DNA of 64,000 bases from Phycisphaeraceae bacterium (lineage in GTDB: Bacteria; Planctomycetota; Phycisphaerae; Phycisphaerales; UBA1924): positions 1-64,000 of the forward strand of contig JAJTHN010000020.1 in assembly GCA_021297895.1 (NCBI GenBank), read 5' to 3'. Of the stretch, positions 1 to 64,000 are shown piece by piece. The translations under genes and the position numbers were made by a program. The notes beneath the pieces were generated by a model. That model ran no database searches and had not been told where the DNA came from. It saw only the letters and a program-made list of their open reading frames with translations. The number at the start of each line of letters is the position of its first letter. The first letter of the stretch is position 1.

Positions 1-1
1 G

Positions 2-130
2 AGCAACAGGGTCTTCGACGACTACCAACACCTGCTGGACGCCGGCGCCGAGGCTTGGCAGCAGCTCACCCCCGAACTGCTCCGCTCCGTCTGTGCCTGC
101 GACTACATCACGCACGACTTGGAGAGGTGA
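2..130 (+). CDS. IS630-family transposase, C-terminal end (partial)
   Basis: Only the last 42 residues are in the window; the reading frame is open from the left edge to a TGA. The peptide begins SNRVFDDYQHLLDAGAEAWQ and continues with a short Leu/Arg-rich end. This matches the pattern at the end of IS630/Tc1-mariner-type transposases (N-R-x-F-x-x-Y-x-x-I/L, then A-W, then a closing segment around R-S-V/I). The DDE catalytic core would lie upstream, outside the window. Whether the element is intact cannot be judged, and no terminal inverted repeat could be paired because the other end is missing. Confidence 0.6.
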   Translation, partial: SNRVFDDYQHLLDAGAEAWQQLTPELLRSVCACDYITHDLER

Positions 131-162
131 TCCGTATAATCGTCGAGCGGCTCAGCGCTCGC

Positions 163-471
163 TCACCCCTGAACATCCAGCACCGGCCGCTCGGGCGGCG
201 GTGCCTTTCCTGCGCTCTGCGCCAGTTTGGCCGCGGCTCGCTGCTGCTGCTTCGCCGAGCCCCGCCGCGGGTTCTGGCGTGACTGCTCCTCGGTGTCCGT
301 CGCGAGGGTCGCCGCAATTGCGTCCGGGCCCTCGCCGGAAATCTCCACGACATCCTGCTTCGTCGGCGGAGCTTCGCCCGAGCGTGCCGACCGCTTGGCC
401 GATGTCGCGGCCCGCTCAGCGGCTTCCGTCCCGGCCACCGACTGCACCAGCGAGGAGCCAAGAATGCTCAT
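163..471 (-). CDS. Small hypothetical protein
   Basis: A 102-residue protein starting MSILGSSLVQSVAG, rich in Ala, Arg, Ser and Gln, with a central segment VVEISGEGPDAIAATL and a basic C-terminal part. No signal peptide, membrane segment or recognised domain is visible; it looks mostly disordered. No Shine-Dalgarno sequence precedes the ATG. It lies between the transposase end and fabI, 185 bp downstream of fabI on the same strand. The sequence reads like a real, weakly conserved planctomycete protein rather than a shadow frame because no competing gene occupies the region, but the function is unknown. Confidence 0.55.
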   Translation of the reverse strand: MSILGSSLVQSVAGTEAAERAATSAKRSARSGEAPPTKQDVVEISGEGPDAIAATLATDTEEQSRQNPRRGSAKQQQRAAAKLAQSAGKAPPPERPVLDVQG

Positions 472-656
472 AGTCCGGTTATCGACGAGATGACGCGATC
501 CCCTTCAGGGGTGTCGCCAAGTTCTTCAGAGGAGTACCGCATTTCGCGTCTCGGAAACCAGGTACAAGCTCCAAACTCCGAGAACGCGACAAAAACCGAC
601 AGCCAGTCGGTTTCTTGGCTGGCAGCGCACCGAAGCAAGCCATTCGCCCCTTCGGG

Positions 657-1442
657 TTAAAGCCCGAGCGTATTGATGCCGCAGTCGACGAAAATCGTCT
701 CCCCGGTCACGCCGCTGGACAGTTCGCTGGCCAGGTACACCGCGGTTCGCCCGACGTCCTCACCCTCAACGTTTCGCCGCAGCGGCGAGTTCTCGGCGAC
801 GTGCTGGGTGATCTTGTCGGCACCGCCGACGGCCGAGCTGGCCAGTGTCCGCAGGTACCCGCCTGAGATCACGTTGACTCGGATCTTCTCCGGCCCAAGT
901 TCCCACGCCAGGTATCGCGCCGAGCACTCCAGCGCGGCCTTCGCAACGCCCATGACGTTGTACCCGGGCACCACCTTGTCGCCGCCGTAGTACGACATGC
1001 ACATGATCGAGCCGCCGCCGGCCTTGGCCATCATGGGCCGGGCGCGTCGGCTCATGGCGACGAGCGTGTACGCAGAGATGTCCACGGCGTTCCTGTAGGC
1101 CTCGCGGGGCGTGTCGATGAACTTGCCAGGTTGCAGCCAGTCGCGGTCGGCGAATGCGATCGAGTGCACGAGGATGTCCAATCTGCCCAGCGTCGTCTCC
1201 AGCGAGTCGAACGCGAGGTTGATGTCCGCGTCGCTTGAAGCGTCCATCGGGCGCATCCACGCGTCCTTGATTCCGAGCGCCTCGACTGCGCGGCGGGTGC
1301 GGTGCTCGTTCTTGTCGCCGGGCAGATGCGTGAACGCGAGTGTCGCGCCCTGCTGCATGAGGCTCTGGGCGATGTACCACGCGTACGAGCGCTCGTTGGC
1401 GATTCCGACGATCAGGGCGGTCTTACCAGCAAGAAGGGCCAT
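657..1442 (-). CDS. fabI: Enoyl-[acyl-carrier-protein] reductase (NADH)
   Basis: FabI catalyses the last reduction of each fatty-acid elongation cycle, converting trans-2-enoyl-ACP to acyl-ACP with NAD(P)H in the cytoplasm. The 261-residue protein has the usual family length. Visible features are the FabI-type nucleotide-binding start LIVGIANERSYAWYIA (about residues 10-25), the SIAFA segment (94-98), and the active-site region with Tyr151, Tyr161 and Lys168 in YYGG...PGYNVMGVAKAALE, the FabI Y-x6-Y-x6-K pattern rather than the usual SDR Y-x3-K. The end INVISGGYLRTLAS-like segment and SGVTGETIFVDCG are also typical. A CGGAG sequence seven bases before the ATG fits a ribosome site. The gene is divergent from nadC. 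Confidence 0.95.
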   Translation of the reverse strand: MALLAGKTALIVGIANERSYAWYIAQSLMQQGATLAFTHLPGDKNEHRTRRAVEALGIKDAWMRPMDASSDADINLAFDSLETTLGRLDILVHSIAFADRDWLQPGKFIDTPREAYRNAVDISAYTLVAMSRRARPMMAKAGGGSIMCMSYYGGDKVVPGYNVMGVAKAALECSARYLAWELGPEKIRVNVISGGYLRTLASSAVGGADKITQHVAENSPLRRNVEGEDVGRTAVYLASELSSGVTGETIFVDCGINTLGL

Positions 1443-1538
1443 GGTGAACTCCGAAAGTGCGAACGGCAGTCTATGGCCGATGATCGCGGTGGGTCACGGG
1501 TGTGTGTCCAGCAGGGACAGACTCCGCGCGGGCGCGTC

Positions 1539-1544
1539 TAGCAT
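1539..1544 (+). promoter_or_regulatory. Candidate -10 box (TAGCAT) of a leaderless nadC transcript
   Basis: TAGCAT lies exactly six bases before the nadC ATG, and no Shine-Dalgarno sequence is present between them. If it is a sigma-70 -10 box, transcription would begin at or next to the start codon. No good -35 match is seen. The same six-base arrangement occurs before the oxidoreductase gene at 13330 and the trp leader peptide at 45868. Confidence 0.4.
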
Positions 1545-1550
1545 CCGGCC

Positions 1551-2516
1551 ATGGACGAACTCAACGCGCTGCCGCTCGAAGATCTCTACCGCGACTTTTC
1601 CCGGAGCGGGCACATTACCCGACTTCTCGAACTGGCCCGCGATGAGGACCTTGGCCCCGAGTGGGAACGCACCGGCGGTGATGTGACCAGCGCCGCCTAT
1701 GTGCCCGGGTACGTCCGAGGCACGGCCCACGTCGTTGCCCGCGGCCACGGCGTCGCCTCGGGACTGGCGTGTGTGCCCGAACTCATGCACCTGTTCAAGG
1801 CCGATTGCGATCTCTCCACCCGCCACCGCGATGGTGAGCCCTTCGCGCCCGGCCAGACCATCGCCACGCTCGACGGCTCCATGCGCAGCATCCTGGCGAT
1901 CGAGCGCACGCTGCTCAATCTGCTCTCGCGCCTCAGCGGCATCGCCAGCCGCACGCGCTTGTTCGTTGATCGCGTGCAGGGCACCAACGCGAAGATCTAC
2001 GACACACGAAAGACTACGCCCGGGCTGCGGCTGCTTGAGAAGTACGCCGTGCGCTGCGGCGGGGGGGCATCGCACCGGCTTGGCCTTTATGACGCGGTGC
2101 TCTTCAAGGACAACCACCTTGCCAGCACGGCGAAACTCGGCAGCGCACCCGGGCAGGCGGCCTCGACGCTGGTCAACGAGCTCACCCGCGCCGTCCGGCT
2201 GGCCAAGCTGGAAGCACCCTCCGGCGGACTGCGGTTCATCGAAATGGAGGTCGACACGCTCGAGCAGCTGCGCGAGGTGCTCGCCGCGGGTGGTGCGGGC
2301 GTTGAGGTCATTCTTCTCGACAACATGAGCACGGAGCAGCTCGCGCAGGCGGTGAAGATGCGCTCCGAACTCGCCCCGCGTGTAGAACTTGAAGCCAGCG
2401 GCGGCGTGACGCTCGAAACCGTCGGCGCGATCGCCGCGACCGGTGTGGACCGGATCAGCGTCGGCTCGCTCACGCACGGGGCGACGAGCGTTGATCTTGG
2501 GCTCGATGTGCGGTAA
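1551..2516 (+). CDS. nadC: Nicotinate-nucleotide pyrophosphorylase (carboxylating)
   Basis: NadC makes nicotinate mononucleotide from quinolinate and PRPP, with loss of CO2, in de novo NAD synthesis. The 321-residue protein shows the family motifs in order: GDVTSAA (43-49), ERTLLNLLSRLSGIAS (118-133), the PRPP/quinolinate site DTRKTTPGLR (151-160), HRLGLYDAVLFKDNH (175-189, with His175, Arg176 and Lys186), then VEVILLDNMS, LEASGGVTLETV and the closing VDRISVGSLTHGA. Length is slightly above the usual 280-300 because of a longer N-terminus. It stands alone, divergent from fabI and convergent with the next gene, so it is probably its own transcription unit. Confidence 0.95.
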   Translation: MDELNALPLEDLYRDFSRSGHITRLLELARDEDLGPEWERTGGDVTSAAYVPGYVRGTAHVVARGHGVASGLACVPELMHLFKADCDLSTRHRDGEPFAPGQTIATLDGSMRSILAIERTLLNLLSRLSGIASRTRLFVDRVQGTNAKIYDTRKTTPGLRLLEKYAVRCGGGASHRLGLYDAVLFKDNHLASTAKLGSAPGQAASTLVNELTRAVRLAKLEAPSGGLRFIEMEVDTLEQLREVLAAGGAGVEVILLDNMSTEQLAQAVKMRSELAPRVELEASGGVTLETVGAIAATGVDRISVGSLTHGATSVDLGLDVR

Positions 2517-2519
2517 GTC

Positions 2520-2840
2520 TCAGGCCGCGGTCAGGGCACGGGGCTTGGCCTCGATGCTCGACGGGTCAACGGAGATGCGGCTCGTCCAGCCGCCGAATCC
2601 GTTGAGTTTCACGCCGTGGGCGGCGTAGTCGGCCAGCCAGATCGCGCCGTCGACCAGGTACGCGAAGTTGTGATCACCGGCGGGCACGGCGACCCGAGCG
2701 GACCACCAGCCGGGATTCTCCCGGATCATCTGCACCGGCGTCTGCTTCCAGCCCGTAAAGTCGCCCAGAAGTTCCACGCGTGAGGCGTGGGGCAGAAAGA
2801 CTCGGAAGAGGATCGTGCCATCGGGTTCGGTGTTGATCAT
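2520..2840 (-). CDS. Stand-alone AMPK/CBM48-type glycogen-binding domain protein
   Basis: The 106-residue product is essentially a single early-set carbohydrate-binding fold. Residues FRVFLPHASRVELLGDFTGW, then PGWWSARVAV-type strand, GDHNFAYLVDG and a final DYAAHGVKLNGFGGW match the pattern of AMPK-beta/CBM48 domains (x-F-x-x-x-A-x-x-V-x-L-x-G-D-F-x-x-W, then G-x-x-x-Y-x-F-x-V-D-G). No enzyme domain is attached. The ATG at 2840 is chosen because GGAG lies a few bases upstream; a further ATG 21 codons earlier is possible but adds a poorly matching tail. It probably binds an alpha-glucan such as glycogen or targets a partner to it (inference). Confidence 0.75.
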   Translation of the reverse strand: MINTEPDGTILFRVFLPHASRVELLGDFTGWKQTPVQMIRENPGWWSARVAVPAGDHNFAYLVDGAIWLADYAAHGVKLNGFGGWTSRISVDPSSIEAKPRALTAA

Positions 2841-2886
2841 GAAGCGCTCCACGTTTCTCAGCAAGTTTGCTCGGAGTTGCCGGGGG

Positions 2887-4881
2887 GTGTGCAGCCCCGC
2901 CACAGGAGTTTTATCGGCAGGGCATCGACGGGACTTTGGTGCAATCCGGCGTGCTTGCGTGATTTTGTGCTTGTTCGCCTGCGCGGGTGATGCGGGTGAT
3001 GGTTCACGGACCCTGGCGCAAAGCCTGCCGGAATTGCCCGCTGAACCGCGGGAAACCGCGGCGCGGGCGGAGAACTGGCGTGCGCTGCCCGTCGAGGTTC
3101 ACGCGTCGGCGGCGCGGGTCGTCGTGGTTGTTGTGCCCGAGCGTGACGATCGCCCGATGCTGGCGGGCGCGGCGACGATCACGGCCAGTGACGGGTCGAA
3201 GATCAACGCGCGTCTCGTTCATGTGAGAATGCGCGGGACGGCTGGTGCCTCGCGACTCTCGGCGTGGTTGGGAGTGGGGGGCGAACCGGAGATCATCGAT
3301 GAGGGGCCGATGGTCCGCGATCGCGATGTGGCCGATGAGGCCGCGGTGCCGACACAGGGCGTGCAGGCATCGCTGCTGATCATCGAGGCCGGGCCCGCGG
3401 CATTGCTCGGTGCGACTCCGAGTCTGCCCTTGACCGTGGTTGAGGGCGACTCGGACCCCGGTCGGGACGAACTGACGCGAGCGGCGCGACGTGCCGCGGA
3501 GTTGTTGCCGGAGGGCGAGACATCGCGGCGTGAGCTTGAGCGTGAACTGAACGCGGCAACGTTCGTGCCCGCGACGGCGTGGCGGGCCCAGGCGCTGCTC
3601 GAGGCGCTGCGCCGCACCGCGGTTGGTGGTGGCGGGCTCTCGCCGGGCCGAGCGCGCGATCGGCTGGCGATGGGTGTCGTGGAACTCGTCAGCGAGCAGG
3701 AGGAATTGCTCTGGCTCGCGGCGCTCTCAAGGCTGGCGGCGCTCGATCGCGAGCTGTGCGGCAGAGTGTGCGATGCCCTGCTGCGCGTCGGGCGCATCGG
3801 CGTGGATGATCGCGAGGCCATGTTGCCGGTCTGGGCCGCGGATCGCCGCGAACTGAGCGTGCTGCGTGATCGGCTCAACGCGCCCGAGGTCACGCCGGCC
3901 GAACGCCTGAGCGTTGCGAGCGGATTCGTGGATCGTCAGCCCGACGCCGTCGCGTGGGTGATCGATGATGCGGGTGCCATCGATGGTTCGCTCGGTACGC
4001 CCCGGGGCTTGCTGGGCGTGAGCGCGGCGAATCTGGCCGGAGTTCGCGTGCGATTCTCGGCAATCGGAGAGCAGTCACGGGGCGTGCTCCGCGGCGAGCG
4101 GCGTGAGCGGGGCGAGGCGACGTTGCCGGACAACGCCGCACCGGGCGAAGGAGTCATGGTCGAGGGTGGTCGCTCGGCCGTTGTGCCAATGGTCGCACCA
4201 CCGACAATCGAGTTCGATGGCGACCCGATGGATCGCGGAGCGTGGGCACGACAGGGCGAGCGCCAGCGCGTGATGCTGAACGATCGCACGACGGAACTCT
4301 CGCAGTTCTCGCGCGCACTTCCCGTCTCGCCGCCGGGGATGCTCATCGGCCCGATGCTGCGCGACTGGACACTCGACTCGTGGCGAGCAGGCACTCCCGT
4401 GTCCGACCCGGTGGCGGCGGCGCTGCTGCTGCGCGATGCTCAAGGCCGATGGTGCCTGCTGGTCGAGGGGATCGCGCCAGCATCTGCGCTCTCGGGCGAG
4501 CGCGTGCGTGTGTTCTTCGGTCCGCGCAGCAGCCCGGTCGCGATCATCGCGGTGCGCCCCGGCGTGGACGCGGTCGATGAGCTGCGCGCCCAACGGCTGG
4601 AGACGACACTCGGTCAGGAGCCGGTGACCGCTCCCAACTCGCCGGGCGAGCAGGCCGCGGCGGAGTCGGGCCTCATCCGATGGCAGGCGACGGTGGTGCT
4701 GCCCGACGCCGCGATGAGCGAGCGGTCCGTCGCGATCGGAGTGGTTCACGAGCGGACGCTTCCGCCCGAGCGCGGCGTGAGCGCAACGATGCTCGAACGA
4801 TGGGCCTGGCCGCGGCCGATGATGCCCATGCAGAGCGAGCCGGGACGGGTGCTGGTCGATCTCTCCGCATGGCCGGATTGA
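2887..4881 (+). CDS. Exported protein of unknown function
   Basis: About 664 residues. The start is uncertain: GTG at 2887 is preceded by GGAG and gives an Arg-rich n-region (HRRDFGAIRR) followed by the hydrophobic run ACVILCLFACAG, so it looks like a signal peptide. ATG 2839 would overlap the divergent gene, and GTG 2959 would remove the basic n-region. The mature part is Arg/Ala-rich, with helical segments in the middle (about residues 190-310). The last third has beta-rich sequence (RWCLLVEG...VRVFFGPRSS, RWQATVVLPD) recalling a carbohydrate-binding-like sandwich, though no family could be assigned. It ends 17 bp before the convergent alkaline phosphatase gene. Confidence 0.7.
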   Translation: MCSPATGVLSAGHRRDFGAIRRACVILCLFACAGDAGDGSRTLAQSLPELPAEPRETAARAENWRALPVEVHASAARVVVVVVPERDDRPMLAGAATITASDGSKINARLVHVRMRGTAGASRLSAWLGVGGEPEIIDEGPMVRDRDVADEAAVPTQGVQASLLIIEAGPAALLGATPSLPLTVVEGDSDPGRDELTRAARRAAELLPEGETSRRELERELNAATFVPATAWRAQALLEALRRTAVGGGGLSPGRARDRLAMGVVELVSEQEELLWLAALSRLAALDRELCGRVCDALLRVGRIGVDDREAMLPVWAADRRELSVLRDRLNAPEVTPAERLSVASGFVDRQPDAVAWVIDDAGAIDGSLGTPRGLLGVSAANLAGVRVRFSAIGEQSRGVLRGERRERGEATLPDNAAPGEGVMVEGGRSAVVPMVAPPTIEFDGDPMDRGAWARQGERQRVMLNDRTTELSQFSRALPVSPPGMLIGPMLRDWTLDSWRAGTPVSDPVAAALLLRDAQGRWCLLVEGIAPASALSGERVRVFFGPRSSPVAIIAVRPGVDAVDELRAQRLETTLGQEPVTAPNSPGEQAAAESGLIRWQATVVLPDAAMSERSVAIGVVHERTLPPERGVSATMLERWAWPRPMMPMQSEPGRVLVDLSAWPD

Positions 4882-4898
4882 GCGGCGAACGTCGTGCG

Positions 4899-6401
4899 TT
4901 ACGCGTTGGATGTCAGCCCGGTCTGCACCTTCACCCAGTTGTGCAGATCGGTGTTGTCGATGGCGCCGGGAAGCGACTCGGCGCCCGGTCCCGAGGCGAT
5001 GATCGGCACAGTCTCGCTCGTGTGGTCGCCGCTGTTGAAGCCCACGCCCGTGTGCTCGACCATGATGTCGCCGAGGAGCGTGACGATGTTGCGCCGGGCG
5101 CTGCTGGGGTGGACCCACGAGCCGCCATATGCATCGCGGAGACGTGCGATCGCATCGGTGTCAAGCTCGACTCCCGTTGCTTCCTTCACGCGTGATGCGA
5201 GCAGCGCGACACGCTTGGCGATGTCCGCTTCGCGACCGACGGGCTCGAGAACCCATTCGAACGAGTGCATGAACTTCTTGAGCGATCGCAGGGCCTCGTG
5301 GCCCTTGCTGCCGTACACGACGGTGCCCGGGTTGGCGGTCGCGTGATCGCTGCAGACGACCACCAGCGTGTCGTTGCGAGCATCCGCCCATCGCATGACC
5401 GCGGCCAGCGTCGCGTCGAACTCAAGACACTCCTGAACGAGCGCCCCGGCATCGTTGTTGTGCTCGCTGTGATCGATCCGGCCGGCCTCGATCTGGAGCA
5501 CAAAGCCATCCGTCCCGTCGCGCGGCTGCGAGAGCCGCTCCATCGCCCAGACCGCCATCGCCGGCAGGGACGGCTCGCCGGGACGGCGCTCCATGGCGTA
5601 CGACAGGTGGCTCTCGTTGAAGAGGCCGATGACCGGCGCGCTGCTCTGGCGATCGACTCGCTGCAGTTCTGTGGCGGTGCGAACCACGCGAATGCCCTCG
5701 CGCTCCGCGAGGGCGAGCAGTTCGGGGGAGAAGAACTGCGAGCCACCACCCAGGGCGACATCCAAACGGGCGTCGACGAGTTGGCGAGCGATATCGCGCT
5801 CCTGCCGCCGGGCCGGAATCGTCGCGTAGAAGCCCGCCGGTGTGGCGTGAGTGATGGTCGTCGTTGTCACGGCGCCGACGCGACGCTTATTGGCGCGGGC
5901 CATCTGGAAGAACGGGCGGAACTCCTCGCCGTCCGGGCCGACACACAGCGAGCCGTTGCGATGCTTCATGCCCGTCGAAAACGCGCTGGACGCCGCGGCG
6001 GAGTCCGTTACGGGCGAGTCAAACGAGTGCGTGCCCATGATGCCGTGGCGGGTGCCGCGACGATTGAGCAAGTCCCGCCACGCGCTGGGTGCGGTCGCGG
6101 AGTTCACGCGGAGGTAGTCCTCCATCACGCTCATCGATCCGACCGACATTCCGTCGGCGATAAGCCAGATGAGGTTCTTGGCACGGGCCGTTGCCGCCGG
6201 AGTCACCGCCGCTTGCGGATTTGACGCGACCGGCTGGCCCAACGCTCGCAACGAGGCGAGGCCGACGAGCCCGGCCGCACTGGCGCCCAGCAGTGATCGG
6301 CGGCTCATCGATCCAGATGGTGTCGGCGCATCCGGGTGGTACGGATCCTCTTGAGAAACAGACGATTGCCGGGCCGCGTCGGCTCCAGGGGTACTGCTCA
6401 T
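4899..6401 (-). CDS. Alkaline phosphatase, Tat-exported
   Basis: A 500-residue phosphomonoesterase releasing inorganic phosphate outside the cytoplasm. Arg34-Arg35 in SMSRRSLLGASAAGLVGLAS form a twin-arginine signal. The core follows with a metal ligand in LIADGMS (Asp84), the nucleophile motif VTDSAAASSAFSTG (Ser134), THATPAGFYA (His185), the metal-binding QIEAGRIDHSEHNND segment, and VVCSDHATANPG (Asp-His). These are the hallmark positions of the PhoA family with two zinc and one magnesium site. The ATG at 6401 has GGAG seven bases upstream and is preferred over an ATG 14 codons earlier. No Pho-box was recognised nearby. Confidence 0.9.
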   Translation of the reverse strand: MSSTPGADAARQSSVSQEDPYHPDAPTPSGSMSRRSLLGASAAGLVGLASLRALGQPVASNPQAAVTPAATARAKNLIWLIADGMSVGSMSVMEDYLRVNSATAPSAWRDLLNRRGTRHGIMGTHSFDSPVTDSAAASSAFSTGMKHRNGSLCVGPDGEEFRPFFQMARANKRRVGAVTTTTITHATPAGFYATIPARRQERDIARQLVDARLDVALGGGSQFFSPELLALAEREGIRVVRTATELQRVDRQSSAPVIGLFNESHLSYAMERRPGEPSLPAMAVWAMERLSQPRDGTDGFVLQIEAGRIDHSEHNNDAGALVQECLEFDATLAAVMRWADARNDTLVVVCSDHATANPGTVVYGSKGHEALRSLKKFMHSFEWVLEPVGREADIAKRVALLASRVKEATGVELDTDAIARLRDAYGGSWVHPSSARRNIVTLLGDIMVEHTGVGFNSGDHTSETVPIIASGPGAESLPGAIDNTDLHNWVKVQTGLTSNA

Positions 6402-6518
6402 TGATGCGCTCCGGGAAAAGGCGGGAAACAGTACGTCCCGCACGCCGCGAACGTCGCGAACGACGACACCGTGTGCGCTCAGATTCCGTGAACTCTCCGC
6501 GGGCAGGAGCCGCGCCGA

Positions 6519-7484
6519 TCAGAACCGGAACGTGACGTTTCCACCGACGAAGCCCGCCGGATCGCTTCGCCGCTCGGAGATCTCGACCCCGTCGCGGTTC
6601 TCAATGCGGAACTGCTGCCAGGCGACAACGCCGCCGCGGACGGTCAGATCGATCGTCGGCGTGGGGGAGTATGTGGCGCTCAGCCCGATCGGCAGGCGCG
6701 AGTCGCGGACGACGCCCTCCCGGGCGGCAGCGCGCGAGTCATCCAGCCGGAACTCGTGGCGGTCGTACTCGGCCTCGAGCGCGACCGACCATTGCTCGCT
6801 GAGCGTGAGCGTGAGGGCCGCGCCGAGTCCCCTGGTCTCGAAGCGGAGCTTCTCGGTGATCTGCCACTCGACACCCAGGAGCGGGAAAACGAAGGCGGAA
6901 TCGGAAAGGCTGGACTTGGCGCCGATGCCTCCGGAAAGCGAGAAGTTCTCGTTGAAGCGGTAGCGAACGGAGAACAGGCCGCCGCCGGAGATGGACTCGC
7001 CAACGTCCGCGCCGCTCTCGCCGCTCATCTCGAGGATGCCGCCGATGGTGTACGACCACTTGTCGTCGAGCCGGTGCGACAGCCGCGGAACGGCACGGAC
7101 CGTGTACACGTCGTCGAACGGTTCTCCGCCCGCGCCGGGGATCAGCGCGGTGGCGCCGTCAAAGTCGTAAATCGACACGTCACCCTCGAGCCCGACACCC
7201 AGCCTCCAGCCCTCGCCCAGGTTCAGGCCAAAGTCCGCCTCCGCACCGACGCGCGAAAGGCTGAACGAGCCCGGAGTGTCTCGCAGGTCCGTGCTGAAGT
7301 AGTGCCGCGCGGTGGGGCCGATCGAAAGCGACCAGGACTTGTCAGCGACCGAAGGACGAGCATCGGCCGGAGTCGTCGCGGCAGGTGCGATCACGGGCTC
7401 CGTCGAGCCAGCAGAACTGGTCTGGGCGACGGCGAGCGACGGGGCGACAAGCAGCGACGCGACGAGCAGCGGATACGTGTTCAT
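6519..7484 (-). CDS. Outer-membrane beta-barrel protein
   Basis: A 321-residue protein with a Sec signal peptide (MNTYPLLVASLLVAPSLAVA, cleavage after AVA-Q). The mature part is a chain of alternating amphipathic strands (for example WRLGVGLEGDVSIYDF, KWSYTIGGILEMSGE, FSVRYRFNENFSLSGGIGAK, WSVALEAEYDRHEFRL) and ends in ...NVTFRF. A C-terminal aromatic residue is the classical BAM recognition signal. Strand count by eye suggests a barrel of around 12 strands. No substrate motif is visible. The gene sits upstream of the alkaline phosphatase gene on the same strand (117 bp gap), so the two could be co-transcribed. Confidence 0.8.
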   Translation of the reverse strand: MNTYPLLVASLLVAPSLAVAQTSSAGSTEPVIAPAATTPADARPSVADKSWSLSIGPTARHYFSTDLRDTPGSFSLSRVGAEADFGLNLGEGWRLGVGLEGDVSIYDFDGATALIPGAGGEPFDDVYTVRAVPRLSHRLDDKWSYTIGGILEMSGESGADVGESISGGGLFSVRYRFNENFSLSGGIGAKSSLSDSAFVFPLLGVEWQITEKLRFETRGLGAALTLTLSEQWSVALEAEYDRHEFRLDDSRAAAREGVVRDSRLPIGLSATYSPTPTIDLTVRGGVVAWQQFRIENRDGVEISERRSDPAGFVGGNVTFRF

Positions 7485-7610
7485 GGAGGCTCCGAAGGAA
7501 ACTCTTGGTCAGACGGTGCAAGGTCAATCTGAGCGAAGGCTTACCCGCGATCGCCCGTTCGGGTTGCGATGATACCTGTCACGACCGCCGGCATCTCTTC
7601 CTCAGCGTGC

Positions 7611-9782
7611 TCAGGCTTCCGGAGATCGGCGGCGCTGGACCGTTGAAACGAGGAACTCCGGCACCAGCAGCAACACGCACCCGAGCACGAAGTACCACGA
7701 AATGTCCAGCGAACCGTCCGCGACGCCCCGCCGGCCAGCAGGGGCGACATCCGCGACCGGGACCGTTCGCGAGACGGCGATCGCGGACTCCGTTTCGTCA
7801 AGCAGATTGATCGCAAGTGCCGAGTTCTCCGGGTGCACACCGGTGACCAGCACCAGCCCAACGCGTGAGAACGTGCCGATGCCCAGAAGGCCGTCGTCGT
7901 CGATCGCGGCGGTGCTCGGCTCGAATCTGCGTGGCCCCTCGGGATCATCGATCACGACGGTCTGACCCGGGAGCGGCCGCACACGGATCGGAACGCCCGT
8001 TCGCTCACTCGCCGCGTTGAGCGAGCGCGAGCGAAGCGTCAAGGTCTCGATCGCGTTGCTGATAAACAGCGGGAAGCCGACCAGCGTGCCGAAGTTGCTC
8101 TCGGTGATTGTGAAGGCCACGATCACGCGCTGGACGCCGAGCGGATCGGTCCGCAGCGCCAGCACATCGCCGGAGGGCGAGGCCGCGAGCGTCGCGAGTT
8201 CGGTGCTGGCGACAGGGCTTGGTGCGTCCGTTGGCGTCGCGTCAGGAGCCAGCCGAGCACCGGGCCGGAGCACGAGCGCATCCATCGGCACGCCGCGGAG
8301 CAGCGGATGCTCGCGCTCCCAGACCAGGAGCCGCTCGCTGCCGACTTCGGCCGGCGGTGATGATGCGACCGCGGGCGCGCGCGGGCCAGCGCTCGGCAGC
8401 CCGGCACCAAAGGAGAGACTGGGCACCGGGGCGAGCCGCTGCGGGCGCACGCGATCGAAGATCAGCATCGAAGCGACCGCAGGCGATGCGCTGTTCGGCG
8501 TCGCGCCGGGTGATCCGGCCGGCGTGATTCGAGAAAGATCCGGGGTGCGCAGGCCCTGGGCCGCGAGTCGTTCGTACTCACTCAGGCTCACGGCGCGGAA
8601 CGCGATCTTGTTGAGTTCGGCGAGAGCCGAGAGCGATGAGCGAAGGAACGGATCGACCTCGTCCTGCGCGTTCGCGGCATTGCCGGGCGTGACGACGAGC
8701 ACGACCGGGGGCGGTGCCGGGTTGAGTATCAGCGTTGCCGAGTCGTCGGCGCTGAGTGCATCCGGCTCCAGCAGCGACGCGGAGATGATGCCGCCTCCCT
8801 CAAGCCGCAGCGCCGAGGAAGCGATCTGCGTCCCCGGGGCGGGCGGGATATCGACGGTGAGCGAGTCGACCGTGACGCCGTCGAGCGAGAGCCGCACGCG
8901 TGCGGTCCGCGCGACCCGTGCGGAGTTGCGGACCTTGCAGAACACGCGCACGAGCGACGGGTCGTCGCCCGAACGCACCGCCGAGAACGCGACAATGCCG
9001 ACGTTCGTCGGGGTGTCATCGGCGACGGGCGTCGGCTGCTCGCCGTCTCGAACAGGGCCGACGACATCGAGCGCCAGCGCGTTTCCGCCGGCGCTGATGC
9101 GGGCCGGGCCGACCGCATCTTCGCTCGCGAATCCGCCATCGGAGATCAGCACAATCGTGCACGCGGGTGGCTTGACCGATTCGGCGTTCGCCGCGGGGTC
9201 TTCCATCTCGTCGATCGCCCCTTCCGAACGCGGGGCGAGCGAGCGGGCCAGTTCCATCGCCGATGCGAGATTCCCCGGCTCATCCGTCGGCGTCACGTCC
9301 TCGACCGCTCGCCGCAGAAGCGCTCGTGACGACGTCACGCCCGTGAGTGCTTCGGCCGTGCCGGCAAACGCCGCGACGACGGCCTGTTGGCCCGGAGCGA
9401 GGCGATCGATCACCTCGAGCGCCCGCAGGCGTGCCTCGTCCAGTCGCGTCTGCGCGACCGGGCTGTCCGCCGCGTTCATGCTCGCCGAGCGGTCGATCAG
9501 GATCACGATCACGTCGCCCGCAACCCCGGCATAGAGCAGCACCGGCCGGGCCAGCGCGCCGATCAGGCACGCCAGCGCGAGCAGTTGCAGGAGAAGCAGA
9601 ATCGATGGCCGCAGCATGCGCAGCGGCACATTGGCCTGGTCGTCGGTCGCTCGCGCATCAAAGAACATGACCGTGCTCACACGCACGGTGCGCCGGCGAA
9701 GCTTGAGAAAGTACAGCAGCAGCAGCAACGGCAGCGCGATCGCCGCGGCGAGCAGCCCGGTGCCGGGGGCGAGAAACGTCAC
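7611..9782 (-). CDS. BatA-domain / von Willebrand factor A membrane protein
   Basis: 723 residues. The N-terminus has the BatA layout: a first membrane helix (GLLAAAIALPLLLLLYFLKLRRR), a short cytoplasmic STVMFFDA segment, then a second helix (ILLLLQLLALACLIGALARPVL). Next comes a VWA domain whose MIDAS motif is IDRSASMNAADS (about 96-107), and a long Ala/Pro/Asp-rich extracytoplasmic region, with a closing membrane helix ISWYFVLGCVLLLVPEFLV near the end. Related Bacteroidetes Bat proteins act in envelope complexes with MoxR ATPases; no MoxR is present here. The GTG start overlaps the rlmE stop by four bases (GTGA), indicating translational coupling. Confidence 0.85.
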   Translation of the reverse strand: MTFLAPGTGLLAAAIALPLLLLLYFLKLRRRTVRVSTVMFFDARATDDQANVPLRMLRPSILLLLQLLALACLIGALARPVLLYAGVAGDVIVILIDRSASMNAADSPVAQTRLDEARLRALEVIDRLAPGQQAVVAAFAGTAEALTGVTSSRALLRRAVEDVTPTDEPGNLASAMELARSLAPRSEGAIDEMEDPAANAESVKPPACTIVLISDGGFASEDAVGPARISAGGNALALDVVGPVRDGEQPTPVADDTPTNVGIVAFSAVRSGDDPSLVRVFCKVRNSARVARTARVRLSLDGVTVDSLTVDIPPAPGTQIASSALRLEGGGIISASLLEPDALSADDSATLILNPAPPPVVLVVTPGNAANAQDEVDPFLRSSLSALAELNKIAFRAVSLSEYERLAAQGLRTPDLSRITPAGSPGATPNSASPAVASMLIFDRVRPQRLAPVPSLSFGAGLPSAGPRAPAVASSPPAEVGSERLLVWEREHPLLRGVPMDALVLRPGARLAPDATPTDAPSPVASTELATLAASPSGDVLALRTDPLGVQRVIVAFTITESNFGTLVGFPLFISNAIETLTLRSRSLNAASERTGVPIRVRPLPGQTVVIDDPEGPRRFEPSTAAIDDDGLLGIGTFSRVGLVLVTGVHPENSALAINLLDETESAIAVSRTVPVADVAPAGRRGVADGSLDISWYFVLGCVLLLVPEFLVSTVQRRRSPEA

Positions 9783-10714
9783 GGGCGCGATGCTCCCCGA
9801 CGGCCCGCACCGCCGCGCCGGGCCGAGGCCCGCTTCGGTGTCGGCTTCTTCTTCGCGGGTCGCTTGGTTGCAGCGGGCTTGCGGTTGGTTTTCGACGCGG
9901 CCTTGGACGGGGCCTTCTTCTCCGTCTTCGGCCGCGGCTCGATGGTCGGACGCGCTTCAACCCGCGTGTCCTTGCTCACAGGCTTCGCGCCGTCCGACGC
10001 AGGTGCCGGGCCGATCGGCGCGATGACGGGCTGCACGGTCGATGATGTTCCGCCGCTGCCCCAGCCCGCCGCGAGAGCGGGCGGGCCCGCCGGTCCGCGT
10101 CGTCCCGCCCCGGTGGGTGCGTGAAAGCCCTCGGCGACGATGAACATCTCACGCGAGATCTCGCGGGTCGCGTCCGGGCGATAGCCCTTGCAGTACGTGA
10201 ACATCGACCGCGCTTCGTTCAGCACATTCGGATACTCGGCGCCCTCGAAGATCTTCATCGTCAGTCGTCCGCCCTCGGCCAGAACGCTCGGCAACAGCCC
10301 GAGCACGCGCCGGCACAGGCTCGCCGAGCGAAGGTCGTCACCGATGCCGACCGTGTTCGGTGCCATATCGCTGATGACGGCGTTGAATCGCGCCTGCGGC
10401 TCAGGGAGCAGCGACAGCAGATCCGCCGGCGGCACGCCGAACGCGTCCCCCTGCAGCACGGCGATTCGATCCGTCGGCGCGAGCTTCGCGGGCAGAAGGT
10501 CGATCCCGACGACAAGACCGGAATCCCCGACGATTTCGCCGGCGACCTGCATCCATGAACCGGGAGCGCAGCCAAGATCCAGCACCCAGTCGCCGCGCCG
10601 GAGCACGCGGTAGCGCTGCTGGATCTGCTTGAGTTTGTAAGCCGAACGCGCGAGGTATCCCTCGGCCTTGGCCAGTCGAAAGTACCGATCGTGAAGTTCG
10701 CGGGGCTTGGACAT
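9779..10714 (-). CDS. rlmE: 23S rRNA (uridine-2'-O-)-methyltransferase with basic C-terminal tail
   Basis: FtsJ/RrmJ family enzyme that 2'-O-methylates the A-loop uridine of 23S rRNA using SAM. The catalytic Lys-Asp-Lys-Glu set is visible at Lys27 (RSAYKL), Asp116 (ISDMAPN), Lys154 (LTMKIFEG) and Glu189 (SREMFIV), and the SAM motif is VLDLGCAPGSWMQ (44-56). The family core ends near residue 200. Here it is followed by about 110 residues rich in Lys, Ala, Pro and Arg, resembling the histone-like tails seen in some planctomycete and actinobacterial proteins; such a tail may bind rRNA or DNA. The ATG at 10714 begins the canonical MSKPREL; the longer open frame upstream is not part of the gene. 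Confidence 0.93.
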   Translation of the reverse strand: MSKPRELHDRYFRLAKAEGYLARSAYKLKQIQQRYRVLRRGDWVLDLGCAPGSWMQVAGEIVGDSGLVVGIDLLPAKLAPTDRIAVLQGDAFGVPPADLLSLLPEPQARFNAVISDMAPNTVGIGDDLRSASLCRRVLGLLPSVLAEGGRLTMKIFEGAEYPNVLNEARSMFTYCKGYRPDATREISREMFIVAEGFHAPTGAGRRGPAGPPALAAGWGSGGTSSTVQPVIAPIGPAPASDGAKPVSKDTRVEARPTIEPRPKTEKKAPSKAASKTNRKPAATKRPAKKKPTPKRASARRGGAGRRGASRP

Positions 10715-10855
10715 CCGATGTGATGGTACGACGATCCGCCGACGTCCGCAGAGGTCTCGATGACGGGCGGAGCCTTGCCGCGCGCCGGCCGCGTCCGGCG
10801 GAACATCCCGGTTCTCCGTCGCGGCGGGCATATCCTGCATCGAACAGGAGCGATC

Positions 10856-11875
10856 ATGCCGACGTCGATGAAGTCCGACCGCCGATACATCCGCGACCTT
10901 CAACCCGCCGAGTACATCTCCGGCGTCTTCTGCATTTCCAACGCGCAGTTGGGCCGCACGAAGAACGACAAGCCGTTCCTGAAGTGCCTGGTCAAGGATC
11001 GCACGGGCGAAATGCCGGGCCGGATGTGGTCGATCGAGCCCAGCGCGTTCTCGCGTCTGCCGACCGAAGGTTTCGTCTACCTCGAGGGTGAGACCCAGGC
11101 GTATCAGGGCGACTTGCAGCTGATCGTCCGAACCATCGAGCCGCACGAGCCCACCGCTGATGAGATGCAGGAACTCCTGCCCGTCAGCGACCGCGACCCC
11201 GGCGCGATGTTCGATGAGGTCAAGCAACTTCTGGGCACACTCAAGCATCCCGCGATGGTCGCGCTGGCCAAGGCGTATCTCGACGATGCGCCGCTGATGG
11301 ACGCCTTCTGCCGATGCCCCGCGGCCAAGAGCATGCACCACGCCTTCCTCGGCGGTCTGCTCGAGCACACGCTCACGCTGATGAAGATGGCCGACCTGCT
11401 CTGCCCGCTCTACCCCAAGATCAACCGCGACATCGTCATGCTGGGCCTCTTCCTGCACGACCTCGGCAAGACCCGCGAACTGATCTACGACCGCGCCTTC
11501 AACTACACCGATCGCGGCGAGCTCATCGGGCACATCGTCGATGGCGCGATCATGCTCCACGACCGCGCACAGAGCGTGATGCGTTCCAGCGGCCTGCGAT
11601 TCCCCAGGCACGCCGTGCTCGTTCTCCAGCACATCATCCTGTCCCACCACGGTCAGCCCGAGTTTGGCGCGGCGAAGGTTCCCAGCACGCCCGAGGCGAT
11701 CCTCGTGTCGCTGCTGGACAACCTCGATGCGCGTACAACCATGGCGCTCGCCGCCGCCCGGCCAAGCCGCGGGGCGACTTTCGAACTCGGCGGCAACTTC
11801 ACCGAGAAGCACTGGGGCCTTGAGGCCAAGCTCTTCCGGCCCGATCCGCTGGCGGAGGAGAACGAAGGCCGCTGA
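10856..11875 (+). CDS. YhaM/CBF1-like HD-domain 3'-5' exoribonuclease
   Basis: 339 residues with an N-terminal OB-fold (about 12-95: FCISNAQLGRTKNDKPFLKCLVKDRTG) and a C-terminal HD metal-dependent hydrolase domain: His171 (LLEHTL), His201-Asp202 (FLHDLGKT), His226 (LIGHIVDG), His264-His265 (ILSHHG), then LLDNLDARTT. This OB+HD order is characteristic of YhaM-type exonucleases acting on RNA or single-stranded DNA ends. The ATG at 10856 follows AGGAG with five bases of spacing. A LON-domain gene begins 82 bp downstream on the same strand. Divergent from rlmE. Confidence 0.85.
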   Translation: MPTSMKSDRRYIRDLQPAEYISGVFCISNAQLGRTKNDKPFLKCLVKDRTGEMPGRMWSIEPSAFSRLPTEGFVYLEGETQAYQGDLQLIVRTIEPHEPTADEMQELLPVSDRDPGAMFDEVKQLLGTLKHPAMVALAKAYLDDAPLMDAFCRCPAAKSMHHAFLGGLLEHTLTLMKMADLLCPLYPKINRDIVMLGLFLHDLGKTRELIYDRAFNYTDRGELIGHIVDGAIMLHDRAQSVMRSSGLRFPRHAVLVLQHIILSHHGQPEFGAAKVPSTPEAILVSLLDNLDARTTMALAAARPSRGATFELGGNFTEKHWGLEAKLFRPDPLAEENEGR

Positions 11876-11957
11876 TCCGCTCGGATGCGCCGGTCCGCGA
11901 CGCTCGCACGCGAACTCAGAACCGGCAACGCGAACGAACGCCCAGGAGTGCGCAGCC

Positions 11958-12701
11958 GTGAGCGAAGAGATTTCCATCCGCGTGAACTTCGGGAACCCGA
12001 TGGCGCTGTTCCCGCTGGATCATGTCACGCTCATGCCCCATGCCGTGTTGCCGCTGCACATCTTCGAGCCGCGGTATCGGCACATGGTTTCGGACGCTCT
12101 GGACGGCCCGGGGCAAATCGCGATGGCGGTCACGATGCCCGGCGAGAGCGGCGACCCACGTCGCCCGGCGCTCCGGCCGGCGGTTTGCGTCGGGCAGATC
12201 GTTCAGCACCACAAGCTCCCCGACGGCCGGTACAACATCGCGCTTCAGGGCGTCTGCCGCGCACGCATCATGCAGGAACTGCCCGACGATGAGGATGTGC
12301 CGTACCGCCGCGCGTACCTCCAGCCGCTGGGCACCGCCAGAATCGACGAGGAGGAACTGGCCGGCGCACGCGCCCGGCTGGCCGAGATGCTCGCCGAAAC
12401 GACGCTCACGGACATGACCGACGCTCGCGAGGTCGTCAAGTACCTTCAGGACGAGGACTTTCCTACCAGCGCGGTTCTCGAACTGGTGACTTTCACGCTT
12501 CTACCCGACGGCGAACTTCGCTACCGGTTGCTCGCCGAGCCCGAGGCCGGTCGACGGGCGCTGATGATCGTGCGAGAACTGACGCACATCGAGGAGTTGC
12601 TCCGGCGGGCGCAGGCTCAGCGCCGCGTGCTGTGGCGGGCCGGTGAAGGCGACGAAGAGCGCAAGAAGACTGCACCGCCCAAGGGCTGCAGTTGGAACTG
12701 A
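11958..12701 (+). CDS. LON substrate-binding (N-terminal) domain protein
   Basis: 247 residues matching the stand-alone Lon N-terminal-domain family: FPLDHVTLMPHAVLPLHIFEPRYRHMVSDAL at the start, then GRYNIALQGVCRARIMQE. There is no AAA+ or protease domain, so it is not Lon itself. The family may act as a substrate adaptor, but the role is not established. The GTG at 11958 is chosen because AGGAG lies upstream with suitable spacing and the conserved domain starts soon after. It probably shares a transcript with the HD exonuclease. Confidence 0.85.
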   Translation: MSEEISIRVNFGNPMALFPLDHVTLMPHAVLPLHIFEPRYRHMVSDALDGPGQIAMAVTMPGESGDPRRPALRPAVCVGQIVQHHKLPDGRYNIALQGVCRARIMQELPDDEDVPYRRAYLQPLGTARIDEEELAGARARLAEMLAETTLTDMTDAREVVKYLQDEDFPTSAVLELVTFTLLPDGELRYRLLAEPEAGRRALMIVRELTHIEELLRRAQAQRRVLWRAGEGDEERKKTAPPKGCSWN

Positions 12702-12755
12702 TGAGGTCGTGAGCGACCCTGCTCGTGGATGCGTGCTGAAGGACGATCAGGCCGC

Positions 12756-13070
12756 TCAGCGATTCGGGTTGTTGCGGGCGTTGCGCTGGTTCTGGTCACC
12801 GATGACCGCGCCGCCAACACCACCCGCGACAGCGCCGATGGCCGCGCCCTTGCCGGCCGAGCCCGTCACCGAGCCGATGGCCAGACCGCCGAGCGCTCCG
12901 AGTGCCGCACCGGAGAGCGCGCCTTCACCGGCGTTGTTGCAGCCGGTCGAGGTCAACATCACCCCGCCGATCGCGAGGACCGCCAGACCGCGGGTCACGG
13001 AAGACGAGAGGCCGGAACGGGTCGAAACGCTGTTCGTGCTCTTGTTGATTGTGTTCATACGGAAACTCAT
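12756..13070 (-). CDS. Glycine-zipper small envelope lipoprotein
   Basis: A 104-residue protein with a hydrophobic signal (RGLAVLAIGGVMLTSTGC) ending at a Cys that probably carries lipid, although the lipobox (T-S-T-G-C) is not ideal. The mature half consists of Gly-x3-Gly repeats (ALSGAALGALGGLAIGSVTG, KGAAIGAVAGGVGGAVIG), the glycine-zipper pattern of small outer-membrane or osmotic-stress proteins, followed by an Asn/Arg-rich end. The ATG at 13070 or a second ATG four codons on could be used; neither has a clear ribosome site. Convergent with the LON-domain gene. Confidence 0.75.
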   Translation of the reverse strand: MSFRMNTINKSTNSVSTRSGLSSSVTRGLAVLAIGGVMLTSTGCNNAGEGALSGAALGALGGLAIGSVTGSAGKGAAIGAVAGGVGGAVIGDQNQRNARNNPNR

Positions 13071-13317
13071 GAACGATGGTGAAGGCCCTGCGGTGAAACT
13101 GACGGTCGGGCTGAACGTTCCGCCCGGATAAGGATAGTCACCGTCCGCGGCGAACTGCTACTCCCGTCTTCGTCTCTTTCCGAGCGCGGATTCACCGAGG
13201 GTCAGTTCGGCGTTGGTTTCTCGGACCCAACTCCGCCCGAACGCCGGCGCAAGGCGACGTGGCCGGGTACGTTCTGCGCGCGGCCACCGTCAGTTCCGTC
13301 CGATCCGACCCTCCCGC

Positions 13318-13323
13318 TATCCT
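13318..13323 (+). promoter_or_regulatory. Candidate -10 box (TATCCT), leaderless start
   Basis: TATCCT ends six bases before the ATG at 13330, and the intervening GCCCCC contains no ribosome-binding sequence. A weak -35 (TTCCGT) lies 18 bases upstream. The layout matches that before nadC. Confidence 0.4.
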
Positions 13324-13329
13324 GCCCCC

Positions 13330-14358
13330 ATGATCAACGTCGGCGTCATCGGGCTTGGCTTCATGGGTCGCACGCACATCGGCGCGTATCAGGCCGCGCG
13401 GCGGGACGGCTATCCCGTTCGCCTCGTCGCCGTCAGCGACCGCGATGAATCGCGGCTGAGCGGCCAGGCCCAGCAGGGCGGCAACGCGGAACTCTCCGCC
13501 GCGACCGAACGACTCTTCGACCCGGCGGAAGTGCGTGGGTTCACCGATGCGCTGGCGCTCATCGCCGATCCGGATGTGCACCTGGTCTCGATCTGCACGC
13601 ATACCGACACGCACGTTGACCTTGCGCTGGCCGCGATTCGTGCGGGCAAGCACGTGCTCTGCGAGAAGCCGGTCGCGGTGGCCAGCGCCGATGTTCGCCG
13701 CCTGGCCGATGCCGCGGCGAGGGCGCGAACGCTCTGCATGCCCGCGATGTGCATGCGCTTCTGGCCGGGCTGGACATTCCTTCGCGATGCAGTCCGCAGC
13801 AAGGCCTACGGCAAGGTCCGCTCGGCGACGTTCACGCGGCTCGGATCGCCGCCCGACTGGGGCCGCGACTTTTACGCGGACATGAATCGCACGGGTGGCC
13901 CGCTGGTTGATCTGCACATTCACGACACGGACTTCGTGCGGTACATCTTCGGCGTGCCTCGCGCCGTCAGCAGCGTCGGCTCGCTCGCGCACGTGACCAC
14001 GCAGTACCACTACGACCCGAGCGTCGCCGAGCATGTCGTCGCCGAAGGCGGTCAGGACATGGCGCCCGGCTTCGGCTTCCGCATGCGCTACACCGTCGCC
14101 TTCGAGCATGCCACGGCGGACTTTGACATCGCCCGTGCCGGCTCGCCCTTGGAACTCTGCCGCGACGGCAAGCGCGAGGCCGTCGCGCTGCCCACGGGCA
14201 CCGGCTACGACGGGCAGGTCCGCCACCTTCTCGATGCGATCAGCGTGCAGGCAAGCAACGACTCGCTTTCGGCGAACATGAACCAGGCCGTTGAGGTCGC
14301 TCGGATTCTCGAAGCCGAACGTGCGAGCCTGAGCGGTGCTCGTCCCGAGAATCTCTGA
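13330..14358 (+). CDS. Gfo/Idh/MocA-family NAD(P)-dependent oxidoreductase
   Basis: 342 residues. The N-terminal Rossmann fold starts MINVGVIGLGFMGRTHIGAY (G8-x-G10-x2-G13) and contains the family signature EKPVA (112-116), where the lysine is normally catalytic. The C-terminal alpha/beta sheet domain includes the DLHIHDTDFVRYIFG segment typical of these sugar or inositol dehydrogenases. The substrate cannot be deduced. It precedes the SDR gene by 44 bp on the same strand. Confidence 0.88.
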   Translation: MINVGVIGLGFMGRTHIGAYQAARRDGYPVRLVAVSDRDESRLSGQAQQGGNAELSAATERLFDPAEVRGFTDALALIADPDVHLVSICTHTDTHVDLALAAIRAGKHVLCEKPVAVASADVRRLADAAARARTLCMPAMCMRFWPGWTFLRDAVRSKAYGKVRSATFTRLGSPPDWGRDFYADMNRTGGPLVDLHIHDTDFVRYIFGVPRAVSSVGSLAHVTTQYHYDPSVAEHVVAEGGQDMAPGFGFRMRYTVAFEHATADFDIARAGSPLELCRDGKREAVALPTGTGYDGQVRHLLDAISVQASNDSLSANMNQAVEVARILEAERASLSGARPENL

Positions 14359-14402
14359 GTATGCGGAACTACCGGACGTAGAGACCCAGTCCAGAAGGTG
14401 CG

Positions 14403-15374
14403 ATGAGCATGACCCGGAGCCCCGGCACGCAAACCAGTGATCGCCGAGCCTCCCGCCCCGCGGTCCTGATCACCGGCGCGAGCACCGGCCTCGGCCGCGC
14501 GTGCGCGATTCACGTCGTGCGCGAGGGGTGGCTGGTGTTCGCCGGCGTGCGCAGCGAGCGCGATGCGCGAGCCGTCGAAAGCGATGCGCGGCAGGACGCC
14601 GGTGCAAAGGGTGAACTCGTTCCCGTGATGCTCGATGTCACGAGCGCGCAGCAAATCGCCGACGCCGCGGAGCTCATCAAGTCCCGCGTCGGCGCCGACG
14701 GGCTCCGCGGCCTGGTGAACAACGCGGGCGTCGGCGTGTTCGGCCCGGTGGAGTTCGTGTCGATCGACGACTGGCGGCGACAATTCGAGATCAACTTCTT
14801 CGGTCAGATCGCCGTCACGCAGGCGATGCTCCCGCTGCTCCGCACCGCCGCGGCGGGGGCTGGCCCGAGGGCCGCCAGTGCCGGCACCGCGCGCATCGTG
14901 CTGATGAGTTCGATCGCAGGCCTTGTCGGCCAACCGATCCTCGGGCCGTACTCGGCCAGCAAGCGAGCGCTGGAGTCACTCGGCGACACGCTGCGGCTGG
15001 AACTCGCGAGCCAGCGCATCGAAGTCAGCCTCGTCGAACCCGGGGCGATACGGAGCGAAATCTGGCGTAAGGGTCAGGAAGCAGCCCAGCCCGTGCCCCA
15101 GGACACACCGATGGGCAGGCTTTATGGCCGGGCGGTCGAGAGCGTCCGCGCCAAGGCCGCGATCGCCGAGCGCGATGCGATCCCGGCCGAGCGCGTCGCG
15201 AAGGTCGTATTCCGCTGCCTGACCGCGCGGCGGGCACCGACCCGCGTGCTCGTTGGCCGCGATGCGAGAATCGCCGCGGTCATCAAGGCGATCCTGCCCA
15301 CGAGACTCTGGGATCCATTCCTCGCCAAGGCCTTCGGAATCAGCCTCAAGCCGGTGCCATGGACCGGAGACTGA
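14403..15374 (+). CDS. Short-chain dehydrogenase/reductase
   Basis: 323 residues of classical SDR type: cofactor motif TGASTGLG (24-31), NNAG (106-109), catalytic Ser170 region (VLMSSIAG) and Tyr183-x3-Lys187 (GPYSASK). After the core, VSLVEPGAIRSEIW resembles retinol-dehydrogenase-like and 3-oxoacyl-reductase-like SDRs that act on lipids or steroids. A C-terminal extension of about 60 residues carries a hydrophobic stretch that could associate with membrane. Probably co-transcribed with the preceding dehydrogenase. The exact substrate is unknown. Confidence 0.85.
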   Translation: MSMTRSPGTQTSDRRASRPAVLITGASTGLGRACAIHVVREGWLVFAGVRSERDARAVESDARQDAGAKGELVPVMLDVTSAQQIADAAELIKSRVGADGLRGLVNNAGVGVFGPVEFVSIDDWRRQFEINFFGQIAVTQAMLPLLRTAAAGAGPRAASAGTARIVLMSSIAGLVGQPILGPYSASKRALESLGDTLRLELASQRIEVSLVEPGAIRSEIWRKGQEAAQPVPQDTPMGRLYGRAVESVRAKAAIAERDAIPAERVAKVVFRCLTARRAPTRVLVGRDARIAAVIKAILPTRLWDPFLAKAFGISLKPVPWTGD

Positions 15375-15499
15375 CGGCGGACCGCATCGGGATGTCGGCG
15401 CGTTGCCGGCGGATCGGGTGATTATCGGAGCGGATGACGGGGAGATGGGTGATTTGGGAAGGACGGGAGGGCGATTCGGCGCTGTCTGGCGATGGAGGC

Positions 15500-15548
15500 T
15501 TGACACCTTCGTGGTGTATTCTACTATTCATCCGGATAAACGGATGAA
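15500..15548 (+). promoter_or_regulatory. Promoter with overlapping ArsR-type operator
   Basis: TTGACA (15500-15505), a 16-bp spacer and TACTAT (15522-15527) form a good sigma-70 promoter. Directly over the predicted transcription start lies a perfect inverted repeat, TTCATCCG-GATAAA-CGGATGAA (15527-15548), which also contains the ATG of the ArsR-methyltransferase gene. Its place just downstream of the -10 box is typical for an autorepressed winged-helix regulator. No second copy was found in front of ahcY. Confidence 0.65.
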
Positions 15549-16539
15549 GCGAACCCCGCGTGTACAGTCCGTGACGGATCGACTCGCCGCCCTGTGCGAT
15601 GCGACGCGGCTTCGGCTGCTGCGCGTTCTGGAGCGGGAAGAGTTGTCGGTGGGGGAGTTGTCGAGCGTTGTTCAGCTGCCGCAGAGCACGGTTAGCAGGC
15701 ACTTGAAGCTGCTCAGCGAGCACGGGTGGCTGGTGCATCGATCCGAGGGCACGAGCACGTTTTACCGTCTGTTGATGGACGATCTGCCCGAGGACTCGCG
15801 GCCCATTTGGGCGGTTGTGCGGGATCAGCTCGGCGATGGGGCGGACCTTGCCGATGATCTTCGGCGGTTGCAGGGCGTGCTGCTGGAGCGCCGAACCGAC
15901 ACGCGATCGTTCTTCGGGCGCGTCGCGGGCGAGTGGGATGGTGTTCGGAACGAACTCTTCGGGGAGAAGGTCACGCTCAAAGCGCTCCTGCCTCTGCTGC
16001 CGAGCCATTGGACGGTGGCGGATCTCGGCTGCGGCACGGGCAACGCGGCGGAATTGCTGGCGCCGTGCGTCTCGCGCGTGCTGTGCGTGGACCAGTCTCA
16101 GCCGATGCTCGACGCGGCGAGCAAGCGTCTGGAGCAGTTCCGGAACGTCGAGTTCCTGGTCGGCGATCTTGAGAAGCTGCCGATCGCCGACGGGAGCGTT
16201 GACGCCGCGGTGTGCGTGCTGGTGCTGGTGCATATCGCCGACCCGCAGGCGGCGGTCCGCGAGATGGCCCGGATTCTCAAGCCCGGCGGGATCGCGCTGA
16301 TTGTCGACATGACCGAGCACGACCGCGACACGTTCAAGCGGACCATGGGCCACCGCTGGCAGGGCTTCGGCGTGCCGGAGCTTTTCCGTTTCATGCGCAG
16401 CGCGGGCCTGACCAACGAGCGATTCCAGACCCTGACCAGCGAGAGCGAGGCTCGCGGACCGGGGCTCTTTGCCTGCACCGCCACCAAGCCTGTGCCCTCC
16501 GCCGGAGCGCGGACCACGCTTTCGGAGCACGTGCTTTGA
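15544..16539 (+). CDS. ArsR-family regulator fused to a SAM-dependent methyltransferase domain
   Basis: 331 residues. Residues about 10-75 are an ArsR winged helix (LAALCDATRLRLLRVLEREELSVGELS, then QSTVSRHLKLLSEHGWLVHRSEGTSTFYRL). Metal-binding Cys/His of the ELCVCDL type are absent. Residues about 120-310 form a class I methyltransferase: motif I VADLGCGTGNAAELL (158-172), Asp183 after strand 2 (VLCVDQSQPML), and the ARILKPGG segment. This domain order is that of SahR-like regulators in Proteobacteria, which sense S-adenosylhomocysteine or SAM and control ahcY and methionine genes; the next gene here is ahcY. The ATG lies inside the operator with no ribosome site, so translation may start there on a very short leader or at GTG 15571. 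Confidence 0.85.
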   Translation: MKRTPRVQSVTDRLAALCDATRLRLLRVLEREELSVGELSSVVQLPQSTVSRHLKLLSEHGWLVHRSEGTSTFYRLLMDDLPEDSRPIWAVVRDQLGDGADLADDLRRLQGVLLERRTDTRSFFGRVAGEWDGVRNELFGEKVTLKALLPLLPSHWTVADLGCGTGNAAELLAPCVSRVLCVDQSQPMLDAASKRLEQFRNVEFLVGDLEKLPIADGSVDAAVCVLVLVHIADPQAAVREMARILKPGGIALIVDMTEHDRDTFKRTMGHRWQGFGVPELFRFMRSAGLTNERFQTLTSESEARGPGLFACTATKPVPSAGARTTLSEHVL

Positions 16540-16553
16540 TGAGTAATTGACGC

Positions 16554-16572
16554 CCGGGGCGTGTGTCCCCGG
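16554..16572 (+). promoter_or_regulatory. Hairpin between regulator gene and ahcY
   Basis: CCGGGG-cgtgtgt-CCCCGG forms a 6-bp G+C stem with a seven-base loop, 87 bp before the ahcY start. No U tract follows, so it is not a standard terminator. It could be a partial attenuator or processing site. No SAH-riboswitch core was recognised in this 119-bp gap. Confidence 0.35.
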
Positions 16573-16658
16573 ACGATTCAGCCACGCCCGGCACCGTTGC
16601 CCGGCAAGCCGAACCGAGCCACTTCACTGACGTTTTTCAGCACTTTGGAGATGATCCC

Positions 16659-18221
16659 ATGACGACCGCCCCCGTGACCATCCGTCCCAGCGCCGTGCCC
16701 GCCCCGAAGGTCGACCGCACGCGCAGCGGCCTTGAGTACAAGGTTGCCGACCTGACCCTGAACGACCTGGGCCGCAAGGAACTGCGTCTGGCCGAGCACG
16801 AGATGCCGGGCCTGATGGCCCTGCGCGAGCGCTATCGCGGGCAGAAGCCCCTGGCCGGCGCCCGGATCGCCGGCTCGCTGCACATGACCGTTCAGACGGC
16901 GGTGCTGATCGAGACGCTCGTTGAGCTGGGCGCTCAGGTTCGCTGGGTTTCGTGCAACATCTTCAGCACGCAGGACTCCGCCGCGGCGGCGGTTGTCGTC
17001 GGGCCCAAGGGCACCGTCGAGAACCCGCAGGGCGTGAGCGTGTTCGCCTGGAAGGGCGAGACGCTCGAGGAGTATTGGTGGTGCACCGACCGCCTGCTCG
17101 AGTTCCGCGATGAGAAGGGCGAGGTCGTCGGCCCGAACATGCTGCTGGACGACGGCGGCGACGCGACGCTGCTCGTGCACAAGGGTGCCGAGTTCGAGAA
17201 GGCCGGCGCGGTCCCCGCGACCAAGCCGAGCGACAGCCACGAGTACGCCGTGATCCTGGATCTGCTGCGTGATTCGCTCAAGAACCGCCCGGGCTACTTC
17301 AGCAAGATGATCAAGGGCATCAAGGGCGTCAGCGAGGAGACGACCACGGGCGTGCACCGCCTGTACGACATGGCCAAGACCGGCCAGCTCGCCTTCCCCG
17401 CGATCAACGTCAACGACAGCGCGACCAAGAGCAAGTTCGACAACCTCTACGGCTGCCGCCACTCGCTGGTCGACGGCCTCAACCGCGCCACGGACGTGAT
17501 GCTCGGCGGCAAGGTTGCGGTGGTGCTGGGCTATGGCGATGTCGGCAAGGGCAGCGCCCAGAGCCTTCGTGGCCAGGGCTGCCGCGTGGTCGTGACGGAG
17601 ATCGACCCGATCAACGCCCTGCAGGCGGCGATGGAGGGTTACCAGGTCGCGACGCTCGAGGACATGATCGAGACGGCGGACATCTTCATCACCGCGACTG
17701 GCAACAAGGATGTCCTGACGCTGGCGCACATGGCCAAGATGAAGGACAAGGCGATCGTCGCCAACATCGGGCACTTTGACAACGAGATCGACATGGCCGC
17801 GCTGTACAAGGGCGTGGAGCAGGGCGCGATCAAGCGTGTGAACATCAAGGCCCAGTACGACGAGTTCGTGTTCAACGCCGGCAAGCCGAACGAGAAGTCG
17901 ATCCTCGTTCTGGCCGAGGGCCGTCTGATGAACCTCGGCTGCGCCACGGGCCACCCGTCGTTCGTCATGTCCGCGTCGTTCACCAACCAGACGATCGCGC
18001 AGCTGGACCTGTGGCTCAGCGCCAACGGCAAGCCGACGCTGTCGGGTGTGAAGTACACCGAGAACAAGGTATACATCCTGCCCAAGAAGCTCGACGAAGA
18101 GGTGGCGCGTCTGCACCTGGACAAGCTGGGTGTGCGTCTGACGCGTCTGAGCGACGACCAGGCCGCGTATCTCGGCGTCTCCAAGGACGGTCCGTACAAG
18201 CCCGAGCACTACCGCTATTGA
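16659..18221 (+). CDS. ahcY: S-adenosylhomocysteine hydrolase (adenosylhomocysteinase)
   Basis: AhcY splits S-adenosylhomocysteine to adenosine and homocysteine with tightly bound NAD+, removing the inhibitory product of methylations. The 520-residue protein shows [17 protein letters not shown], the substrate segment [12 protein letters not shown] (the Asp is kept, but the usual following His is Ser), [17 protein letters not shown], the Rossmann motif [15 protein letters not shown] and the C-terminal NAD-binding end KPEHYRY. It belongs to the long form carrying the roughly 40-residue insertion around [12 protein letters not shown]...[17 protein letters not shown] lies eight bases before the ATG at 16659. 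The regulator just upstream probably controls it, and a strong terminator follows. Confidence 0.96.
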
Positions 18222-18256
18222 TCGGCGTGTCTTGCGCAATCGCCTGTTGACATCTC

Positions 18257-18290
18257 AAGTCCCCCGGCCCTTGGCCGGGGGACTTTTTTT
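18257..18290 (+). terminator. Rho-independent terminator of ahcY
   Basis: A perfect 13-bp stem AAGTCCCCCGGCC / GGCCGGGGGACTT with a three-base loop, followed by TTTTT. It begins 36 bp after the ahcY stop codon and ends the regulator-ahcY region. Confidence 0.92.
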
Positions 18291-18348
18291 GTTGCGAAAC
18301 GGGGATTTGACTGGAACCGATCGCCCGCGCATCCGAATATGACGTCAG

Positions 18349-18369
18349 CGGCCCGCTCGGGCCGTTTGT
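18349..18369 (+). terminator. Short hairpin, possible second terminator
   Basis: CGGCCC-gctc-GGGCCG followed by TTTGT. The stem is only 6 bp and the T run is interrupted, so this is a weak call. It lies in the 293-bp gap before the pseudopilin gene, in which nothing else was identified with confidence. Confidence 0.35.
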
Positions 18370-18583
18370 ATGTTCCTCGCCCGGTCGCGCAGCGTCGTCG
18401 TGCGGTCGGGCGGATCGTTCGGATATGTGGGGACATGGTGCGTCGGGTGTCGCCGGTGTTTGCCGAGTTCGGGTTGCCCACCGCGTCGGGGCCGCTCTGA
18501 TCGGACAAGCGCCGGGGGTCGTCCATTGTCCGCGTGCGGCCGGCGTTCGTCCGGGCCGGCGGACCAAAATCGAAAGGTCTCGC

Positions 18584-19672
18584 ATGAACACTGTGGCTCG
18601 TTCGCATGCTCCGGCTGGCGCTCCGGTTGACGTACGTCCCGCGCATTTTCGCGGCTTCACGCTCATCGAACTGCTCGTGGTCATCGCGATCATCGCGCTG
18701 TTGGTCGCGATTCTGCTCCCAGCGCTGAGCAGCGCCCGCCGCGCGGCACGGCTGACGCTCTCGCTGGCCAACGTGCGTTCGCAGGTCTCCGCGACAGCGA
18801 ACTACCGCAACGACTACCGGGGTCAGTTGCCGTTTCCGCTCGCGGCTTGGGGCAACGGCGGTTTCCGTTTCGAGAAGGGCGGCAGGGGCTTTGCGAACAT
18901 CACGACCGCCGCGTGGTCGCACGCAGGCAAGAACAACGCGGCCCGTCAGGCCGCGTTCGACCCCGATTTCGACATCCCGGCGGGTAATCGAACGCTTTCG
19001 GCGTACATCTCGACCGAGGTCAACCTCAATCGCGAGTTCGTGACCGTCGCCGACCGGAACATCGAGATCCCGATCTGCCGATCCCCGGCCGATCGCGGCA
19101 GCCCGTTCCGCGATGCCTCGTCACCGACGAGCGTGCGGTTTCCTGAAGAGGACCGGACCATCAGCACGTACAACGCTGTCGGCACGTCGTACCTGAACAA
19201 TCAGTGGTGGTATCGCACGCTGGCCAATCGCACACCCTCGGTCGCGAATCCGTTTACCTCCGCCGAGTTGCCCGAGGCACCGTTCTCTGGTGGTGGCAGC
19301 ATGAGCGACGGGTCCACGCGGTTCCTGGGTCGTCTGGCACGCGAGGTCGCGGTGCGACGGATGGAGTCGGCGGGCTTCCAGGCGTCGCGCTTCGTTGTTG
19401 TGACGGACAAGACCGCGTTCCAGTACCAGTGGAACACGCCCGGCGCGAGCGACGGTACATCTGCGACCCCGTACAGCGACTGGCTGAGCGAGTTCGGCGA
19501 CCGCAACAAGTCCGCCATGGGCTTCCTCGATGGCTCGGTGCGGTACCAGGAGCTCTGGGCGCCCCGCGGGCAGTACCCCGCCGGATTCCTCGCCACCCAG
19601 CCGGTGACCTCCGACATCTATCTCCAAGTCCGCGGCGTCTACGCCCCCGACTACACGTTCCTGCTCCCGTGA
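18584..19672 (+). CDS. Type II secretion/pseudopilin-type protein (prepilin-like N-terminus)
   Basis: 362 residues. A 23-residue polar leader ends in Gly, followed by [24 protein letters not shown], the prepilin cleavage and methylation signal: a prepilin peptidase cuts after the Gly and the mature protein starts with methyl-Phe, with Glu at position 5. The long C-terminal domain contains ISTYNAVGTSYLNNQWWY and ends with a FLDGSVRY segment, recalling the DG motif of planctomycete DUF1559-like (H-X9-DG) proteins, which occur in tens of copies per genome. No pilus machinery is encoded nearby. The ATG is placed by the leader; AAAGG lies upstream with suitable spacing. Confidence 0.85.
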   Translation: MNTVARSHAPAGAPVDVRPAHFRGFTLIELLVVIAIIALLVAILLPALSSARRAARLTLSLANVRSQVSATANYRNDYRGQLPFPLAAWGNGGFRFEKGGRGFANITTAAWSHAGKNNAARQAAFDPDFDIPAGNRTLSAYISTEVNLNREFVTVADRNIEIPICRSPADRGSPFRDASSPTSVRFPEEDRTISTYNAVGTSYLNNQWWYRTLANRTPSVANPFTSAELPEAPFSGGGSMSDGSTRFLGRLAREVAVRRMESAGFQASRFVVVTDKTAFQYQWNTPGASDGTSATPYSDWLSEFGDRNKSAMGFLDGSVRYQELWAPRGQYPAGFLATQPVTSDIYLQVRGVYAPDYTFLLP

Positions 19673-20160
19673 GCAGGCTCGACGTGCTTGACGGATCAGC
19701 GGAACTGCGATCCGACCGCCCGGGCCCCACCTCAGCGGGTGGATGGCCCGCGCGACGCATCCAGACGCTCCGGCGAGCGGCAGGAGTTCGTATTTTGATC
19801 GGTAATTCTGGGCCTTGTCATCCGTTCCGATGGCGACGGTTGGGTTTTGCACTGAAAATCCACCGCACGGATTCTGCATCCGAACTCTCGATGTCTACGA
19901 TTGATAAAGCACGCACCTGCTGTCGGGCCGTGAAACGGGACGTGAGCCCGGATCGGCCTTTCGACAGCCCGCACCGGCCATGCCGGGGAGGCCCGACGAG
20001 ACTGACGCAGACCGACCGATGACCCGAGGCGCGACGAGACGTGCCGGCGTGAGAGCCGACGTTATCGAAAGCGGAATCGGGGATTCGAGCGGGGAGTCAG
20101 CCGCGCTGAGGCCCAGAGGGACGCGATGAGCGTTCCGCCGCGAGCACATCAACGAGCACC
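19673..20160 (+). other. 488-bp intergenic region without a recognised gene
   Basis: No convincing coding frame, terminator or known riboswitch is visible between the pseudopilin and the glycosyltransferase. The stretch around 19796-19900 is noticeably richer in A+T than its surroundings (for example TATTTTGATCGGTAATTCTGG and TTGATAAAGC) and probably contains the glycosyltransferase promoter. Several short inverted repeats follow (for example CCGGC-cat-GCCGG at about 19975), suggesting a structured 5' leader. Confidence 0.4.
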
Positions 20161-21333
20161 ATGAGCAGTTCATCGTCTACAGAAACCGGGCAGTCGTCGG
20201 CGGTCGCCCTTGAGGAGCCCCCGACGGATCAGGCCGTTATCACGACGCGAGCGGTCGCCGAGCGCGAGGCGTTTCCGACGCAGAAGCCTCGCACGACGGC
20301 GGGGCTGACGGTGCTGATTCCGGCGTACAACGAGGCGAAGTTCATCGCCGACACGATCCGCTCGATCCGTGAGCAGACGCTGCAGCCCGATGAGATCATC
20401 GTGATCGACGACCGGTCTTCGGACGGCACGGGCGACATCGCGCGGAGCATGGGGGTGCGGGTGCTTCGGCCGGAGTCCAACTCGGGCTCGAAGGCCGGGG
20501 CGCTGAACTTCGGGCTCAAGTCCGTCGTGACGCCCTATACCCTGGCCATCGATGCGGACACCTCGCTTGCGCCCGACGCGATCGAGCGGCTGATGAAGGC
20601 GGCCAACACGGGCGATCTGGAGCAGGATGACCACATCGCCGGGGCGTGCGGGTACGTGATCCCGCGGCACGTCAACACGATCTGGGAGCGCGGCCGGTAC
20701 ATCGAGTACCTCTTCGCGTTCACGATCTACAAGCCGATTCAGGACTACTACGAGCGGCCGCTGATCGCCAGCGGGTGCTTCAGCGTTTATCGCACCGACG
20801 TTCTCCGCCGTCTGGGTGGCTGGCCGCACCGGACGCTGGCGGAGGACATGGACCTGACGTGGAACTGCTACGACGCCGGGTACCGGATCCGTTTCGTGCC
20901 GGAGGCGGTCTGCTACCCGATCGAGCCGCACAACTTCGACTTCCTGCGCAAGCAGTTGAGGCGTTGGAGCCGCGGCTTCTATCAGTGCGTTCGCGTTCAC
21001 TGGAAGACCGTGCTCAAGACGCCGTACCTGCGGCTGATCGTGGCGGTCGGCCTCTGGGACTCGACGGTGGCGACGCTGGCGTTCTTCGTGCTGCTGCCGC
21101 TGCTGTGCGTGCTGATCAGCCCGCTGTTCCTGCTCGGGTACTTCATCGATCTGCCCGCGGTGCTGGTGCCGGTGATGATCAAGGCGCACCAGCGCGGCGA
21201 GAAGCTCAAGGCTCTGTCGTCCATCCCCGCGTTCTACGTGATGCGGGTGGTCAACGGCGTGTTCGTGCTGTCGGCGTTCTGGCATGAGATCATCATGCGG
21301 AACCGCCTGAAGACCTTCGAGAAGGGCCACTGA
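20161..21333 (+). CDS. Membrane family-2 glycosyltransferase (processive, cellulose/PNAG synthase-like)
   Basis: 390 residues. After a disordered 45-residue N-terminus comes a GT-A fold: VLIPAYNEAKFI (51-62), UDP-binding Asp83-Asp84 (VIDDRSSDGTG), the DxD motif Asp131-Ala-Asp133, the catalytic-base region LAEDMDLTW (Glu228-Asp229), and Q-x-x-R-W as KQLRRWSRG (264-272). The last motif marks processive synthases. Hydrophobic helices follow (about 292-345 and 360-385). Such enzymes polymerise a sugar nucleotide and pass the chain through the membrane. The polymer cannot be named. A small membrane protein gene follows 104 bp downstream and is the probable partner. Confidence 0.9.
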   Translation: MSSSSSTETGQSSAVALEEPPTDQAVITTRAVAEREAFPTQKPRTTAGLTVLIPAYNEAKFIADTIRSIREQTLQPDEIIVIDDRSSDGTGDIARSMGVRVLRPESNSGSKAGALNFGLKSVVTPYTLAIDADTSLAPDAIERLMKAANTGDLEQDDHIAGACGYVIPRHVNTIWERGRYIEYLFAFTIYKPIQDYYERPLIASGCFSVYRTDVLRRLGGWPHRTLAEDMDLTWNCYDAGYRIRFVPEAVCYPIEPHNFDFLRKQLRRWSRGFYQCVRVHWKTVLKTPYLRLIVAVGLWDSTVATLAFFVLLPLLCVLISPLFLLGYFIDLPAVLVPVMIKAHQRGEKLKALSSIPAFYVMRVVNGVFVLSAFWHEIIMRNRLKTFEKGH

Positions 21334-21391
21334 TGATCGGACGCTTCGCCCGGGGTGTGCCCGCGGCGAATTGGGAATGAAGTCGAATCAA

Positions 21392-21431
21392 CACCTGTTT
21401 CTGAGTTGTTTCTCGCACCTGTTTCCGAGTT
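21392..21431 (+). repeat. Two 16-bp direct repeats immediately upstream of a membrane-protein gene
   Basis: CACCTGTTTCTGAGTT (21392-21407) and CACCTGTTTCCGAGTT (21416-21431) differ at one base and are spaced with a 24-bp period. They end six bases before the ATG at 21438, where a ribosome site would be expected but none is present. Confidence 0.7.
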
Positions 21432-21437
21432 TTCACC

Positions 21438-21815
21438 ATGGTCAACGGACTTCCTGGCGCTGGCATCGGCGGATTCTTCTACCTGATTCTCGCGCTGTAC
21501 ATGCCGATTCGTGAGGGCGTTCGCGCCGTTCGCGGGCGGAGCCGCCGCGAGCACTGGAACTTCATCATGCAGCAGTGGGCGATCATCGGGGCGATCCTGG
21601 TGGGGCTGTGGCTGCAGGGGTGGCTGCTTCGTGAGTTGTTCCTGAGCGCGCCGATGATGAGCATCACCGCGCTGGTCGACCCGACGGGCATGATGGCCAA
21701 GCCGGCATTCGACGTGGCGGGAGCCGCGGCGACGGCGGCTCTGGTGAGCCTTGCCGGCGTGGTGCTGATCGCCGAGGGCCTCAAGTTCCTGCTGGACTTT
21801 ACCAACAACGACTGA
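21438..21815 (+). CDS. Small integral membrane protein, probable glycosyltransferase partner
   Basis: 125 residues with three to four hydrophobic segments: IGGFFYLILALYMPI (10-24), WAIIGAILVGLWLQGWLLRELFL (about 47-69) and AAATAALVSLAGVVLIAEGLKFLL (97-120), with a basic loop VRAVRGRSRREH between the first two. No family recognised. Its position right after a processive GT2 synthase and before a terminator suggests an accessory subunit of the polysaccharide synthase (inference). Direct repeats lie in its leader. Confidence 0.75.
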   Translation: MVNGLPGAGIGGFFYLILALYMPIREGVRAVRGRSRREHWNFIMQQWAIIGAILVGLWLQGWLLRELFLSAPMMSITALVDPTGMMAKPAFDVAGAAATAALVSLAGVVLIAEGLKFLLDFTNND

Positions 21816-21854
21816 TCGTCCGCAGACACGGTCGAAACCGTCCGAATGAGCGTC

Positions 21855-21890
21855 AGACGCCCCCGGTCCGTCCGGGGGCGTCTGTTCATT
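21855..21890 (+). terminator. Terminator after the glycosyltransferase unit
   Basis: A perfect 12-bp stem AGACGCCCCCGG / CCGGGGGCGTCT around TCCGT, followed by the moderately T-rich GTTCATT. It closes the GT2 and membrane-protein unit 40 bp after the stop codon. Confidence 0.8.
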
Positions 21891-22024
21891 TGGGATGAGG
21901 TTGATTTGGCGCCTGTGCGTGTTCGGAACTTCACAGTGGTCCGGGCGCTTCCTACATTCCCGCACCGCACGAAGTGCTCCGGCACCGGCGGGAGATCGCC
22001 AACAGTTCCGACGGAGAATCCGCC

Positions 22025-22786
22025 ATGACGACTCTGACCGCCCATCGCTCCCGATTCACGACCTTCGCCGCGGCCATCGCGATCGCGGCGTGCCTGCCGA
22101 TGGCTGGCTGCTACAAGAGCCAGTATGAGGAGGAGAAGAAGAAGGCCGAGGAAAGCGGCGCGAAGGTTGCCGAACTCGAGAAGCGTCTGTCCGCGCTCAC
22201 CAGCGAGGCCAACGACGCCAAGAGCCGAGCAACGAGCGCCGAGGCCGCGATCGCGAATCTTCGCACCAATGGTGTGAATCTCGTCACGCTGGTCAACGGC
22301 CAGATGGCGGGCACGGACCAGATTCGCCTTGCGCCGAACGGGCAGTTCGTGCGTCACGGCAATCGCGTGCGCTCGCAGTCGGTCATCCGCTTCGAGGATG
22401 GGCGCATCGCGGACCAGGTCATCACCGTCAATCGCGACGACGGCAAGCCGAACTTCACCGGTGCGGTCAAGAACAGCCGCCCGGACGGTGAGTGGATCTG
22501 GCACGATCGCCAGGGCCGCCCGGCGACGAAGGAGATCTGGGCCAACGGAAAGATCGAAAAGGTGCAGGCCGGGACGATCGCCCGCGACGGCAAGGTGACG
22601 TGGCGCGACATGCCCAAGGCTGATCGCGACCGCTGGTTCCGGGACACGGCGCCGGTGTTTGCGAACCTGCCGGAACTCATCCGCGAGACGACGGTCGCCG
22701 CGACGGTGACCGCTCCCGCACCTGCGCCGACCGGCACGACCAAGACCGGCACCAAGAGTGGCACGAAGGCGCCCGCGAAGAAGTGA
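22025..22786 (+). CDS. Coiled-coil lipoprotein with MORN/YwqK-like repeats
   Basis: 253 residues. Signal peptide with lipobox-like end PMAGC, then a charged helical coiled coil (QYEEEKKKAEESGAKVAELEK and onwards, about residues 35-80). The central part has short beta repeats of the type I-R-F-E-D-G-R-I and PDGEWIWHDRQGRP, which resemble the antitoxin-YwqK/MORN-like G-x-W motifs. The C-terminus is a low-complexity Ala/Pro/Thr/Lys tail. Predicted to be anchored in the outer or inner membrane facing the periplasm. Function unknown; it sits between the GT2 unit and a Gfo/Idh/MocA gene. Confidence 0.75.
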   Translation: MTTLTAHRSRFTTFAAAIAIAACLPMAGCYKSQYEEEKKKAEESGAKVAELEKRLSALTSEANDAKSRATSAEAAIANLRTNGVNLVTLVNGQMAGTDQIRLAPNGQFVRHGNRVRSQSVIRFEDGRIADQVITVNRDDGKPNFTGAVKNSRPDGEWIWHDRQGRPATKEIWANGKIEKVQAGTIARDGKVTWRDMPKADRDRWFRDTAPVFANLPELIRETTVAATVTAPAPAPTGTTKTGTKSGTKAPAKK

Positions 22787-22880
22787 CCTTACACGTCTCG
22801 GCAATCGAGCAACCCACCCCTTGTTCCGTTTCGGCGTGTGTGCCGACGGGGCCTGAGTCCATCAATCCTTGAGGTTCGTC

Positions 22881-23831
22881 ATGCGTATCGGCGCGATCGG
22901 AATCGACTCTTCGCACACCCCGGTGTTCACCAATCGGATCAATGCCCTGCACAAAGAGGGCAAGACCAAGTGCCAGGTGACGGCATTCTGGGATCCCGGC
23001 CACCATGAGTGGCAGCATCCGGCCGGCCCGGAGCAGAGCGCCAAGGACGTGGCCAAGTGGCGCGAGGACACGCTCAAGGAGGGTGCCAAGCAGGTCAACA
23101 GCATCGATGAACTGCTGAGCCAGGTCGACGGTGTCATGGTGCTGAACATCAACGGCCATCGCCACCTCGAGTTGGCCGTGCCGAGCCTGGCCAAGGGCAT
23201 GCCGACGTACATCGATAAGCCGCTGACGTGCTCGATCGATCAGGCCAAGGCGCTGCTGGCGATGAGCCGTCAGTACAAGGCCCGCGCGTACTCGGCCAGC
23301 AGCCTGCGGTTCATCACCGAGATCCCGAAGATCGACAAGGAGAAGGTCGGCAACATCGTCGCCATCGACGCGTTCGGGAACGGCGAAGTGCTCGACATGA
23401 TGCCCGACCTGTGGCACTACGGCTGTCACAGCATCGAGATGGTCGATGCGATCATGCTTCACTTCGGGCAGTCCGGTCCGGGCAAGCACGCCGCCAAGCG
23501 TGTCTCGGCGGTCAAGACCGGCAACGCGACCAGCGGCTACCACCTGATCGATATCGAGTATCACGACGGCAAGCTCGCCCGCATCCGCATGGATCGCAAC
23601 GGCGCTTGGGCCTTCGGCGCGACGATCCACGGCACCAAGGGCATCGCCCAGTTCGTTGTGGACTTTGCCCCGGTCTACTCGCGTCTCGTTGAAGGCATGG
23701 TTCGATTCTTCGAGGGTGGCGCGGCACCGGTTGACCTGCGTGCGATCGTCGAGTCGGTTGCCATCATGCAGCTTGGCAACGAGTCCATCGCCCGTGGCGG
23801 CGAGTGGGTCGAGATCCCCGCTATCAACTGA
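22881..23831 (+). CDS. Gfo/Idh/MocA-family oxidoreductase, atypical
   Basis: 316 residues. The start MRIGAIGIDSSHTPVF replaces the usual G-x-G-x2-G loop by GIDSSHT, so cofactor binding may be altered. The domain is otherwise recognisable: VDGVMVLNINGHRHLELAVPSLAKGMPTYIDKPLTCS, where IDKPL stands for the family's EKP motif, followed by a C-terminal domain with HYGCHSIEMVDAIM. GAGG lies seven bases before the chosen ATG. Planctomycete genomes carry many such divergent members, often linked to sugar metabolism; the substrate here is unknown. Confidence 0.82.
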   Translation: MRIGAIGIDSSHTPVFTNRINALHKEGKTKCQVTAFWDPGHHEWQHPAGPEQSAKDVAKWREDTLKEGAKQVNSIDELLSQVDGVMVLNINGHRHLELAVPSLAKGMPTYIDKPLTCSIDQAKALLAMSRQYKARAYSASSLRFITEIPKIDKEKVGNIVAIDAFGNGEVLDMMPDLWHYGCHSIEMVDAIMLHFGQSGPGKHAAKRVSAVKTGNATSGYHLIDIEYHDGKLARIRMDRNGAWAFGATIHGTKGIAQFVVDFAPVYSRLVEGMVRFFEGGAAPVDLRAIVESVAIMQLGNESIARGGEWVEIPAIN

Positions 23832-23864
23832 TCTCAACGTCCGCGTCCGAGAGTGCTTTGGTCC

Positions 23865-23894
23865 GGCCTCCCGCTCAACGGGAGGCCGTTTTTC
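23865..23894 (+). terminator. Rho-independent terminator
   Basis: GGCCTCCCG-ctcaa-CGGGAGGCC, a perfect 9-bp stem with a five-base loop followed by GTTTTTC, 33 bp after the oxidoreductase stop codon. Confidence 0.9.
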
Positions 23895-24094
23895 ATTCCG
23901 CCGGCCGAGGTTCCCGGTCGTGGCGAGGACCGCCGCGAGGAAGCCGGATGCTCGATCTTTGCGGACCTGTGCCAAAGTGGTACAGGCTGTCGGGTTGGAG
24001 GGGCCCCATACCTCGGTAAATCGAGGCCAAATGCGGAGTCGGCTTGACGAACGGCGAAAACTGAGAGAGATTATAGAACTCGTTCGCTCCGGGC

Positions 24095-24110
24095 GTATGC
24101 GCTCGCATAC
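24095..24110 (+). promoter_or_regulatory. Candidate operator palindrome upstream of the glycosidase lipoprotein gene
   Basis: GTATGCG-CT-CGCATAC is a perfect 7-bp inverted repeat with a two-base centre, 48 bp before the GTG start at 24158. TATAGA (24072-24077) could be a -10 box just upstream, but its best -35 (TTGACG at 24044) is 22 bp away, so the promoter is unsure. The remaining intergenic sequence from 23895 shows nothing else recognisable. Confidence 0.45.
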
Positions 24111-24157
24111 ACGATGCTCGGGGCGGAGACGTTCCGGTCGGCGACAAGAGCAAACGC

Positions 24158-25081
24158 GTGAGAGAGAGAGACACCAAACATTCTGGACTGGCGTATGGCG
24201 CGGCGGGGATGTCGCTGGCGATCATGGTGATCATGGGCGGGTGTGCGTCCGCTGAGCCCGTGCGGCTGTCGAAGATCGATATCCCGACCGCTGACGGTGC
24301 GATTCGCGGATACGCCGCGACGGTGAATCTGCGCGATCCACGCGTGCGGCTGGTGGGCACTTCGGCGCTCGCGGCGGATTCTGGCAAGCCTGCCGGGGCC
24401 GAAGCGAGGCTCGTGCCGACGGATGAATGGGCGCGGTCGGTTGATGCGACGCTGGCGATCAATGCGAACTACTTTGGTCGTGTCGCGGGCGGCGCGGGCG
24501 CGTGGAAGGCGGGGGAGTATGTCGATGTGCTGGGCTTGAGCATCGCCGATGGCGTGGTTGTTTCGCCGGTGCGCGAATACGCCGGGCGTCCGGATCCGGC
24601 GCTCGCGGTGTTCGCCGATGGGCGTGCGGTGGCGGGGTATCTGCGGGCGTCGGATGTCGTCGGCGCGCAGGTCGGTGTGGCGAGCATCGGGCCGAGCGAT
24701 ACCGACCCGGCTCGCGGGACGATGCTGGTCGACGACGCGGTGAACCTCGGCGGAACGGCGCGTGTCGAACCTTCGGCGCGGCATCCGCGCACGGCGGTCG
24801 GCGTGAGCCGGGATGGATCGATGCTGATCATCGTCGCGATCGATGGGAGATCGCCCGGGCACAGCATCGGCGCGACGCTGAACGAGACCGGCGATATTCT
24901 CATCGGGCTGGGGGCCTTCGACGCGATCAACTTGGATGGTGGGGGGTCGACTTCATTCGTCTATGTTCCGACGGATGGCCCGTCGGTGCAGAACCGGCCG
25001 AGCGACGGTGCGTTCCGGCCGGTTGCCAATCACCTGGGTGTGCGGATCACGCCGCGGGCCCAGCGTTCCCCTTCGTCGTAG
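24158..25081 (+). CDS. Phosphodiester glycosidase (NAGPA-domain) lipoprotein
   Basis: 307 residues. With the GTG start the protein has a charged n-region (RERDTKH), a hydrophobic core and the lipobox-like IMGGC, so it is a predicted lipoprotein. The rest matches the NAGPA fold found in the uncovering enzyme and in bacterial exopolysaccharide-linked proteins: TLAINANYFG, then RTAVGVSRDGSMLIIVAIDGR, and the hallmark AINLDGGGSTSFV near the C-terminus, where the Asp and glycines bind the substrate phosphodiester. Such enzymes cleave sugar-phosphodiester bonds (for example GlcNAc-1-phosphodiester caps). The substrate is unknown. Confidence 0.88.
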   Translation: MRERDTKHSGLAYGAAGMSLAIMVIMGGCASAEPVRLSKIDIPTADGAIRGYAATVNLRDPRVRLVGTSALAADSGKPAGAEARLVPTDEWARSVDATLAINANYFGRVAGGAGAWKAGEYVDVLGLSIADGVVVSPVREYAGRPDPALAVFADGRAVAGYLRASDVVGAQVGVASIGPSDTDPARGTMLVDDAVNLGGTARVEPSARHPRTAVGVSRDGSMLIIVAIDGRSPGHSIGATLNETGDILIGLGAFDAINLDGGGSTSFVYVPTDGPSVQNRPSDGAFRPVANHLGVRITPRAQRSPSS

Positions 25082-25126
25082 CCGTCGGCATGCACAAACG
25101 CGTAGTGCGTTCTGACGGTTGGTTTT

Positions 25127-25158
25127 GAGAGAGAGACCTTTTTGCAGGAGAGAGAGAC
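25127..25158 (+). repeat. Paired GAGAGAGAGAC elements in the leader of the PEP-CTERM gene
   Basis: GAGAGAGAGAC occurs at 25127-25137 and 25148-25158, 21 bp apart. A third copy lies at 24162-24172, at the start of the preceding lipoprotein gene. The second copy, with the preceding G, provides the purine-rich ribosome site (GGAG, eight bases before the ATG). The repetition may simply be strong initiation sequence or a binding site for a shared regulator. Confidence 0.5.
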
Positions 25159-26388
25159 ATGCGTATCGCCGTTTGCAGCCTCATCGTTCTCGCGGGCCTG
25201 GCCACTGCCGCCAACGCCCAGACCCTGACCCCCAAGACGTCGTTCGGCGTCAACGGCTGGCGCGCTCCGGGCGTCGCTCTGACCGGCGATGCTCCCGGCG
25301 CGGTCTCGGGCAGCACCTACCTGGCGCTCGGCACGGGCAACAACGAGCGTGGCCTGGCGTACAACCCCGTCACGGACAACCTCATCCTGGTGACGCGTAA
25401 CGGCGCGATCAACGCCACGGCGTCTCCGTTCCGCATCCTCAACGGCACCACGGGCGTTGACTCCGGCGGTCTGCAGTTCGACAGCAACCTGTTCAACACC
25501 GGCACGTTTCAGTACAACCAGGTCGGCATCAGCGATAGCGGCGAGATCTACATCGCCAACATGAGCGCCAACATCCGCTCGGCGACCTCGCCGTTCCGCG
25601 TGTACAAGTTCGCCAACGAGTCGTCGGCCCCCGCGCTGCACTACTCCCAGCCCACGACGGGCTGGAGCTCGACCGGTGGCACCGTCCGCCTCGGCGACTC
25701 GTTCGACGTCATCGGTTCCGGCGCCAACACCCGCATTCTCGCGGGCTTCAACGGCGTTCAGGGCTACCTCGCCATCAACGGCAGCACTTCGCCCACCGGC
25801 CAGATCTACTCCTCGACCACTGCTCCGCTGCCCCCGGCTGGCTCGCTCCCGATCAGCGGCGCTGCCGCTGGCCAGTATCGCCTTGGTCTGACCTTCGGCG
25901 CGACGGCCAATGACGTCCTGGCCAAGGTTGCCCAGACCAACGGCACGCTGACCCGCTCGACCATCGGCCCGTCCGGCGCGACCACCCTGGCCAACGGCGG
26001 AACTCTGACCGCTGGCGGCGAGTCGCCCATGGACTTCGCCGTCATCGGCGGCGTCCCCTATCTGGCCACGGTCGATGCGAACAACTCGCGCGTGTACATG
26101 TACGACATGACCAACCCCGCCGCGCCGGTGAGCCTGTTCACCTTCGGCGTGCGCAACCCCGGCATCGTCCCGGTCGACCCGCTGACCGGCAATACGGTTG
26201 CCAACAGCAACGCGACCGGCTCGGTTAAGTTCGGCCGCATTTCGAGCAACGGCGGCATCTTCACCGCCGACCTCTACGTCCTGAACTCCAACAACGGCAT
26301 CCAGGCCTTCACCTTCTCCATCCCGACGCCGGGCGCTGCTGCACTCCTCGGATTGGGGGGTCTTGCGGCCTTCCGTCGCCGTCGGTAA
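25159..26388 (+). CDS. Secreted PEP-CTERM-type protein
   Basis: 409 residues. A Sec signal peptide (MRIAVCSLIVLAGLATAANA, then Q) leads a long Thr/Ser/Asn/Gly-rich beta-propeller-like mature part with repeats such as RGLAYNPVTDNLILVTR, QVGISDSGEIYIAN and PMDFAVIGGVPYLATVDANNSRVYMYD. The C-terminus is IPTPGAAALLGLGGLAAFRRRR: a Pro-rich sorting motif, one hydrophobic helix and an Arg cluster. This is the PEP-CTERM three-part signal in its Phycisphaerae variant, read by an exosortase/archaeosortase-like system encoded elsewhere. Predicted to be an extracellular or surface-anchored protein; no catalytic motif is evident. Confidence 0.85.
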   Translation: MRIAVCSLIVLAGLATAANAQTLTPKTSFGVNGWRAPGVALTGDAPGAVSGSTYLALGTGNNERGLAYNPVTDNLILVTRNGAINATASPFRILNGTTGVDSGGLQFDSNLFNTGTFQYNQVGISDSGEIYIANMSANIRSATSPFRVYKFANESSAPALHYSQPTTGWSSTGGTVRLGDSFDVIGSGANTRILAGFNGVQGYLAINGSTSPTGQIYSSTTAPLPPAGSLPISGAAAGQYRLGLTFGATANDVLAKVAQTNGTLTRSTIGPSGATTLANGGTLTAGGESPMDFAVIGGVPYLATVDANNSRVYMYDMTNPAAPVSLFTFGVRNPGIVPVDPLTGNTVANSNATGSVKFGRISSNGGIFTADLYVLNSNNGIQAFTFSIPTPGAAALLGLGGLAAFRRRR

Positions 26389-26407
26389 GATCTTCTAGAA
26401 CACTCAC

Positions 26408-26435
26408 GCGAGGCCGGGCGAAAGCCCTGCCTCGC
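26408..26435 (+). terminator. Hairpin between the PEP-CTERM gene and the regulator
   Basis: GCGAGGC-c-GGGC-GAAA-GCCC-t-GCCTCGC forms an 11-bp stem with one mismatch and a GAAA tetraloop. No T run follows (ACTTGATG). It ends five bases before the regulator's ATG, so it would also cover the ribosome site of that gene. It may act as a terminator or limit translation of the regulator. Confidence 0.5.
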
Positions 26436-26440
26436 ACTTG

Positions 26441-27571
26441 ATGTCCCGCATCGCCGAGTTCAAACCCGTGTCCCCCGAACCCGGCCGGCCGCTGTACGCG
26501 GCGGTCAAGGACGCGATCCGCTCCGCGATTGACGACGGGCGTTATGCGCCTGGGGATCAGTTGCCAAGCACCAAGGCGCTGAGCAAGCAGATCGATGTGT
26601 CGCTCGTGACGGTGCACCGGGCGCTGCAAGAACTGGTCTCCAGCGGTGTGTTGCGCCGCGGCCAGGGTCGCGGCACCTTTGTTCATGAGGCTTACTTCGA
26701 GCGTGTTGCTCCGAGCACCGGCGTGCGCGTCGGGCTGGTGTTTCACGAGGAAGCGTCGCTCTCGGACTTCTATCACGGTCACGTGCTCGAGGGCGTTCGT
26801 CGCGGCGCGATGGCCCGCGGTGCGGACCTTGTGCTGCTGCAGTTCGGCGAAGACTGGCGCAAGGAGTGCCTCGGGTTCGTGTACGTGAACCCGATGCGCA
26901 AGCAGTTGAACAACATGCCGTGGTTCGGTGCGCAGGCGGGCACCAGGCCGCGGACACGCTCGACGAAGAAGCCGCCGGTGGTGGTGGTTGGCGCATCGTT
27001 CGACCATGACCACGTTCACTCGATCGATACCGACAACGTGGATCTGGCCGCGCAGGCGGTGCAGCACCTTGCGGCACTCGGGCATCGGCGAATCGCGTAT
27101 GTGGGCGGCGGTGCGGAGGTGTCGAATAACGTCGACCGCTGGCAGGGGTTCTCGGAGGCCATGGGCCGCGCGGGTCTGATCGCGACGGAGAACGTACTGC
27201 GGGTGCCGGGGTGGAAGCTCAGTGATGGCGATCGTGCCCGGCTGGTCACGATGCTGAAGTCGCCCAATCGGCCAACGGCGATTTTCGCGGCTGGGTACTA
27301 CTTCGCGCTGGACCTTTACAGCGTTGCTCGCGAACTTGATCTGGATATTCCCGGCGACCTGTCGGTGATCGGCGTTGATGATCCGCCCAGCGCGCAGTTT
27401 TTGTCGCCGCGGCTTACGACGCTGCGCCAGCCGCTGCTGGACATGGGGCGATTGGCAGCGGAGAGTTTGATGGATCTGGCTGTTTCGCCGACGGCTCACG
27501 AGAAGCGTCGTCGCCTGAGGGCGGAGTTGGTTCAGCGCGGTTCGACCGCCGCGCCACCGATGAACCCCTAG
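26441..27571 (+). CDS. GntR/LacI hybrid transcriptional regulator
   Basis: 376 residues combining two families. Residues about 17-83 are a GntR winged helix (PLYAAVKDAIRSAIDDGRYAPGDQLPSTKALSKQ... LVTVHRALQELVSSGVLRRGQGRGTFV). Residues about 95-370 are a LacI/periplasmic-binding-type sensor (DTDNVDLAAQAVQHLAALGHRRIAYVGG, PTAIFAAGYYFALDLYSVARELDLDIPGDLSVIGVDD, LTTLRQPLLDMGRLAAESLMDL). This AraR-like layout usually responds to a sugar and represses uptake and catabolic genes. The pseudopilin-ABC transporter operon directly downstream is the probable target. A short terminator overlaps its stop codon. Confidence 0.9.
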   Translation: MSRIAEFKPVSPEPGRPLYAAVKDAIRSAIDDGRYAPGDQLPSTKALSKQIDVSLVTVHRALQELVSSGVLRRGQGRGTFVHEAYFERVAPSTGVRVGLVFHEEASLSDFYHGHVLEGVRRGAMARGADLVLLQFGEDWRKECLGFVYVNPMRKQLNNMPWFGAQAGTRPRTRSTKKPPVVVVGASFDHDHVHSIDTDNVDLAAQAVQHLAALGHRRIAYVGGGAEVSNNVDRWQGFSEAMGRAGLIATENVLRVPGWKLSDGDRARLVTMLKSPNRPTAIFAAGYYFALDLYSVARELDLDIPGDLSVIGVDDPPSAQFLSPRLTTLRQPLLDMGRLAAESLMDLAVSPTAHEKRRRLRAELVQRGSTAAPPMNP

Positions 27572-27580
27572 CGGGGTTTT
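27563..27580 (+). terminator. Short terminator overlapping the regulator's stop codon
   Basis: AACCCC-tagc-GGGGTT followed by TT. The loop contains the TAG stop codon. The stem is only 6 bp, so termination may be partial. Confidence 0.5.
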
Positions 27581-27590
27581 CGGGGATTTA

Positions 27591-27620
27591 TCGGTTTCGC
27601 CGGGAAAATGGTGAAACCGA
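27591..27620 (+). promoter_or_regulatory. Candidate operator of the sugar-transport operon
   Basis: TCGGTTTC (27591-27598) and GAAACCGA (27613-27620) form a perfect 8-bp inverted repeat whose centres are 22 bp apart, about two helical turns. It lies 20 bp after the GntR/LacI-type regulator gene and 254 bp before the pseudopilin start, the only such repeat in the 302-bp gap. The arms have the G-A-A-A-C-C-G flavour of many LacI-type half-sites. The same arms could form a stem-loop in RNA, but no T run follows. The rest of the gap shows no gene. Confidence 0.45.
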
Positions 27621-27873
27621 CGAGACGGAGCGCCGAAGTTTCTTGGAGAGACTCTCGGTGTTCATCAGCCCGTCCTGTCTTCGGCGACCCTTTCCAGAGG
27701 GGCGATGAAGATTGGACGTGCGGATCGGCGGGACGTCAAGCGGGCCAGTCGGCCGGCAACGTCCGACGATCGCGGCGGGTTCTCGCCGACGCGGTCGGGT
27801 TCTTGGGGGTGTGAGCGAGGGAGCGGGTGCGACGTCCGATGGCTACGTCGCGGGGCAAACTGGGAGAATGACT

Positions 27874-28830
27874 ATGAACGTTCAGCATGTATACCGGCGT
27901 ATGCGGGCCTTCACCCTCATCGAGTTGCTGGTGGTCATCGCGATCATCGCCCTGCTGGTGGGCATCCTGCTTCCGGCGCTCGCCAGCGCTCGCGAGACCG
28001 CTCGCGGCACGGTCGCGCAGAACAACATCCGTCAGGCCGGCCTGGCGCTGATCAATTACTCCGGCGACTACAAGGGCATCTTTCCGCCCAACATCAACAA
28101 CTACACCGACCCCGTCACCGGGCGCGTCGGGCTGTACTGGTATGACGAGGCTCGGCTCGGCGCGTACTTGCTCAGCCTGAACAATTCCGACTCGGGTTCC
28201 ACGATCAATCCGACGGTGGGCGGCTCGGCGATGATCAATCCGAACCACCCGCTCGCGGGGCGGTCATGGAGCATGAACTGGTGGGCTTCCGGCGGCATTG
28301 ATGCGTCCGCCGACGGTCGTCGGTTCACGCGGCCCAGCCGGAACACCTCCGAGACCGGTGGCGCCCCTGTTGATGCAAACTCGTTGTTCTCGACAAGCAT
28401 CTTCCTGCTTGCCGACGCGTGGGGCCAGTCCCGCGGTGCGGCCCCTGATGCGGATGGCCGCGTCCTGTGGTTTACCAATTCCACGATCGGCCCGCCCAGC
28501 GCCATCGGCAGCACGCCGCACGGGCGATTGGGCGCCGGTGCGACTGGAATCAGCGACTTTCCGGGTGGCTTCGGTGGACCCGTCCAGCTGCGTCCGCCGG
28601 AGCTGAGCCCGGCCAATGTGCTCCCACGCTCCTACATCCCCTGGTACCGTCATCCGCGCCGTCTGCGTGACACTCAGGCGCTCGTCGGCTCGGCGAACTT
28701 CGTGTTCCTTGATGGGCACGTTGAGCAGCTGAACATCCGCGATCTGGTGACGAGCACGGTGCCCGGCGACACGAACGCTCGCAGCACCTTCCGGGTCCGC
28801 TGGTCCCCGATCGACGATCAGCTGCCATGA
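27874..28830 (+). CDS. Pseudopilin-type protein encoded at the head of a sugar ABC transporter operon
   Basis: 318 residues. Leader [12 protein letters not shown], then [28 protein letters not shown], the prepilin cleavage and methylation signal with Glu5; the residue before Phe is Ala rather than the usual Gly. The large C-terminal domain contains [11 protein letters not shown] and ends with [17 protein letters not shown], the DG motif of planctomycete DUF1559-like proteins. GGGAG sits seven bases before the ATG at 27874, favouring it over the in-frame ATG two codons earlier. Its stop codon overlaps the start of the ABC solute-binding protein gene (ATGA), so the two products are made together. 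Confidence 0.88.
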
Positions 28831-30314
28831 TTCGTTTTCGGGCCCGGGCCAGCTTCTGCGGGAGCCGAACACAGATCATCGCGAGCGGCGCGCGAGCGCT
28901 GCTCGCGATGCTGCTTTTGCTGGGGATTTCTGTCGGCTTCATCAGCGGCGGGGCCTGCGGGGATCGTGGTGATTCTGACGGGATCAAGCGGCTTGAGTTC
29001 TGGACCCTGGCCCTCTCGCCGTTCGAGGGGTACATCCGGGAGCGCATCGGCGCCTTTGAGGCGGCCAATCCGGGTGTGAAGGTGATCTGGAACGATGTGC
29101 CTTTCGAGGCGATGGACCGCAAGCTGCTCGCCGCGGCCAGTGCGGGCCGTGCTCCGGATGTCGTGAACTTTTCGGACAAGACCTACGCCAGGTTCATCTC
29201 GATGGGCGCGCTCGCGGACCTTCGGCCGCTGATGTCGGTCCAGGCGCGTGAGATCTATCTGCCCGGACCGTTGCGGCTGGGTGAGATCGACGGAAAGCTG
29301 CTGGCGCTGCCGTGGTATCTGACGACGCAGGCGGTGATGGCCAACACCCAGTTGCTCGAGCGCGGGGGGGTGACATTTGAGACGCTTCCCCGGCGGTGGG
29401 ACGAACTCCGGGCGGCCGCGCGGGCGTATCGCGCCCGGGTCGGGCCGAGCGGGCCGGCGCTGTTCAGTGTGCCGCTGGGGACCGAGTCGGACCTGCCGAT
29501 GATGCTGATGGCCGAGGGGCACCCGCCGCTTGTTCCGGGGCCGGACGGGCGACTTCGTGCGGACCTTACCAGTGATGCGATCGTCTCGATCGTGGAGGAT
29601 TGGGTGGCGCTGTTTCGGGAGGGGTGCCTGCCGCGGGAGAGCGCAACGGTTGGTAGTGCGCACATGCCCGACCTGTATCAGAACCAGCGGCTGGCGGTGA
29701 TCAACTCCGGGCCGAACTTCCTGAATCGGATTCGCGATGTTGCGCCGGCGGTGTATGACGCGACGCGGGTGGGGCCGCCGATCACCGGGGCGCTGGGCCG
29801 CGGGCATGTCGCGGTCATGGTTCTGGGTGTGACGGTGCAGAGCCGTCATCCGGAGTTGGCGGCGAAACTCGCGTTGCACATGACCAGCCCGGAGAGTCAG
29901 GAGCTTTTCTGCGCAACGGTGCCGATTCTGCCCAGCACGAGCGAGTCGCTCCGCAAGCCGCAGTTCACGGACTTCGCCTCGGCGATGGAGCAGGCACGAA
30001 CGGTCAGTGCGAGCGAGGCGGCGCGGACGGGCAGGACGGCGCGGGTTGTGGCGGAGCGAACGGTCGAGGCGGGGCTGATCGCCGCGGCGGCGCTCAGGGA
30101 TGCCGCGGCGTTCACGCCTGCGTTGAGCGCGTGGCCGGACATGCGTCGCGTATTCGAGGACCGCATCAAGCGGTGCCTGCTGCAGGGGGCGGACGTTCGG
30201 GAGACGCTGGCGGAGATCGAGCGTGAGTGGAACGTGCTGCTGAAAGTGAGCGAGTATGCTCCGATCGACGCGGTGCCGACGCCCACGCGGCTGGATATGC
30301 AGGCTGGCGTCTGA
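28827..30314 (+). CDS. ABC transporter sugar-binding lipoprotein (extracellular solute-binding family 1)
   Basis: 495 residues. Signal [21 protein letters not shown] with a probable lipid-modified Cys44, then an MBP-like fold: [59 protein letters not shown] is the characteristic family start, and [23 protein letters not shown] follows. It delivers an oligosaccharide or related solute to the two permeases encoded next. The protein is about 70-80 residues longer than typical family members because of a C-terminal helical extension (about 400-495). The ATGA overlap with the pseudopilin gene is a strong sign of one operon. Substrate unknown. Confidence 0.92.
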
Positions 30315-30345
30315 GCGAGCAACGCACGGATCAGGACTGGGAACC

Positions 30346-31227
30346 TTGGCATCACCGATTCGACAGCGCTGGTTCACGCCCTACGCCTTTCTGGCGCCGG
30401 CGATCGCCGTGCTGGGCGTGTTCTTTCTGCTGGCGATGGTGCAGGTGCTGTACTACTCGTTCACGCGGTACACGCCGTTCAGTGTGGATGGGCCGCGGTG
30501 GGTGGGGCTTGAGAACTATCGTCGGCTGCTGCTGACCGAGCGATTCTGGTTCTGTCTCGGCAACAGTTTTCTGTATCTGCTGGTCACGCCCGCTCTGATG
30601 GCCCTGAGCCTGTGGGCGGCGATGGTGGTCGAGTCGGCGCTGCGATGGGCCAAGGGGCTTCGTCTGGTGCTCTTCCTGCCGGTGGTTACGCCGACGATCG
30701 TCGCGGCGATCGCGTGGGCGGTTGTGCTGCGGGAGGACGGCGGGCTGATCAACACGATGCTCGGGCTGGTCGGTATTGATCGCGTGCCGTGGCTGACCGA
30801 GCCGCCGTTCACGCTGATCAGCGCGATGTTCGTGACGCTGTGGAAGGGCTTCGGCTTCTACATGATGGTGTTTCTGGCCGGGCTGCTGGCGGTGCCGAAG
30901 GAACTCAAGGAGGCCGCGGCGATCGATGGGGCGAGCAGGTTCGGCGTGTTCCGGCATGTGACCTTGCCGGCGTTGTGGCCTGTGCTGACACTGGTGTTCA
31001 TCATCTCGTCGATCAGTGCGCTCAAGGTGTTCGAGGAGATCTACGTCACGGCGCGGGGCGTGCCGGTGGAGCAGCAGACCGCGGTGCCGCTGATCTATCT
31101 GGAGGCGTTCGAGAAGGGCGACTACGGCATGGCCAGTGCGATCGGGATCACGCTTTTCCTGATCATTCTGGCGTTCTCGCTGGTGAACCTGCGACTGTCC
31201 AGCCGGCGCGACCCGGCGGCAACCTGA
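30346..31227 (+). CDS. ABC transporter permease, MalF/UgpA type
   Basis: 293 residues with six predicted membrane helices (FLAPAIAVLGVFFLLAMVQVLYYSF, FLYLLVTPALMALSLWAAMVV, LVLFLPVVTPTIVAAIAWAVV, and so on). The cytoplasmic EAA loop, which docks the ATPase, is KELKEAAAIDGASRFGVFRHVTLP. The TTG at 30346 is chosen because GGGAA lies just upstream and the length then fits the family; the longer upstream frame overlaps the binding-protein gene and adds an atypical Arg-rich tail. Forms the channel with the next gene product. No ATP-binding subunit gene lies in the cluster. Confidence 0.9.
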   Translation: MASPIRQRWFTPYAFLAPAIAVLGVFFLLAMVQVLYYSFTRYTPFSVDGPRWVGLENYRRLLLTERFWFCLGNSFLYLLVTPALMALSLWAAMVVESALRWAKGLRLVLFLPVVTPTIVAAIAWAVVLREDGGLINTMLGLVGIDRVPWLTEPPFTLISAMFVTLWKGFGFYMMVFLAGLLAVPKELKEAAAIDGASRFGVFRHVTLPALWPVLTLVFIISSISALKVFEEIYVTARGVPVEQQTAVPLIYLEAFEKGDYGMASAIGITLFLIILAFSLVNLRLSSRRDPAAT

Positions 31228-31239
31228 GGTACCTTTCGC

Positions 31240-32058
31240 GTGCTGGACCGACGACCGACATGGCTGACGATCACGCTGTACGTTTCCGCCGGGCTCCTGG
31301 CGGGGCTGGCGATCGGGCCGACGCTGTTCTTGCTGCTGGTGGCGTTGCAGCCGTCGGGGAGCAACCTCGTGTCGATTCCGACGCAGCCGACGCTGGCGAA
31401 CTTCCGCCAGGCGTGGACCGATGGCGATCTGACGTGGCCGTTTGTCAACAGCGTGATCGTGACGGTGGTGCGGTCGCTGCTGAACGTGTTTCTGGCGGCG
31501 CTCGCGGCGTATCCGCTGGCGCGGATGAACTTCCGCGGGCGAAACGTGCTCTTTGTCGTGATCCTCGCGACGATGATGATCCCGGAGCAGGTGATCGTCG
31601 TGCCGATGTATCGGACGATCATCTCGATGGGACTTGCGGACAGTCTGATCGCGGTGATCATCCCGTTCTCTGTCTCGGCGTTCGGGATCTTTATGTGCCG
31701 ACAGGCCTTTGCCCAGATTCCCGCGAGCCTTGAGGAGGCGGCGAGGATGGACGGCTGCTCGTCGTTCGGCGTGTGGCGGCACGTGATGCTGCCGCTGAGT
31801 GCGCCGACGCTCGCGACGCTGGCGCTGTTCAGCATGATCGGTGCGTGGAGCGAGTTGCTCTGGCCGCTGGTGGTGCTGCAGAGCAAGGACAACTTCACGC
31901 TGCCGGTGGCGATCAACCAGTTGCTTGGTGAGTTTGCGACCAATCCGCGCATGGCGTACGCCGGCGCGGTGCTGGCGTTGATCCCCATCATCGTCGCGTT
32001 CATCGCGGCCCAGAAATGGCTCAAGCCCGGGCTGTTCGCCGGCGCGGTCAAGGGCTGA
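31240..32058 (+). CDS. ABC transporter permease, MalG/UgpE type
   Basis: 272 residues, GTG start 12 bp after the preceding permease. Six membrane helices and the EAA loop ASLEEAARMDGCSSFGVWRHVMLP identify the second channel subunit of a carbohydrate uptake system (CUT1). The substrate is set by the lipoprotein encoded upstream. The transporter needs an MsmX/UgpC-type ATPase supplied from elsewhere in the genome. Confidence 0.92.
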   Translation: MLDRRPTWLTITLYVSAGLLAGLAIGPTLFLLLVALQPSGSNLVSIPTQPTLANFRQAWTDGDLTWPFVNSVIVTVVRSLLNVFLAALAAYPLARMNFRGRNVLFVVILATMMIPEQVIVVPMYRTIISMGLADSLIAVIIPFSVSAFGIFMCRQAFAQIPASLEEAARMDGCSSFGVWRHVMLPLSAPTLATLALFSMIGAWSELLWPLVVLQSKDNFTLPVAINQLLGEFATNPRMAYAGAVLALIPIIVAFIAAQKWLKPGLFAGAVKG

Positions 32059-32093
32059 TCGCGTATCCTCGCAGCCCTGAACCGGAGAGCCGC

Positions 32094-33875
32094 GTGCGCG
32101 AACTATCGACAACCGTTCTGATCGTCGGGGGCACCACGGGCGGCGTCGCGGCGGCGATCAGTTGCCTGAGGCTCGGTGTCGCCTGCGTGATCGCCGAGCA
32201 GACCGATTGGCTCGGCGGGCAGCTCACATCGCAGGGCGTGCCGCCGGATGAGAACGCGTGGATCGAGACCGTCGGCGGAACCGCCACGTATCAGTCGCTG
32301 CGGTCGGCGGTCCGCGCCCGCGCGATGGCTCGCGGGGCACGAGCGCGGGTGGTCGAGCCCTTCGGAGCGTTCAACCCGGGTGGTGGGTGGGTCAGCCGAT
32401 GCTGCGCTGAGCCGGCAGACTTCGCAGCGTTGCTGCACGCGGCGCTGCTGCGATCGGCGGCGCCGGGTGTGAACGGGCCGATGCCAATGCTGCCGACGGA
32501 CCAGACGTGGGTGCCCGGTGGTGAATTGGATGCTTCGCTGCTGCGTGCGGAGTTCTTCCTTTCGCCGATGGGCGCGGTGCTTTCGGCCGATGGTGCGAGA
32601 GTTGAGGCGGTGGAGTTCCGCGACCGCCGAACGGGCGACCGTGTTCTCATCCGGGCCAAGTTCGTTCTCGATGCGAGCGACTGCGGCGATGTACTTGCGC
32701 TGGCCGGTGTGGAACACGCGCTGGGTGCCGAGCATCAGTCGGTGTTCAACGAGCTGCACGGCCGCACGGACTTTGATGCGAGCCGCAAAATCGACCCGAT
32801 GGATCAGCAGGCGTGTTCCTGGTGCTTTGCGCTGGAGCATCGACCGGGAGAGAATCACGTCGTGCCCGTTCCGGATGACTACGCGTTCTGGCGGGCGTAC
32901 TCGCCGGGTGTTGCCGGTGCGCAGACGCGTGAGCCGACCATGGAGCCCCCGTGGACGGGGCCGCTGTTTTCGTGGACGGTGCCGAGTCACAATCCCGAGG
33001 GGCGGCGGACGTTCCGCATGGTTCCGTGGCCCGATACGCCCGGGCTCGGCCCGAACGGGACCGAAGAACTCGAGATGTGGCGGTACCGTCGGATCGTGGA
33101 TGGTTCGATCTGGCCCGCGCGAGCCGACGGAACGCCGAGCCCGGATGTTTCGCTGATCAACATGGTGCAGATGGACTACTGGATCAAGCCGCTGCTGCGG
33201 CCGCGGATGCACGGCGTGGATGACAGCGCGCTGGCCGGTGCGCGTCGGCAGAGCCTCGCGTTTCTGCATTGGATGCAGACCGAGGCGCCGCGGCACGACA
33301 CACGCCCGACGCCGGGATACCCCGGTCTGCGGCTGCGCGGCGAGGAACTGGGAACGCAAGACGGCTTTGCAAAGAGCCCGTACATCCGCGAGCCGCGGCG
33401 GCTCGTGGCCCGGACGATCGTCACCGAGGCGCACGTCGGGACAGACCAACGCCGCGCGGCCGGCGCGGATCGGGATGCGGCGTGGAGCGCGACGCCCTAC
33501 GGCACGGCGCATCCGTTTGCCGACTCCGTGGGCATCGGGCACTACGCGATCGACCTGCACCCTTCGTGCGCGGGGCGGAACAACGTCTACGTGCCGTGTG
33601 CGCCGTTCCGGGTGCCGCTCGGCAGCCTGATCCCGGTGCGCGTGCGGAACCTGATCGCGGCGGGGAAGTGCCTCGGCGTCACGCACGTGACCAACGGAGC
33701 GTATCGGATGCACCACGTTGAGTGGAACGTCGGCGAGAGCGCGGGTGCGCTTGCGGCGTTGTGCGACGCGTCCGGGGCGGAGCCATCACAGGTGCATGAG
33801 GACCCGATGCGCACCGAGGACTTGCAGCGGCTGCTCGCCTCGCTGGGTGTGCGGCTCAGTTGGCCCTGGGAGTAG
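32094..33875 (+). CDS. FAD-dependent oxidoreductase
   Basis: 593 residues. The N-terminal dinucleotide-binding motif is TTVLIVGGTTGGVAAAISCLRLG (residues 6-28, a G-G-x2-G-G variant) with an acidic end of strand 2 (IAEQTDWLGGQLTSQG). Later segments RAKFVLDASDCGDVLALAG and the C-terminal VRNLIAAGKCLGVTHVTNGAYRMHHVEWNVGESAGALAAL are typical of the FAD_oxidored family common in Planctomycetes (xanthan-lyase-like annotation). GTG at 32094 is placed by GGAG seven bases upstream. It lies 35 bp after the permeases, so it probably acts on the imported compound (inference). Its last 20 bp overlap the convergent symporter gene. Confidence 0.85.
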   Translation: MRELSTTVLIVGGTTGGVAAAISCLRLGVACVIAEQTDWLGGQLTSQGVPPDENAWIETVGGTATYQSLRSAVRARAMARGARARVVEPFGAFNPGGGWVSRCCAEPADFAALLHAALLRSAAPGVNGPMPMLPTDQTWVPGGELDASLLRAEFFLSPMGAVLSADGARVEAVEFRDRRTGDRVLIRAKFVLDASDCGDVLALAGVEHALGAEHQSVFNELHGRTDFDASRKIDPMDQQACSWCFALEHRPGENHVVPVPDDYAFWRAYSPGVAGAQTREPTMEPPWTGPLFSWTVPSHNPEGRRTFRMVPWPDTPGLGPNGTEELEMWRYRRIVDGSIWPARADGTPSPDVSLINMVQMDYWIKPLLRPRMHGVDDSALAGARRQSLAFLHWMQTEAPRHDTRPTPGYPGLRLRGEELGTQDGFAKSPYIREPRRLVARTIVTEAHVGTDQRRAAGADRDAAWSATPYGTAHPFADSVGIGHYAIDLHPSCAGRNNVYVPCAPFRVPLGSLIPVRVRNLIAAGKCLGVTHVTNGAYRMHHVEWNVGESAGALAALCDASGAEPSQVHEDPMRTEDLQRLLASLGVRLSWPWE

Positions 33876-35610
33876 GCCGCCCGGCGAGGCGTGTCGGGCT
33901 CGGAAGCGAGATGCAGACGAGAAACGAAGCGCCCGCGGCGATGCAGAGTTGCCACGGGAATGCCAGACGCAGCCACGGCCAGCCCCCGATTGTGAGCGAC
34001 TTCTCGATGAAGCCGCGTGTGCTGGCGATCGCCTGAGCGACCTCGGCCTGTGTCGACAGGCCCACGAGGCTCGGGAAGAGATGGGCGATGCCGGTCCACA
34101 TGGGCGTTTGGAACAGCAGCGTGATGATGAAGCCCGTGATCAGTGCGGCGATGACTGTGCCGCCGGTGCCGCGACGGGTGAAGAGCGCGGCGAAAAAGAT
34201 GCCGACGAGCCCGGCATAGGCAAAGTTCATCACAGCCAGGACAAAGTCGATGATCGATCTGTTGCTGGGGTCGTACCACGCGATGCAGAGCAGGGCCATC
34301 AGGCCGAGGGCGACACCCGCGCCAATGACCCCGATGCGACCGACGCGGACCTCACGGGCGTCGTCGGCGGCGGTTCGGGGTGAATCGTTGCCGGTGCGGG
34401 CGAGACGGCGGCTGCGGGCCGGTCGGTAGATGTCGTTGACGAACGTGCTGCTCATGGCCGAGAGGCCCGAGTTGATGCCCGCCGGCCCGCAGGCGAACAG
34501 CCCCGCGACGACGAGGCCACCCAGTCCCCAGCCCGCAACCGCAGGGCTCAACGCGAACTCCGTAAAGGCCGTGTCGCTGCGCTGCGGAGCAAAGCCCGGC
34601 GCGGCAGCGCCCATGATGTCCGGGCGCGTGAAGTACACCGAGAGCAGCAGGCCGAGGATCAGGAAGATCATCACCGCGGGCACGCCGATGATGACACCGA
34701 TGAGCACGGAGCGAGCCCCCTGGACCGCCGACTTGCACGAGAGCATTCGCTGAACGAGATCCTGGTCAACACCGTGGCTGGCGATGGCCAGAAGGACGAA
34801 CCCGGTCATCGCGGTGAAGATCGTGAACGACGCGGAGGGGTCGGTGGAAAAGTCGACGACGGTGAGTTTGTTCCCCACGACCGTTCCGTTCGGCAGCGGC
34901 GGGGGGGATTGAAGCGCCGCGATGAGATCGGGCAGGCCGACGGGGATGACGTTCAGGAGAACGATGATCGTGACGATCGCCGCGCCGAGATAGACGCCGA
35001 CCTGGAGAATGTCGATCCAGATCACCGATCGCACGCCACCGAAGAGCGAGAGGGCGATGCCGAGGATCGTGAAGCCCAGGATCGACCACGCCATGACGGA
35101 CGCATCGACGGTGCCGACGATGACGATGCTCGTCGGCACCGCGGCGACGAAGATGCGAGCGCCACTCGCAAAGACCCGGCCGATGAGATAGGCCCACGCC
35201 GTGGCGAGCCTGCCGGTTGGGCCGAAGCGCTGCTCGAGCATTTCGTAGGGCGTCGTCGCATTGAGCCGGTAGTACGCGGGGATGAAGACCCACGCCAGAA
35301 CAAATGCGCCGATCACAGCGCCAACATTGCCGATGATGTATGTGAGGTTGCCGCCGTACGAATTCGCGGGAACGCCGACGTACGTGCCGGCGGATTGCGC
35401 CGTGGAGAGGATCGAGAAGGCGACGGCCCAGACGGGCATGCTGCGTCCACCGAGGAAGTAGTCCTCGGCGTTTCGTACCGGCCGCATGTTCGACCAGACC
35501 CCGAGCGCGACAAGGAGCACGAAGTACCCGCCGAGCACGAGCCAGTCGGCCGTGTTGAGCGTCAAGGACGCGGGTGTGCTCGCGAGGTGAAGAATCGCAT
35601 CGGGGATCAT
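33856..35610 (-). CDS. Sodium:solute symporter (SSS family)
   Basis: 584 residues, 13 or so membrane helices. The start NTADWLVLGGYFVLLVALGVWSNMRPVRNAEDYFLGGRSMPVWAVAFSILSTAQSAGTYVGVPANSY is the SSS signature region: transport helix, then the conserved G-R-S-M-P-x-W and the sodium-binding S-x-x-x-S/A stretch. A cytoplasmic loop RPARSRRLARTGNDSPRTAADD lies about residue 395. Such proteins import sugars, sialic acid, vitamins or amino acids with Na+. Its place beside the ABC operon suggests another carbohydrate-related solute. Its ATG complement overlaps the region upstream of the MATE gene. Confidence 0.92.
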   Translation of the reverse strand: MIPDAILHLASTPASLTLNTADWLVLGGYFVLLVALGVWSNMRPVRNAEDYFLGGRSMPVWAVAFSILSTAQSAGTYVGVPANSYGGNLTYIIGNVGAVIGAFVLAWVFIPAYYRLNATTPYEMLEQRFGPTGRLATAWAYLIGRVFASGARIFVAAVPTSIVIVGTVDASVMAWSILGFTILGIALSLFGGVRSVIWIDILQVGVYLGAAIVTIIVLLNVIPVGLPDLIAALQSPPPLPNGTVVGNKLTVVDFSTDPSASFTIFTAMTGFVLLAIASHGVDQDLVQRMLSCKSAVQGARSVLIGVIIGVPAVMIFLILGLLLSVYFTRPDIMGAAAPGFAPQRSDTAFTEFALSPAVAGWGLGGLVVAGLFACGPAGINSGLSAMSSTFVNDIYRPARSRRLARTGNDSPRTAADDAREVRVGRIGVIGAGVALGLMALLCIAWYDPSNRSIIDFVLAVMNFAYAGLVGIFFAALFTRRGTGGTVIAALITGFIITLLFQTPMWTGIAHLFPSLVGLSTQAEVAQAIASTRGFIEKSLTIGGWPWLRLAFPWQLCIAAGASFLVCISLPSPTRLAGRPTPRAN

Positions 35611-35689
35611 GGCCGCAGTCTACCGCTTGCGATGGCCTGGCGTGCTAGAGTCGATGCTCGAAGAGGAAACGGGAAGAATCGGGCGACGC

Positions 35690-37330
35690 ATGCCAGTACC
35701 AGAGGATGTTGACGGACAGAACGAGGGGCGAGGGGCAGGACGGGGTGAGGGGGCACAGCGATCGCCGGGGGGCGACGATGGAGCGTTTGAGCCGTCGCCG
35801 CCTTTGGTCGTGGTCAATCCGGAGGGGTTGGACGACGATGGTCTGTCCGTCGCGACGCCGGAGCCGCCTGCACATCGGGCGGGGATCAAGTCGGGACGAC
35901 TGGCGGGGCTGAGTGTGCAGCGCGCCGTGGTCGTGATGGCGGTGCCGGTGCTGATCGAGTCGCTGCTGAGTTCGATGGTCGGCGCGGTCGACGCGATCAT
36001 GGCGGCGCGGGTATCTGTGGCCGCGGCGGATGCGGTCGGTGGTGCGGTGTACTTGCTGTGGGGTGTCGGGCTCATTTCCGCGGCGATCGGTGTCGGCGCG
36101 ACGGCGCTGATCTCCCGCGCGGTCGGTGCCGGGCGTTTGGCGGCGGCTCGCGCGGCGCTTGGGCAGGCGATGCTGCTGGCGATCGTCGGCGGCGTGTCGG
36201 CCGCGGTGTTGCTCGCGTGGGCCGCGCCGGTGTTGGCTCGGGTGCAGAGCCTCACGGGTGAGGGCGAGGCCGACTTCATCAACTACATCCGTGCGTACTG
36301 CCTGGGCCTGCCATTCTCCACGATGATGTTCGCGGCCAACGCGTGCGCACGCGGGGCGGGTGACACCGTCCGGCCCGCGTTTGTGATGGTCGTGGTGAAC
36401 ATCGTGAACCTTGTGCTGGTCTATGTCATGGCGATCGTGCTGGACATGGGCGTGCTGGGCATCGGGCTCGGCACCTCGCTCGCGCACGCCGTGGGTTGCG
36501 GCATCGCGGTCTGGTTCATGCGCAATGGCGTGTCGGGGGTGCGTTTGGACGGTCGCCGGATGGCCTTCCACGGCGTGACGATGTTCCGGCTGCTGCGACT
36601 CGGCCTGCCGAACTTCGCGGAGATGTTCGGCATGTGGGTGGCGAACTACCTCATCATTCTCATGGTCGGCGTGATGAACGCGGCCGCGGAGGCGCGCAAT
36701 GCTGCGATCCACGGCGCTGTCGTGGCCAGCGAGAGCGCGGGCCTGCTCGGCGCGCACCTGCTGGCCATTCGAATCGAGGCGTTCAGTTTCATCTTCGGCT
36801 TCGGACTCGGTATCGCCGCCAGTGCGCTCACCGGGCAGTACCTCGGCGCGGGTGCCCCGATGATGGCTCGTCGGGCGGCGCTGCTGTGTGCCGGAGCGGC
36901 GGCGCTGGCCATGGGGACGCTCGGTGTGGTGCTGATCTTCGCCGGCACGTGGCTGGTCTCGCTGCTTTCCGGACAGCCGGCGCATGCGGAACTCGCCCCG
37001 CCGCTGCTGATGATCACGGGCTTCGTGCAGGTGCCCTTCGCATACGCGATCGTTCTGCGGAGCGCCCTGCACGGTGCGGGCGATGTCCGCGCGGTCATGG
37101 TGCTCACCTGGATCTGCCAGTGGGGGCTTCGGCTGCCGCTGTGCTACCTGCTCAGCGGCGTGGACCTGCCATTGCCCGAAGTATTCGGCGGTGGTGTGCT
37201 GGAGAATCCGTCGCCGGTGGATTGGGGCCTGACGGGCCTATGGACCGGGCTGTGCGCGGAAATCGCCCTGCGGTCGTTGTTCTACACGGGCCGTTTTCTC
37301 GGTGGAAAGTGGATGCGGGCGCGCGTGTGA
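35690..37330 (+). CDS. MATE-family multidrug/toxin efflux transporter
   Basis: 546 residues. After a polar N-terminal segment of about 85 residues, twelve hydrophobic helices follow with the two-fold repeat of MATE proteins (AVVVMAVPVLIESLLSSMVGAVDAIMAA at the start of half one, FRLLRLGLPNFAEMFGMWVANYLI at half two; ACARGAGDTVRPAFVMVV and RSALHGAGDVRAVMVLTW are the conserved paired motifs). It exchanges Na+ or H+ for cationic compounds or metabolites. The start is uncertain: ATG 35690 is used, but ATG 35654 and 35609 are in frame and would overlap or abut the divergent symporter start. Confidence 0.88.
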   Translation: MPVPEDVDGQNEGRGAGRGEGAQRSPGGDDGAFEPSPPLVVVNPEGLDDDGLSVATPEPPAHRAGIKSGRLAGLSVQRAVVVMAVPVLIESLLSSMVGAVDAIMAARVSVAAADAVGGAVYLLWGVGLISAAIGVGATALISRAVGAGRLAAARAALGQAMLLAIVGGVSAAVLLAWAAPVLARVQSLTGEGEADFINYIRAYCLGLPFSTMMFAANACARGAGDTVRPAFVMVVVNIVNLVLVYVMAIVLDMGVLGIGLGTSLAHAVGCGIAVWFMRNGVSGVRLDGRRMAFHGVTMFRLLRLGLPNFAEMFGMWVANYLIILMVGVMNAAAEARNAAIHGAVVASESAGLLGAHLLAIRIEAFSFIFGFGLGIAASALTGQYLGAGAPMMARRAALLCAGAAALAMGTLGVVLIFAGTWLVSLLSGQPAHAELAPPLLMITGFVQVPFAYAIVLRSALHGAGDVRAVMVLTWICQWGLRLPLCYLLSGVDLPLPEVFGGGVLENPSPVDWGLTGLWTGLCAEIALRSLFYTGRFLGGKWMRARV

Positions 37331-37336
37331 GCAGCG

Positions 37337-38023
37337 CTACTTCAGCGCGTGCATGCCGTGCCGGGCTCGCTCGCTGTTGGCCTTCAGCAGTGCGGGAGGG
37401 TGCTCTCGGAGCAGCTTGATGACCTGAGACGGCGTGACGCCCAGACGAACCGCCGCGGGTCGAAGATCCCACCCGCAGTCGGCGAGGTGATCCATCGCTT
37501 CGGCCAGCAGCGAAGGAAAGTCATGATGATCCGGGTTGATGACCAACCGGCCGGTGAGGCCCGTGACCTCGCTGCGCCCGCGCTCAACACGTTGAATCGC
37601 TCGGTCGATCGCGCTCAGCGGCGAGTCGTCGTCACCCGAGACGCCACGATCCCCCGACGACGGCTTGGGCGTGCGCTTGGGACCGGAGATCCGCGATCGC
37701 CAGAGGGCGCTGGTCCACGGTCCGTCGAGCGCGTCGCGACCTGTCGGCGCCGGTGGGGAGACGCGATGCTCGACCGCCAGGACCAGGCGAAGCCTGCGGA
37801 GTGCCACGCGGAGGTTGTCGCCTTGCGAGCGGTGCTCGCCGGCTTGGGCGAGCAAGCCTGTCGGCTCGTGCAGGAGTTGGACGTGCGTTTCGACTTTGTT
37901 GCGGTGCTGGCCGCCGGGGCCGCCGGAGCGGCCGGTCGAGCGCTTGCAGTGCTTGAGGATCGCTTCATCGTCGGCGCAAGCAGGATGCGGATGGGGCGCG
38001 GGGGGGCCTGCGCCGGGAATCAC
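37337..38023 (-). CDS. Peptide-chain-release-factor-like rescue protein with extra C-terminal domain
   Basis: 228 residues. Residues about 20-75 contain CKRSTGRSGGPGGQHRNKVE, the GGQ loop that hydrolyses peptidyl-tRNA in class I release factors. No codon-recognition domain is present, as in ArfB/YaeJ and PrfH-like rescue factors. The second half is different from ArfB: a linker rich in Ser/Pro, then AIDRAIQRVERGRSEVTGLTG and a compact helical end (WDLRPAAVRLGVTPSQVIKLLREHP) that reads like a helix-turn-helix. The start is the GTG that overlaps the previous stop codon (GTGA). It closes the trp-headed gene string. Confidence 0.82.
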   Translation of the reverse strand: MIPGAGPPAPHPHPACADDEAILKHCKRSTGRSGGPGGQHRNKVETHVQLLHEPTGLLAQAGEHRSQGDNLRVALRRLRLVLAVEHRVSPPAPTGRDALDGPWTSALWRSRISGPKRTPKPSSGDRGVSGDDDSPLSAIDRAIQRVERGRSEVTGLTGRLVINPDHHDFPSLLAEAMDHLADCGWDLRPAAVRLGVTPSQVIKLLREHPPALLKANSERARHGMHALK

Positions 38024-38652
38024 GCCTGGGAGTCCTGCGATGCGGTGGTGGTGCCGGCGCGGGCGCGGCGTGCGGCGCGCGCCTCGTGAAGGGCCTTGGG
38101 CGTGATGTGGAACGTCGCGAGGCACCGGCCGACACGGACCTCTCGCCCGAGGCCACGGGTGGGCAGTTGCTGGACGATGTCCATCTCGATGTCAAAGTTG
38201 AACTCGCGACCCGCGTTCAGGCAGGCATCGAGGTCCATCTTCGGGTTCACGCGGTAGATCGCCGGGCCGAAGCACGGGCGGAGGAAGCGGTAGGAGAGCT
38301 GCTTGCAGACCACGGTCCAGTCCCCGCCGCAGCGGCCGTAGATGTACATGCCACCGGCGATTTCGGCATTCGCGAGGAGGCTTGCGCCGGCCATGGCGTT
38401 GTACCAGTTGCGGTTGAATCGACGGAAGGGCAGGACCGCCGCGAAGGTGCTGCCGTCGACTTTGCGGATCTTGATCCCGCTGCGGAAGGCGTAGGGCAGC
38501 CAGATCATGCTCGCGACGCGGTGCCAGAACGTGCTTCGGCTGGTGAGGCGTGAGATGGAGTCCTCAAGCCTGTCCATGAGCGTCCGCTTGCGCTTGGGCA
38601 GCGGCGAAGCGGGCGTGGGGGCTGAAGGATGGACCGGGGTCGCTGAACTCAT
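38020..38652 (-). CDS. DUF4442-like (hotdog-fold) protein
   Basis: 210 residues. A Pro-rich start and a basic amphipathic stretch (about 18-45) precede FRRFNRNWYNAMAGASLLANAEIAGGMYIYGRCGG, which resembles the DUF4442 hotdog family (N-x2-N-x-M-x-G-A/S-L-x2-x-A-E-x-A-G), relatives of acyl-CoA thioesterases. Beta segments VCKQLSYRFLRPC and VGRCLATFHIT follow. A basic Arg/Ala-rich tail ends the protein. It probably acts on an acyl group, but this is an inference from fold similarity. It lies 98 bp after trpA and is coupled to the release-factor-like gene. Confidence 0.6.
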   Translation of the reverse strand: MSSATPVHPSAPTPASPLPKRKRTLMDRLEDSISRLTSRSTFWHRVASMIWLPYAFRSGIKIRKVDGSTFAAVLPFRRFNRNWYNAMAGASLLANAEIAGGMYIYGRCGGDWTVVCKQLSYRFLRPCFGPAIYRVNPKMDLDACLNAGREFNFDIEMDIVQQLPTRGLGREVRVGRCLATFHITPKALHEARAARRARAGTTTASQDSQA

Positions 38653-38750
38653 CTGATCGGGAGTCTAGGTCATTGCCGAGCGGGGCGAGTGCTCGGGAGG
38701 CTGGGCCGCGGATCGTCCGGGATGCGGCGACTCCTTATCGGCGCTGGGGT

Positions 38751-39584
38751 TTACGAACGAAGGCTTGTCAGGAAGTTCCCGGCGTCCGATCCCGCGTCGC
38801 GGCCCGCCGCGTGCCCGGAGGAGAGGGCGTCGATCAGTGCCGAGCCGATGATCGCACCATCGGCAAGACCGGCGAGCACCCCGACGTTTTCTCGAGTACG
38901 GATACCGAAACCGGCGCAGACGGGAAGGTTCGCGGGTGAGGCGAGTGAACGGAGGCGTCTGAGATACTCCGCGGGCGAGCCCGGCGCCGAGGTCGGAGTG
39001 CCCGCGGGCGTGCTCCCGCCGGTGACGCCGGTGACGGTCACCGCGTACAAGAAGCCATCGCACGAACTGATAAGCCCGCGGAGACGCTCGGCGGGGGTGA
39101 TCGGTGTGGCCATCTGGACCAGGCCGATGCCGCGGGCGTTGAGCGTTGAGCGGAGTCCGCCGCATTCTTCAAGCGGCAGGTCCGGGATGATCAGCGCGCT
39201 GACGGAGGCGCGGACGCACGCTTCGGCCAGTTCACGCTCGCCGCCGAGGCTCATCAGGGGGTTGAGGTAGCTCATGAGCACCCGCGGCGGGAGCGGCTCT
39301 TCCGCGATGCTCGCGAGTTGGTCGATGATCCAGCGGAGCGTCGCGCCGTTCTGCAGCGCGATGCGGCTGGAGTTCTGGATCGTCATGCCATCGGCCATTG
39401 GGTCGCTGAACGGCACGCCGACCTCGATCGCCGCGGCGTGCGGCGCGATCGTGCGCAGGAGCGAGGGAAACGCCGCGCGAGTCGGGAACCCCGCCGTGAT
39501 GTACGGGACCAGCGCGATGCCGTGACGCTCCTTCGCGGCAAAGATGCTCTTTCGCAGTGCGTCGGCGGGGAGTGGGAGTGACAT
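38751..39584 (-). CDS. trpA: Tryptophan synthase alpha subunit
   Basis: TrpA cleaves indole-3-glycerol phosphate to indole and glyceraldehyde 3-phosphate, and indole passes to TrpB. The 277-residue TIM barrel has the catalytic Glu54 (AIEVGVPFSDPMADG) and Asp65, plus LMSYLNPL, LIIPDLPLEE, YAVTVTGVTGG and VCAGFGIRT. The loop after VTGVTGG carries a short Pro/Thr/Ser insertion (STPAGTPTSAPGS) that is longer than usual. The ATG at 39584 begins the standard N-terminus; the upstream open frame is not used. Last trp gene of the cluster, 104 bp after trpB. Confidence 0.95.
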   Translation of the reverse strand: MSLPLPADALRKSIFAAKERHGIALVPYITAGFPTRAAFPSLLRTIAPHAAAIEVGVPFSDPMADGMTIQNSSRIALQNGATLRWIIDQLASIAEEPLPPRVLMSYLNPLMSLGGERELAEACVRASVSALIIPDLPLEECGGLRSTLNARGIGLVQMATPITPAERLRGLISSCDGFLYAVTVTGVTGGSTPAGTPTSAPGSPAEYLRRLRSLASPANLPVCAGFGIRTRENVGVLAGLADGAIIGSALIDALSSGHAAGRDAGSDAGNFLTSLRS

Positions 39585-39688
39585 GGGGTGAATCTCAAGG
39601 TTGATGCGGGAGCGCAAGGCGGCGGAGTGGCGGCGGAGTGTCGGTGGCGTGATGTGCGGCTGACCGTGCGTGTACGGGCGGTCTCCGG

Positions 39689-40969
39689 CTACACGCCGTG
39701 GGCCTGGAGAATTGGTGCGTCTTTGTCGCCTCTGCCGCAGAGGTGAACGAGGATGCTCTTGCCCTTGAGAGAAGGAGCGAGCCGCGCGATCGCACCGATC
39801 GCGTGAGACGGCTCGAGAGCGGGGAGAATGCCTTCGTGTCGGCAAAGGCTGCGAACGCCCGTGATCGCGTCGTCGTCGCTCGCGGCGATGTACGTCACGC
39901 GGCCGATGTGATGCAGGAACGAATGCTCGGGACCGACGCCGGGATAGTCGAGGCCGGCGGAAATCGAGTGGGTGTCGATGATCTGGCCGTTCTCGTCCTG
40001 CAGGAGCATCGAGTAGCAGCCGTGGAGCACTCCGGGCCGGCCCCGGGCGATGGTCGAGGAGTGCTCGCCGGGCTTGTCGCCGTGGCCGCCGGCTTCAACA
40101 CCGAAGAGCTCGACGCGCTCATCTCCGAGAAAGCCGTGGAAGAAGCCGATGGCGTTCGAGCCGCCGCCGACGCAGGCGTAGGCCTGATCGGGGAGCCGGC
40201 CGGTGCGCTCGTGGAACTGCGCCCGAGCCTCGCGGCCGATCACGCTCTGGAACGAGCGGACGAGGAATGGGAACGGATGCGGCCCGACGGCCGAGCCGAG
40301 CAGGTAGTGCGTGCCCATGGGATCGCTGACCCAGTCGCGCAGGGCCTCATCGATGGCCGCGCGGAGCGTGCGGTCGCCGGACTCGACCGGCACGACCTCG
40401 GCGCCGAGCCTCTTCATACGCTGGACATTCGGGGCCTGTCGCTCGACGTCCGCGGCGCCCATGTAGACCCTGCACGCGAAACCGAGGCGTGCGCACGCCG
40501 CGGCGGTGGCGACACCGTGCTGCCCGGCGCCGGTCTCGGCGATGATGCGCTGCACGCCCAATCGTCTGGCCAGAAGCGCCTGGCCGAGCGCGTTGTTGAT
40601 CTTGTGCGCGCCGGTGTGCGCGAGGTCTTCTCGCTTGAGCCAGAGGTCCACACCCCAGAGCTTCGACAGGTTCGCCGCGTGGCAGAGCGGGGTTGGTCGG
40701 CCGATCCAATCTCGCTGGTGCATCGAAAGTTCATCGAGGAACGAGGTGTCGTTGAACGCCTCTCGTGCGACCTGCTCAAGCCGCGTGATCGCGGGAATGA
40801 GCGTTTCGGGCACGAAGCGTCCGCCGAACGGACCGTAGCGACCGCGTGCGTCGGGGTAACGGCCATCGAGGAGTTTGGCCAGTTCCTCGCGCGGGTTTGC
40901 GGGCGCGGGTGGCAGCGTTGGGCTCAGCCCGGACGCGGCGGGCGAGTTGATGATCGGCGCGATGCTCAC
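39689..40969 (-). CDS. trpB: Tryptophan synthase beta subunit
   Basis: TrpB condenses indole with serine using pyridoxal phosphate. The 426-residue protein contains the PLP lysine Lys123 in [25 protein letters not shown], the glycine-rich phosphate loop [10 protein letters not shown] and LEPSHAIGA. These are TrpB1-type features, matching the presence of trpA. The start is the GTG within CGTGAGC that overlaps the trpCF stop codon by four bases, with AGGAG upstream. An alternative frame extension inside trpCF is rejected. Confidence 0.95.
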
Positions 40970-42480
40970 GATTGATGCTCCTTGGACAACTCTTCGCACG
41001 CGGCGCGGACAGCACCGATGAAGTCGCGAATCTTCGACGCATCCTTGACGCCCGGCGCGGTCTCGACACCCGACGAGACATCAACGGCGAAGGGGCGGGC
41101 GCTGCGGATCGCCTCGCGGACATTCTCGGGATGAAGCCCGCCCGCAAGCATGACGCGGCGAGCCGCGCAGACCGGGCGGAGACGGTTCCAGTCGACGGTC
41201 TGCCCGACGCCGGAGCGTTCGCCCTCGATGAGGATGAAGCCCGGACGGGCGGAGCCTCGGGCGATCGCCTCGATCGGCGAGCCGCGCTCGAGTGACTCAT
41301 ACGCGGACGACGGAACACGGACGACCGGCACCACGCGATCGGTGAAGACGCCGAAGCGATCAGCAGGACCGTGGAGCGACTCAACATCCATCTGCAGGAG
41401 CGAAATCGGTCCGTGAGGGTCGACTGCGTGATGGACTTCTGCGAGTTCTGGCCTCTTGAAGACGCCGACGCACGAGACGAGCCGCGGCACGTTCGATGCG
41501 ATCGCCGCCGCGAGCGAGGGCTCGACCCGTCGCGGCGATGGTGCGAAGACAAAGCCGATGGCGTCAGCGCCGGCATCAACGCAGACCTGCGCGATCGTCT
41601 CGCTCATGACGCCGCAGATCTTGATGCGGACGCGGCGGTCGGCCACGCCGGGTGATCCGCCTGCGGGAGTCGCCGCTGCGCCAGCCTGCTTCATCGCCCT
41701 GCACAACGCGGCGGGGTCGTCGCTGCGCATGAGCGAGGTGCCGACGAGCGCGCCGCCGTAACCGCTCGCCGCGGCGTTGCCCGCGTCGCGCTCGGTCTCG
41801 ATCCCGCTCTCGGCGATGACGCGAAAGCCATCGGGGAATCTAGGGCGCAGCCGCTCAAGAGCGCTCATGTCGATCGCCAGCGTGCTCAGGTCGCGGGTGT
41901 TCAGGCCCAGCATCACCGGCGCGCGGAGGCTCCGCTTGCGCACGATCGCGGACATGCGATCGATGTCCTGCTCATCGAAGGCCTCGATCAGCGTGAACAT
42001 GCCGCATTGTCCCGCGGCGTCGAGCATCGCGATCATCGTGTCGTCGTCGAGCATTCGAGCGATGAGAAGTACGCCGCCGGCTCCATGCGCCCGTGCTTCG
42101 TAGACCTGATACGGGTCGACGAGAAAGTCCTTGCGCATGACCGGGATCGAAACGCTCTGAGCGACCCGATTCAGATGCGACAGATCGCCGCTGAATCGGG
42201 TCGGCTCGGTGAGAACCGAAATGATCGACGCACCTCCCGACTCGTATCGCCGGGCCTGTTCGCCAACAAACGCGAGCGCATCGGTATCAGCCGATAGGGT
42301 GCCCATCGACGGTGAGGATCGCTTCACCTCCGCGATGAGCACGAACGGCTCATCGCGCACCGGCGGCGGTGGAGACATGCTCAGGACGCGTGCCCGCAAC
42401 GAGTCGAGGCTCTCGGCGAAGCGGGCCGACTCGCACCGGGCCCTGCTCGATCGTGCCATGTCGCTGAGCAGGTCAGCCAT
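40966..42480 (-). CDS. trpCF: Indole-3-glycerol-phosphate synthase / phosphoribosylanthranilate isomerase fusion
   Basis: 504 residues joining two steps of tryptophan synthesis in one chain. TrpC (about 1-265): [11 protein letters not shown] with Lys53, [11 protein letters not shown] with Lys117, EAFDE (Glu166), VIAESGIET. TrpF (about 283-504): RIKICGVM with catalytic Cys289, then [20 protein letters not shown] and [11 protein letters not shown]. The TrpF half is unusual: the QLHG motif reads QMDV, and the general-acid Asp of the LLD motif reads Glu ([17 protein letters not shown]). It overlaps trpD by eight bases and trpB by four. Confidence 0.93.
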
Positions 42481-43513
42481 GAGCACGCTCCCGGCACTTT
42501 GCACCGAAGTCGCCGAGCGACTTGAGGAGTGCCTCGGCCGCACCGGAGTCGATCGCAGCACGTGCGCGATCGATGCCCTCCTGCGTGCTCGCGACAATGC
42601 TGCTGACCTCGAGCGCGAGCGCACTGTTGAGCACGAGCGCATCGCGATGCGATCCCGCGGCATGCTCTCCCGGCGTTAGCGCTCGGCGGAGTTCGCGGGC
42701 GTTGTGCGCCGCGTCACCACCGGCAAGGTCACGCTCGGACCCGCGCGAAAGCCCCAGTTCGCGAGGATCGATGCGCCGGGCCGAGGCTCTGCCCTCGCGC
42801 ACGTCAAAGAGGTGGAACGGGCACATCGTCGTCGGCTCGTCCCAGCCGTTGTCGCTGTGCACGACGAACGCGCGGCGGACATCCATGCGCGACATGGCAT
42901 GGGCCATCAGTTCCGCTGCCGGCAGGGAGTATGCGCCGATGAGGCCGAATCCGGGGCGGGCCGGATTGGTCATCGGCCCGAGCATGTTGAAGACCGTTCG
43001 AACGCCCAGCGCTTTGCGCACCGGAGCGACGGCCGCCGCGGCGGGGTGATAGTGGGGGGCGAAGAGAAAGGTAAAGCCGGTTTGCCGCAGGCATTCCGCC
43101 GCGGTGGCCTCGTCCATTGGCATAAGCAGGCCGAGTTCCGCCAATACGTCGGCGCTGCCGCTACGCGAGGTGATCGAACGATTGCCATGTTTGATCACCC
43201 GCAGCCCGGCGCTGGCGGCGAGGATCGCCGAGCCCGTGGAGATGTTCAGCGAGTGCGATGAGTCGCCGCCGGTTCCGACGATGTCGCAGGCATCGCGGAC
43301 CTCGCCGAGTGCTGGCCTGCGGGCTCGGGAGAGCATGCCGCGTGCAAAGCCGGCCACTTCATCGGGCGTTTCGCCCTTGCTCCGCAGGGCAACGAGCACA
43401 CCGGCGACAAGCGCGGCGGGGGCCTCGCCCTGCGAGAGTTCGACGACGAGCCCCTCGGCCTCATCGATGGTCATGCTCCTTCCGGCGAGGATCTGATCGA
43501 GGAGCCGGTTCAT
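42473..43513 (-). CDS. trpD: Anthranilate phosphoribosyltransferase
   Basis: TrpD transfers phosphoribose from PRPP to anthranilate. The 346-residue protein has the family elements: an N-terminal helical domain, the pyrophosphate loop DIVGTGGDSSHSLNIST, VIKHGNRSITSRSGSADVLAELG, FLFAPHYHPA and MLGPMTNPA, ending in a helical tail. Overlaps trpG upstream by four bases (ATGA) and trpCF downstream by eight, consistent with strict coupling. Confidence 0.95.
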   Translation of the reverse strand: MNRLLDQILAGRSMTIDEAEGLVVELSQGEAPAALVAGVLVALRSKGETPDEVAGFARGMLSRARRPALGEVRDACDIVGTGGDSSHSLNISTGSAILAASAGLRVIKHGNRSITSRSGSADVLAELGLLMPMDEATAAECLRQTGFTFLFAPHYHPAAAAVAPVRKALGVRTVFNMLGPMTNPARPGFGLIGAYSLPAAELMAHAMSRMDVRRAFVVHSDNGWDEPTTMCPFHLFDVREGRASARRIDPRELGLSRGSERDLAGGDAAHNARELRRALTPGEHAAGSHRDALVLNSALALEVSSIVASTQEGIDRARAAIDSGAAEALLKSLGDFGAKCRERAHG

Positions 43514-44208
43514 GGCGCACGCTCCGTGGGCGCGAGCGTGGCCTCGCGCTTCCGCAGGAAGTTGGTGATGAGCGACGGCCCCAGGGGCGTGAGCACACTT
43601 TCGGGGTGAAACTGCACACCCTCGACGGCGAGGGTTCGGTGCCGCAGGCCCATGACCTCGCCATCGTCGCTGCGTGCGGTGACGATGAGTTCCTTGGGCA
43701 CGCCGCTCTCATCGGGCGCGATGAGAGCGAGAGAGTGATAGCGACCGACTTGCAGTGGAGAGGGTGCACCCGCGAACACGCCGCGGCCGTCGTGCGTGAT
43801 CATCGACGACTTGCCGTGCATGAGACACTTCGCGTGCGCCACGCGGCCGCCGAAGACCTCCGCCATGGCCTGATGGCCGAGGCAGACGCCGAGCACGACG
43901 GCGTGACCCGCCATGCCCTCGATCATCGCCATGCTGACGCCGGCCTCGCGCGGACCACCGGGTCCGGGAGAAATGACCACGTGCGTCGGGGCGAGCCCGC
44001 GAGCCCGCGGCACGGTGATCTCATCGTTGCGGAACACGCTGACTTCGGCACCCAGCGCTCGGAGCAACTGAACGAGGTTGTACGTGAACGAGTCGTAGTT
44101 GTCAATCATCAGCACGCGAGCGCCGCTCCCAGGCTTCTCGCCGTCGCGGAGCATGGCGCCGTCGGTCGTGCCGGTGCGGATGGCCCCGGTGTGGTCAGTC
44201 TGCTGCAT
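43510..44208 (-). CDS. trpG: Anthranilate synthase glutamine amidotransferase subunit
   Basis: TrpG supplies ammonia from glutamine to TrpE. The 232-residue protein has MIDNYDSFTYNLVQLL (34-49), ISPGPGGP, the nucleophile loop GVCLGHQA (Cys109) and HPES near the C-terminus, the class I amidotransferase triad. It could also serve p-aminobenzoate synthase, as in other bacteria with one shared subunit. A 30-residue polar N-terminal extension precedes the domain. The ATG at 44208 shares one base with the trpE stop codon (TGATG), and GGAGGAG lies upstream. Confidence 0.93.
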   Translation of the reverse strand: MQQTDHTGAIRTGTTDGAMLRDGEKPGSGARVLMIDNYDSFTYNLVQLLRALGAEVSVFRNDEITVPRARGLAPTHVVISPGPGGPREAGVSMAMIEGMAGHAVVLGVCLGHQAMAEVFGGRVAHAKCLMHGKSSMITHDGRGVFAGAPSPLQVGRYHSLALIAPDESGVPKELIVTARSDDGEVMGLRHRTLAVEGVQFHPESVLTPLGPSLITNFLRKREATLAPTERAP

Positions 44209-45623
44209 CACAGTCCCTCCTCCGCGAGCCGCAACGCGGCCTCCGCGCTGCTGACCTTCGCCCGAACTTCGGCGTACTCGGCGCGGGCGTCGCTGTCGGC
44301 GACGATTCCCGCGCCCGCCTGATACGCGTACGTGCCGTCGCGGAAAACCAGCGTGCGGATCGCGATCGCCTGATCCATCGCCCCGCTGAGCGCGAAGTAG
44401 CCGACGGTGCCCGCGTACAGGCCCCGGCGAACGGGCTCGAGTTGGTCGATGATCTGCATAGCACGGACCTTCGGCGCTCCAACGACCGTGCCCGCGGGAA
44501 ATGTCGCGTTGAACAAGTCCAGGGCGTCGATGCGGTTCTCCAACACACCGCTCACGCCGCTGACGATGTGCATCACGTGGCTGTAGCGTTCGATCGACCT
44601 GTACGGCTCGACCTTCACGCTCCCCGGGACCGCGACGCGGCCCAGATCGTTCCGCGCCAAGTCGACAAGCATCACGTGCTCCGCGGATTCCTTCGGATCG
44701 GCGAGCAGTTGTTCCTCGAGCTGCCGATCATGCTCGGCGTCACGGCCGCGTGGCCGCGTCCCGGCGATGGGGCGGAGTGTCGCGATGCGCTGACCGGCGA
44801 CATTGGCAAGCTTCACGAGCGCTTCGGGTGAGGAGCCGGCGATCTGAGTATCGCCGAAGTCGAAGTAGTACATGTATGGCGACGGGTTGAGCAGTCGCAG
44901 CCCGCGGTAGACCTCGAACGGGTCAGTCCTGCACGCACCGCTGAAGCGGACGCTCAGAACGAGTTGGAACACATCACCATCGATGATGTGCCGCTTGACG
45001 CGCTCGACGCGCTCAACGAACTCGGCCTCGCTCAGGCTGCCGGTGGAGGGCTCGTGACCCGTGCGGACTTGGGCAGAGGGCTGGGGGCCTCGGAGGGCCT
45101 GAACCAGTTCCCGCCGGATGCTCTGGCGTTCCCACTCCGGCCCCGCGTGAAGCAGCGCGACCCTTCGCGTGAGGTGATCGAAAACGAGCATCGACTTGGG
45201 CGCGACGAGCTCGAGTTCCGCCTCGCCCGCACGGGGCAGCGGTCCTGCGCCAACGCGTTCGAGTCGGCGGACGTAGTCGTATCCGATGAATCCGACGAGA
45301 CCACCGTCCATTCCCAGGCCGGGGATCGTTGGCTCCAAACGCGGGCAACCGGCCAGTGCCTCTCTGAGCGCTGCGGTCAGCCGTTCACGGTCACAGTGCT
45401 CGGGCGCAACGACCACGGTACCGTCGACGCTCAGCCCGCGATCATCAAGACGCACGCGGCGTGCTCTCCCGAGGCCGATGAACGAATACCGGGCCATTCG
45501 TTCGCCACCCTCGACCGACTCGAGAAGGAAGATGGCGTCCAGCCCGCTCGGGCGCAGCTTCAAAAACGCCGACACCGGGGTGTCCAAATCCGCCGCGATG
45601 TCGAATGGTGGCTTCATCGTCAC
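44208..45623 (-). CDS. trpE: Anthranilate synthase component I
   Basis: TrpE converts chorismate to anthranilate, the committed step. 471 residues. The N-terminal LLES motif (33-36, IFLLESVEGGERMARYSF) is part of the tryptophan feedback site. The chorismate-binding half includes GDVFQLVLSVRF, LLNPSPYMYYFDFGDTQIAGSSPEALV, RPIAGTRPRG, LVDLARNDLGRV and FPAGTVVGAPKVRAM. The GTG at 45623 has AAGGA nine bases upstream and is preferred to the ATG two codons on. It is the first structural gene behind the attenuator leader at 45736-45902. Confidence 0.95.
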   Translation of the reverse strand: MTMKPPFDIAADLDTPVSAFLKLRPSGLDAIFLLESVEGGERMARYSFIGLGRARRVRLDDRGLSVDGTVVVAPEHCDRERLTAALREALAGCPRLEPTIPGLGMDGGLVGFIGYDYVRRLERVGAGPLPRAGEAELELVAPKSMLVFDHLTRRVALLHAGPEWERQSIRRELVQALRGPQPSAQVRTGHEPSTGSLSEAEFVERVERVKRHIIDGDVFQLVLSVRFSGACRTDPFEVYRGLRLLNPSPYMYYFDFGDTQIAGSSPEALVKLANVAGQRIATLRPIAGTRPRGRDAEHDRQLEEQLLADPKESAEHVMLVDLARNDLGRVAVPGSVKVEPYRSIERYSHVMHIVSGVSGVLENRIDALDLFNATFPAGTVVGAPKVRAMQIIDQLEPVRRGLYAGTVGYFALSGAMDQAIAIRTLVFRDGTYAYQAGAGIVADSDARAEYAEVRAKVSSAEAALRLAEEGL

Positions 45624-45735
45624 GGCTTGGCGTCCTTGCTTGCAGCGTCGAATCGATCTAAACGTACGCGGTGCGTCGGCATCTCACGCTCCTTCCGGCC
45701 GGCCACACGCTGGCCCGGGTTCAGAGTGATCCCCA

Positions 45736-45772
45736 AAACAAATAAGGGCCACCGGCATGCCGGCAGCCCTTC
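45736..45772 (-). terminator. trp attenuator terminator
   Basis: On the minus strand AAGGGC-tg-CCGGC-at-GCCGG-tg-GCCCTT is followed by ATTTGTTTT. The stem has 6 + 5 bp around a two-by-two mismatch. It lies between the Trp-rich leader peptide and trpE, 113 bp before the trpE start, where an attenuator terminator is expected. Confidence 0.8.
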
Positions 45773-45781
45773 CAGTTGCTC

Positions 45782-45798
45782 CCGCGAACTTCGCGGGC
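45782..45798 (-). promoter_or_regulatory. Hairpin between trp leader peptide and terminator
   Basis: CCCGCGAA-g-TTCGCGGG, an 8-bp perfect inverted repeat (realistically a 6-bp stem with a five-base loop), lies nine bases before the terminator stem on the minus strand. It is a candidate for the pause or competing structure in attenuation. A full antiterminator pairing was not established by eye. Confidence 0.5.
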
Positions 45799-45817
45799 AT
45801 GGTTGAACCGCCGACGC

Positions 45818-45868
45818 TATACATCGTTCCGCCACCAGCACCAACCGATCGCGCGTCGCGTGTTCATG
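45818..45868 (-). CDS. trpL: trp operon leader peptide
   Basis: A 16-codon open frame encodes MNTRRAIGWCWWRNDV and then TAG. Three of four consecutive codons (9, 11, 12) are tryptophan, the rarest residue; this is the hallmark of attenuation leaders such as E. coli trpL ([14 protein letters not shown]), with a similar length and the Trp codons in the second half. It is on the trpE strand, 194 bp before trpE, and is followed by two hairpins, the second a terminator. Ribosome stalling at these codons under Trp starvation would allow read-through into trpE-A. No Shine-Dalgarno sequence precedes it; the candidate -10 lies six bases upstream, so it may be translated as a leaderless message. Confidence 0.88.
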
Positions 45869-45874
45869 TCCCAA

Positions 45875-45902
45875 TCGTGCAGTCTCACGGTGCAAAGTCA
45901 AC
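45875..45902 (-). promoter_or_regulatory. Candidate trp operon promoter
   Basis: On the minus strand, TTGACT (45902-45897), a 16-bp spacer and CACGAT (45880-45875) precede the trp leader ATG by six bases. The -35 is good and the -10 is weak (three of six, with the key A2 and T6 present). No TrpR-like operator was recognised. The rest of the 256-bp stretch to the S41 peptidase gene holds no gene. Confidence 0.45.
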
Positions 45903-46124
45903 CTCAGGGGTGCCCGGCATTCCAGGATCCCGACGACTTGAGCAACCGCCACCCGCCTTTCGGGTAACCTTTGCGATCTCTTGACGTCCGCGAACCGCTG
46001 CCGGTGACCCGGCGACGTTTCGCGGACACGGTTCTTTCGGCGTTCACTCGGGCGCCGTCCGTGCGTGCGAGAAGCCGCCGAGTCGATTCTGATGGGTCAT
46101 TGAACGAACTTCCCGGAGTAGGTC

Positions 46125-49100
46125 ATGTCCACTCGTGGTGTGTTCTCGGCCTTTGTCCTTTCCTGGGCCGGTGTCTCGGGTGGCTGCCTTGCGCAGCCCG
46201 TTCCCGCTCCGGTCACGCCGCTTCCCGCGGCTCCTGCCGCGACCGTTGCTCCGGGACAGGTTGGCATGGTCGCGTTTCCTTCGCTCAGCCCTGATGGCTC
46301 ACTGATGGTGTTCAGTTGGCTGGGTGACTTGTGGGCCGTCAGTTCGCAGGGCGGCCCGGCGTCGCGGCTGACAAGCCATCCGGCCGAGGAGCGCCGGAGC
46401 GCGTTCTCGCCCGATGGCTCGCTGCTGGCCTTCGAGAGCGATCGCGAGGGCTCGCGGAACTTGTACATCGTACCGATCACCTCCGCCGGACCGAACGGTC
46501 CCGTTCAGGCCGGTCGGGTACGACGGGTCACGGCACTTGACCGCGCCCAGACACTTACGTCGTGGACGCCAGACGGCTCGGCGCTGCTCTTCTCAGGCTC
46601 CATCGAAGCGACCGTTTTCCGCGGCACGCAGATGTTCCGCGTCCCGGTGCTGACGCAGGAGTTGGCGAACGACGATCCCGCAACGATCGTCGGCGGGCCG
46701 ATCGAGCGGCTCACGCCAGCTTTCGGCACGCAGCCGCGACTGTCGGCCGACGGCTCGACGCTGTACTTCGCCCGTCGCCGCCCGGAGCCCGCCCGTCCGC
46801 GCTATTCGGGCAGCGGCGCGAGCGACCTGGTCGCGATGACGATGAGCACGGGGGAGTTCACGACGCTCACCAGCGATGCTCGCAGCGATGCCGAGCCGTT
46901 CCCGCTGCCGGATGGGTCGGTGCTGTTCATCTCAAGCCGCAGCGGCACGCACAACCTCATGCGACTTCCAGCCGGTGCTCGCGATGATCGTGCCGCGCGG
47001 GCGCTGACGAACTTTCAGCCCGGCGACAAGGCCACGATCGCCCACGGGGTACGCGACCTCGCGGTCAACGCGGCGGGGACCGTCGCGGTCTTCAGCGTGT
47101 TCGACACCGTGTACCGCATGGACCTCACGCGCGCCGATACGTCGCCGACGCCGATGTCCGTCGCGTCAAGCCTTGATGCGTCGGACCTTGAACTTGCGAG
47201 GCTGAACATCTCGCGTGAAGTGACCGAGCAGGCGATCAGCCCCGACGGCAAGACGCTCGCGGTCATCGCTCGTGGCGAGGTGTTTATCCGCTCGACGGAT
47301 GAGGGCCGCCCGACCCGACGCGTGACGAACTTCGATGGAAAGGCGCGTGCGCGGGACTTGGCGTGGAGCCCGGACAATCGCGTGCTGTTCTTCACGAGCG
47401 ACCAGACCGGCTCTTCGATGCTGTACTACGCAACGGTCGCGCTGAGCCGCGGCGATATCCGTCCGGACGCCGCAACCGGCGGCACCGGCGAGAAGACCGA
47501 CAAGCCCGAGGAGCCCGAGGCCGGAAAGGCCGCGGCACCCGCGGCCAAGACTGACGAGTATCTCGACGCCCTCGCGTCCCAAGAGCTGGCGGCTCAGCCC
47601 CCGTCGGATCCCGCGGCTGCCACCGGCGGATCGCCGGCCCCGGCGAGCGATGCCGCGGCCCGTCCGCGACGACCGGCACGCCCGAAGGTCGATCACGCCA
47701 AGAGGTGGAGCGAGTCGATCCGCTTTGAGGTCAAGCCGCTCGACCTCTCGGCGGTGCCCGCGGGCAAGAACGACGGCGTGCTGGGGCCGGAGTGGTCCGC
47801 ACCGATCCCTTCGCCCGACGGCAAGCAGTTGCTGCTCACGCGAGGGCTCGGTGATGTGGTGCTCTTTGACCTGACCAAGCGTTCGGGCAGAGTGATTATC
47901 GAGGGATGGAACGCGCCGAGCCTGCAGTGGGCGAGCGATTCGCGCCACGTGATCCTCGCTCGGGAGGATCTTGACTTCAACAGCGACATCTGGCTCGTCG
48001 ACACGCAGGCCGAGGACGCGATGAAGTCCGCGACGAACCTCACGCGACATCCGGACCCGGATCTGGCACCGCAGCTCAGCGCCGACGGAAAGGTGCTGTA
48101 CTTCCTCAGCGAGCGATTGGGCGGCGGCGAGCGGCGCGAACTTCAGGTCTACTGCGTGTTTCTCGACAAGTCGCTGGAGGGTCTGCGGCCTTTCGAACTC
48201 GATGAGTACTTCAAGAAGGCCGCGGAGAACGCCCGCAAGCGCAAGCCGATCGAGCCGGTGATGTGGGACCAGCCCGCATCGCCCTCCGACGGCGAAGCGA
48301 GCGCCAAGGTTGAGGCCGCGGGCCAGAAGGAGGAGGCCGTCGTCGCCGCGGCGAAGCCCGACGCGCAACCGGACGCCAAGCCAGAAAGCAAGCCAGACAC
48401 CAAGCCCGAATCCAAGCCAGAAACCAAAGCGGACGCGCGAAAGGCCGAGCCGCTGAAGTTCGACGCGAGCGATGCCTGGCAGCGGGTCCGACGCATCACC
48501 ACCGGTGGCGGATCCAAGGGCTCGCTCTCGATCACCCCGGGCGGCGATCGGATCATCACCACCGGCGACGCCGATGGCGGCACCGAGCGAGCGCTCCTGA
48601 ACTTCTCGTTCAAGGGAGATGATCGGCGGGTCGTCCAGGTCGGCGCGGTCTCGGATGTTCGCATGTCGCTCACCGGCGATCGAGTTTCCTTCGTCCGCCA
48701 GGGCTCGGTCAGCGCCGCGTCGCTCGGTGCTCCGAAGGTCGATGCGCTGGCGATCGAGGCAAACATCGTCGTCCGTCTGGCCGACCAGCAGTCGCACAAG
48801 TTCCGCGAGGCGGCCCGCATCCTCGGCAACGGCTTCTACCACCCGACGCTCAAGGGCCTGAACTGGCCCGCGCTGGTTGAGCGGTACGACATCCTCGCCC
48901 GACGCACACGAACGAGCGATGAGTTCGACCGCGTGGTGAATATGCTCTTCGGAGAACTCGACGGATCGCACACGGGCATCAATTCCTCGGGCGGCTTCTC
49001 GGCACCGTCTCCCGCGACGGGGTATCTGGGCATCGACTTCGAAGCCGTGCCCGGCGGCTACCGGGTTACGCGCGTTCTGCCGCAAGGCCCCGGCGATCGG

Positions 49101-49958
49101 GAGCAGTCGCGGCTGAAGGTTGATGACGTCATCGTCAGCGTGGATGGCCAGCGTTTCGCCGCAACCGACGACGCACGCCCGCGGCATGACTTCCACGCGA
49201 TGTTCATGAGCCGCGCCGGCCGGGAGTTGCTGCTCGAGATCCGTCGCGCCGGCGAGAGCAAGCCGGTGAATCTGCTCATCGTGCCGATTTCCTCCGGCGA
49301 GGACACGGATCTGCGTTACCGCGACACCGTTCAGCGTCGCACAGCGCTGGTCAATGAGCTCTCCGGTGGCAAGCTGGGCTACCTGCACGTGCGATCCATG
49401 AACGAGCAGAGCGTGCGCGACTTTGAGCGCGACCTCTTCGCCGCGGCCGACGGAAAGCTCGGGCTCATCATCGACGTTCGCGACAACGGTGGCGGCTCGA
49501 CGGCCGACATTCTGCTCGCGTCGCTCACCGCACCGCGGCACACATGGACCGCGCCCCGCGGCGTGGAGCTGAAGAACGTGCCGCGCGATGCTTACCCGCG
49601 CGATCGCCGCCTGATTTTTGGATTCGTCCGCCCGATCTCCGTGCTCATCAACGAGAACTCCTTCTCCAACGCCGAGATCTTCGCCCACGCCATCAAGACC
49701 ATTGGCCGCGGGAAGCTCGTCGGCACCGCGACTTATGGCGGAGTCATCTCCACCGGCGCCGCGAGCCTGATCGATGGCTCGACCGTCCGTACCCCGTTCC
49801 GCGGGTGGTACCTGCCCGACGGACGGGACCTGGAGAACAACGGAGCCGAGCCGGATCTGAACGTGCCGCAGACCGCTGCGGACGATGCTCGCGGTCATGA
49901 CGCCCAACTCAAGGCGGCGGTTGACGAGCTTCTCGGCCGCGCTCAGCCAATCCGTTGA
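46125..49958 (+). CDS. Tricorn-like S41 peptidase with beta-propeller and PDZ domains
   Basis: 1277 residues with an N-terminal signal (ending near GGC-LAQP). Order of parts: PD40/WD-type propeller blades with repeated L-S-P-D-G-S-x-x-x-F/Y (about 45-430), a low-complexity Glu/Pro/Ala linker (about 450-530), second propeller part (about 540-690), a Lys/Pro/Asp/Glu-rich spacer with the repeat PESKPDTKPESKPETK (about 740-775), a helical C1-like domain, a PDZ domain (GYLGIDFEAVPGGYRVTRVLPQGPGD) and the S41 core (LIIDVRDNGGG, then NENSFSNAE with probable nucleophile Ser1181 and GTATYGG). This is the layout of tricorn protease. It probably degrades peptides outside the cytoplasm. The two charged spacers are not in archaeal tricorn. 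Confidence 0.9.
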   Translation: MSTRGVFSAFVLSWAGVSGGCLAQPVPAPVTPLPAAPAATVAPGQVGMVAFPSLSPDGSLMVFSWLGDLWAVSSQGGPASRLTSHPAEERRSAFSPDGSLLAFESDREGSRNLYIVPITSAGPNGPVQAGRVRRVTALDRAQTLTSWTPDGSALLFSGSIEATVFRGTQMFRVPVLTQELANDDPATIVGGPIERLTPAFGTQPRLSADGSTLYFARRRPEPARPRYSGSGASDLVAMTMSTGEFTTLTSDARSDAEPFPLPDGSVLFISSRSGTHNLMRLPAGARDDRAARALTNFQPGDKATIAHGVRDLAVNAAGTVAVFSVFDTVYRMDLTRADTSPTPMSVASSLDASDLELARLNISREVTEQAISPDGKTLAVIARGEVFIRSTDEGRPTRRVTNFDGKARARDLAWSPDNRVLFFTSDQTGSSMLYYATVALSRGDIRPDAATGGTGEKTDKPEEPEAGKAAAPAAKTDEYLDALASQELAAQPPSDPAAATGGSPAPASDAAARPRRPARPKVDHAKRWSESIRFEVKPLDLSAVPAGKNDGVLGPEWSAPIPSPDGKQLLLTRGLGDVVLFDLTKRSGRVIIEGWNAPSLQWASDSRHVILAREDLDFNSDIWLVDTQAEDAMKSATNLTRHPDPDLAPQLSADGKVLYFLSERLGGGERRELQVYCVFLDKSLEGLRPFELDEYFKKAAENARKRKPIEPVMWDQPASPSDGEASAKVEAAGQKEEAVVAAAKPDAQPDAKPESKPDTKPESKPETKADARKAEPLKFDASDAWQRVRRITTGGGSKGSLSITPGGDRIITTGDADGGTERALLNFSFKGDDRRVVQVGAVSDVRMSLTGDRVSFVRQGSVSAASLGAPKVDALAIEANIVVRLADQQSHKFREAARILGNGFYHPTLKGLNWPALVERYDILARRTRTSDEFDRVVNMLFGELDGSHTGINSSGGFSAPSPATGYLGIDFEAVPGGYRVTRVLPQGPGDREQSRLKVDDVIVSVDGQRFAATDDARPRHDFHAMFMSRAGRELLLEIRRAGESKPVNLLIVPISSGEDTDLRYRDTVQRRTALVNELSGGKLGYLHVRSMNEQSVRDFERDLFAAADGKLGLIIDVRDNGGGSTADILLASLTAPRHTWTAPRGVELKNVPRDAYPRDRRLIFGFVRPISVLINENSFSNAEIFAHAIKTIGRGKLVGTATYGGVISTGAASLIDGSTVRTPFRGWYLPDGRDLENNGAEPDLNVPQTAADDARGHDAQLKAAVDELLGRAQPIR

Positions 49959-50226
49959 CTGCGCGCCTGTTTCCGATAACCACCGCGAGCCCGTGAAAGT
50001 GGGGGCTTGTGGCTGCGCGCTGGCGTATCTGAAAGTCGCGGCGTTACCGTCGTGCCCTCTTTGGCGGGCGGCCGAGGGTCAGGGCCGTCCCGAATGCTTG
50101 GGATTCTGCTGAAAGTTCGTACGCAAAAGCGACTTTTTTGGGGCGGGCGTCGTACCGTTCGGTAGAGGGGGGAGGAGAACCTCAGTCTATTGGCCTCTCG
50201 TGGCCTTCACCTTGGAGCTTGTTCAG

Positions 50227-51843
50227 ATGAAGCCGACCGCTATCACTTTGCGCACCCTGACCTTGACGCTGACGCTCGCCGCGGGCCACTCGCTTGCGGT
50301 GGGTGCGGAACGGACGATTCTTGCCAGCCGAGATCTTGGCGGGCTCCCGGCCGACGCGTTGGCCAACGCCGCGGCGATCTCGGGCAACGGACGGTTTGTC
50401 GCGTTCACCAGCGATGCCGACAACCTCACGGGCGATGCGGCGGCGGCATTCCCCCGGGTGTTTGTGTTCGACACTGAGACGAACCTCACGACGGCGATCA
50501 CGGTCGGAGTTCTGAACGCCGCGCCGAACAACTCCAGCGAGGCGCCGGGAATCAGCGCCGACGGGCGATTCGTGGTGTTCTACAGCGATGCGACGAATCT
50601 GGACCTGATCAACACGCCGACGAGTGCGCATCCGGGTTGGCCGCAGTGCTACATCCACGACCGTCAGACGGGCACGACGGAGCTCGTCTCGCTTTCGGGC
50701 ATCGGCGCGTGGGGCAACGACAACAGTGTGGACTCGGGGTACCCGCCGGCGGTGTCGGATGATGGTCGGTTCGTCGCGTTCGTCAGCCGTGCGAACAACC
50801 TCGTGTCCGGCGGCGTGTTCCGGACGCAGGTGTACCTGCGTGATCGGGGCGATGCGGCCAACGGGATTCCGGCCGAGACGTTCCTGATCTCCGTCGCGTC
50901 CGGTACGAGCGTCGCGAGCAACCTCTCGGCGGGGCTGCCCAAGCTCACCGTTGCCAACGGGCAGGTTTTCATCGCGTATCGCGGCACATCGAACAACATC
51001 GTTCCCGGGGACACCAACACCGCGGCGGACATCTTCCTGGGCTCGTTCACGCTCCGCACGCCGGGCAACTTCTCGACCTCGCTGGCCAACACGCGCGTGA
51101 GCACGACCGCGAGCGGCGGCCAGGCCGGCGGGATCTCTCGAGCACCGGACATCAGCGACGATGGCAACCTCGTTGTGTTCGCCTCCCGCGCGACAAACCT
51201 TGATCCGCTCGGCGGCGATGCCAACGGCAACTACGACGTGTTCATCAAGCGGATCGACACCGGCGCCATCCGGCGGATCAGCAACTCCAGCGATGGGGAT
51301 GCGGCTTTCGGTTTCAGCGATGATCCGGTGATCTCCGGCGATGGTTCGACCGTCGCGTTTCAGTCGAACTCGCCCAACCTCATCGATGGCGACACCAACG
51401 GTCAGCTCGATGCGTATGTCTACAGCGTGGCGACGCAGACGCTCTCGCGTGTTTCGTTGGCCGACAATGGCGAGCAGTCTCCCGGCGGCGGCGCGTTCCC
51501 CGCGATCTCGAACGACGGGCGCTTCGTGGCGTTTGAGAGCACAAGTTCGCTGACCAGCGTTGCGACGACGGTCAGCAACGTGTACATCCGCGACCGCAAC
51601 GCGCCGGGCACCGGTTGCCTCGCGGATGTGGCCAACACCGATGGCGATCCGACCCCGGATGGCGTGGTCGACAACGGCGACTTCCAGGCGTTCTTCGCCG
51701 CGTTCTTCCTCACGCCGGGCGACCCGGCGCAGCTCGTCGCGGACGTGGCCAACACTGACGGCGACCCGACGCCGGATGGCGTGGTGGACAACGGCGACTT
51801 CCAGGCGTTCTTCGCCGCGTTCTTCGCGTGCGTTGGCGGCTGA
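50227..51843 (+). CDS. Secreted beta-propeller protein with two GC-type dockerin repeats
   Basis: 538 residues. A signal peptide ([16 protein letters not shown]) is followed by six or so propeller blades with the repeated signature I-S-x-D/N-G-R-F-V-A-F/V-x-S-x-A-x-N-L (for example [38 protein letters not shown]). The last 75 residues hold two copies of [28 protein letters not shown], separated by a short linker, ending FACVGG. The Asp/Asn spacing matches calcium-binding dockerin-like loops known as the GC-type dockerin of planctomycetes, thought to attach proteins to a surface or to cohesin-like partners. GGAG lies nine bases before the ATG at 50227. Confidence 0.85.
51621..51825 (+). repeat. 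88-bp direct repeat encoding the tandem dockerin units
   Basis: Bases 51621-51708 and 51738-51825 are nearly identical, with a period of 117 bp (39 codons). Most differences are synonymous third-position changes (for example GAT/GAC), showing an in-frame duplication kept under protein-level selection. Confidence 0.85.
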
Positions 51844-51874
51844 GGCTGACAGTTGGGATGATCCGAACATCCGC

Positions 51875-51914
51875 CGCACGCCGCCTCCGATATGGGGGCG
51901 GCGTGCGTCATTTT
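51875..51914 (+). terminator. Terminator after the dockerin protein gene
   Basis: CGCACGCCGCC pairs with GGCGGCGTGCG in an 11-bp stem over an 11-base loop, followed by TCATTTT. It begins 32 bp after the stop codon. Confidence 0.75.
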
Positions 51915-52033
51915 GGGGTTGGGCGCGAGGTACGGATGAGGCTTGCGGTGCCGCGGGGTGTCGGCGTGGTCGTGGAGGCGGCGGGAACTTGCAGGAGTCC
52001 GTCCGTTCAGATGCCTGACAGGGGCATCGGTAC

Positions 52034-52061
52034 TTGTCTGAGGCTCTGTGCCCGCTATCAT
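52034..52061 (+). promoter_or_regulatory. Promoter of the rpsL-rpsG operon
   Basis: TTGTCT (52034-52039), a 16-bp spacer and TATCAT (52056-52061) make a good sigma-70 promoter, placing the transcript start about 70 bases before the rpsL ATG. Confidence 0.6.
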
Positions 52062-52136
52062 CCCCACCCAGCGCAACGGGAAGTTCCCGCGCGCGATCCG
52101 ACCGGTTTCACGTCATTTCCAAACTTTAGAGCGAAC

Positions 52137-52517
52137 ATGCCGACCATCAACCAGCTCGTCCGCAATCCCCGCAAGGTCGTCAAGGCGCGCGGCAAGACCC
52201 GCGACCTGGCCCAGGCCCCGCAGAAGCGCGGCGTCTGCCTCATCGTGCGTACGCAGACCCCCAAGAAGCCCAACTCGGCTCTGCGGAAGGTTGCCCGCGT
52301 GCGTCTGTCCAATGGCAAGGAAGTGACGGCGTACATCGGTGGCGAGGGTCACAATCTGCAGGAGCACTCGATCGTGCTCGTGCGTGGTGGCCGCGTGCGT
52401 GACCTGCCGGGTGTCCGCTATCACATCGTCCGCGGATCGCTGGACTGCCTCGGCGTTGAGAAGCGCAAGCAGGGCCGGTCCAAGTACGGTGCGAAGCGCG
52501 CCGCCGCGAAGGCCTGA
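52137..52517 (+). CDS. rpsL: 30S ribosomal protein S12
   Basis: 126 residues of standard S12: [13 protein letters not shown] at the start, the decoding-centre loop [19 protein letters not shown] and the second loop [25 protein letters not shown]. The lysines of the P-K-K-P-N-S loop and the second loop linked to streptomycin response have wild-type character. First gene of a short str-type cluster with rpsG; fusA and tuf do not follow here. Confidence 0.97.
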
Positions 52518-52540
52518 TTTTCAAGTCAACGATCAACTCA

Positions 52541-52569
52541 CGTCCGCTCCGCTTGCCGCGGTGCGGACG
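52541..52569 (+). promoter_or_regulatory. Stem-loop in the rpsL-rpsG spacer
   Basis: CGTCCGC-t-CCGC-ttgcc-GCGG-t-GCGGACG forms an 11-bp stem with one T-T mismatch, in the 142-bp gap between rpsL and rpsG. CTTTGG follows, so the T run is weak. In E. coli the same gap carries the S7 binding site that couples translation of rpsG to S7 level. GGAG (about 52650) serves rpsG. Confidence 0.55.
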
Positions 52570-52659
52570 CTTTGGTGTCCTGTTGTGTCGAGTGCACGTG
52601 CCGCGTGAGCAGGTGCAGACGCCTTCGGGGACGCCGTCAAACCCACTGGAGAGTTTCCC

Positions 52660-53154
52660 ATGTCCGCTCGCAAGCCGACCGCATCTGCTCGCTCGCTCCG
52701 TCCCGATCCGCGTTTCAACGACTTGGTGCTCTCCAAGTTCATCAACTGCATCATGGTCCGCGGCCAGAAGGCCTCGGCTCAGCGGATCATCTACGACGCG
52801 CTGGACGTGATCGCCGGCCGCCTCGCGAAGGAGACTGATCCGAACGCCCCGAAGGAGCCGCTCGCGTGCTTCATCATGGCGATCGAGAACGTCAAGCCCT
52901 ACGTCGAGGTCCGCAGCAAGCGCATCGGTGGTGCGAACTACCAGGTTCCCGTGCAGGTGAACAAGAAGCGTGCACAGGCCCTGGCGTTCCGCTGGATCAT
53001 CGACGGAGCCCGGTCGGATAAGGGTCGCCCGATGCACATGCGTCTGGCCGACGAGCTGTACAACGCGGCGAAGAAGGAAGGCAAGGCGATGGCGGTCCGC
53101 GATCAGACGCACCGCATGGCCGAGGCCAACAAGGCCTTCGCGCACTTTGCCTGA
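52660..53154 (+). CDS. rpsG: 30S ribosomal protein S7
   Basis: 164 residues. MSARKPTASARSLRPDPRFNDLVLSKFINCIMVRGQKASAQRIIYDALDVI at the start and EVRSKRIGGANYQVPVQVNKKRAQALAFRWIIDGAR in the middle are S7 landmarks; the C-terminal helix ends early, as in short forms. S7 nucleates the 30S head. A spacer insertion (KETDPNAPKEP) is mildly unusual. GGAG lies eight bases before the ATG. Confidence 0.97.
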   Translation: MSARKPTASARSLRPDPRFNDLVLSKFINCIMVRGQKASAQRIIYDALDVIAGRLAKETDPNAPKEPLACFIMAIENVKPYVEVRSKRIGGANYQVPVQVNKKRAQALAFRWIIDGARSDKGRPMHMRLADELYNAAKKEGKAMAVRDQTHRMAEANKAFAHFA

Positions 53155-53215
53155 TCTTGACGACTCGCGGTTTTCCGCAGCGTGGAATAGTCCGAATTGG
53201 TCCGTATCCTCTCAG

Positions 53216-53246
53216 CGCCCGGTCGAAGGACCGGGCGTTGTTTGTT
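53216..53246 (+). terminator. Terminator of the rpsL-rpsG operon
   Basis: CGCCCGGTC-gaag-GACCGGGCG, a perfect 9-bp stem with a four-base loop, followed by TTGTTTGTT, 61 bp after rpsG. Confidence 0.9.
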
Positions 53247-53301
53247 CACGGTGGGATCGGCATGACGCCACGCCCGCGTGGGTTGTCGTGGAAGAGCCCC
53301 T

Positions 53302-54696
53302 ATGAGCGATCGCGGAGTCCAATCCGGTGAGCGTGCCGGCGACGCGGGTCGTCGGCGTCGCCGCACGCGCGTTTGGGCGTGGTGGGCGCTGATGTGGCTT
53401 GTGCTGACGAGCATCGGATCCGCGCTGCACTGGGCGACGTGGATGTCGCCGGAGGTGACACGGTCCGCGGGGACGGTCTTCGGCGAGGGGGTTGTCAAGC
53501 TGCTGGCCAACGCGATGGTGATTCCAGCCTCGCCGGGGTGGATCATCACGACGCGCATCGTCGGCCGACTCGAGGGCGACTCGATCGGCGTGGCGGCCTG
53601 CGCCAACGGTGTTGCCTGGCTGCTGATTCTCGGCACGCTCGCGGGCATGCTGTGGGTCGGGCGACGCGTGATCATCGGGCCCAAGCGGCCCGTCGCCGAG
53701 CGGGCACCGCGCGAGGCCGGCGGCGAGACGCCCGCGACGCCGGAGACGGATTCGGAACTCTCGGGGCCTGACATTGGCCGTCGTCGGCTGCTGCTGCGGG
53801 GTGTCGTTGCCGGTACGGGTGCGGTCGCGGCGATGCCCGCGGCGTATGCGACGATGATCGAACCGTGGTCCCTGACGACCGCGCGCTACCGCATTCCGAT
53901 CCAGGGGCTGCCGCGATCGCTGCACGGTCTACGGATCGCGATGCTCGCCGATATGCACATGGGCCCGCGCGTCACGCGGGAGCACATCATCAACGCGATT
54001 CGTTCGGCGATCGATCTCAAGCCGGACCTGTTTGTGCTCGTCGGCGACTATGTGCATCGTGAGATTCGCCAGGCGATCGTCGTCGCGACGACGTTCGAGC
54101 CCATGGTCGCGACCGGCAAGCCGGTGATCGGTGTGCTGGGCAATCACGACTGGTACGCCGGAGGAAGCGACTGCACAAGGCTGTTGATGAACGTCGGCGT
54201 CAGACTCATCGACAACCAGCGCGTCTTTCTCGATGTTGAACGGCAGGTTCAGAAGAAACAGCCGCTGAGCGCGTGCCTCTGCATTGCGGGGGTTGGCGAC
54301 CTTCTCGAGCACACCTGCGACTTCGATGCGGCGCTTCGCGGCGTTCGGAGCGATGTGCCGCGGATTGTGCTGTCTCACAACCCGGATGCGGCGGAGCACC
54401 CGCAACTGCTGCACGAGAGCACGACGCACCCGCGCCATCGCGTGGACCTGATGCTCAGCGGGCACACCCACGGCGGGCAGGTCAAGTTGCCGATCCTCGG
54501 TCGGCCGATCGTTCCCAGCAGGTTCGGGAGCAAGTACGCGTACGGGCTCAATGCCGGGCCGCTGTGTCCGGTGCTGACGACGGCCGGTGTCGGGATGTCG
54601 ATCCTGCCGCTACGGCTGAACGTCCCGCCGGAAATCGTGGAGATTGAGCTGGTTGATGGGGGGGATGTTCAGCCAGCGGCTGGACGCACCGGCTGA
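53302..54696 (+). CDS. Membrane-anchored metallophosphoesterase
   Basis: 464 residues. Membrane helices at about 22-42 (VWAWWALMWLVLTSIGSALHW) and 100-120 (VAWLLILGTLAGMLWVG), then GRRRLLLRGVVAGTGAVAAMPAAYA, which looks like a twin-arginine or third membrane segment. The catalytic domain has MLADMHMGP, VLVGDYVHR, GVLGNHDWYAGG and LSGHTHGGQ, the five metallophosphatase motifs of the YkuE/YaeI class. Relatives hydrolyse UDP-diacylglucosamine or phospholipid-type pyrophosphates. The last 28 bp overlap the convergent acetyltransferase gene. Confidence 0.88.
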   Translation: MSDRGVQSGERAGDAGRRRRRTRVWAWWALMWLVLTSIGSALHWATWMSPEVTRSAGTVFGEGVVKLLANAMVIPASPGWIITTRIVGRLEGDSIGVAACANGVAWLLILGTLAGMLWVGRRVIIGPKRPVAERAPREAGGETPATPETDSELSGPDIGRRRLLLRGVVAGTGAVAAMPAAYATMIEPWSLTTARYRIPIQGLPRSLHGLRIAMLADMHMGPRVTREHIINAIRSAIDLKPDLFVLVGDYVHREIRQAIVVATTFEPMVATGKPVIGVLGNHDWYAGGSDCTRLLMNVGVRLIDNQRVFLDVERQVQKKQPLSACLCIAGVGDLLEHTCDFDAALRGVRSDVPRIVLSHNPDAAEHPQLLHESTTHPRHRVDLMLSGHTHGGQVKLPILGRPIVPSRFGSKYAYGLNAGPLCPVLTTAGVGMSILPLRLNVPPEIVEIELVDGGDVQPAAGRTG

Positions 54697-55385
54697 CCCG
54701 CGGACGACGGTCTGAGCAGCCGGTCATGGGCGGTGTCCCACTCGGTCGCGAGCACTGCCCAGCCGAGCGTGTCGCACCAGCCGAGTCCGTCTTCCCAGCG
54801 ATCCTGGACGGCGTGAAGTTCCTGTCGCAGGCCGAGTGTTCGCGGAACGCCCGCCGAGGCCGCGTTCGCGGCGTTGGCGAAGATGTGGATCCGGCGGAAG
54901 CCCCAGCCGCCGCGGGCCTGAGGCGTGAGGCCCCAGGAGAGCAGCGCGGCGGTGAGCTCGGCGGCATAGCCCTTGCGACGGTGCGCGGGGTGGACCCAGT
55001 AGCCGATCTCGGCGTTTGCCCGATCGGCGTCGATGCGGTTGAAGCCGGTGCCGGCGATCAGTTCGCCCGTCTTGCGGCTGAAAGCACCCAGAATGAACCC
55101 GATCTGCGCGTTGTCCGCGGGACTCATGGGCCACGAGGCCCACGCGTTCATGAAGCGGGCGATCTGGCGATCGGTGTCGTCGGGCGAGAGGTGGCAAAAG
55201 CGCACCCAGGGCAGCCAGGGCAGATAAGCCTCACGATGTGGTGCGATCGCCTCGTACAGGGCGCGGGCGTCGGTCGGTATGTAGGGGCGCAACGTCAGGC
55301 GGGCCGTCTGCCGCGAGGCGGGAAGTGGCGAGGGGGGTGCCCATTCTGGTGGGTGTGCGGGGTTGACCGGAGAAGCCATCGGCAC
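54669..55385 (-). CDS. GNAT-family N-acetyltransferase (RimJ/RimL-like)
   Basis: 238 residues. Residues about 26-205 match the RimJ/RimL-type GNAT fold: TARLTLRPYIPTDARALYEAI at the start, GTGFNRIDADRANAEIGYWVHPAHRRKGYAAELTAALLSWG with the acetyl-CoA loop R-R-K-G-Y-A, and FRRIHIFANAANAAS. The substrate is unknown; these enzymes often acetylate ribosomal proteins or small amines. An extra Trp/Asp-rich C-terminal stretch (about 200-225) is unusual. Confidence 0.85.
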   Translation of the reverse strand: MPMASPVNPAHPPEWAPPSPLPASRQTARLTLRPYIPTDARALYEAIAPHREAYLPWLPWVRFCHLSPDDTDRQIARFMNAWASWPMSPADNAQIGFILGAFSRKTGELIAGTGFNRIDADRANAEIGYWVHPAHRRKGYAAELTAALLSWGLTPQARGGWGFRRIHIFANAANAASAGVPRTLGLRQELHAVQDRWEDGLGWCDTLGWAVLATEWDTAHDRLLRPSSAGQPVRPAAG

Positions 55386-55446
55386 AAGATACCATGTGAG
55401 GGTTCAGGGGTCGGCACCGATCGGTGACCGGAAAGGACAGACCTCG

Positions 55447-56577
55447 ATGGACGCTCAGACCAGCGGGCATGATGGCACGGCCGGGCGGTACGCCCGCCAG
55501 ATGCTGCTGCGCGGGTTTGGCGTGGAGGGTCAGAGTCGACTCGCCTCGTCGCACGCGATGATCATCGGGGCGGGCGCGCTCGGGTGCCCCGCGGCGGACC
55601 TGCTCGTGCGTGCGGGTGTCGGACGCGTGAGCCTCGTCGATCGAGATGTTGTGGAGTTGTCGAACCTTCAGCGGCAGACGCTCTTTGATGAACGCGATGC
55701 GCGTGAGCGTGCCCCGAAGGCCGAGGCCGCGGCGCGTCGTCTGCGATCGGTGAACTCGGGTGTGCGGGTCGAGCCGATCGTTGAGCACTTTTCTCCGGAG
55801 AACGCCGAGCGATTGCTCCGCCCGCATCCGCGGCCGGGGGTTGTGCTCGATTGCACGGACAACTTCGCGACTCGATATCTCATCAACGACGTTTGTGTGA
55901 AGGTCGGCGTGCCGCTTGTGTATGCAGGGGCGGTGGCGAGCTCCGGCGTGGCGATGACGATCGTGCCCAAGAGCGTTCCGAACGCGGGGGAGCGAGCAAC
56001 GGCGTGCTTGCGCTGCGTATTTCCGGAACCGCCGGCCAGTGCGCCGACCTGCGACACCGCGGGGATCTTTGCGCCGGTGTCGTCGATCGTCGCGAGCGTG
56101 CAGGCGAGCGAGGCGATCAAGGTGCTCCTGGGAAGGCTGGACTTGCTGAGCAACACCCTGCTGAGCATGGACTTGTGGACCAATGAGCGGCGGAGAATCT
56201 CGCTCTCTGACGCTCGGCGGGAGGACTGCCCGTGCTGCGGGCGCGGGGAGTTTGAGTTTCTGGCGGGTCGAGGCTCGCAGGACGCCCGGACGATGTGCGG
56301 CCGCGGGGCGGTGCAGGTTGCGGGGCATGCGCCGGTCGATTTGCGGGCGCTTGCCGCGAGGCTGCGATCGGTGGCGGAGGTGCACCAGTCGGAGGACCAT
56401 CTGACAGCGACGCTCGACGTGACGTCGGGCAAGGGCGGAGCGGGAGCCGGCGAAGGAGCTCGGGATGGTGTGTCGCGGTTCGAGTTGACGGTGTTTGCTG
56501 ACGGCCGGGCGATCGTGGGCGGGACGACCGACCCGGGTATCGCGCGGTCGGTCTATGCTCGATTCATCGGATTGTGA
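55447..56577 (+). CDS. ThiF/MoeB-family adenylyltransferase
   Basis: 376 residues. Starts with RYARQMLLRGFGVEGQSRLASSHAMIIGAGALGCPAADLL (G-x-G-x2-G), followed by SLVDRDVVELSNLQRQTLF, DCTDNFATRYLINDVC, and the zinc cysteine pairs CLRC and CPCC. This is the E1-like activating enzyme that adenylates ubiquitin-like sulphur carriers in thiamine or molybdopterin synthesis. After the catalytic domain an 85-residue C-terminal extension (VQVAGHAPVDLRALAARL..., GGTTDPGIARSVYARF) resembles the ThiS-linked tail seen in planctomycete ThiF-type proteins. No thiS or moaD gene is adjacent, so the pathway is undecided. Confidence 0.88.
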   Translation: MDAQTSGHDGTAGRYARQMLLRGFGVEGQSRLASSHAMIIGAGALGCPAADLLVRAGVGRVSLVDRDVVELSNLQRQTLFDERDARERAPKAEAAARRLRSVNSGVRVEPIVEHFSPENAERLLRPHPRPGVVLDCTDNFATRYLINDVCVKVGVPLVYAGAVASSGVAMTIVPKSVPNAGERATACLRCVFPEPPASAPTCDTAGIFAPVSSIVASVQASEAIKVLLGRLDLLSNTLLSMDLWTNERRRISLSDARREDCPCCGRGEFEFLAGRGSQDARTMCGRGAVQVAGHAPVDLRALAARLRSVAEVHQSEDHLTATLDVTSGKGGAGAGEGARDGVSRFELTVFADGRAIVGGTTDPGIARSVYARFIGL

Positions 56578-56634
56578 TAGACACGGAACAGGATCCGGCG
56601 CTGACATCGGTCGCGTCGGTACATGGAGTCAAGC

Positions 56635-57162
56635 ATGAGCATTGCGGGGAACATCGTCGCCAGCGGCAAGTTGATCCGGGGCTATGCGGAGTCGCTCTCG
56701 CAGGGCATCGACGCGCACCAGTTTGCGCGCAAGCCCACGTGGGGACTCGGCGGCCAGGAGATCGACACGAATCACGCGACGTTCTGCTACGGGCACTTGG
56801 CGATCTATCCCGCAAGGATTCTGACGCTGCTGGGCAAGGACCCCGCCCCGGCGGCCGCGCCGATCGCTTTCGAGCCGCTCTTCAAGGCTGGGGCGCCGTG
56901 CCTTGATGATCCGCATGGGACGATTTACCCGGCGATGAGCGTGGTGCTCGATGCGTTCCGCCGCGCGTACGACGTGACGCTCGATGAGGTCGCGCGGGCC
57001 AGCGATGCGCAGTTGCTCAAGGAAACGCCGAACGAGTCTCATCGGAAGAACTTCCCGACGATCGGGGCGCTCACGGGCTTTCTGCTCGGGGCACACGTGG
57101 CGATGCATATGGGCCAGGTGAGCGCGTGGCGACGCTGCATGGGCCTTCGCGGCGTGATGTGA
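56635..57162 (+). CDS. DinB-like four-helix-bundle protein
   Basis: 175 residues, mostly helical. His51 in TNHATFCYGHLAIYPARIL and His155-x3-His159 in GAHVAMHMGQVSAWRR fit the three-histidine metal site of the DinB/YfiT-like family, with GPRPGVMS-like ends lacking. Function of these metal-binding proteins is varied (thiol-dependent transferases or unknown). ATG 56635 has GGAG seven bases upstream, preferred to the ATG four codons earlier. Confidence 0.72.
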   Translation: MSIAGNIVASGKLIRGYAESLSQGIDAHQFARKPTWGLGGQEIDTNHATFCYGHLAIYPARILTLLGKDPAPAAAPIAFEPLFKAGAPCLDDPHGTIYPAMSVVLDAFRRAYDVTLDEVARASDAQLLKETPNESHRKNFPTIGALTGFLLGAHVAMHMGQVSAWRRCMGLRGVM

Positions 57163-57186
57163 TCGCCGGGGGCGAGCCGGAAGGAA

Positions 57187-57915
57187 TCAGCGGCGGGCCT
57201 TGCGTCCGGACGACTTTTCGGCATGGCTGGTGCCGTTGGCTGAGGCGCGGCGAGGTGCGACCTTCGCCGGTGCATCGGCGGCGGCCGCGGGCTCATCGCC
57301 GGACAGGGCGTTGGCGTAATGCGCGTTCTGCACCGGGACGAGTTCCTCGAGCACCTTGGCCAGCACCGCGGCGGGAGAACCCATCGCGTCGACCTCGGCG
57401 ATCATGTCCTTGGAATAGTGCTCAAGGACCGGGTACGTCTCGCGCTCGTACACCTGCCAGCGCTTGCGGATCACGTCTTCCTTGGCGTCGTCAACGCGAT
57501 TTTCCTTCAGCGCGCGGCGGCGAAGTCGCTCGATCATCCGCTCCTTGTCGGGACAGATCAGATGGATGATCTTGAGCACCTTCAGGTGGGTGTCGAGCAG
57601 CTTTGCCTGGTGCAGATTCCGCGGGATGCCATCGAGGACCAGAAGGTCCACGTTCGGCTTGTAGATGCCGAGCGTGGTGCGTGCGTGCATGTTCTGCGAC
57701 CACATCTGGATCGTCGGTTCGTCGGGCACGAGCAGGCCCTTGGACGAATAGTCCATGAAGATGCGGCCGAGCGTCGAGGACGTGTCGAGATTGCGGAAAA
57801 CTTCGCCGCAGGAGAGGTGGTAGAAGCCGGGGATCTGACCCAGAATCTTGCCCTGCGTTCCCTTGCCCGCGCCCGGGGCGCCGAAGAGCAGCACGGTGCG
57901 ATAACGTTTGGTCAT
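57187..57915 (-). CDS. adk: Adenylate kinase / nucleoside monophosphate kinase
   Basis: 242 residues. P-loop FGAPGAGKGTQGKIL, HLSCGEVFRNL, the NMP-binding LVPDEPTIQMW, DGIPRNLHQAKLL, and arginine-rich RLRRRALKENRVDD followed by RKRWQVYERETYPVLEHY. It has a short lid without a zinc domain. It converts AMP and ATP to two ADP. A 45-residue Ala/Lys/Arg-rich tail follows the core. AGGAGG lies eight bases before the ATG. Confidence 0.87.
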   Translation of the reverse strand: MTKRYRTVLLFGAPGAGKGTQGKILGQIPGFYHLSCGEVFRNLDTSSTLGRIFMDYSSKGLLVPDEPTIQMWSQNMHARTTLGIYKPNVDLLVLDGIPRNLHQAKLLDTHLKVLKIIHLICPDKERMIERLRRRALKENRVDDAKEDVIRKRWQVYERETYPVLEHYSKDMIAEVDAMGSPAAVLAKVLEELVPVQNAHYANALSGDEPAAAADAPAKVAPRRASANGTSHAEKSSGRKARR

Positions 57916-58132
57916 GTGAGGCCCTCCTGAGTCGTGAGGCGGCGGAGCAGTCTCGGACAACGAACCGACGGACCAGAACCTTGAACGTACGCCCAATGTC
58001 ATCGGTTCGCAACACGATAGCATTTTCCGCGAGCGGTTTGGGACAGTTTGCGCGGGCATTTGGGGGTGTTTTCGGGTGTCGCGACTTGGTAGACGATCCC
58101 CAGAGATTCTGTGTATGGCGGGGGGTGGCGTG

Positions 58133-58849
58133 ATGAAGGCCCGGGATCCATCGGCGACCCAAGTCGTTTTCGAGGGCGATGGCTATGTCGTGATCGACAA
58201 GCCCCCGGGCGTGCTGAGCGTGCCGGGCAAGGGCGAGGAGAATCAGCGGTCGGTGGTGAGTTGGTGCCGGGAGCGGTACCCGGCCGCGACCGGGCCGATC
58301 GTTGTTCATCGGCTGGATATGGACACGTCGGGGCTGCTGGTGCTCGGGCTTACGGCCGATGCGCAGCGGTCCCTCTCGATGCAGTTCGAGGCGCGAAGTG
58401 TCGAGAAGGCGTATGTCGCGGTGGTGTTGGGGCGCGTCGCCGCGATGAGCGGTGTTGTGGACCTGCCGATACGGGCGGATCTTGATCGTCGCCCGATGCA
58501 GATCGTGGATCTTGTTCAAGGGCGACCGGCGGTCACGCGCTTTTGCGTTCTGGGGTTCGAGCCTGATGCGACGTGGCTGCGGCTGGAACCGATCACCGGG
58601 CGGACGCACCAGCTCCGCGTGCACTGTGCCGAGCGGTGCGTTGGTGGACTGGCGAGTGTCGCGTGCGGCGGAGGAGGTCAGGAGCTTGCGGCGGCGGAAC
58701 CGGGACATCCGATTCTCGGCGATGTGCTGTATGGGCCGAGCGATCGGCCGCACGCCGCGGAGCGACTGATGCTGCACGCGAGCGAACTGGCGTTCGATGA
58801 CCCGAAGACCGGACACCGGGTGCGGGTCGCTTCGGCGCCGCGGTTCTAG
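58133..58849 (+). CDS. RluA-family pseudouridine synthase
   Basis: 238 residues from ATG 58133 (alternative starts ATG 58115 and 58076). The catalytic motif VVHRLDMDTSGLLVLG holds the RluA-family Asp, with VVIDKPPGVLSVPG before it and EPITGRTHQLRVHCA after it. It isomerises uridine in rRNA or tRNA. No S4 RNA-binding domain is present. The insertion SVACGGGGQELAAAEPG before HPILGDVLYG is unusual in length. Divergent from adk. Confidence 0.88.
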   Translation: MKARDPSATQVVFEGDGYVVIDKPPGVLSVPGKGEENQRSVVSWCRERYPAATGPIVVHRLDMDTSGLLVLGLTADAQRSLSMQFEARSVEKAYVAVVLGRVAAMSGVVDLPIRADLDRRPMQIVDLVQGRPAVTRFCVLGFEPDATWLRLEPITGRTHQLRVHCAERCVGGLASVACGGGGQELAAAEPGHPILGDVLYGPSDRPHAAERLMLHASELAFDDPKTGHRVRVASAPRF

Positions 58850-58860
58850 TCAGAGTTTGA

Positions 58861-60831
58861 TCACGACTTCGCGGCCGGAGCGGGTGCCCGGCTCTGGTCG
58901 GGGGTTGTGCCGCTGCCGGCATCATCGTCGCGGCCGGGGCGGAGGCCTTCGACCTCCAGTCGTTCGACGAGCGCTTCGAGCGACATGGCCTTTACGAGTG
59001 AATCGCTCACGAAGGCCTGAAGCAGACGGTTCTCTTCGCTTGTGGCCAGTTGGCGGAAGCGTTCGACGCTCACGGGCTCGTAGTTGGTGATCTGAGCGAT
59101 CATCAGCGTCTGCGATGCGGGCATGCCCGCGGTGAATGTCCGGGCTGTGATGTTCGTCTCATCCAGCGGCGCGGACGGGCTGAGACGTCCGGCGGCCTCG
59201 AACGCGGCGGAGATCACCGCATCGCGTTCGATCCATGGCTCGCTTGGGCGGACACCAACGTTGCGGGCGACCTCGACCTGGGTCTTCAACGTCGTGGTGA
59301 AGCCGAGGGCGGCCAGACGATCGGGCAGGGTCGCGAAGGACTCGATGGTCGCCAGAGCTTCGAACTCTGCCCGACGAGCGAGGAGTTCGTTGTACGCCCG
59401 GAGCCGCTTGAAGTCCCGGATGGCGACGGTGCGGACCTCGTCGATGCTCGCCGCGGGGCCGCGCGGGCGGAGCGCGGTCACGACGATGAAGTGCCGTCGA
59501 CCTTCCTGGTCGATGAGCGGCTCGGACATCGGGACTCCGACCTGCACCGCGACGGTCGGGCTTGCGGGCTTGAGCTCGCGGAGGTTGCCAAGAACCGACG
59601 AGATGTTCTCGCTTGTCCGGCCCCGGCGGAGTACGGCGGTCGAGAGTTGCGGCAGATCGAGAACATCATCGAGCGTGGTCCACGAATCGAAACTCGCGAC
59701 CGCGGGTGTGGGAATACGTGCCTGCTGGGTGTCCTCGATGCGGGCGACGACGGCTCCGGCGACCGCGGCAAAGTCGATCGGCGTCGCGGCGGGCGTAACG
59801 GAGCGGTAGATCAGGCTGCCGACAGACTCACCCTCGGGCAAGCGGGACGAGTAGCGGAGAATCTCCGCCTTTACGGTGCTGGTGGCCTCGGAGAGGATCC
59901 GTTGGGAGACCTCGGTGCGGAGCGCGGCCTCGATGTCTGCGCGGGTCGGTGCCGGCGATCGGTCGGCGGCGGCGATCATGCGCTTCTCAACCTCGATGGG
60001 GTCGATGCGGACGGTCGCCGCGATCTGGGCCGGATCGATCGTGAGAACGTTGAGCTTGACGGCGTTGTCGAGCAGGTAGCCGACTCGGAACTCACCGGTG
60101 GCCGGGTCGGTGTTGCGGAACTTCTCGAAGTGTGCCTGGAGTTCCTGCTCGGTCGGATCTGGGCTGCTGGTCAGCGATTCCTCGGACGGGGAGAGCCCGA
60201 CGTGCTGGATGAACACGCGGTTGAACTGCTCGCGAGCGGACATCGCCAGTCGGGGCGTGCTGGTGCGGGCTGCCTGCTGATACATGCCGAGCAGCCGCGA
60301 GACGCCGTGGAGCTCGCTGATCGCCTCGGACGGGAAGTAGTCCACGCCGCTCTGGTTGGCGATCAACATCGGGTTGATGGCCGCGTCGATTTCTGTCTCA
60401 GCGCGTGCGAGAATCTCCATAGCACGGTCCGTCGTCAGCTCTCCGCGACTAACCTCATTCGCAAGAACGAACTGCTCCGCTCGAATCAATTCGTTTCGCA
60501 GCCCTCTTGCGTCCTCGCGCGGGCCGACGAGCCCGGCGGCCTTCGCATCCTCGACGAGCAGCTTCCAGTGCATGTGATCCTGCTGGCCGATATTCAGTTC
60601 CACCATCCGAATGCGAAAGAGCGAGAACCGCTTGAGGGTCTCGAACTTGAGCAGGGACTGGTTCATCTCGATCTGCGTGACCGAGCGGCCCTTGATCGTC
60701 ACCCCGGAACTCGAGAACAGGGGTGAGTGCGCGAGATTCTGCAGGAACTGCGGCACCAGGAAGGCGATCATCAGGAAAACGCCGAACCCGATGAGGAGCC
60801 AGTTCTTGTACTTCGACAGCAGCTTGACCAT
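58861..60831 (-). CDS. SurA/PpiD-like membrane-anchored protein without an obvious parvulin domain
   Basis: 656 residues with one N-terminal membrane helix (WLLIGFGVFLMIAFLVPQFLQ) and a large periplasmic part. VTIKGRSVTQIEMNQSLLKFE and the long helical region resemble the SurA_N/PpiD chaperone N-domain. PTEQELQAHFEKFR and FRVGYLLDNAVKLNVLTID are like the PpiD inter-domain. No clear parvulin signature (the G-D-L-G and R-E-G-Y type motifs) was found, so isomerase activity is doubtful. The C-terminal end is Asp/Gly/Pro-rich. It lies 95 bp downstream of rpsD on the same strand. Confidence 0.7.
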   Translation of the reverse strand: MVKLLSKYKNWLLIGFGVFLMIAFLVPQFLQNLAHSPLFSSSGVTIKGRSVTQIEMNQSLLKFETLKRFSLFRIRMVELNIGQQDHMHWKLLVEDAKAAGLVGPREDARGLRNELIRAEQFVLANEVSRGELTTDRAMEILARAETEIDAAINPMLIANQSGVDYFPSEAISELHGVSRLLGMYQQAARTSTPRLAMSAREQFNRVFIQHVGLSPSEESLTSSPDPTEQELQAHFEKFRNTDPATGEFRVGYLLDNAVKLNVLTIDPAQIAATVRIDPIEVEKRMIAAADRSPAPTRADIEAALRTEVSQRILSEATSTVKAEILRYSSRLPEGESVGSLIYRSVTPAATPIDFAAVAGAVVARIEDTQQARIPTPAVASFDSWTTLDDVLDLPQLSTAVLRRGRTSENISSVLGNLRELKPASPTVAVQVGVPMSEPLIDQEGRRHFIVVTALRPRGPAASIDEVRTVAIRDFKRLRAYNELLARRAEFEALATIESFATLPDRLAALGFTTTLKTQVEVARNVGVRPSEPWIERDAVISAAFEAAGRLSPSAPLDETNITARTFTAGMPASQTLMIAQITNYEPVSVERFRQLATSEENRLLQAFVSDSLVKAMSLEALVERLEVEGLRPGRDDDAGSGTTPDQSRAPAPAAKS

Positions 60832-60863
60832 TCGTCGAACCCCGGAGCCCGGCGCTCAGTGGG

Positions 60864-60881
60864 CGCAGCGCGAGCGCTGCG
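60864..60881 (-). promoter_or_regulatory. Hairpin in the rpsD to SurA/PpiD-like gene gap
   Basis: CGCAGCGC-tc-GCGCTGCG on the minus strand is a perfect 8-bp inverted repeat without a T run. It may be a processing or partial termination site between rpsD and the downstream gene. Confidence 0.35.
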
Positions 60882-60926
60882 AAACCCGATGAGACGCCGG
60901 GCGGTGTGCCTCGGCAACCAGCGTGA

Positions 60927-61526
60927 TTAGCGATAGAACTCGACGATGAGGTTCGGGTTGACGTCGAAGGGGATCTGATCGGACGTGGGCAGGGCCACGA
61001 TCCGAGCGGTCACTTCCGACGGGTTGAAGTCGATCCACTGCGGAACCTCATGGCCCGCCATGGACTCCATGTTCTCGCGGCAGAGCTTCTGGATCTTGGG
61101 CTTGAGCGTGATCACGTCGCCGGCCTTGACCGAGTAGCTCGGGCGGTCGGTCTTGCGGCCGTTGACCAGGATGTGGCCGTGAACGACGATCTGGCGGGCG
61201 GCCCAGATGGTGCGGGCAAGGCCGCAGCGACGGATGACGTTGTCGAGTCGACGCTCGAGCAGGCGCATGAGCACCTCGCCCGTGTTGCCCTTGGCGCTGC
61301 CGGCCTCTGCGACGTAGCGGCGGAACTGCTGCTCCAGAACGCAGTAGTGGTAGCGGACCTTCTGCTTCTCGTTGAGACGGACGCCGTAGTCGCGCAGGCG
61401 CCGGCCGCGGAAGCCGTGCATGCCGGGAAACACCAGAGCACGCTTGCTGGTGTGCTTCGGGTTGTTCTCGATGGGCGCCCCGACGCGACGGGACAACTTG
61501 ACCTTGGGACCGACGTAACGGGCCAT
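60927..61526 (-). CDS. rpsD: 30S ribosomal protein S4
   Basis: 199 residues. MARYVGPKVKLSRRVGAPIE lacks the zinc-binding cysteines, so it is the C-minus form. KVRYHYCVLEQQFRRYV, then RLDNVIRRCGLARTIWAARQIVVHGHILVNGRKTDRPSYSV is the S4 RNA-binding domain. It initiates 16S assembly and often represses its own operon. GGAGG lies just upstream of the ATG with a six-base spacing. It is not in an alpha operon here. Confidence 0.96.
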   Translation of the reverse strand: MARYVGPKVKLSRRVGAPIENNPKHTSKRALVFPGMHGFRGRRLRDYGVRLNEKQKVRYHYCVLEQQFRRYVAEAGSAKGNTGEVLMRLLERRLDNVIRRCGLARTIWAARQIVVHGHILVNGRKTDRPSYSVKAGDVITLKPKIQKLCRENMESMAGHEVPQWIDFNPSEVTARIVALPTSDQIPFDVNPNLIVEFYR

Positions 61527-61936
61527 AAAAAACCTCCGTCACCACAGCCGAGGACTCGGGCGAACATTCGCCTGAGCACTCCGTGGCGTGCCGACGCACT
61601 GTTGGGGTCGGCGATCTGCGTCCGGTGGCCGCGGCTGCGGTCGGACTGGGTGAGATCCGGGCAATCCGGAATGTGAAAGGGATTGAAGGTTCGTTGATCG
61701 TCCGGGTCAAGTGGGGGGGGGCCGGATGCCGGTTGCCCGGTCACCGCTCCGGCTTGGGGTCGCTCCCGCTGATCTTTGGCGCGTGGTGCTGCAACGACCG
61801 GCTGCCGGCGGCGTATCGTGACGGCGCGGAATCAAACCGGGGCCGAGTGGTAGACTCTCGGCTGGCGTGAAGCGAGATTCTCGGGGTCCGAGAATCAGTG
61901 AGAAACATCCCGCCGTCGAAGCGCAGGAGCCTGAGC
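61527..61936 (+). other. 410-bp intergenic region (divergent rpsD / TPR-like gene)
   Basis: No coding sequence is supported. On the minus strand it should hold the rpsD promoter and leader. On the plus strand a perfect hairpin GATTCTCGG-ggt-CCGAGAATC (61876-61896) lies 40 bp before the GTG at 61937, after TGGTAGACT (about 61848), a possible -10. A run of eight G residues occurs near 61717. Confidence 0.45.
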
Positions 61937-63481
61937 GTGCCAATTTTCGGTTGGGGAAAGAAGGACGAGAGTACCAAGAAGGACGCCGCGGGCGCGAGCG
62001 GAACGGCGGAGGCGGCGGATCCGAAGGCCGCGGCCGGCAAGGACACGAAGTCTGGCGGGCTGGATCTTGATCCGGCCAAGGCCGACAAGTGGTTCAGTTA
62101 CGCCAAGAAGGTCGCGGATCAGAACAACATCGAGTACAGCCTGACGTGCCTTGTGCTCGGGTTGCGCTCGGCTCCGGATCGGCTCGACGCGGTGAAGGAT
62201 TTTTTCGCGACGGCTGATCGTTTGCGCGCGACCGGCGGTACGACGCTGAGCCAGGAGGCCCGCGACTCGATCAAGGGCAGCACCGTTATCGACAAGTACC
62301 TGCGTGCGCTGGTCGAGTGGGCTCTCAAGCCCAAGGAGCCCGAGGTGGCGGTGCGTGCGGCGATCGCGCCGACCGAACTTGGGTTGATCGAGGTTTCGCG
62401 GTGGATCGCGCCCAAGGCGCTCGGCGTTGTGGCATCTGCCGAGCGGCCGCGAAAGGATCAGGCCATCCGGCTGATGGAGACGTTCCAGAAGATCGAGGAC
62501 TATGAGAACGCGCTGAACGCGGGGCAGTTGGCAGTGCGGATCGATCCGGGCGACGCGCGACTGGCCAAGGACGTTCGCGACCTTTCGGCCCAGGCCGCGA
62601 TGACCCGCGGCGGGTTCGATCAGACCGGCAAAGAAGGCGGGTTCCGGTCGAACATTCGCGATGCGGATAAGCAGCGGTTGCTCGACGAGACTGACCGTTC
62701 GGTCAAGAGCGAGGAGATCGCTGACCGTGTCATCGCGGGTCTGAAGGCCGAGTTGGCGGCCAACCCGATGGATAAGCCGACGATCCGCAAGCTGCTCAAG
62801 GAACTCGTGGGCCGGGGCACGCCGGCGAGTGAGCAGGAAGCGATCGATTTGGCAGAGGCGAGTTTCAAGACCACGCAGGAGTTCTCGTTCCGCTCGTTCG
62901 CGGGCGAGGTGCGTGTCCGACAGGCCAAGCGCGAGGTCAAGCGGCTGAAGGCCGCGATCGCGGCGACTCCCGACGATGCGTCGCTCGCCCAGCAACTGGC
63001 CGATGCCGAGAGCAGGCGCAACGCGTTGGAGAAGGCCGAGCTCGAGGCCCGCGTCGCCGCGTATCCGACGGACCTGGGGCTGAAGTTCGAACTGGGCAAG
63101 GTTCTGCAGGCGATGGGCCAGCACGAGGAGGCGATCAGCCTTCTGCAGTTGGCCAAGAACGATCCCAAGCACCGCAACGCGGTCGCGCTCGCGCTGGGCG
63201 AGTCGTTCCTGGCGGTCGGGTGGTTTGATGAAGCGGTGCAGACCTTCCGCAACGCGCTGGAAGCGGTGGCGGACCCTAACGAGGGGCTGGGGCTTGATCT
63301 TCGGTATGCCCTGTGCGTTGCTCTTCAGAAGCGGGCCGAGGATGCGCGGGATCTGGCCAGCGCCGAGGAGGCGTACAAGCTCGCCTCGGCGATCGCCATC
63401 CAGAATATTTCGTACCGCGATGTTCGCACGCGCCGCGACCAGCTCAAGGTTCTGAGCATGCAGCTGCGCAGCAACGAGTGA
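61937..63481 (+). CDS. TPR-like repeat protein
   Basis: 514 residues, largely helical. It starts MPIFGWGKKDESTKK (GTG with AGGAG seven bases upstream), then an Ala/Lys/Asp-rich linker (about 15-50), the helical repeats KWFSYAKKVADQNNIEYSLTCLVLGLR and AIRLMETFQKIEDYENALNAGQLAVRIDP, a charged coiled coil (about 310-350), and C-terminal tetratricopeptide units (GLKFELGKVLQAMGQHEEAISLLQLAKNDP, ALGESFLAVGWFDEAVQTFRNALE). No signal peptide, so cytoplasmic. It resembles planctomycete proteins of unknown role and probably acts as a scaffold. kdsB starts 20 bp later. Confidence 0.8.
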   Translation: MPIFGWGKKDESTKKDAAGASGTAEAADPKAAAGKDTKSGGLDLDPAKADKWFSYAKKVADQNNIEYSLTCLVLGLRSAPDRLDAVKDFFATADRLRATGGTTLSQEARDSIKGSTVIDKYLRALVEWALKPKEPEVAVRAAIAPTELGLIEVSRWIAPKALGVVASAERPRKDQAIRLMETFQKIEDYENALNAGQLAVRIDPGDARLAKDVRDLSAQAAMTRGGFDQTGKEGGFRSNIRDADKQRLLDETDRSVKSEEIADRVIAGLKAELAANPMDKPTIRKLLKELVGRGTPASEQEAIDLAEASFKTTQEFSFRSFAGEVRVRQAKREVKRLKAAIAATPDDASLAQQLADAESRRNALEKAELEARVAAYPTDLGLKFELGKVLQAMGQHEEAISLLQLAKNDPKHRNAVALALGESFLAVGWFDEAVQTFRNALEAVADPNEGLGLDLRYALCVALQKRAEDARDLASAEEAYKLASAIAIQNISYRDVRTRRDQLKVLSMQLRSNE

Positions 63482-63500
63482 GCGGAACCGGAGCCGCAGC

Positions 63501-64000
63501 GTGAGCGATACTCAGGCGGTCATCATCGTGCCGGCTCGGCTTGCGTCGACGCGGTTCCCGGAGAAGGTGCTGGCGAGCGCAACGGGCAAGCCGCTCGTGC
63601 AGCATGTCGCGGAAGCCGCGGCGCGGGCCCGGTGTGCGACGCGGGTCGTGGTCGCTGCCGACGATGAGCGGATCGCGCGTGCGCTCAAGCCCTACGGCAC
63701 GGCGGTGGTGATGACGCGCGTGGATCATCCCAACGGATCGAGCCGGCTGAGCGAGGCGTGTCAGATCCTTGGGATGAGCGATGATGCGATCGTCGTCAAT
63801 GCTCAGGGCGATGAGCCGGAGATGGACGCGGGGATTATCGATGCGGCCGTGACGGCACTGCTGCGGACGCCGGGTGCGGTCGTCGGGACGGCCGCGGCCC
63901 CGCTGCGGAGCATGACCGAGTTCCGCGACCCCAACGTCGTCAAGGTTGTGACCGGAGTCGACGGGCGTGCGCTGTACTTTTCTCGCGCGCCGATCCCGTT
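63501..64000 (+). CDS. kdsB: 3-deoxy-manno-octulosonate cytidylyltransferase, N-terminal part (partial)
   Basis: The frame runs from GTG 63501 to the end of the window without a stop. It reads IIVPARLASTRFPEKVLASA, then GKPLVQHVAEAAARA, VVVAADDERIARAL, TRVDHPNGSSRLSEA, VVNAQGDEPEMDAGI and FRDPNVVKVVTGVDGRALYFSRAPIP. These are the KdsB motifs in order (P-A-R-x-x-S-T-R, D-D-x-R-I, D-H-x-N-G-S/T, N-x-Q-G-D-E-P). It activates Kdo as CMP-Kdo for lipopolysaccharide core synthesis. About two-thirds of the protein is present; the C-terminus is beyond the window. Confidence 0.93.
   Translation, partial: MSDTQAVIIVPARLASTRFPEKVLASATGKPLVQHVAEAAARARCATRVVVAADDERIARALKPYGTAVVMTRVDHPNGSSRLSEACQILGMSDDAIVVNAQGDEPEMDAGIIDAAVTALLRTPGAVVGTAAAPLRSMTEFRDPNVVKVVTGVDGRALYFSRAPIP

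Follow-up and report, generated by a model that had tools for sequence, protein, structure and literature searches.

A strictly linked GT2 glycosyltransferase and small membrane protein, predicted to form a two-subunit synthase, and the changeable spacer between their genes

A GT2 synthase gene and its membrane partner

Five synthase-dependent exopolysaccharides are named in the excerpted text of PMC7112194, in which pgaD and icaD are given as non-homologous and both as required, and in which a general exporter scheme for such polymers is laid out. PgaD is described in the available part of PMC8461298 as an integral membrane partner needed for PgaC activity, with its way of acting left unresolved there. 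A precedent of another kind concerns leaders: according to an extract of PMC4679880, TAACTGA heptamers that lie before start codons in Beggiatoaceae, rarely together with a Shine-Dalgarno sequence, are proposed to be translational control sites. Here, we compare a planctomycete locus with these systems. It lies in the window, by which we mean the whole 64,000-nucleotide stretch of DNA that was analysed, and consists of a gene for a GT2 synthase (GT) followed on the same strand by a gene for a small membrane protein (SM).

The GT gene (20161..21333, + strand) encodes 390 aa, with a predicted cytosolic GT-A domain and then membrane helices. Its product matched PF00535 at 6.5e-30 (104.7 bits, against a cut-off of 23.3) and related GT2 models as well. 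D83, D84, D131, D133, E228, D229, Q265, R268, and W269 were the conserved positions in both a 14-row and a 71-row alignment. They belong to an Asp-Asp pair, DD83-84 (20407..20412), with a conservation of at least 98.5% over 71 sequences, to a DxD motif, D131-A-D133 (20551..20559), to an E228-D229 motif (20842..20847), and to a QxxRW motif, Q265-LRR-W269 or QLRRW (20953..20967), all on the + strand. The E-D and QxxRW motifs were likewise at least 98.5% conserved over the 71 rows. We take the Asp-Asp pair to be the nucleotide-sugar site, with the role that it has in GT2 enzymes, and E228-D229 to be the catalytic-base motif; the roles of the DxD and QxxRW motifs are also those that we assume from GT2 enzymes. 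A first-pass annotation had called this gene a QxxRW synthase, and the open reading frame, the GT2 Pfam match, and the motif were all confirmed. By its sequence, the window GT is a GT2 glycosyltransferase carrying the QxxRW signature, for which processive polymer synthesis is a prediction. By hydropathy, it has no N-terminal membrane helix. An extension before the catalytic domain with a hydropathy-predicted helix was found in 0 of 81 GT, and the first 200 residues of the catalytic part were helix-free in 65 of 71 sequences, the other six having one helix. The total per GT was mostly two or three helices (71 sequences).

The SM gene (21438..21815, + strand) encodes 125 aa. The most conserved part of the protein is a signature at residues 4-15, GLPGAGIGGFFY (21447..21482, + strand), which reads GLPGTGIGGxFY in most relatives. 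For the window SM, Pfam yielded nothing above cut-off (a single match at E 0.99) and NCBIfam nothing at all, and neither collection offered a family even at E up to 0.1, in agreement with its earlier description as a 125-residue membrane protein of no known family. A known family was also sought with 71 SM sequences and rejected, the matches being scattered, with at most four members per Pfam family and at most two per NCBIfam family among the families listed. PgaD was absent among the family names listed for the other 70 SM (best 25 of 37 and best 25 of 31). When PDB sequences were searched with the SM profile, nothing was returned once, and otherwise six weak, unrelated helical proteins. In the 71 sequences, loop 1 (mean net charge 3.4) and the C-tail (3.3) were positive and the N-tail and loop 2 neutral, which suggests that the N-terminus of SM lies outside and its C-terminus inside.

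For a structural view, the GT-SM pair of a relative (L091) was modelled as one chain by an artificial read-through of the single stop, with 13 sequences. The model reached a pLDDT of 80.5 and a pTM of 0.80; in it, SM forms three helices and the GT part has two long membrane helices. The top VIA match of the GT model was PcManGT (6yv7; Z 24.7, rmsd 3.0, 289 residues). Two further enzymes, each at Z 23.9, tied with it within 1 Z: Chlorella virus hyaluronan synthase, aligned over 326 residues (its 76-452) at an rmsd of 2.9, and E. coli BcsA, aligned over 319 residues (its 267-619) at an rmsd of 3.4. The aligned ranges suggest that GT corresponds to the catalytic domain of the latter two enzymes plus the helices just after it, and lacks their N-terminal and last helices; SM may help to complete the chain path through the membrane. 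In sequence and predicted fold, activity aside, the window locus thus comprises a putative inner-membrane GT2 synthase and a further predicted membrane subunit.

Pairing and distribution of GT and SM

We looked at how often the two genes occur together. GT relatives (E up to 1e-60) were present in 13 of 120 family genomes, and in all 13 SM lay directly downstream on the same strand, at a gap of 3-197 nt. The SM profile was positive in 23 of 400 genomes of the order, and the GT profile, run on the same draw, was positive in the identical 23; a phylum-wide draw of 392 gave, for the SM profile, the window's own genome and four others. Fourteen further SM genomes were read, and GT was upstream in 14 of 14, with SM split in two pieces in one of them (G749). 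Altogether, GT was directly upstream of SM in 27 of the 27 genomes found by the SM profile or the GT search, which refutes the possibility that the small protein occurs mostly without a GT2 enzyme.

A pattern scan of GTDB species genomes yielded 140 GT relatives, the best 80 of which, from many phyla, were fetched. One locus (L094) is cut by a contig end and was excluded from the downstream count; SM was found downstream of GT in 79 of the 79 readable loci. It was recognised by a strict motif in 62 and by eye in 17, two of the latter (L120 and L131) showing a weak resemblance. A contig end cuts SM in L061, and in L085 and L090 the SM frame downstream of GT is broken by an apparent frameshift or stop, through error or decay. 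The GT tree, of 74 rows, bears 14 phylum labels, with 5 rows unlabelled; the labels are those of submitters' titles, mostly of metagenome bins, so single ones may be wrong. Two named Nocardioides strains (L089 and L137) carry the pair, which could therefore be tested in culture. Plasmid copies appeared in four records, at 36-46% identity and with a coverage below 80% in each.

Pairwise divergences of GT and SM were correlated (r 0.72 over 71 pairs, the best of 2000 permutations giving 0.14), shared ancestry contributing to this value. GT and SM are a real, strictly linked pair, and since they travel together across many bacteria, SM is most probably a component that the enzyme needs. The synthase pair proposed in the first-pass annotation is thus strongly supported by the 27 genomes and the 79 loci; an exopolysaccharide product would be suggested by the fold, the motifs, and a protein fusion treated below.

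A larger conserved gene cluster was considered and rejected: when 761 ORFs from 80 loci were clustered, GT was found in 80 loci, SM in 45, and the next family in 11. Pfam searches with 149 proteins of the neighbourhood, drawn from 30 of the 80 loci, gave scattered functions, with no polysaccharide-modification family prominent among the best 25 of 190 families; the commonest families there were MFS and TPR, with 4 of the 149 proteins each. In the window, a protein with an N-terminal methylation (pilin-like) motif (PF07963) is encoded at 18425-19672, just upstream of GT, and a phosphodiester glycosidase domain protein (PF09992) at 24158-25081, a few genes downstream of the unit. The ORF at 25159-26388 ends in a hydrophobic stretch and RRRR, a tail that, as we assume, resembles a PEP-CTERM sorting tail.

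After the unit, a hairpin of 13 bp (11 of them G-C, loop of 5) is found at 21854..21884 on the + strand. Its T tail is weak, TTCATTTG, and a scan of 4 kb counted 6 such sites where 2.2 were expected. The unit had been said to end in its own terminator; the hairpin is there, and with this tail an intrinsic terminator is possible.

The spacer between GT and SM

In the window, GT and SM are separated by 104 nt (21334..21437, + strand) with no Shine-Dalgarno core before SM. This spacer holds a direct repeat, CACCTGTTTC[T/C]GAGTT, with one copy at 21392..21407 and the other at 21416..21431 on the + strand. The copies are 15/16 identical, and the second ends six bases before the SM ATG at 21438, as the earlier description of two near-identical 16-bp repeats had it. 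Their spacing is indeed 24 bp, the "24-bp period" of that description being drawn from two copies only. Among 1000 dinucleotide-shuffled versions of the spacer, none had a pair better than 13/16, which places the observed 15/16 beyond chance. Pairs of at least 15/16 at a spacing of 16-40 bp occurred in two places in the 64-kb window, the spacer and 48376; the region 48365-48427 is a 12/24-bp tandem repeat of CCAAGCCAGAAA units. With up to 3 mismatches, the window's own genome contained 10 matches to the repeat, including the two spacer copies, versus 11 for a reversed-pattern control, so the repeat is not a genome-wide element. The 16-mer was also absent from 12 of 12 other spacers of the family genomes, in which no conserved spacer sequence was seen. 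A conserved regulatory repeat is ruled out by these two results, and conservation of the repeats, when checked, failed.

The spacer is inessential to the pair, because in most pairs (56 of 74) only 0-5 nt separate the GT stop from the SM start. AGGG, AGGA, GGAG, or GAGG was found before SM in 53 of the 56 tight pairs, within the GT tail codons, and in 9 of 17 spaced pairs. The tail of GT ends in Lys-Gly-His (21322..21330, + strand, in the window) in 80 of the 80 GT with a readable end, and at tightly spaced loci these codons sit at the expected Shine-Dalgarno position for SM. In the GT tree, the window sits in a supported clade of 16 rows, 15 of which have spacers of at least 50 nt, versus 2 of the 58 others (Omnitrophota L084 and L087). 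Strong 7-8-bp tandem arrays, all different, were present in 6 of these 17 spacers (L058, L059, L068, L072, L073, and L107). Since the clade spacers gather unrelated short tandem repeats, something about this leader is unusual.

What the repeats do, if anything, was weighed in two ways. They may be a contingency or control element, in which repeat number or the binding of a regulator would tune SM translation and switch the synthase. Such a role is consistent with the density of the arrays, six in the 2,134 nt of the 17 spacers against a single one in the roughly 237 kb that make up the rest of those sequences and 0 in five further control stretches totalling 98.5 kb, with the differing arrays of the sister species L072, L073, and L107, and with the window leader being devoid of a Shine-Dalgarno core; the Beggiatoaceae heptamers, as far as the extract of PMC4679880 goes, are a precedent. 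However, the window 16-mer is missing from the 12 other spacers, 9 of the 15 clade spacers have no strong array, among them that of the window with its 24-bp duplication only, and tight-gap loci show a background of 9 arrays in 576 kb. Moreover, the unit CAGCACT, present in three of 18 genomes, is dispersed in all three. Another heptamer unit was confined to its spacer, and the reversed control pattern matched 5 times in G026 and 29 times in G073, revealing further heptamer arrays in these two genomes. The array tests were also made after the pattern had been seen, on related spacers that are not independent. We hold a control element to be distinctly unlikely. The spacer may instead be merely permissive, a neutral site where short repeats drift and where the 24-bp duplication of the window came from one slip. 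We lean slightly towards this permissive spacer, for which speak the lack of a conserved spacer sequence, the turnover of unit sequences between close relatives, the tight spacing of most pairs, and the dispersal of heptamer arrays in some of these genomes; yet a repeat score of at least 14 was reached in 6 of 17 spacers versus 0 of 54 control stretches taken from other ORF-free parts of the same loci. On the sequences compared, the spacer repeat changes fast, is specific to its lineage, and is not conserved.

Exporter-like proteins, proposed mode of action, and comparison with known synthases

Proteins with TPR repeats or a predicted beta-barrel are fused to the pair or lie next to it at some loci of Gemmatimonadota, HR33, and KSB1. 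At six Gemmatimonadota loci (L098, L124, L128, L133, L135, and L136), the SM reading frame runs on into a TPR protein; the fused protein is 611-664 aa long in L124, L128, L133, and L135, and reaches the contig end in L098 and L136. L105 holds an apparently similar fusion together with unread bases. Pfam detected TPR repeats in 4 of 4 fusions tested, and the SM part is separated from the TPR domain by a hydrophobic stretch. The fusion of L128 was modelled at a pLDDT of 64 and a pTM of 0.46, the SM part being below pLDDT 50; TPR helices are followed by about 16 beta strands, the C-terminal part being modelled as a beta-barrel. Its top Foldseek match was BcsC at E 1.2e-7, with TM-scores of 0.32/0.35 and an rmsd of 12.3; a PelBC chain came at rank 25, and most other rows were TPR or TPR-like helical proteins. 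A second look with VIA gave 50 rows, all covering the TPR part only. Unfused homologues of the barrel part were found by profile directly after SM in L097, L099, and L125, and a separate TPR protein, by the TPR profile, after SM in L118. The barrel profile had no match among PDB sequences. In the 15 GT-bearing planctomycete genomes, the window's included, a search made without a positive control found no member of the barrel family.

We consider it probable that GT and SM are the two parts of a polysaccharide synthase of the inner membrane, one that works in the manner of PgaC/PgaD or IcaA/IcaD although its partner is not homologous to theirs. Computation supports this by the strict linkage, the correlated divergence, the predicted fold of GT, and the SM-TPR fusion. 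The cytosolic GT-A domain of GT would polymerise a nucleotide sugar. Of the membrane helices, GT would have only those that align with the first post-catalytic ones of BcsA and hyaluronan synthase, the N-terminal helices of these enzymes being absent, and SM would add about three helices, N outside and C inside. SM would be needed for assembly, activity, or chain passage, much as PgaC depends on PgaD and IcaA on IcaD. Transport of the polymer across the outer membrane would fall, in some other phyla, to the adjoining or fused TPR/beta-barrel protein, no counterpart of which was found in the window's genome. Processivity and polymer secretion are expected of the pair, and the presumed exopolysaccharide product is suggested by the fold, the motifs, and the exporter-like fusion, the last of these from another phylum and not from this organism.

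The same fold also allows GT to be a non-processive, lipid-linked sugar transferase of the PcManGT/GtrB type, with SM as its flippase or anchor, the products being decorated lipids or glycans. PcManGT is reportedly, from the title of its literature, an N-glycan enzyme, and as it is the nearest fold by Z, a non-polymerising role is possible. SM is also about as long as GtrA-type flippases. The low TM-scores of the BcsC match make the synthase reading slightly weaker and the glycolipid reading slightly stronger. Nevertheless, the QxxRW and E-D motifs are kept throughout the 71 rows, hyaluronan synthase and BcsA lie within 1 Z of PcManGT, SM is fused to or adjoins an exporter-like TPR/barrel protein, and, as the window SM had no Pfam match at E up to 0.1, we rejected a GtrA/GtrB flipping pair. 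A lipid-linked transferase is therefore unlikely in our view. A two-part synthase would be a new handle on PgaD/IcaD-type action, having an independent partner family, a strict one-to-one link to the enzyme, a short signature, and a wide diversity, and the pair suggests that planctomycetes and other phyla that have seen little study make an undescribed surface polymer.

Compared with what is described, GT-SM resembles the TAACTGA repeats of Beggiatoaceae in having short direct repeats just before a start, often without a Shine-Dalgarno sequence; in the extract of PMC4679880, however, those are one genome-wide sequence, whereas the repeats here are in one spacer and differ between genomes. With IcaA/IcaD, the PIA synthase of Staphylococcus, it shares a GT2 enzyme and a small membrane partner, which form one operon in the excerpt of PMC7112194; it differs in that no family search ties SM to IcaD and in being found in many phyla. 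As for BcsA/BcsB/BcsC, the alignment of GT to BcsA takes in the catalytic domain and the helices that follow it, and the Gemmatimonadota fusion has BcsC as its best, low-scoring Foldseek match. GT has fewer membrane helices than BcsA, however, and membership in the BcsA family was rejected on a CelA equivalog score of 35.8 bits (cut-off 699.1) and on the absence of PilZ among its seven Pfam matches. PcManGT, an archaeal enzyme and minimal cellulose-synthase-like mannosyltransferase, is the solved structure of highest Z and is similar in size to GT; we know of no SM-like partner for it.

The likeness is closest to PgaC/PgaD, the PNAG synthase of Gram-negative bacteria, which works with the TPR/beta-barrel exporter PgaA. 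Both have a GT2 synthase and a small membrane partner, and PgaC/IcaA (TIGR03937) is the best NCBIfam model for GT, at 120.5 bits. This score is below the equivalog cut-off of 422.3, the window SM matches no PgaD model, and GT is missing the N-terminal membrane helices, so that membership among PNAG synthases was rejected on the first two counts. GT-SM is a real, strictly linked synthase module; no description of it was found in the titles and abstract starts among the matches listed from the open-access literature, where the SM signature string had no match either. It may tentatively be seen, with somewhat less than even confidence, as an undescribed two-subunit class in which a truncated BcsA-like enzyme and a three-helix subunit share the chain path, a third solution in which the partner is homologous to neither PgaD nor IcaD, spread thinly across many phyla, with a BcsC-like exporter in some of them and a repeat-gaining leader in one planctomycete clade. 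By analogy, we class GT-SM as a system that would work like PgaC/PgaD and is not a member of that family.
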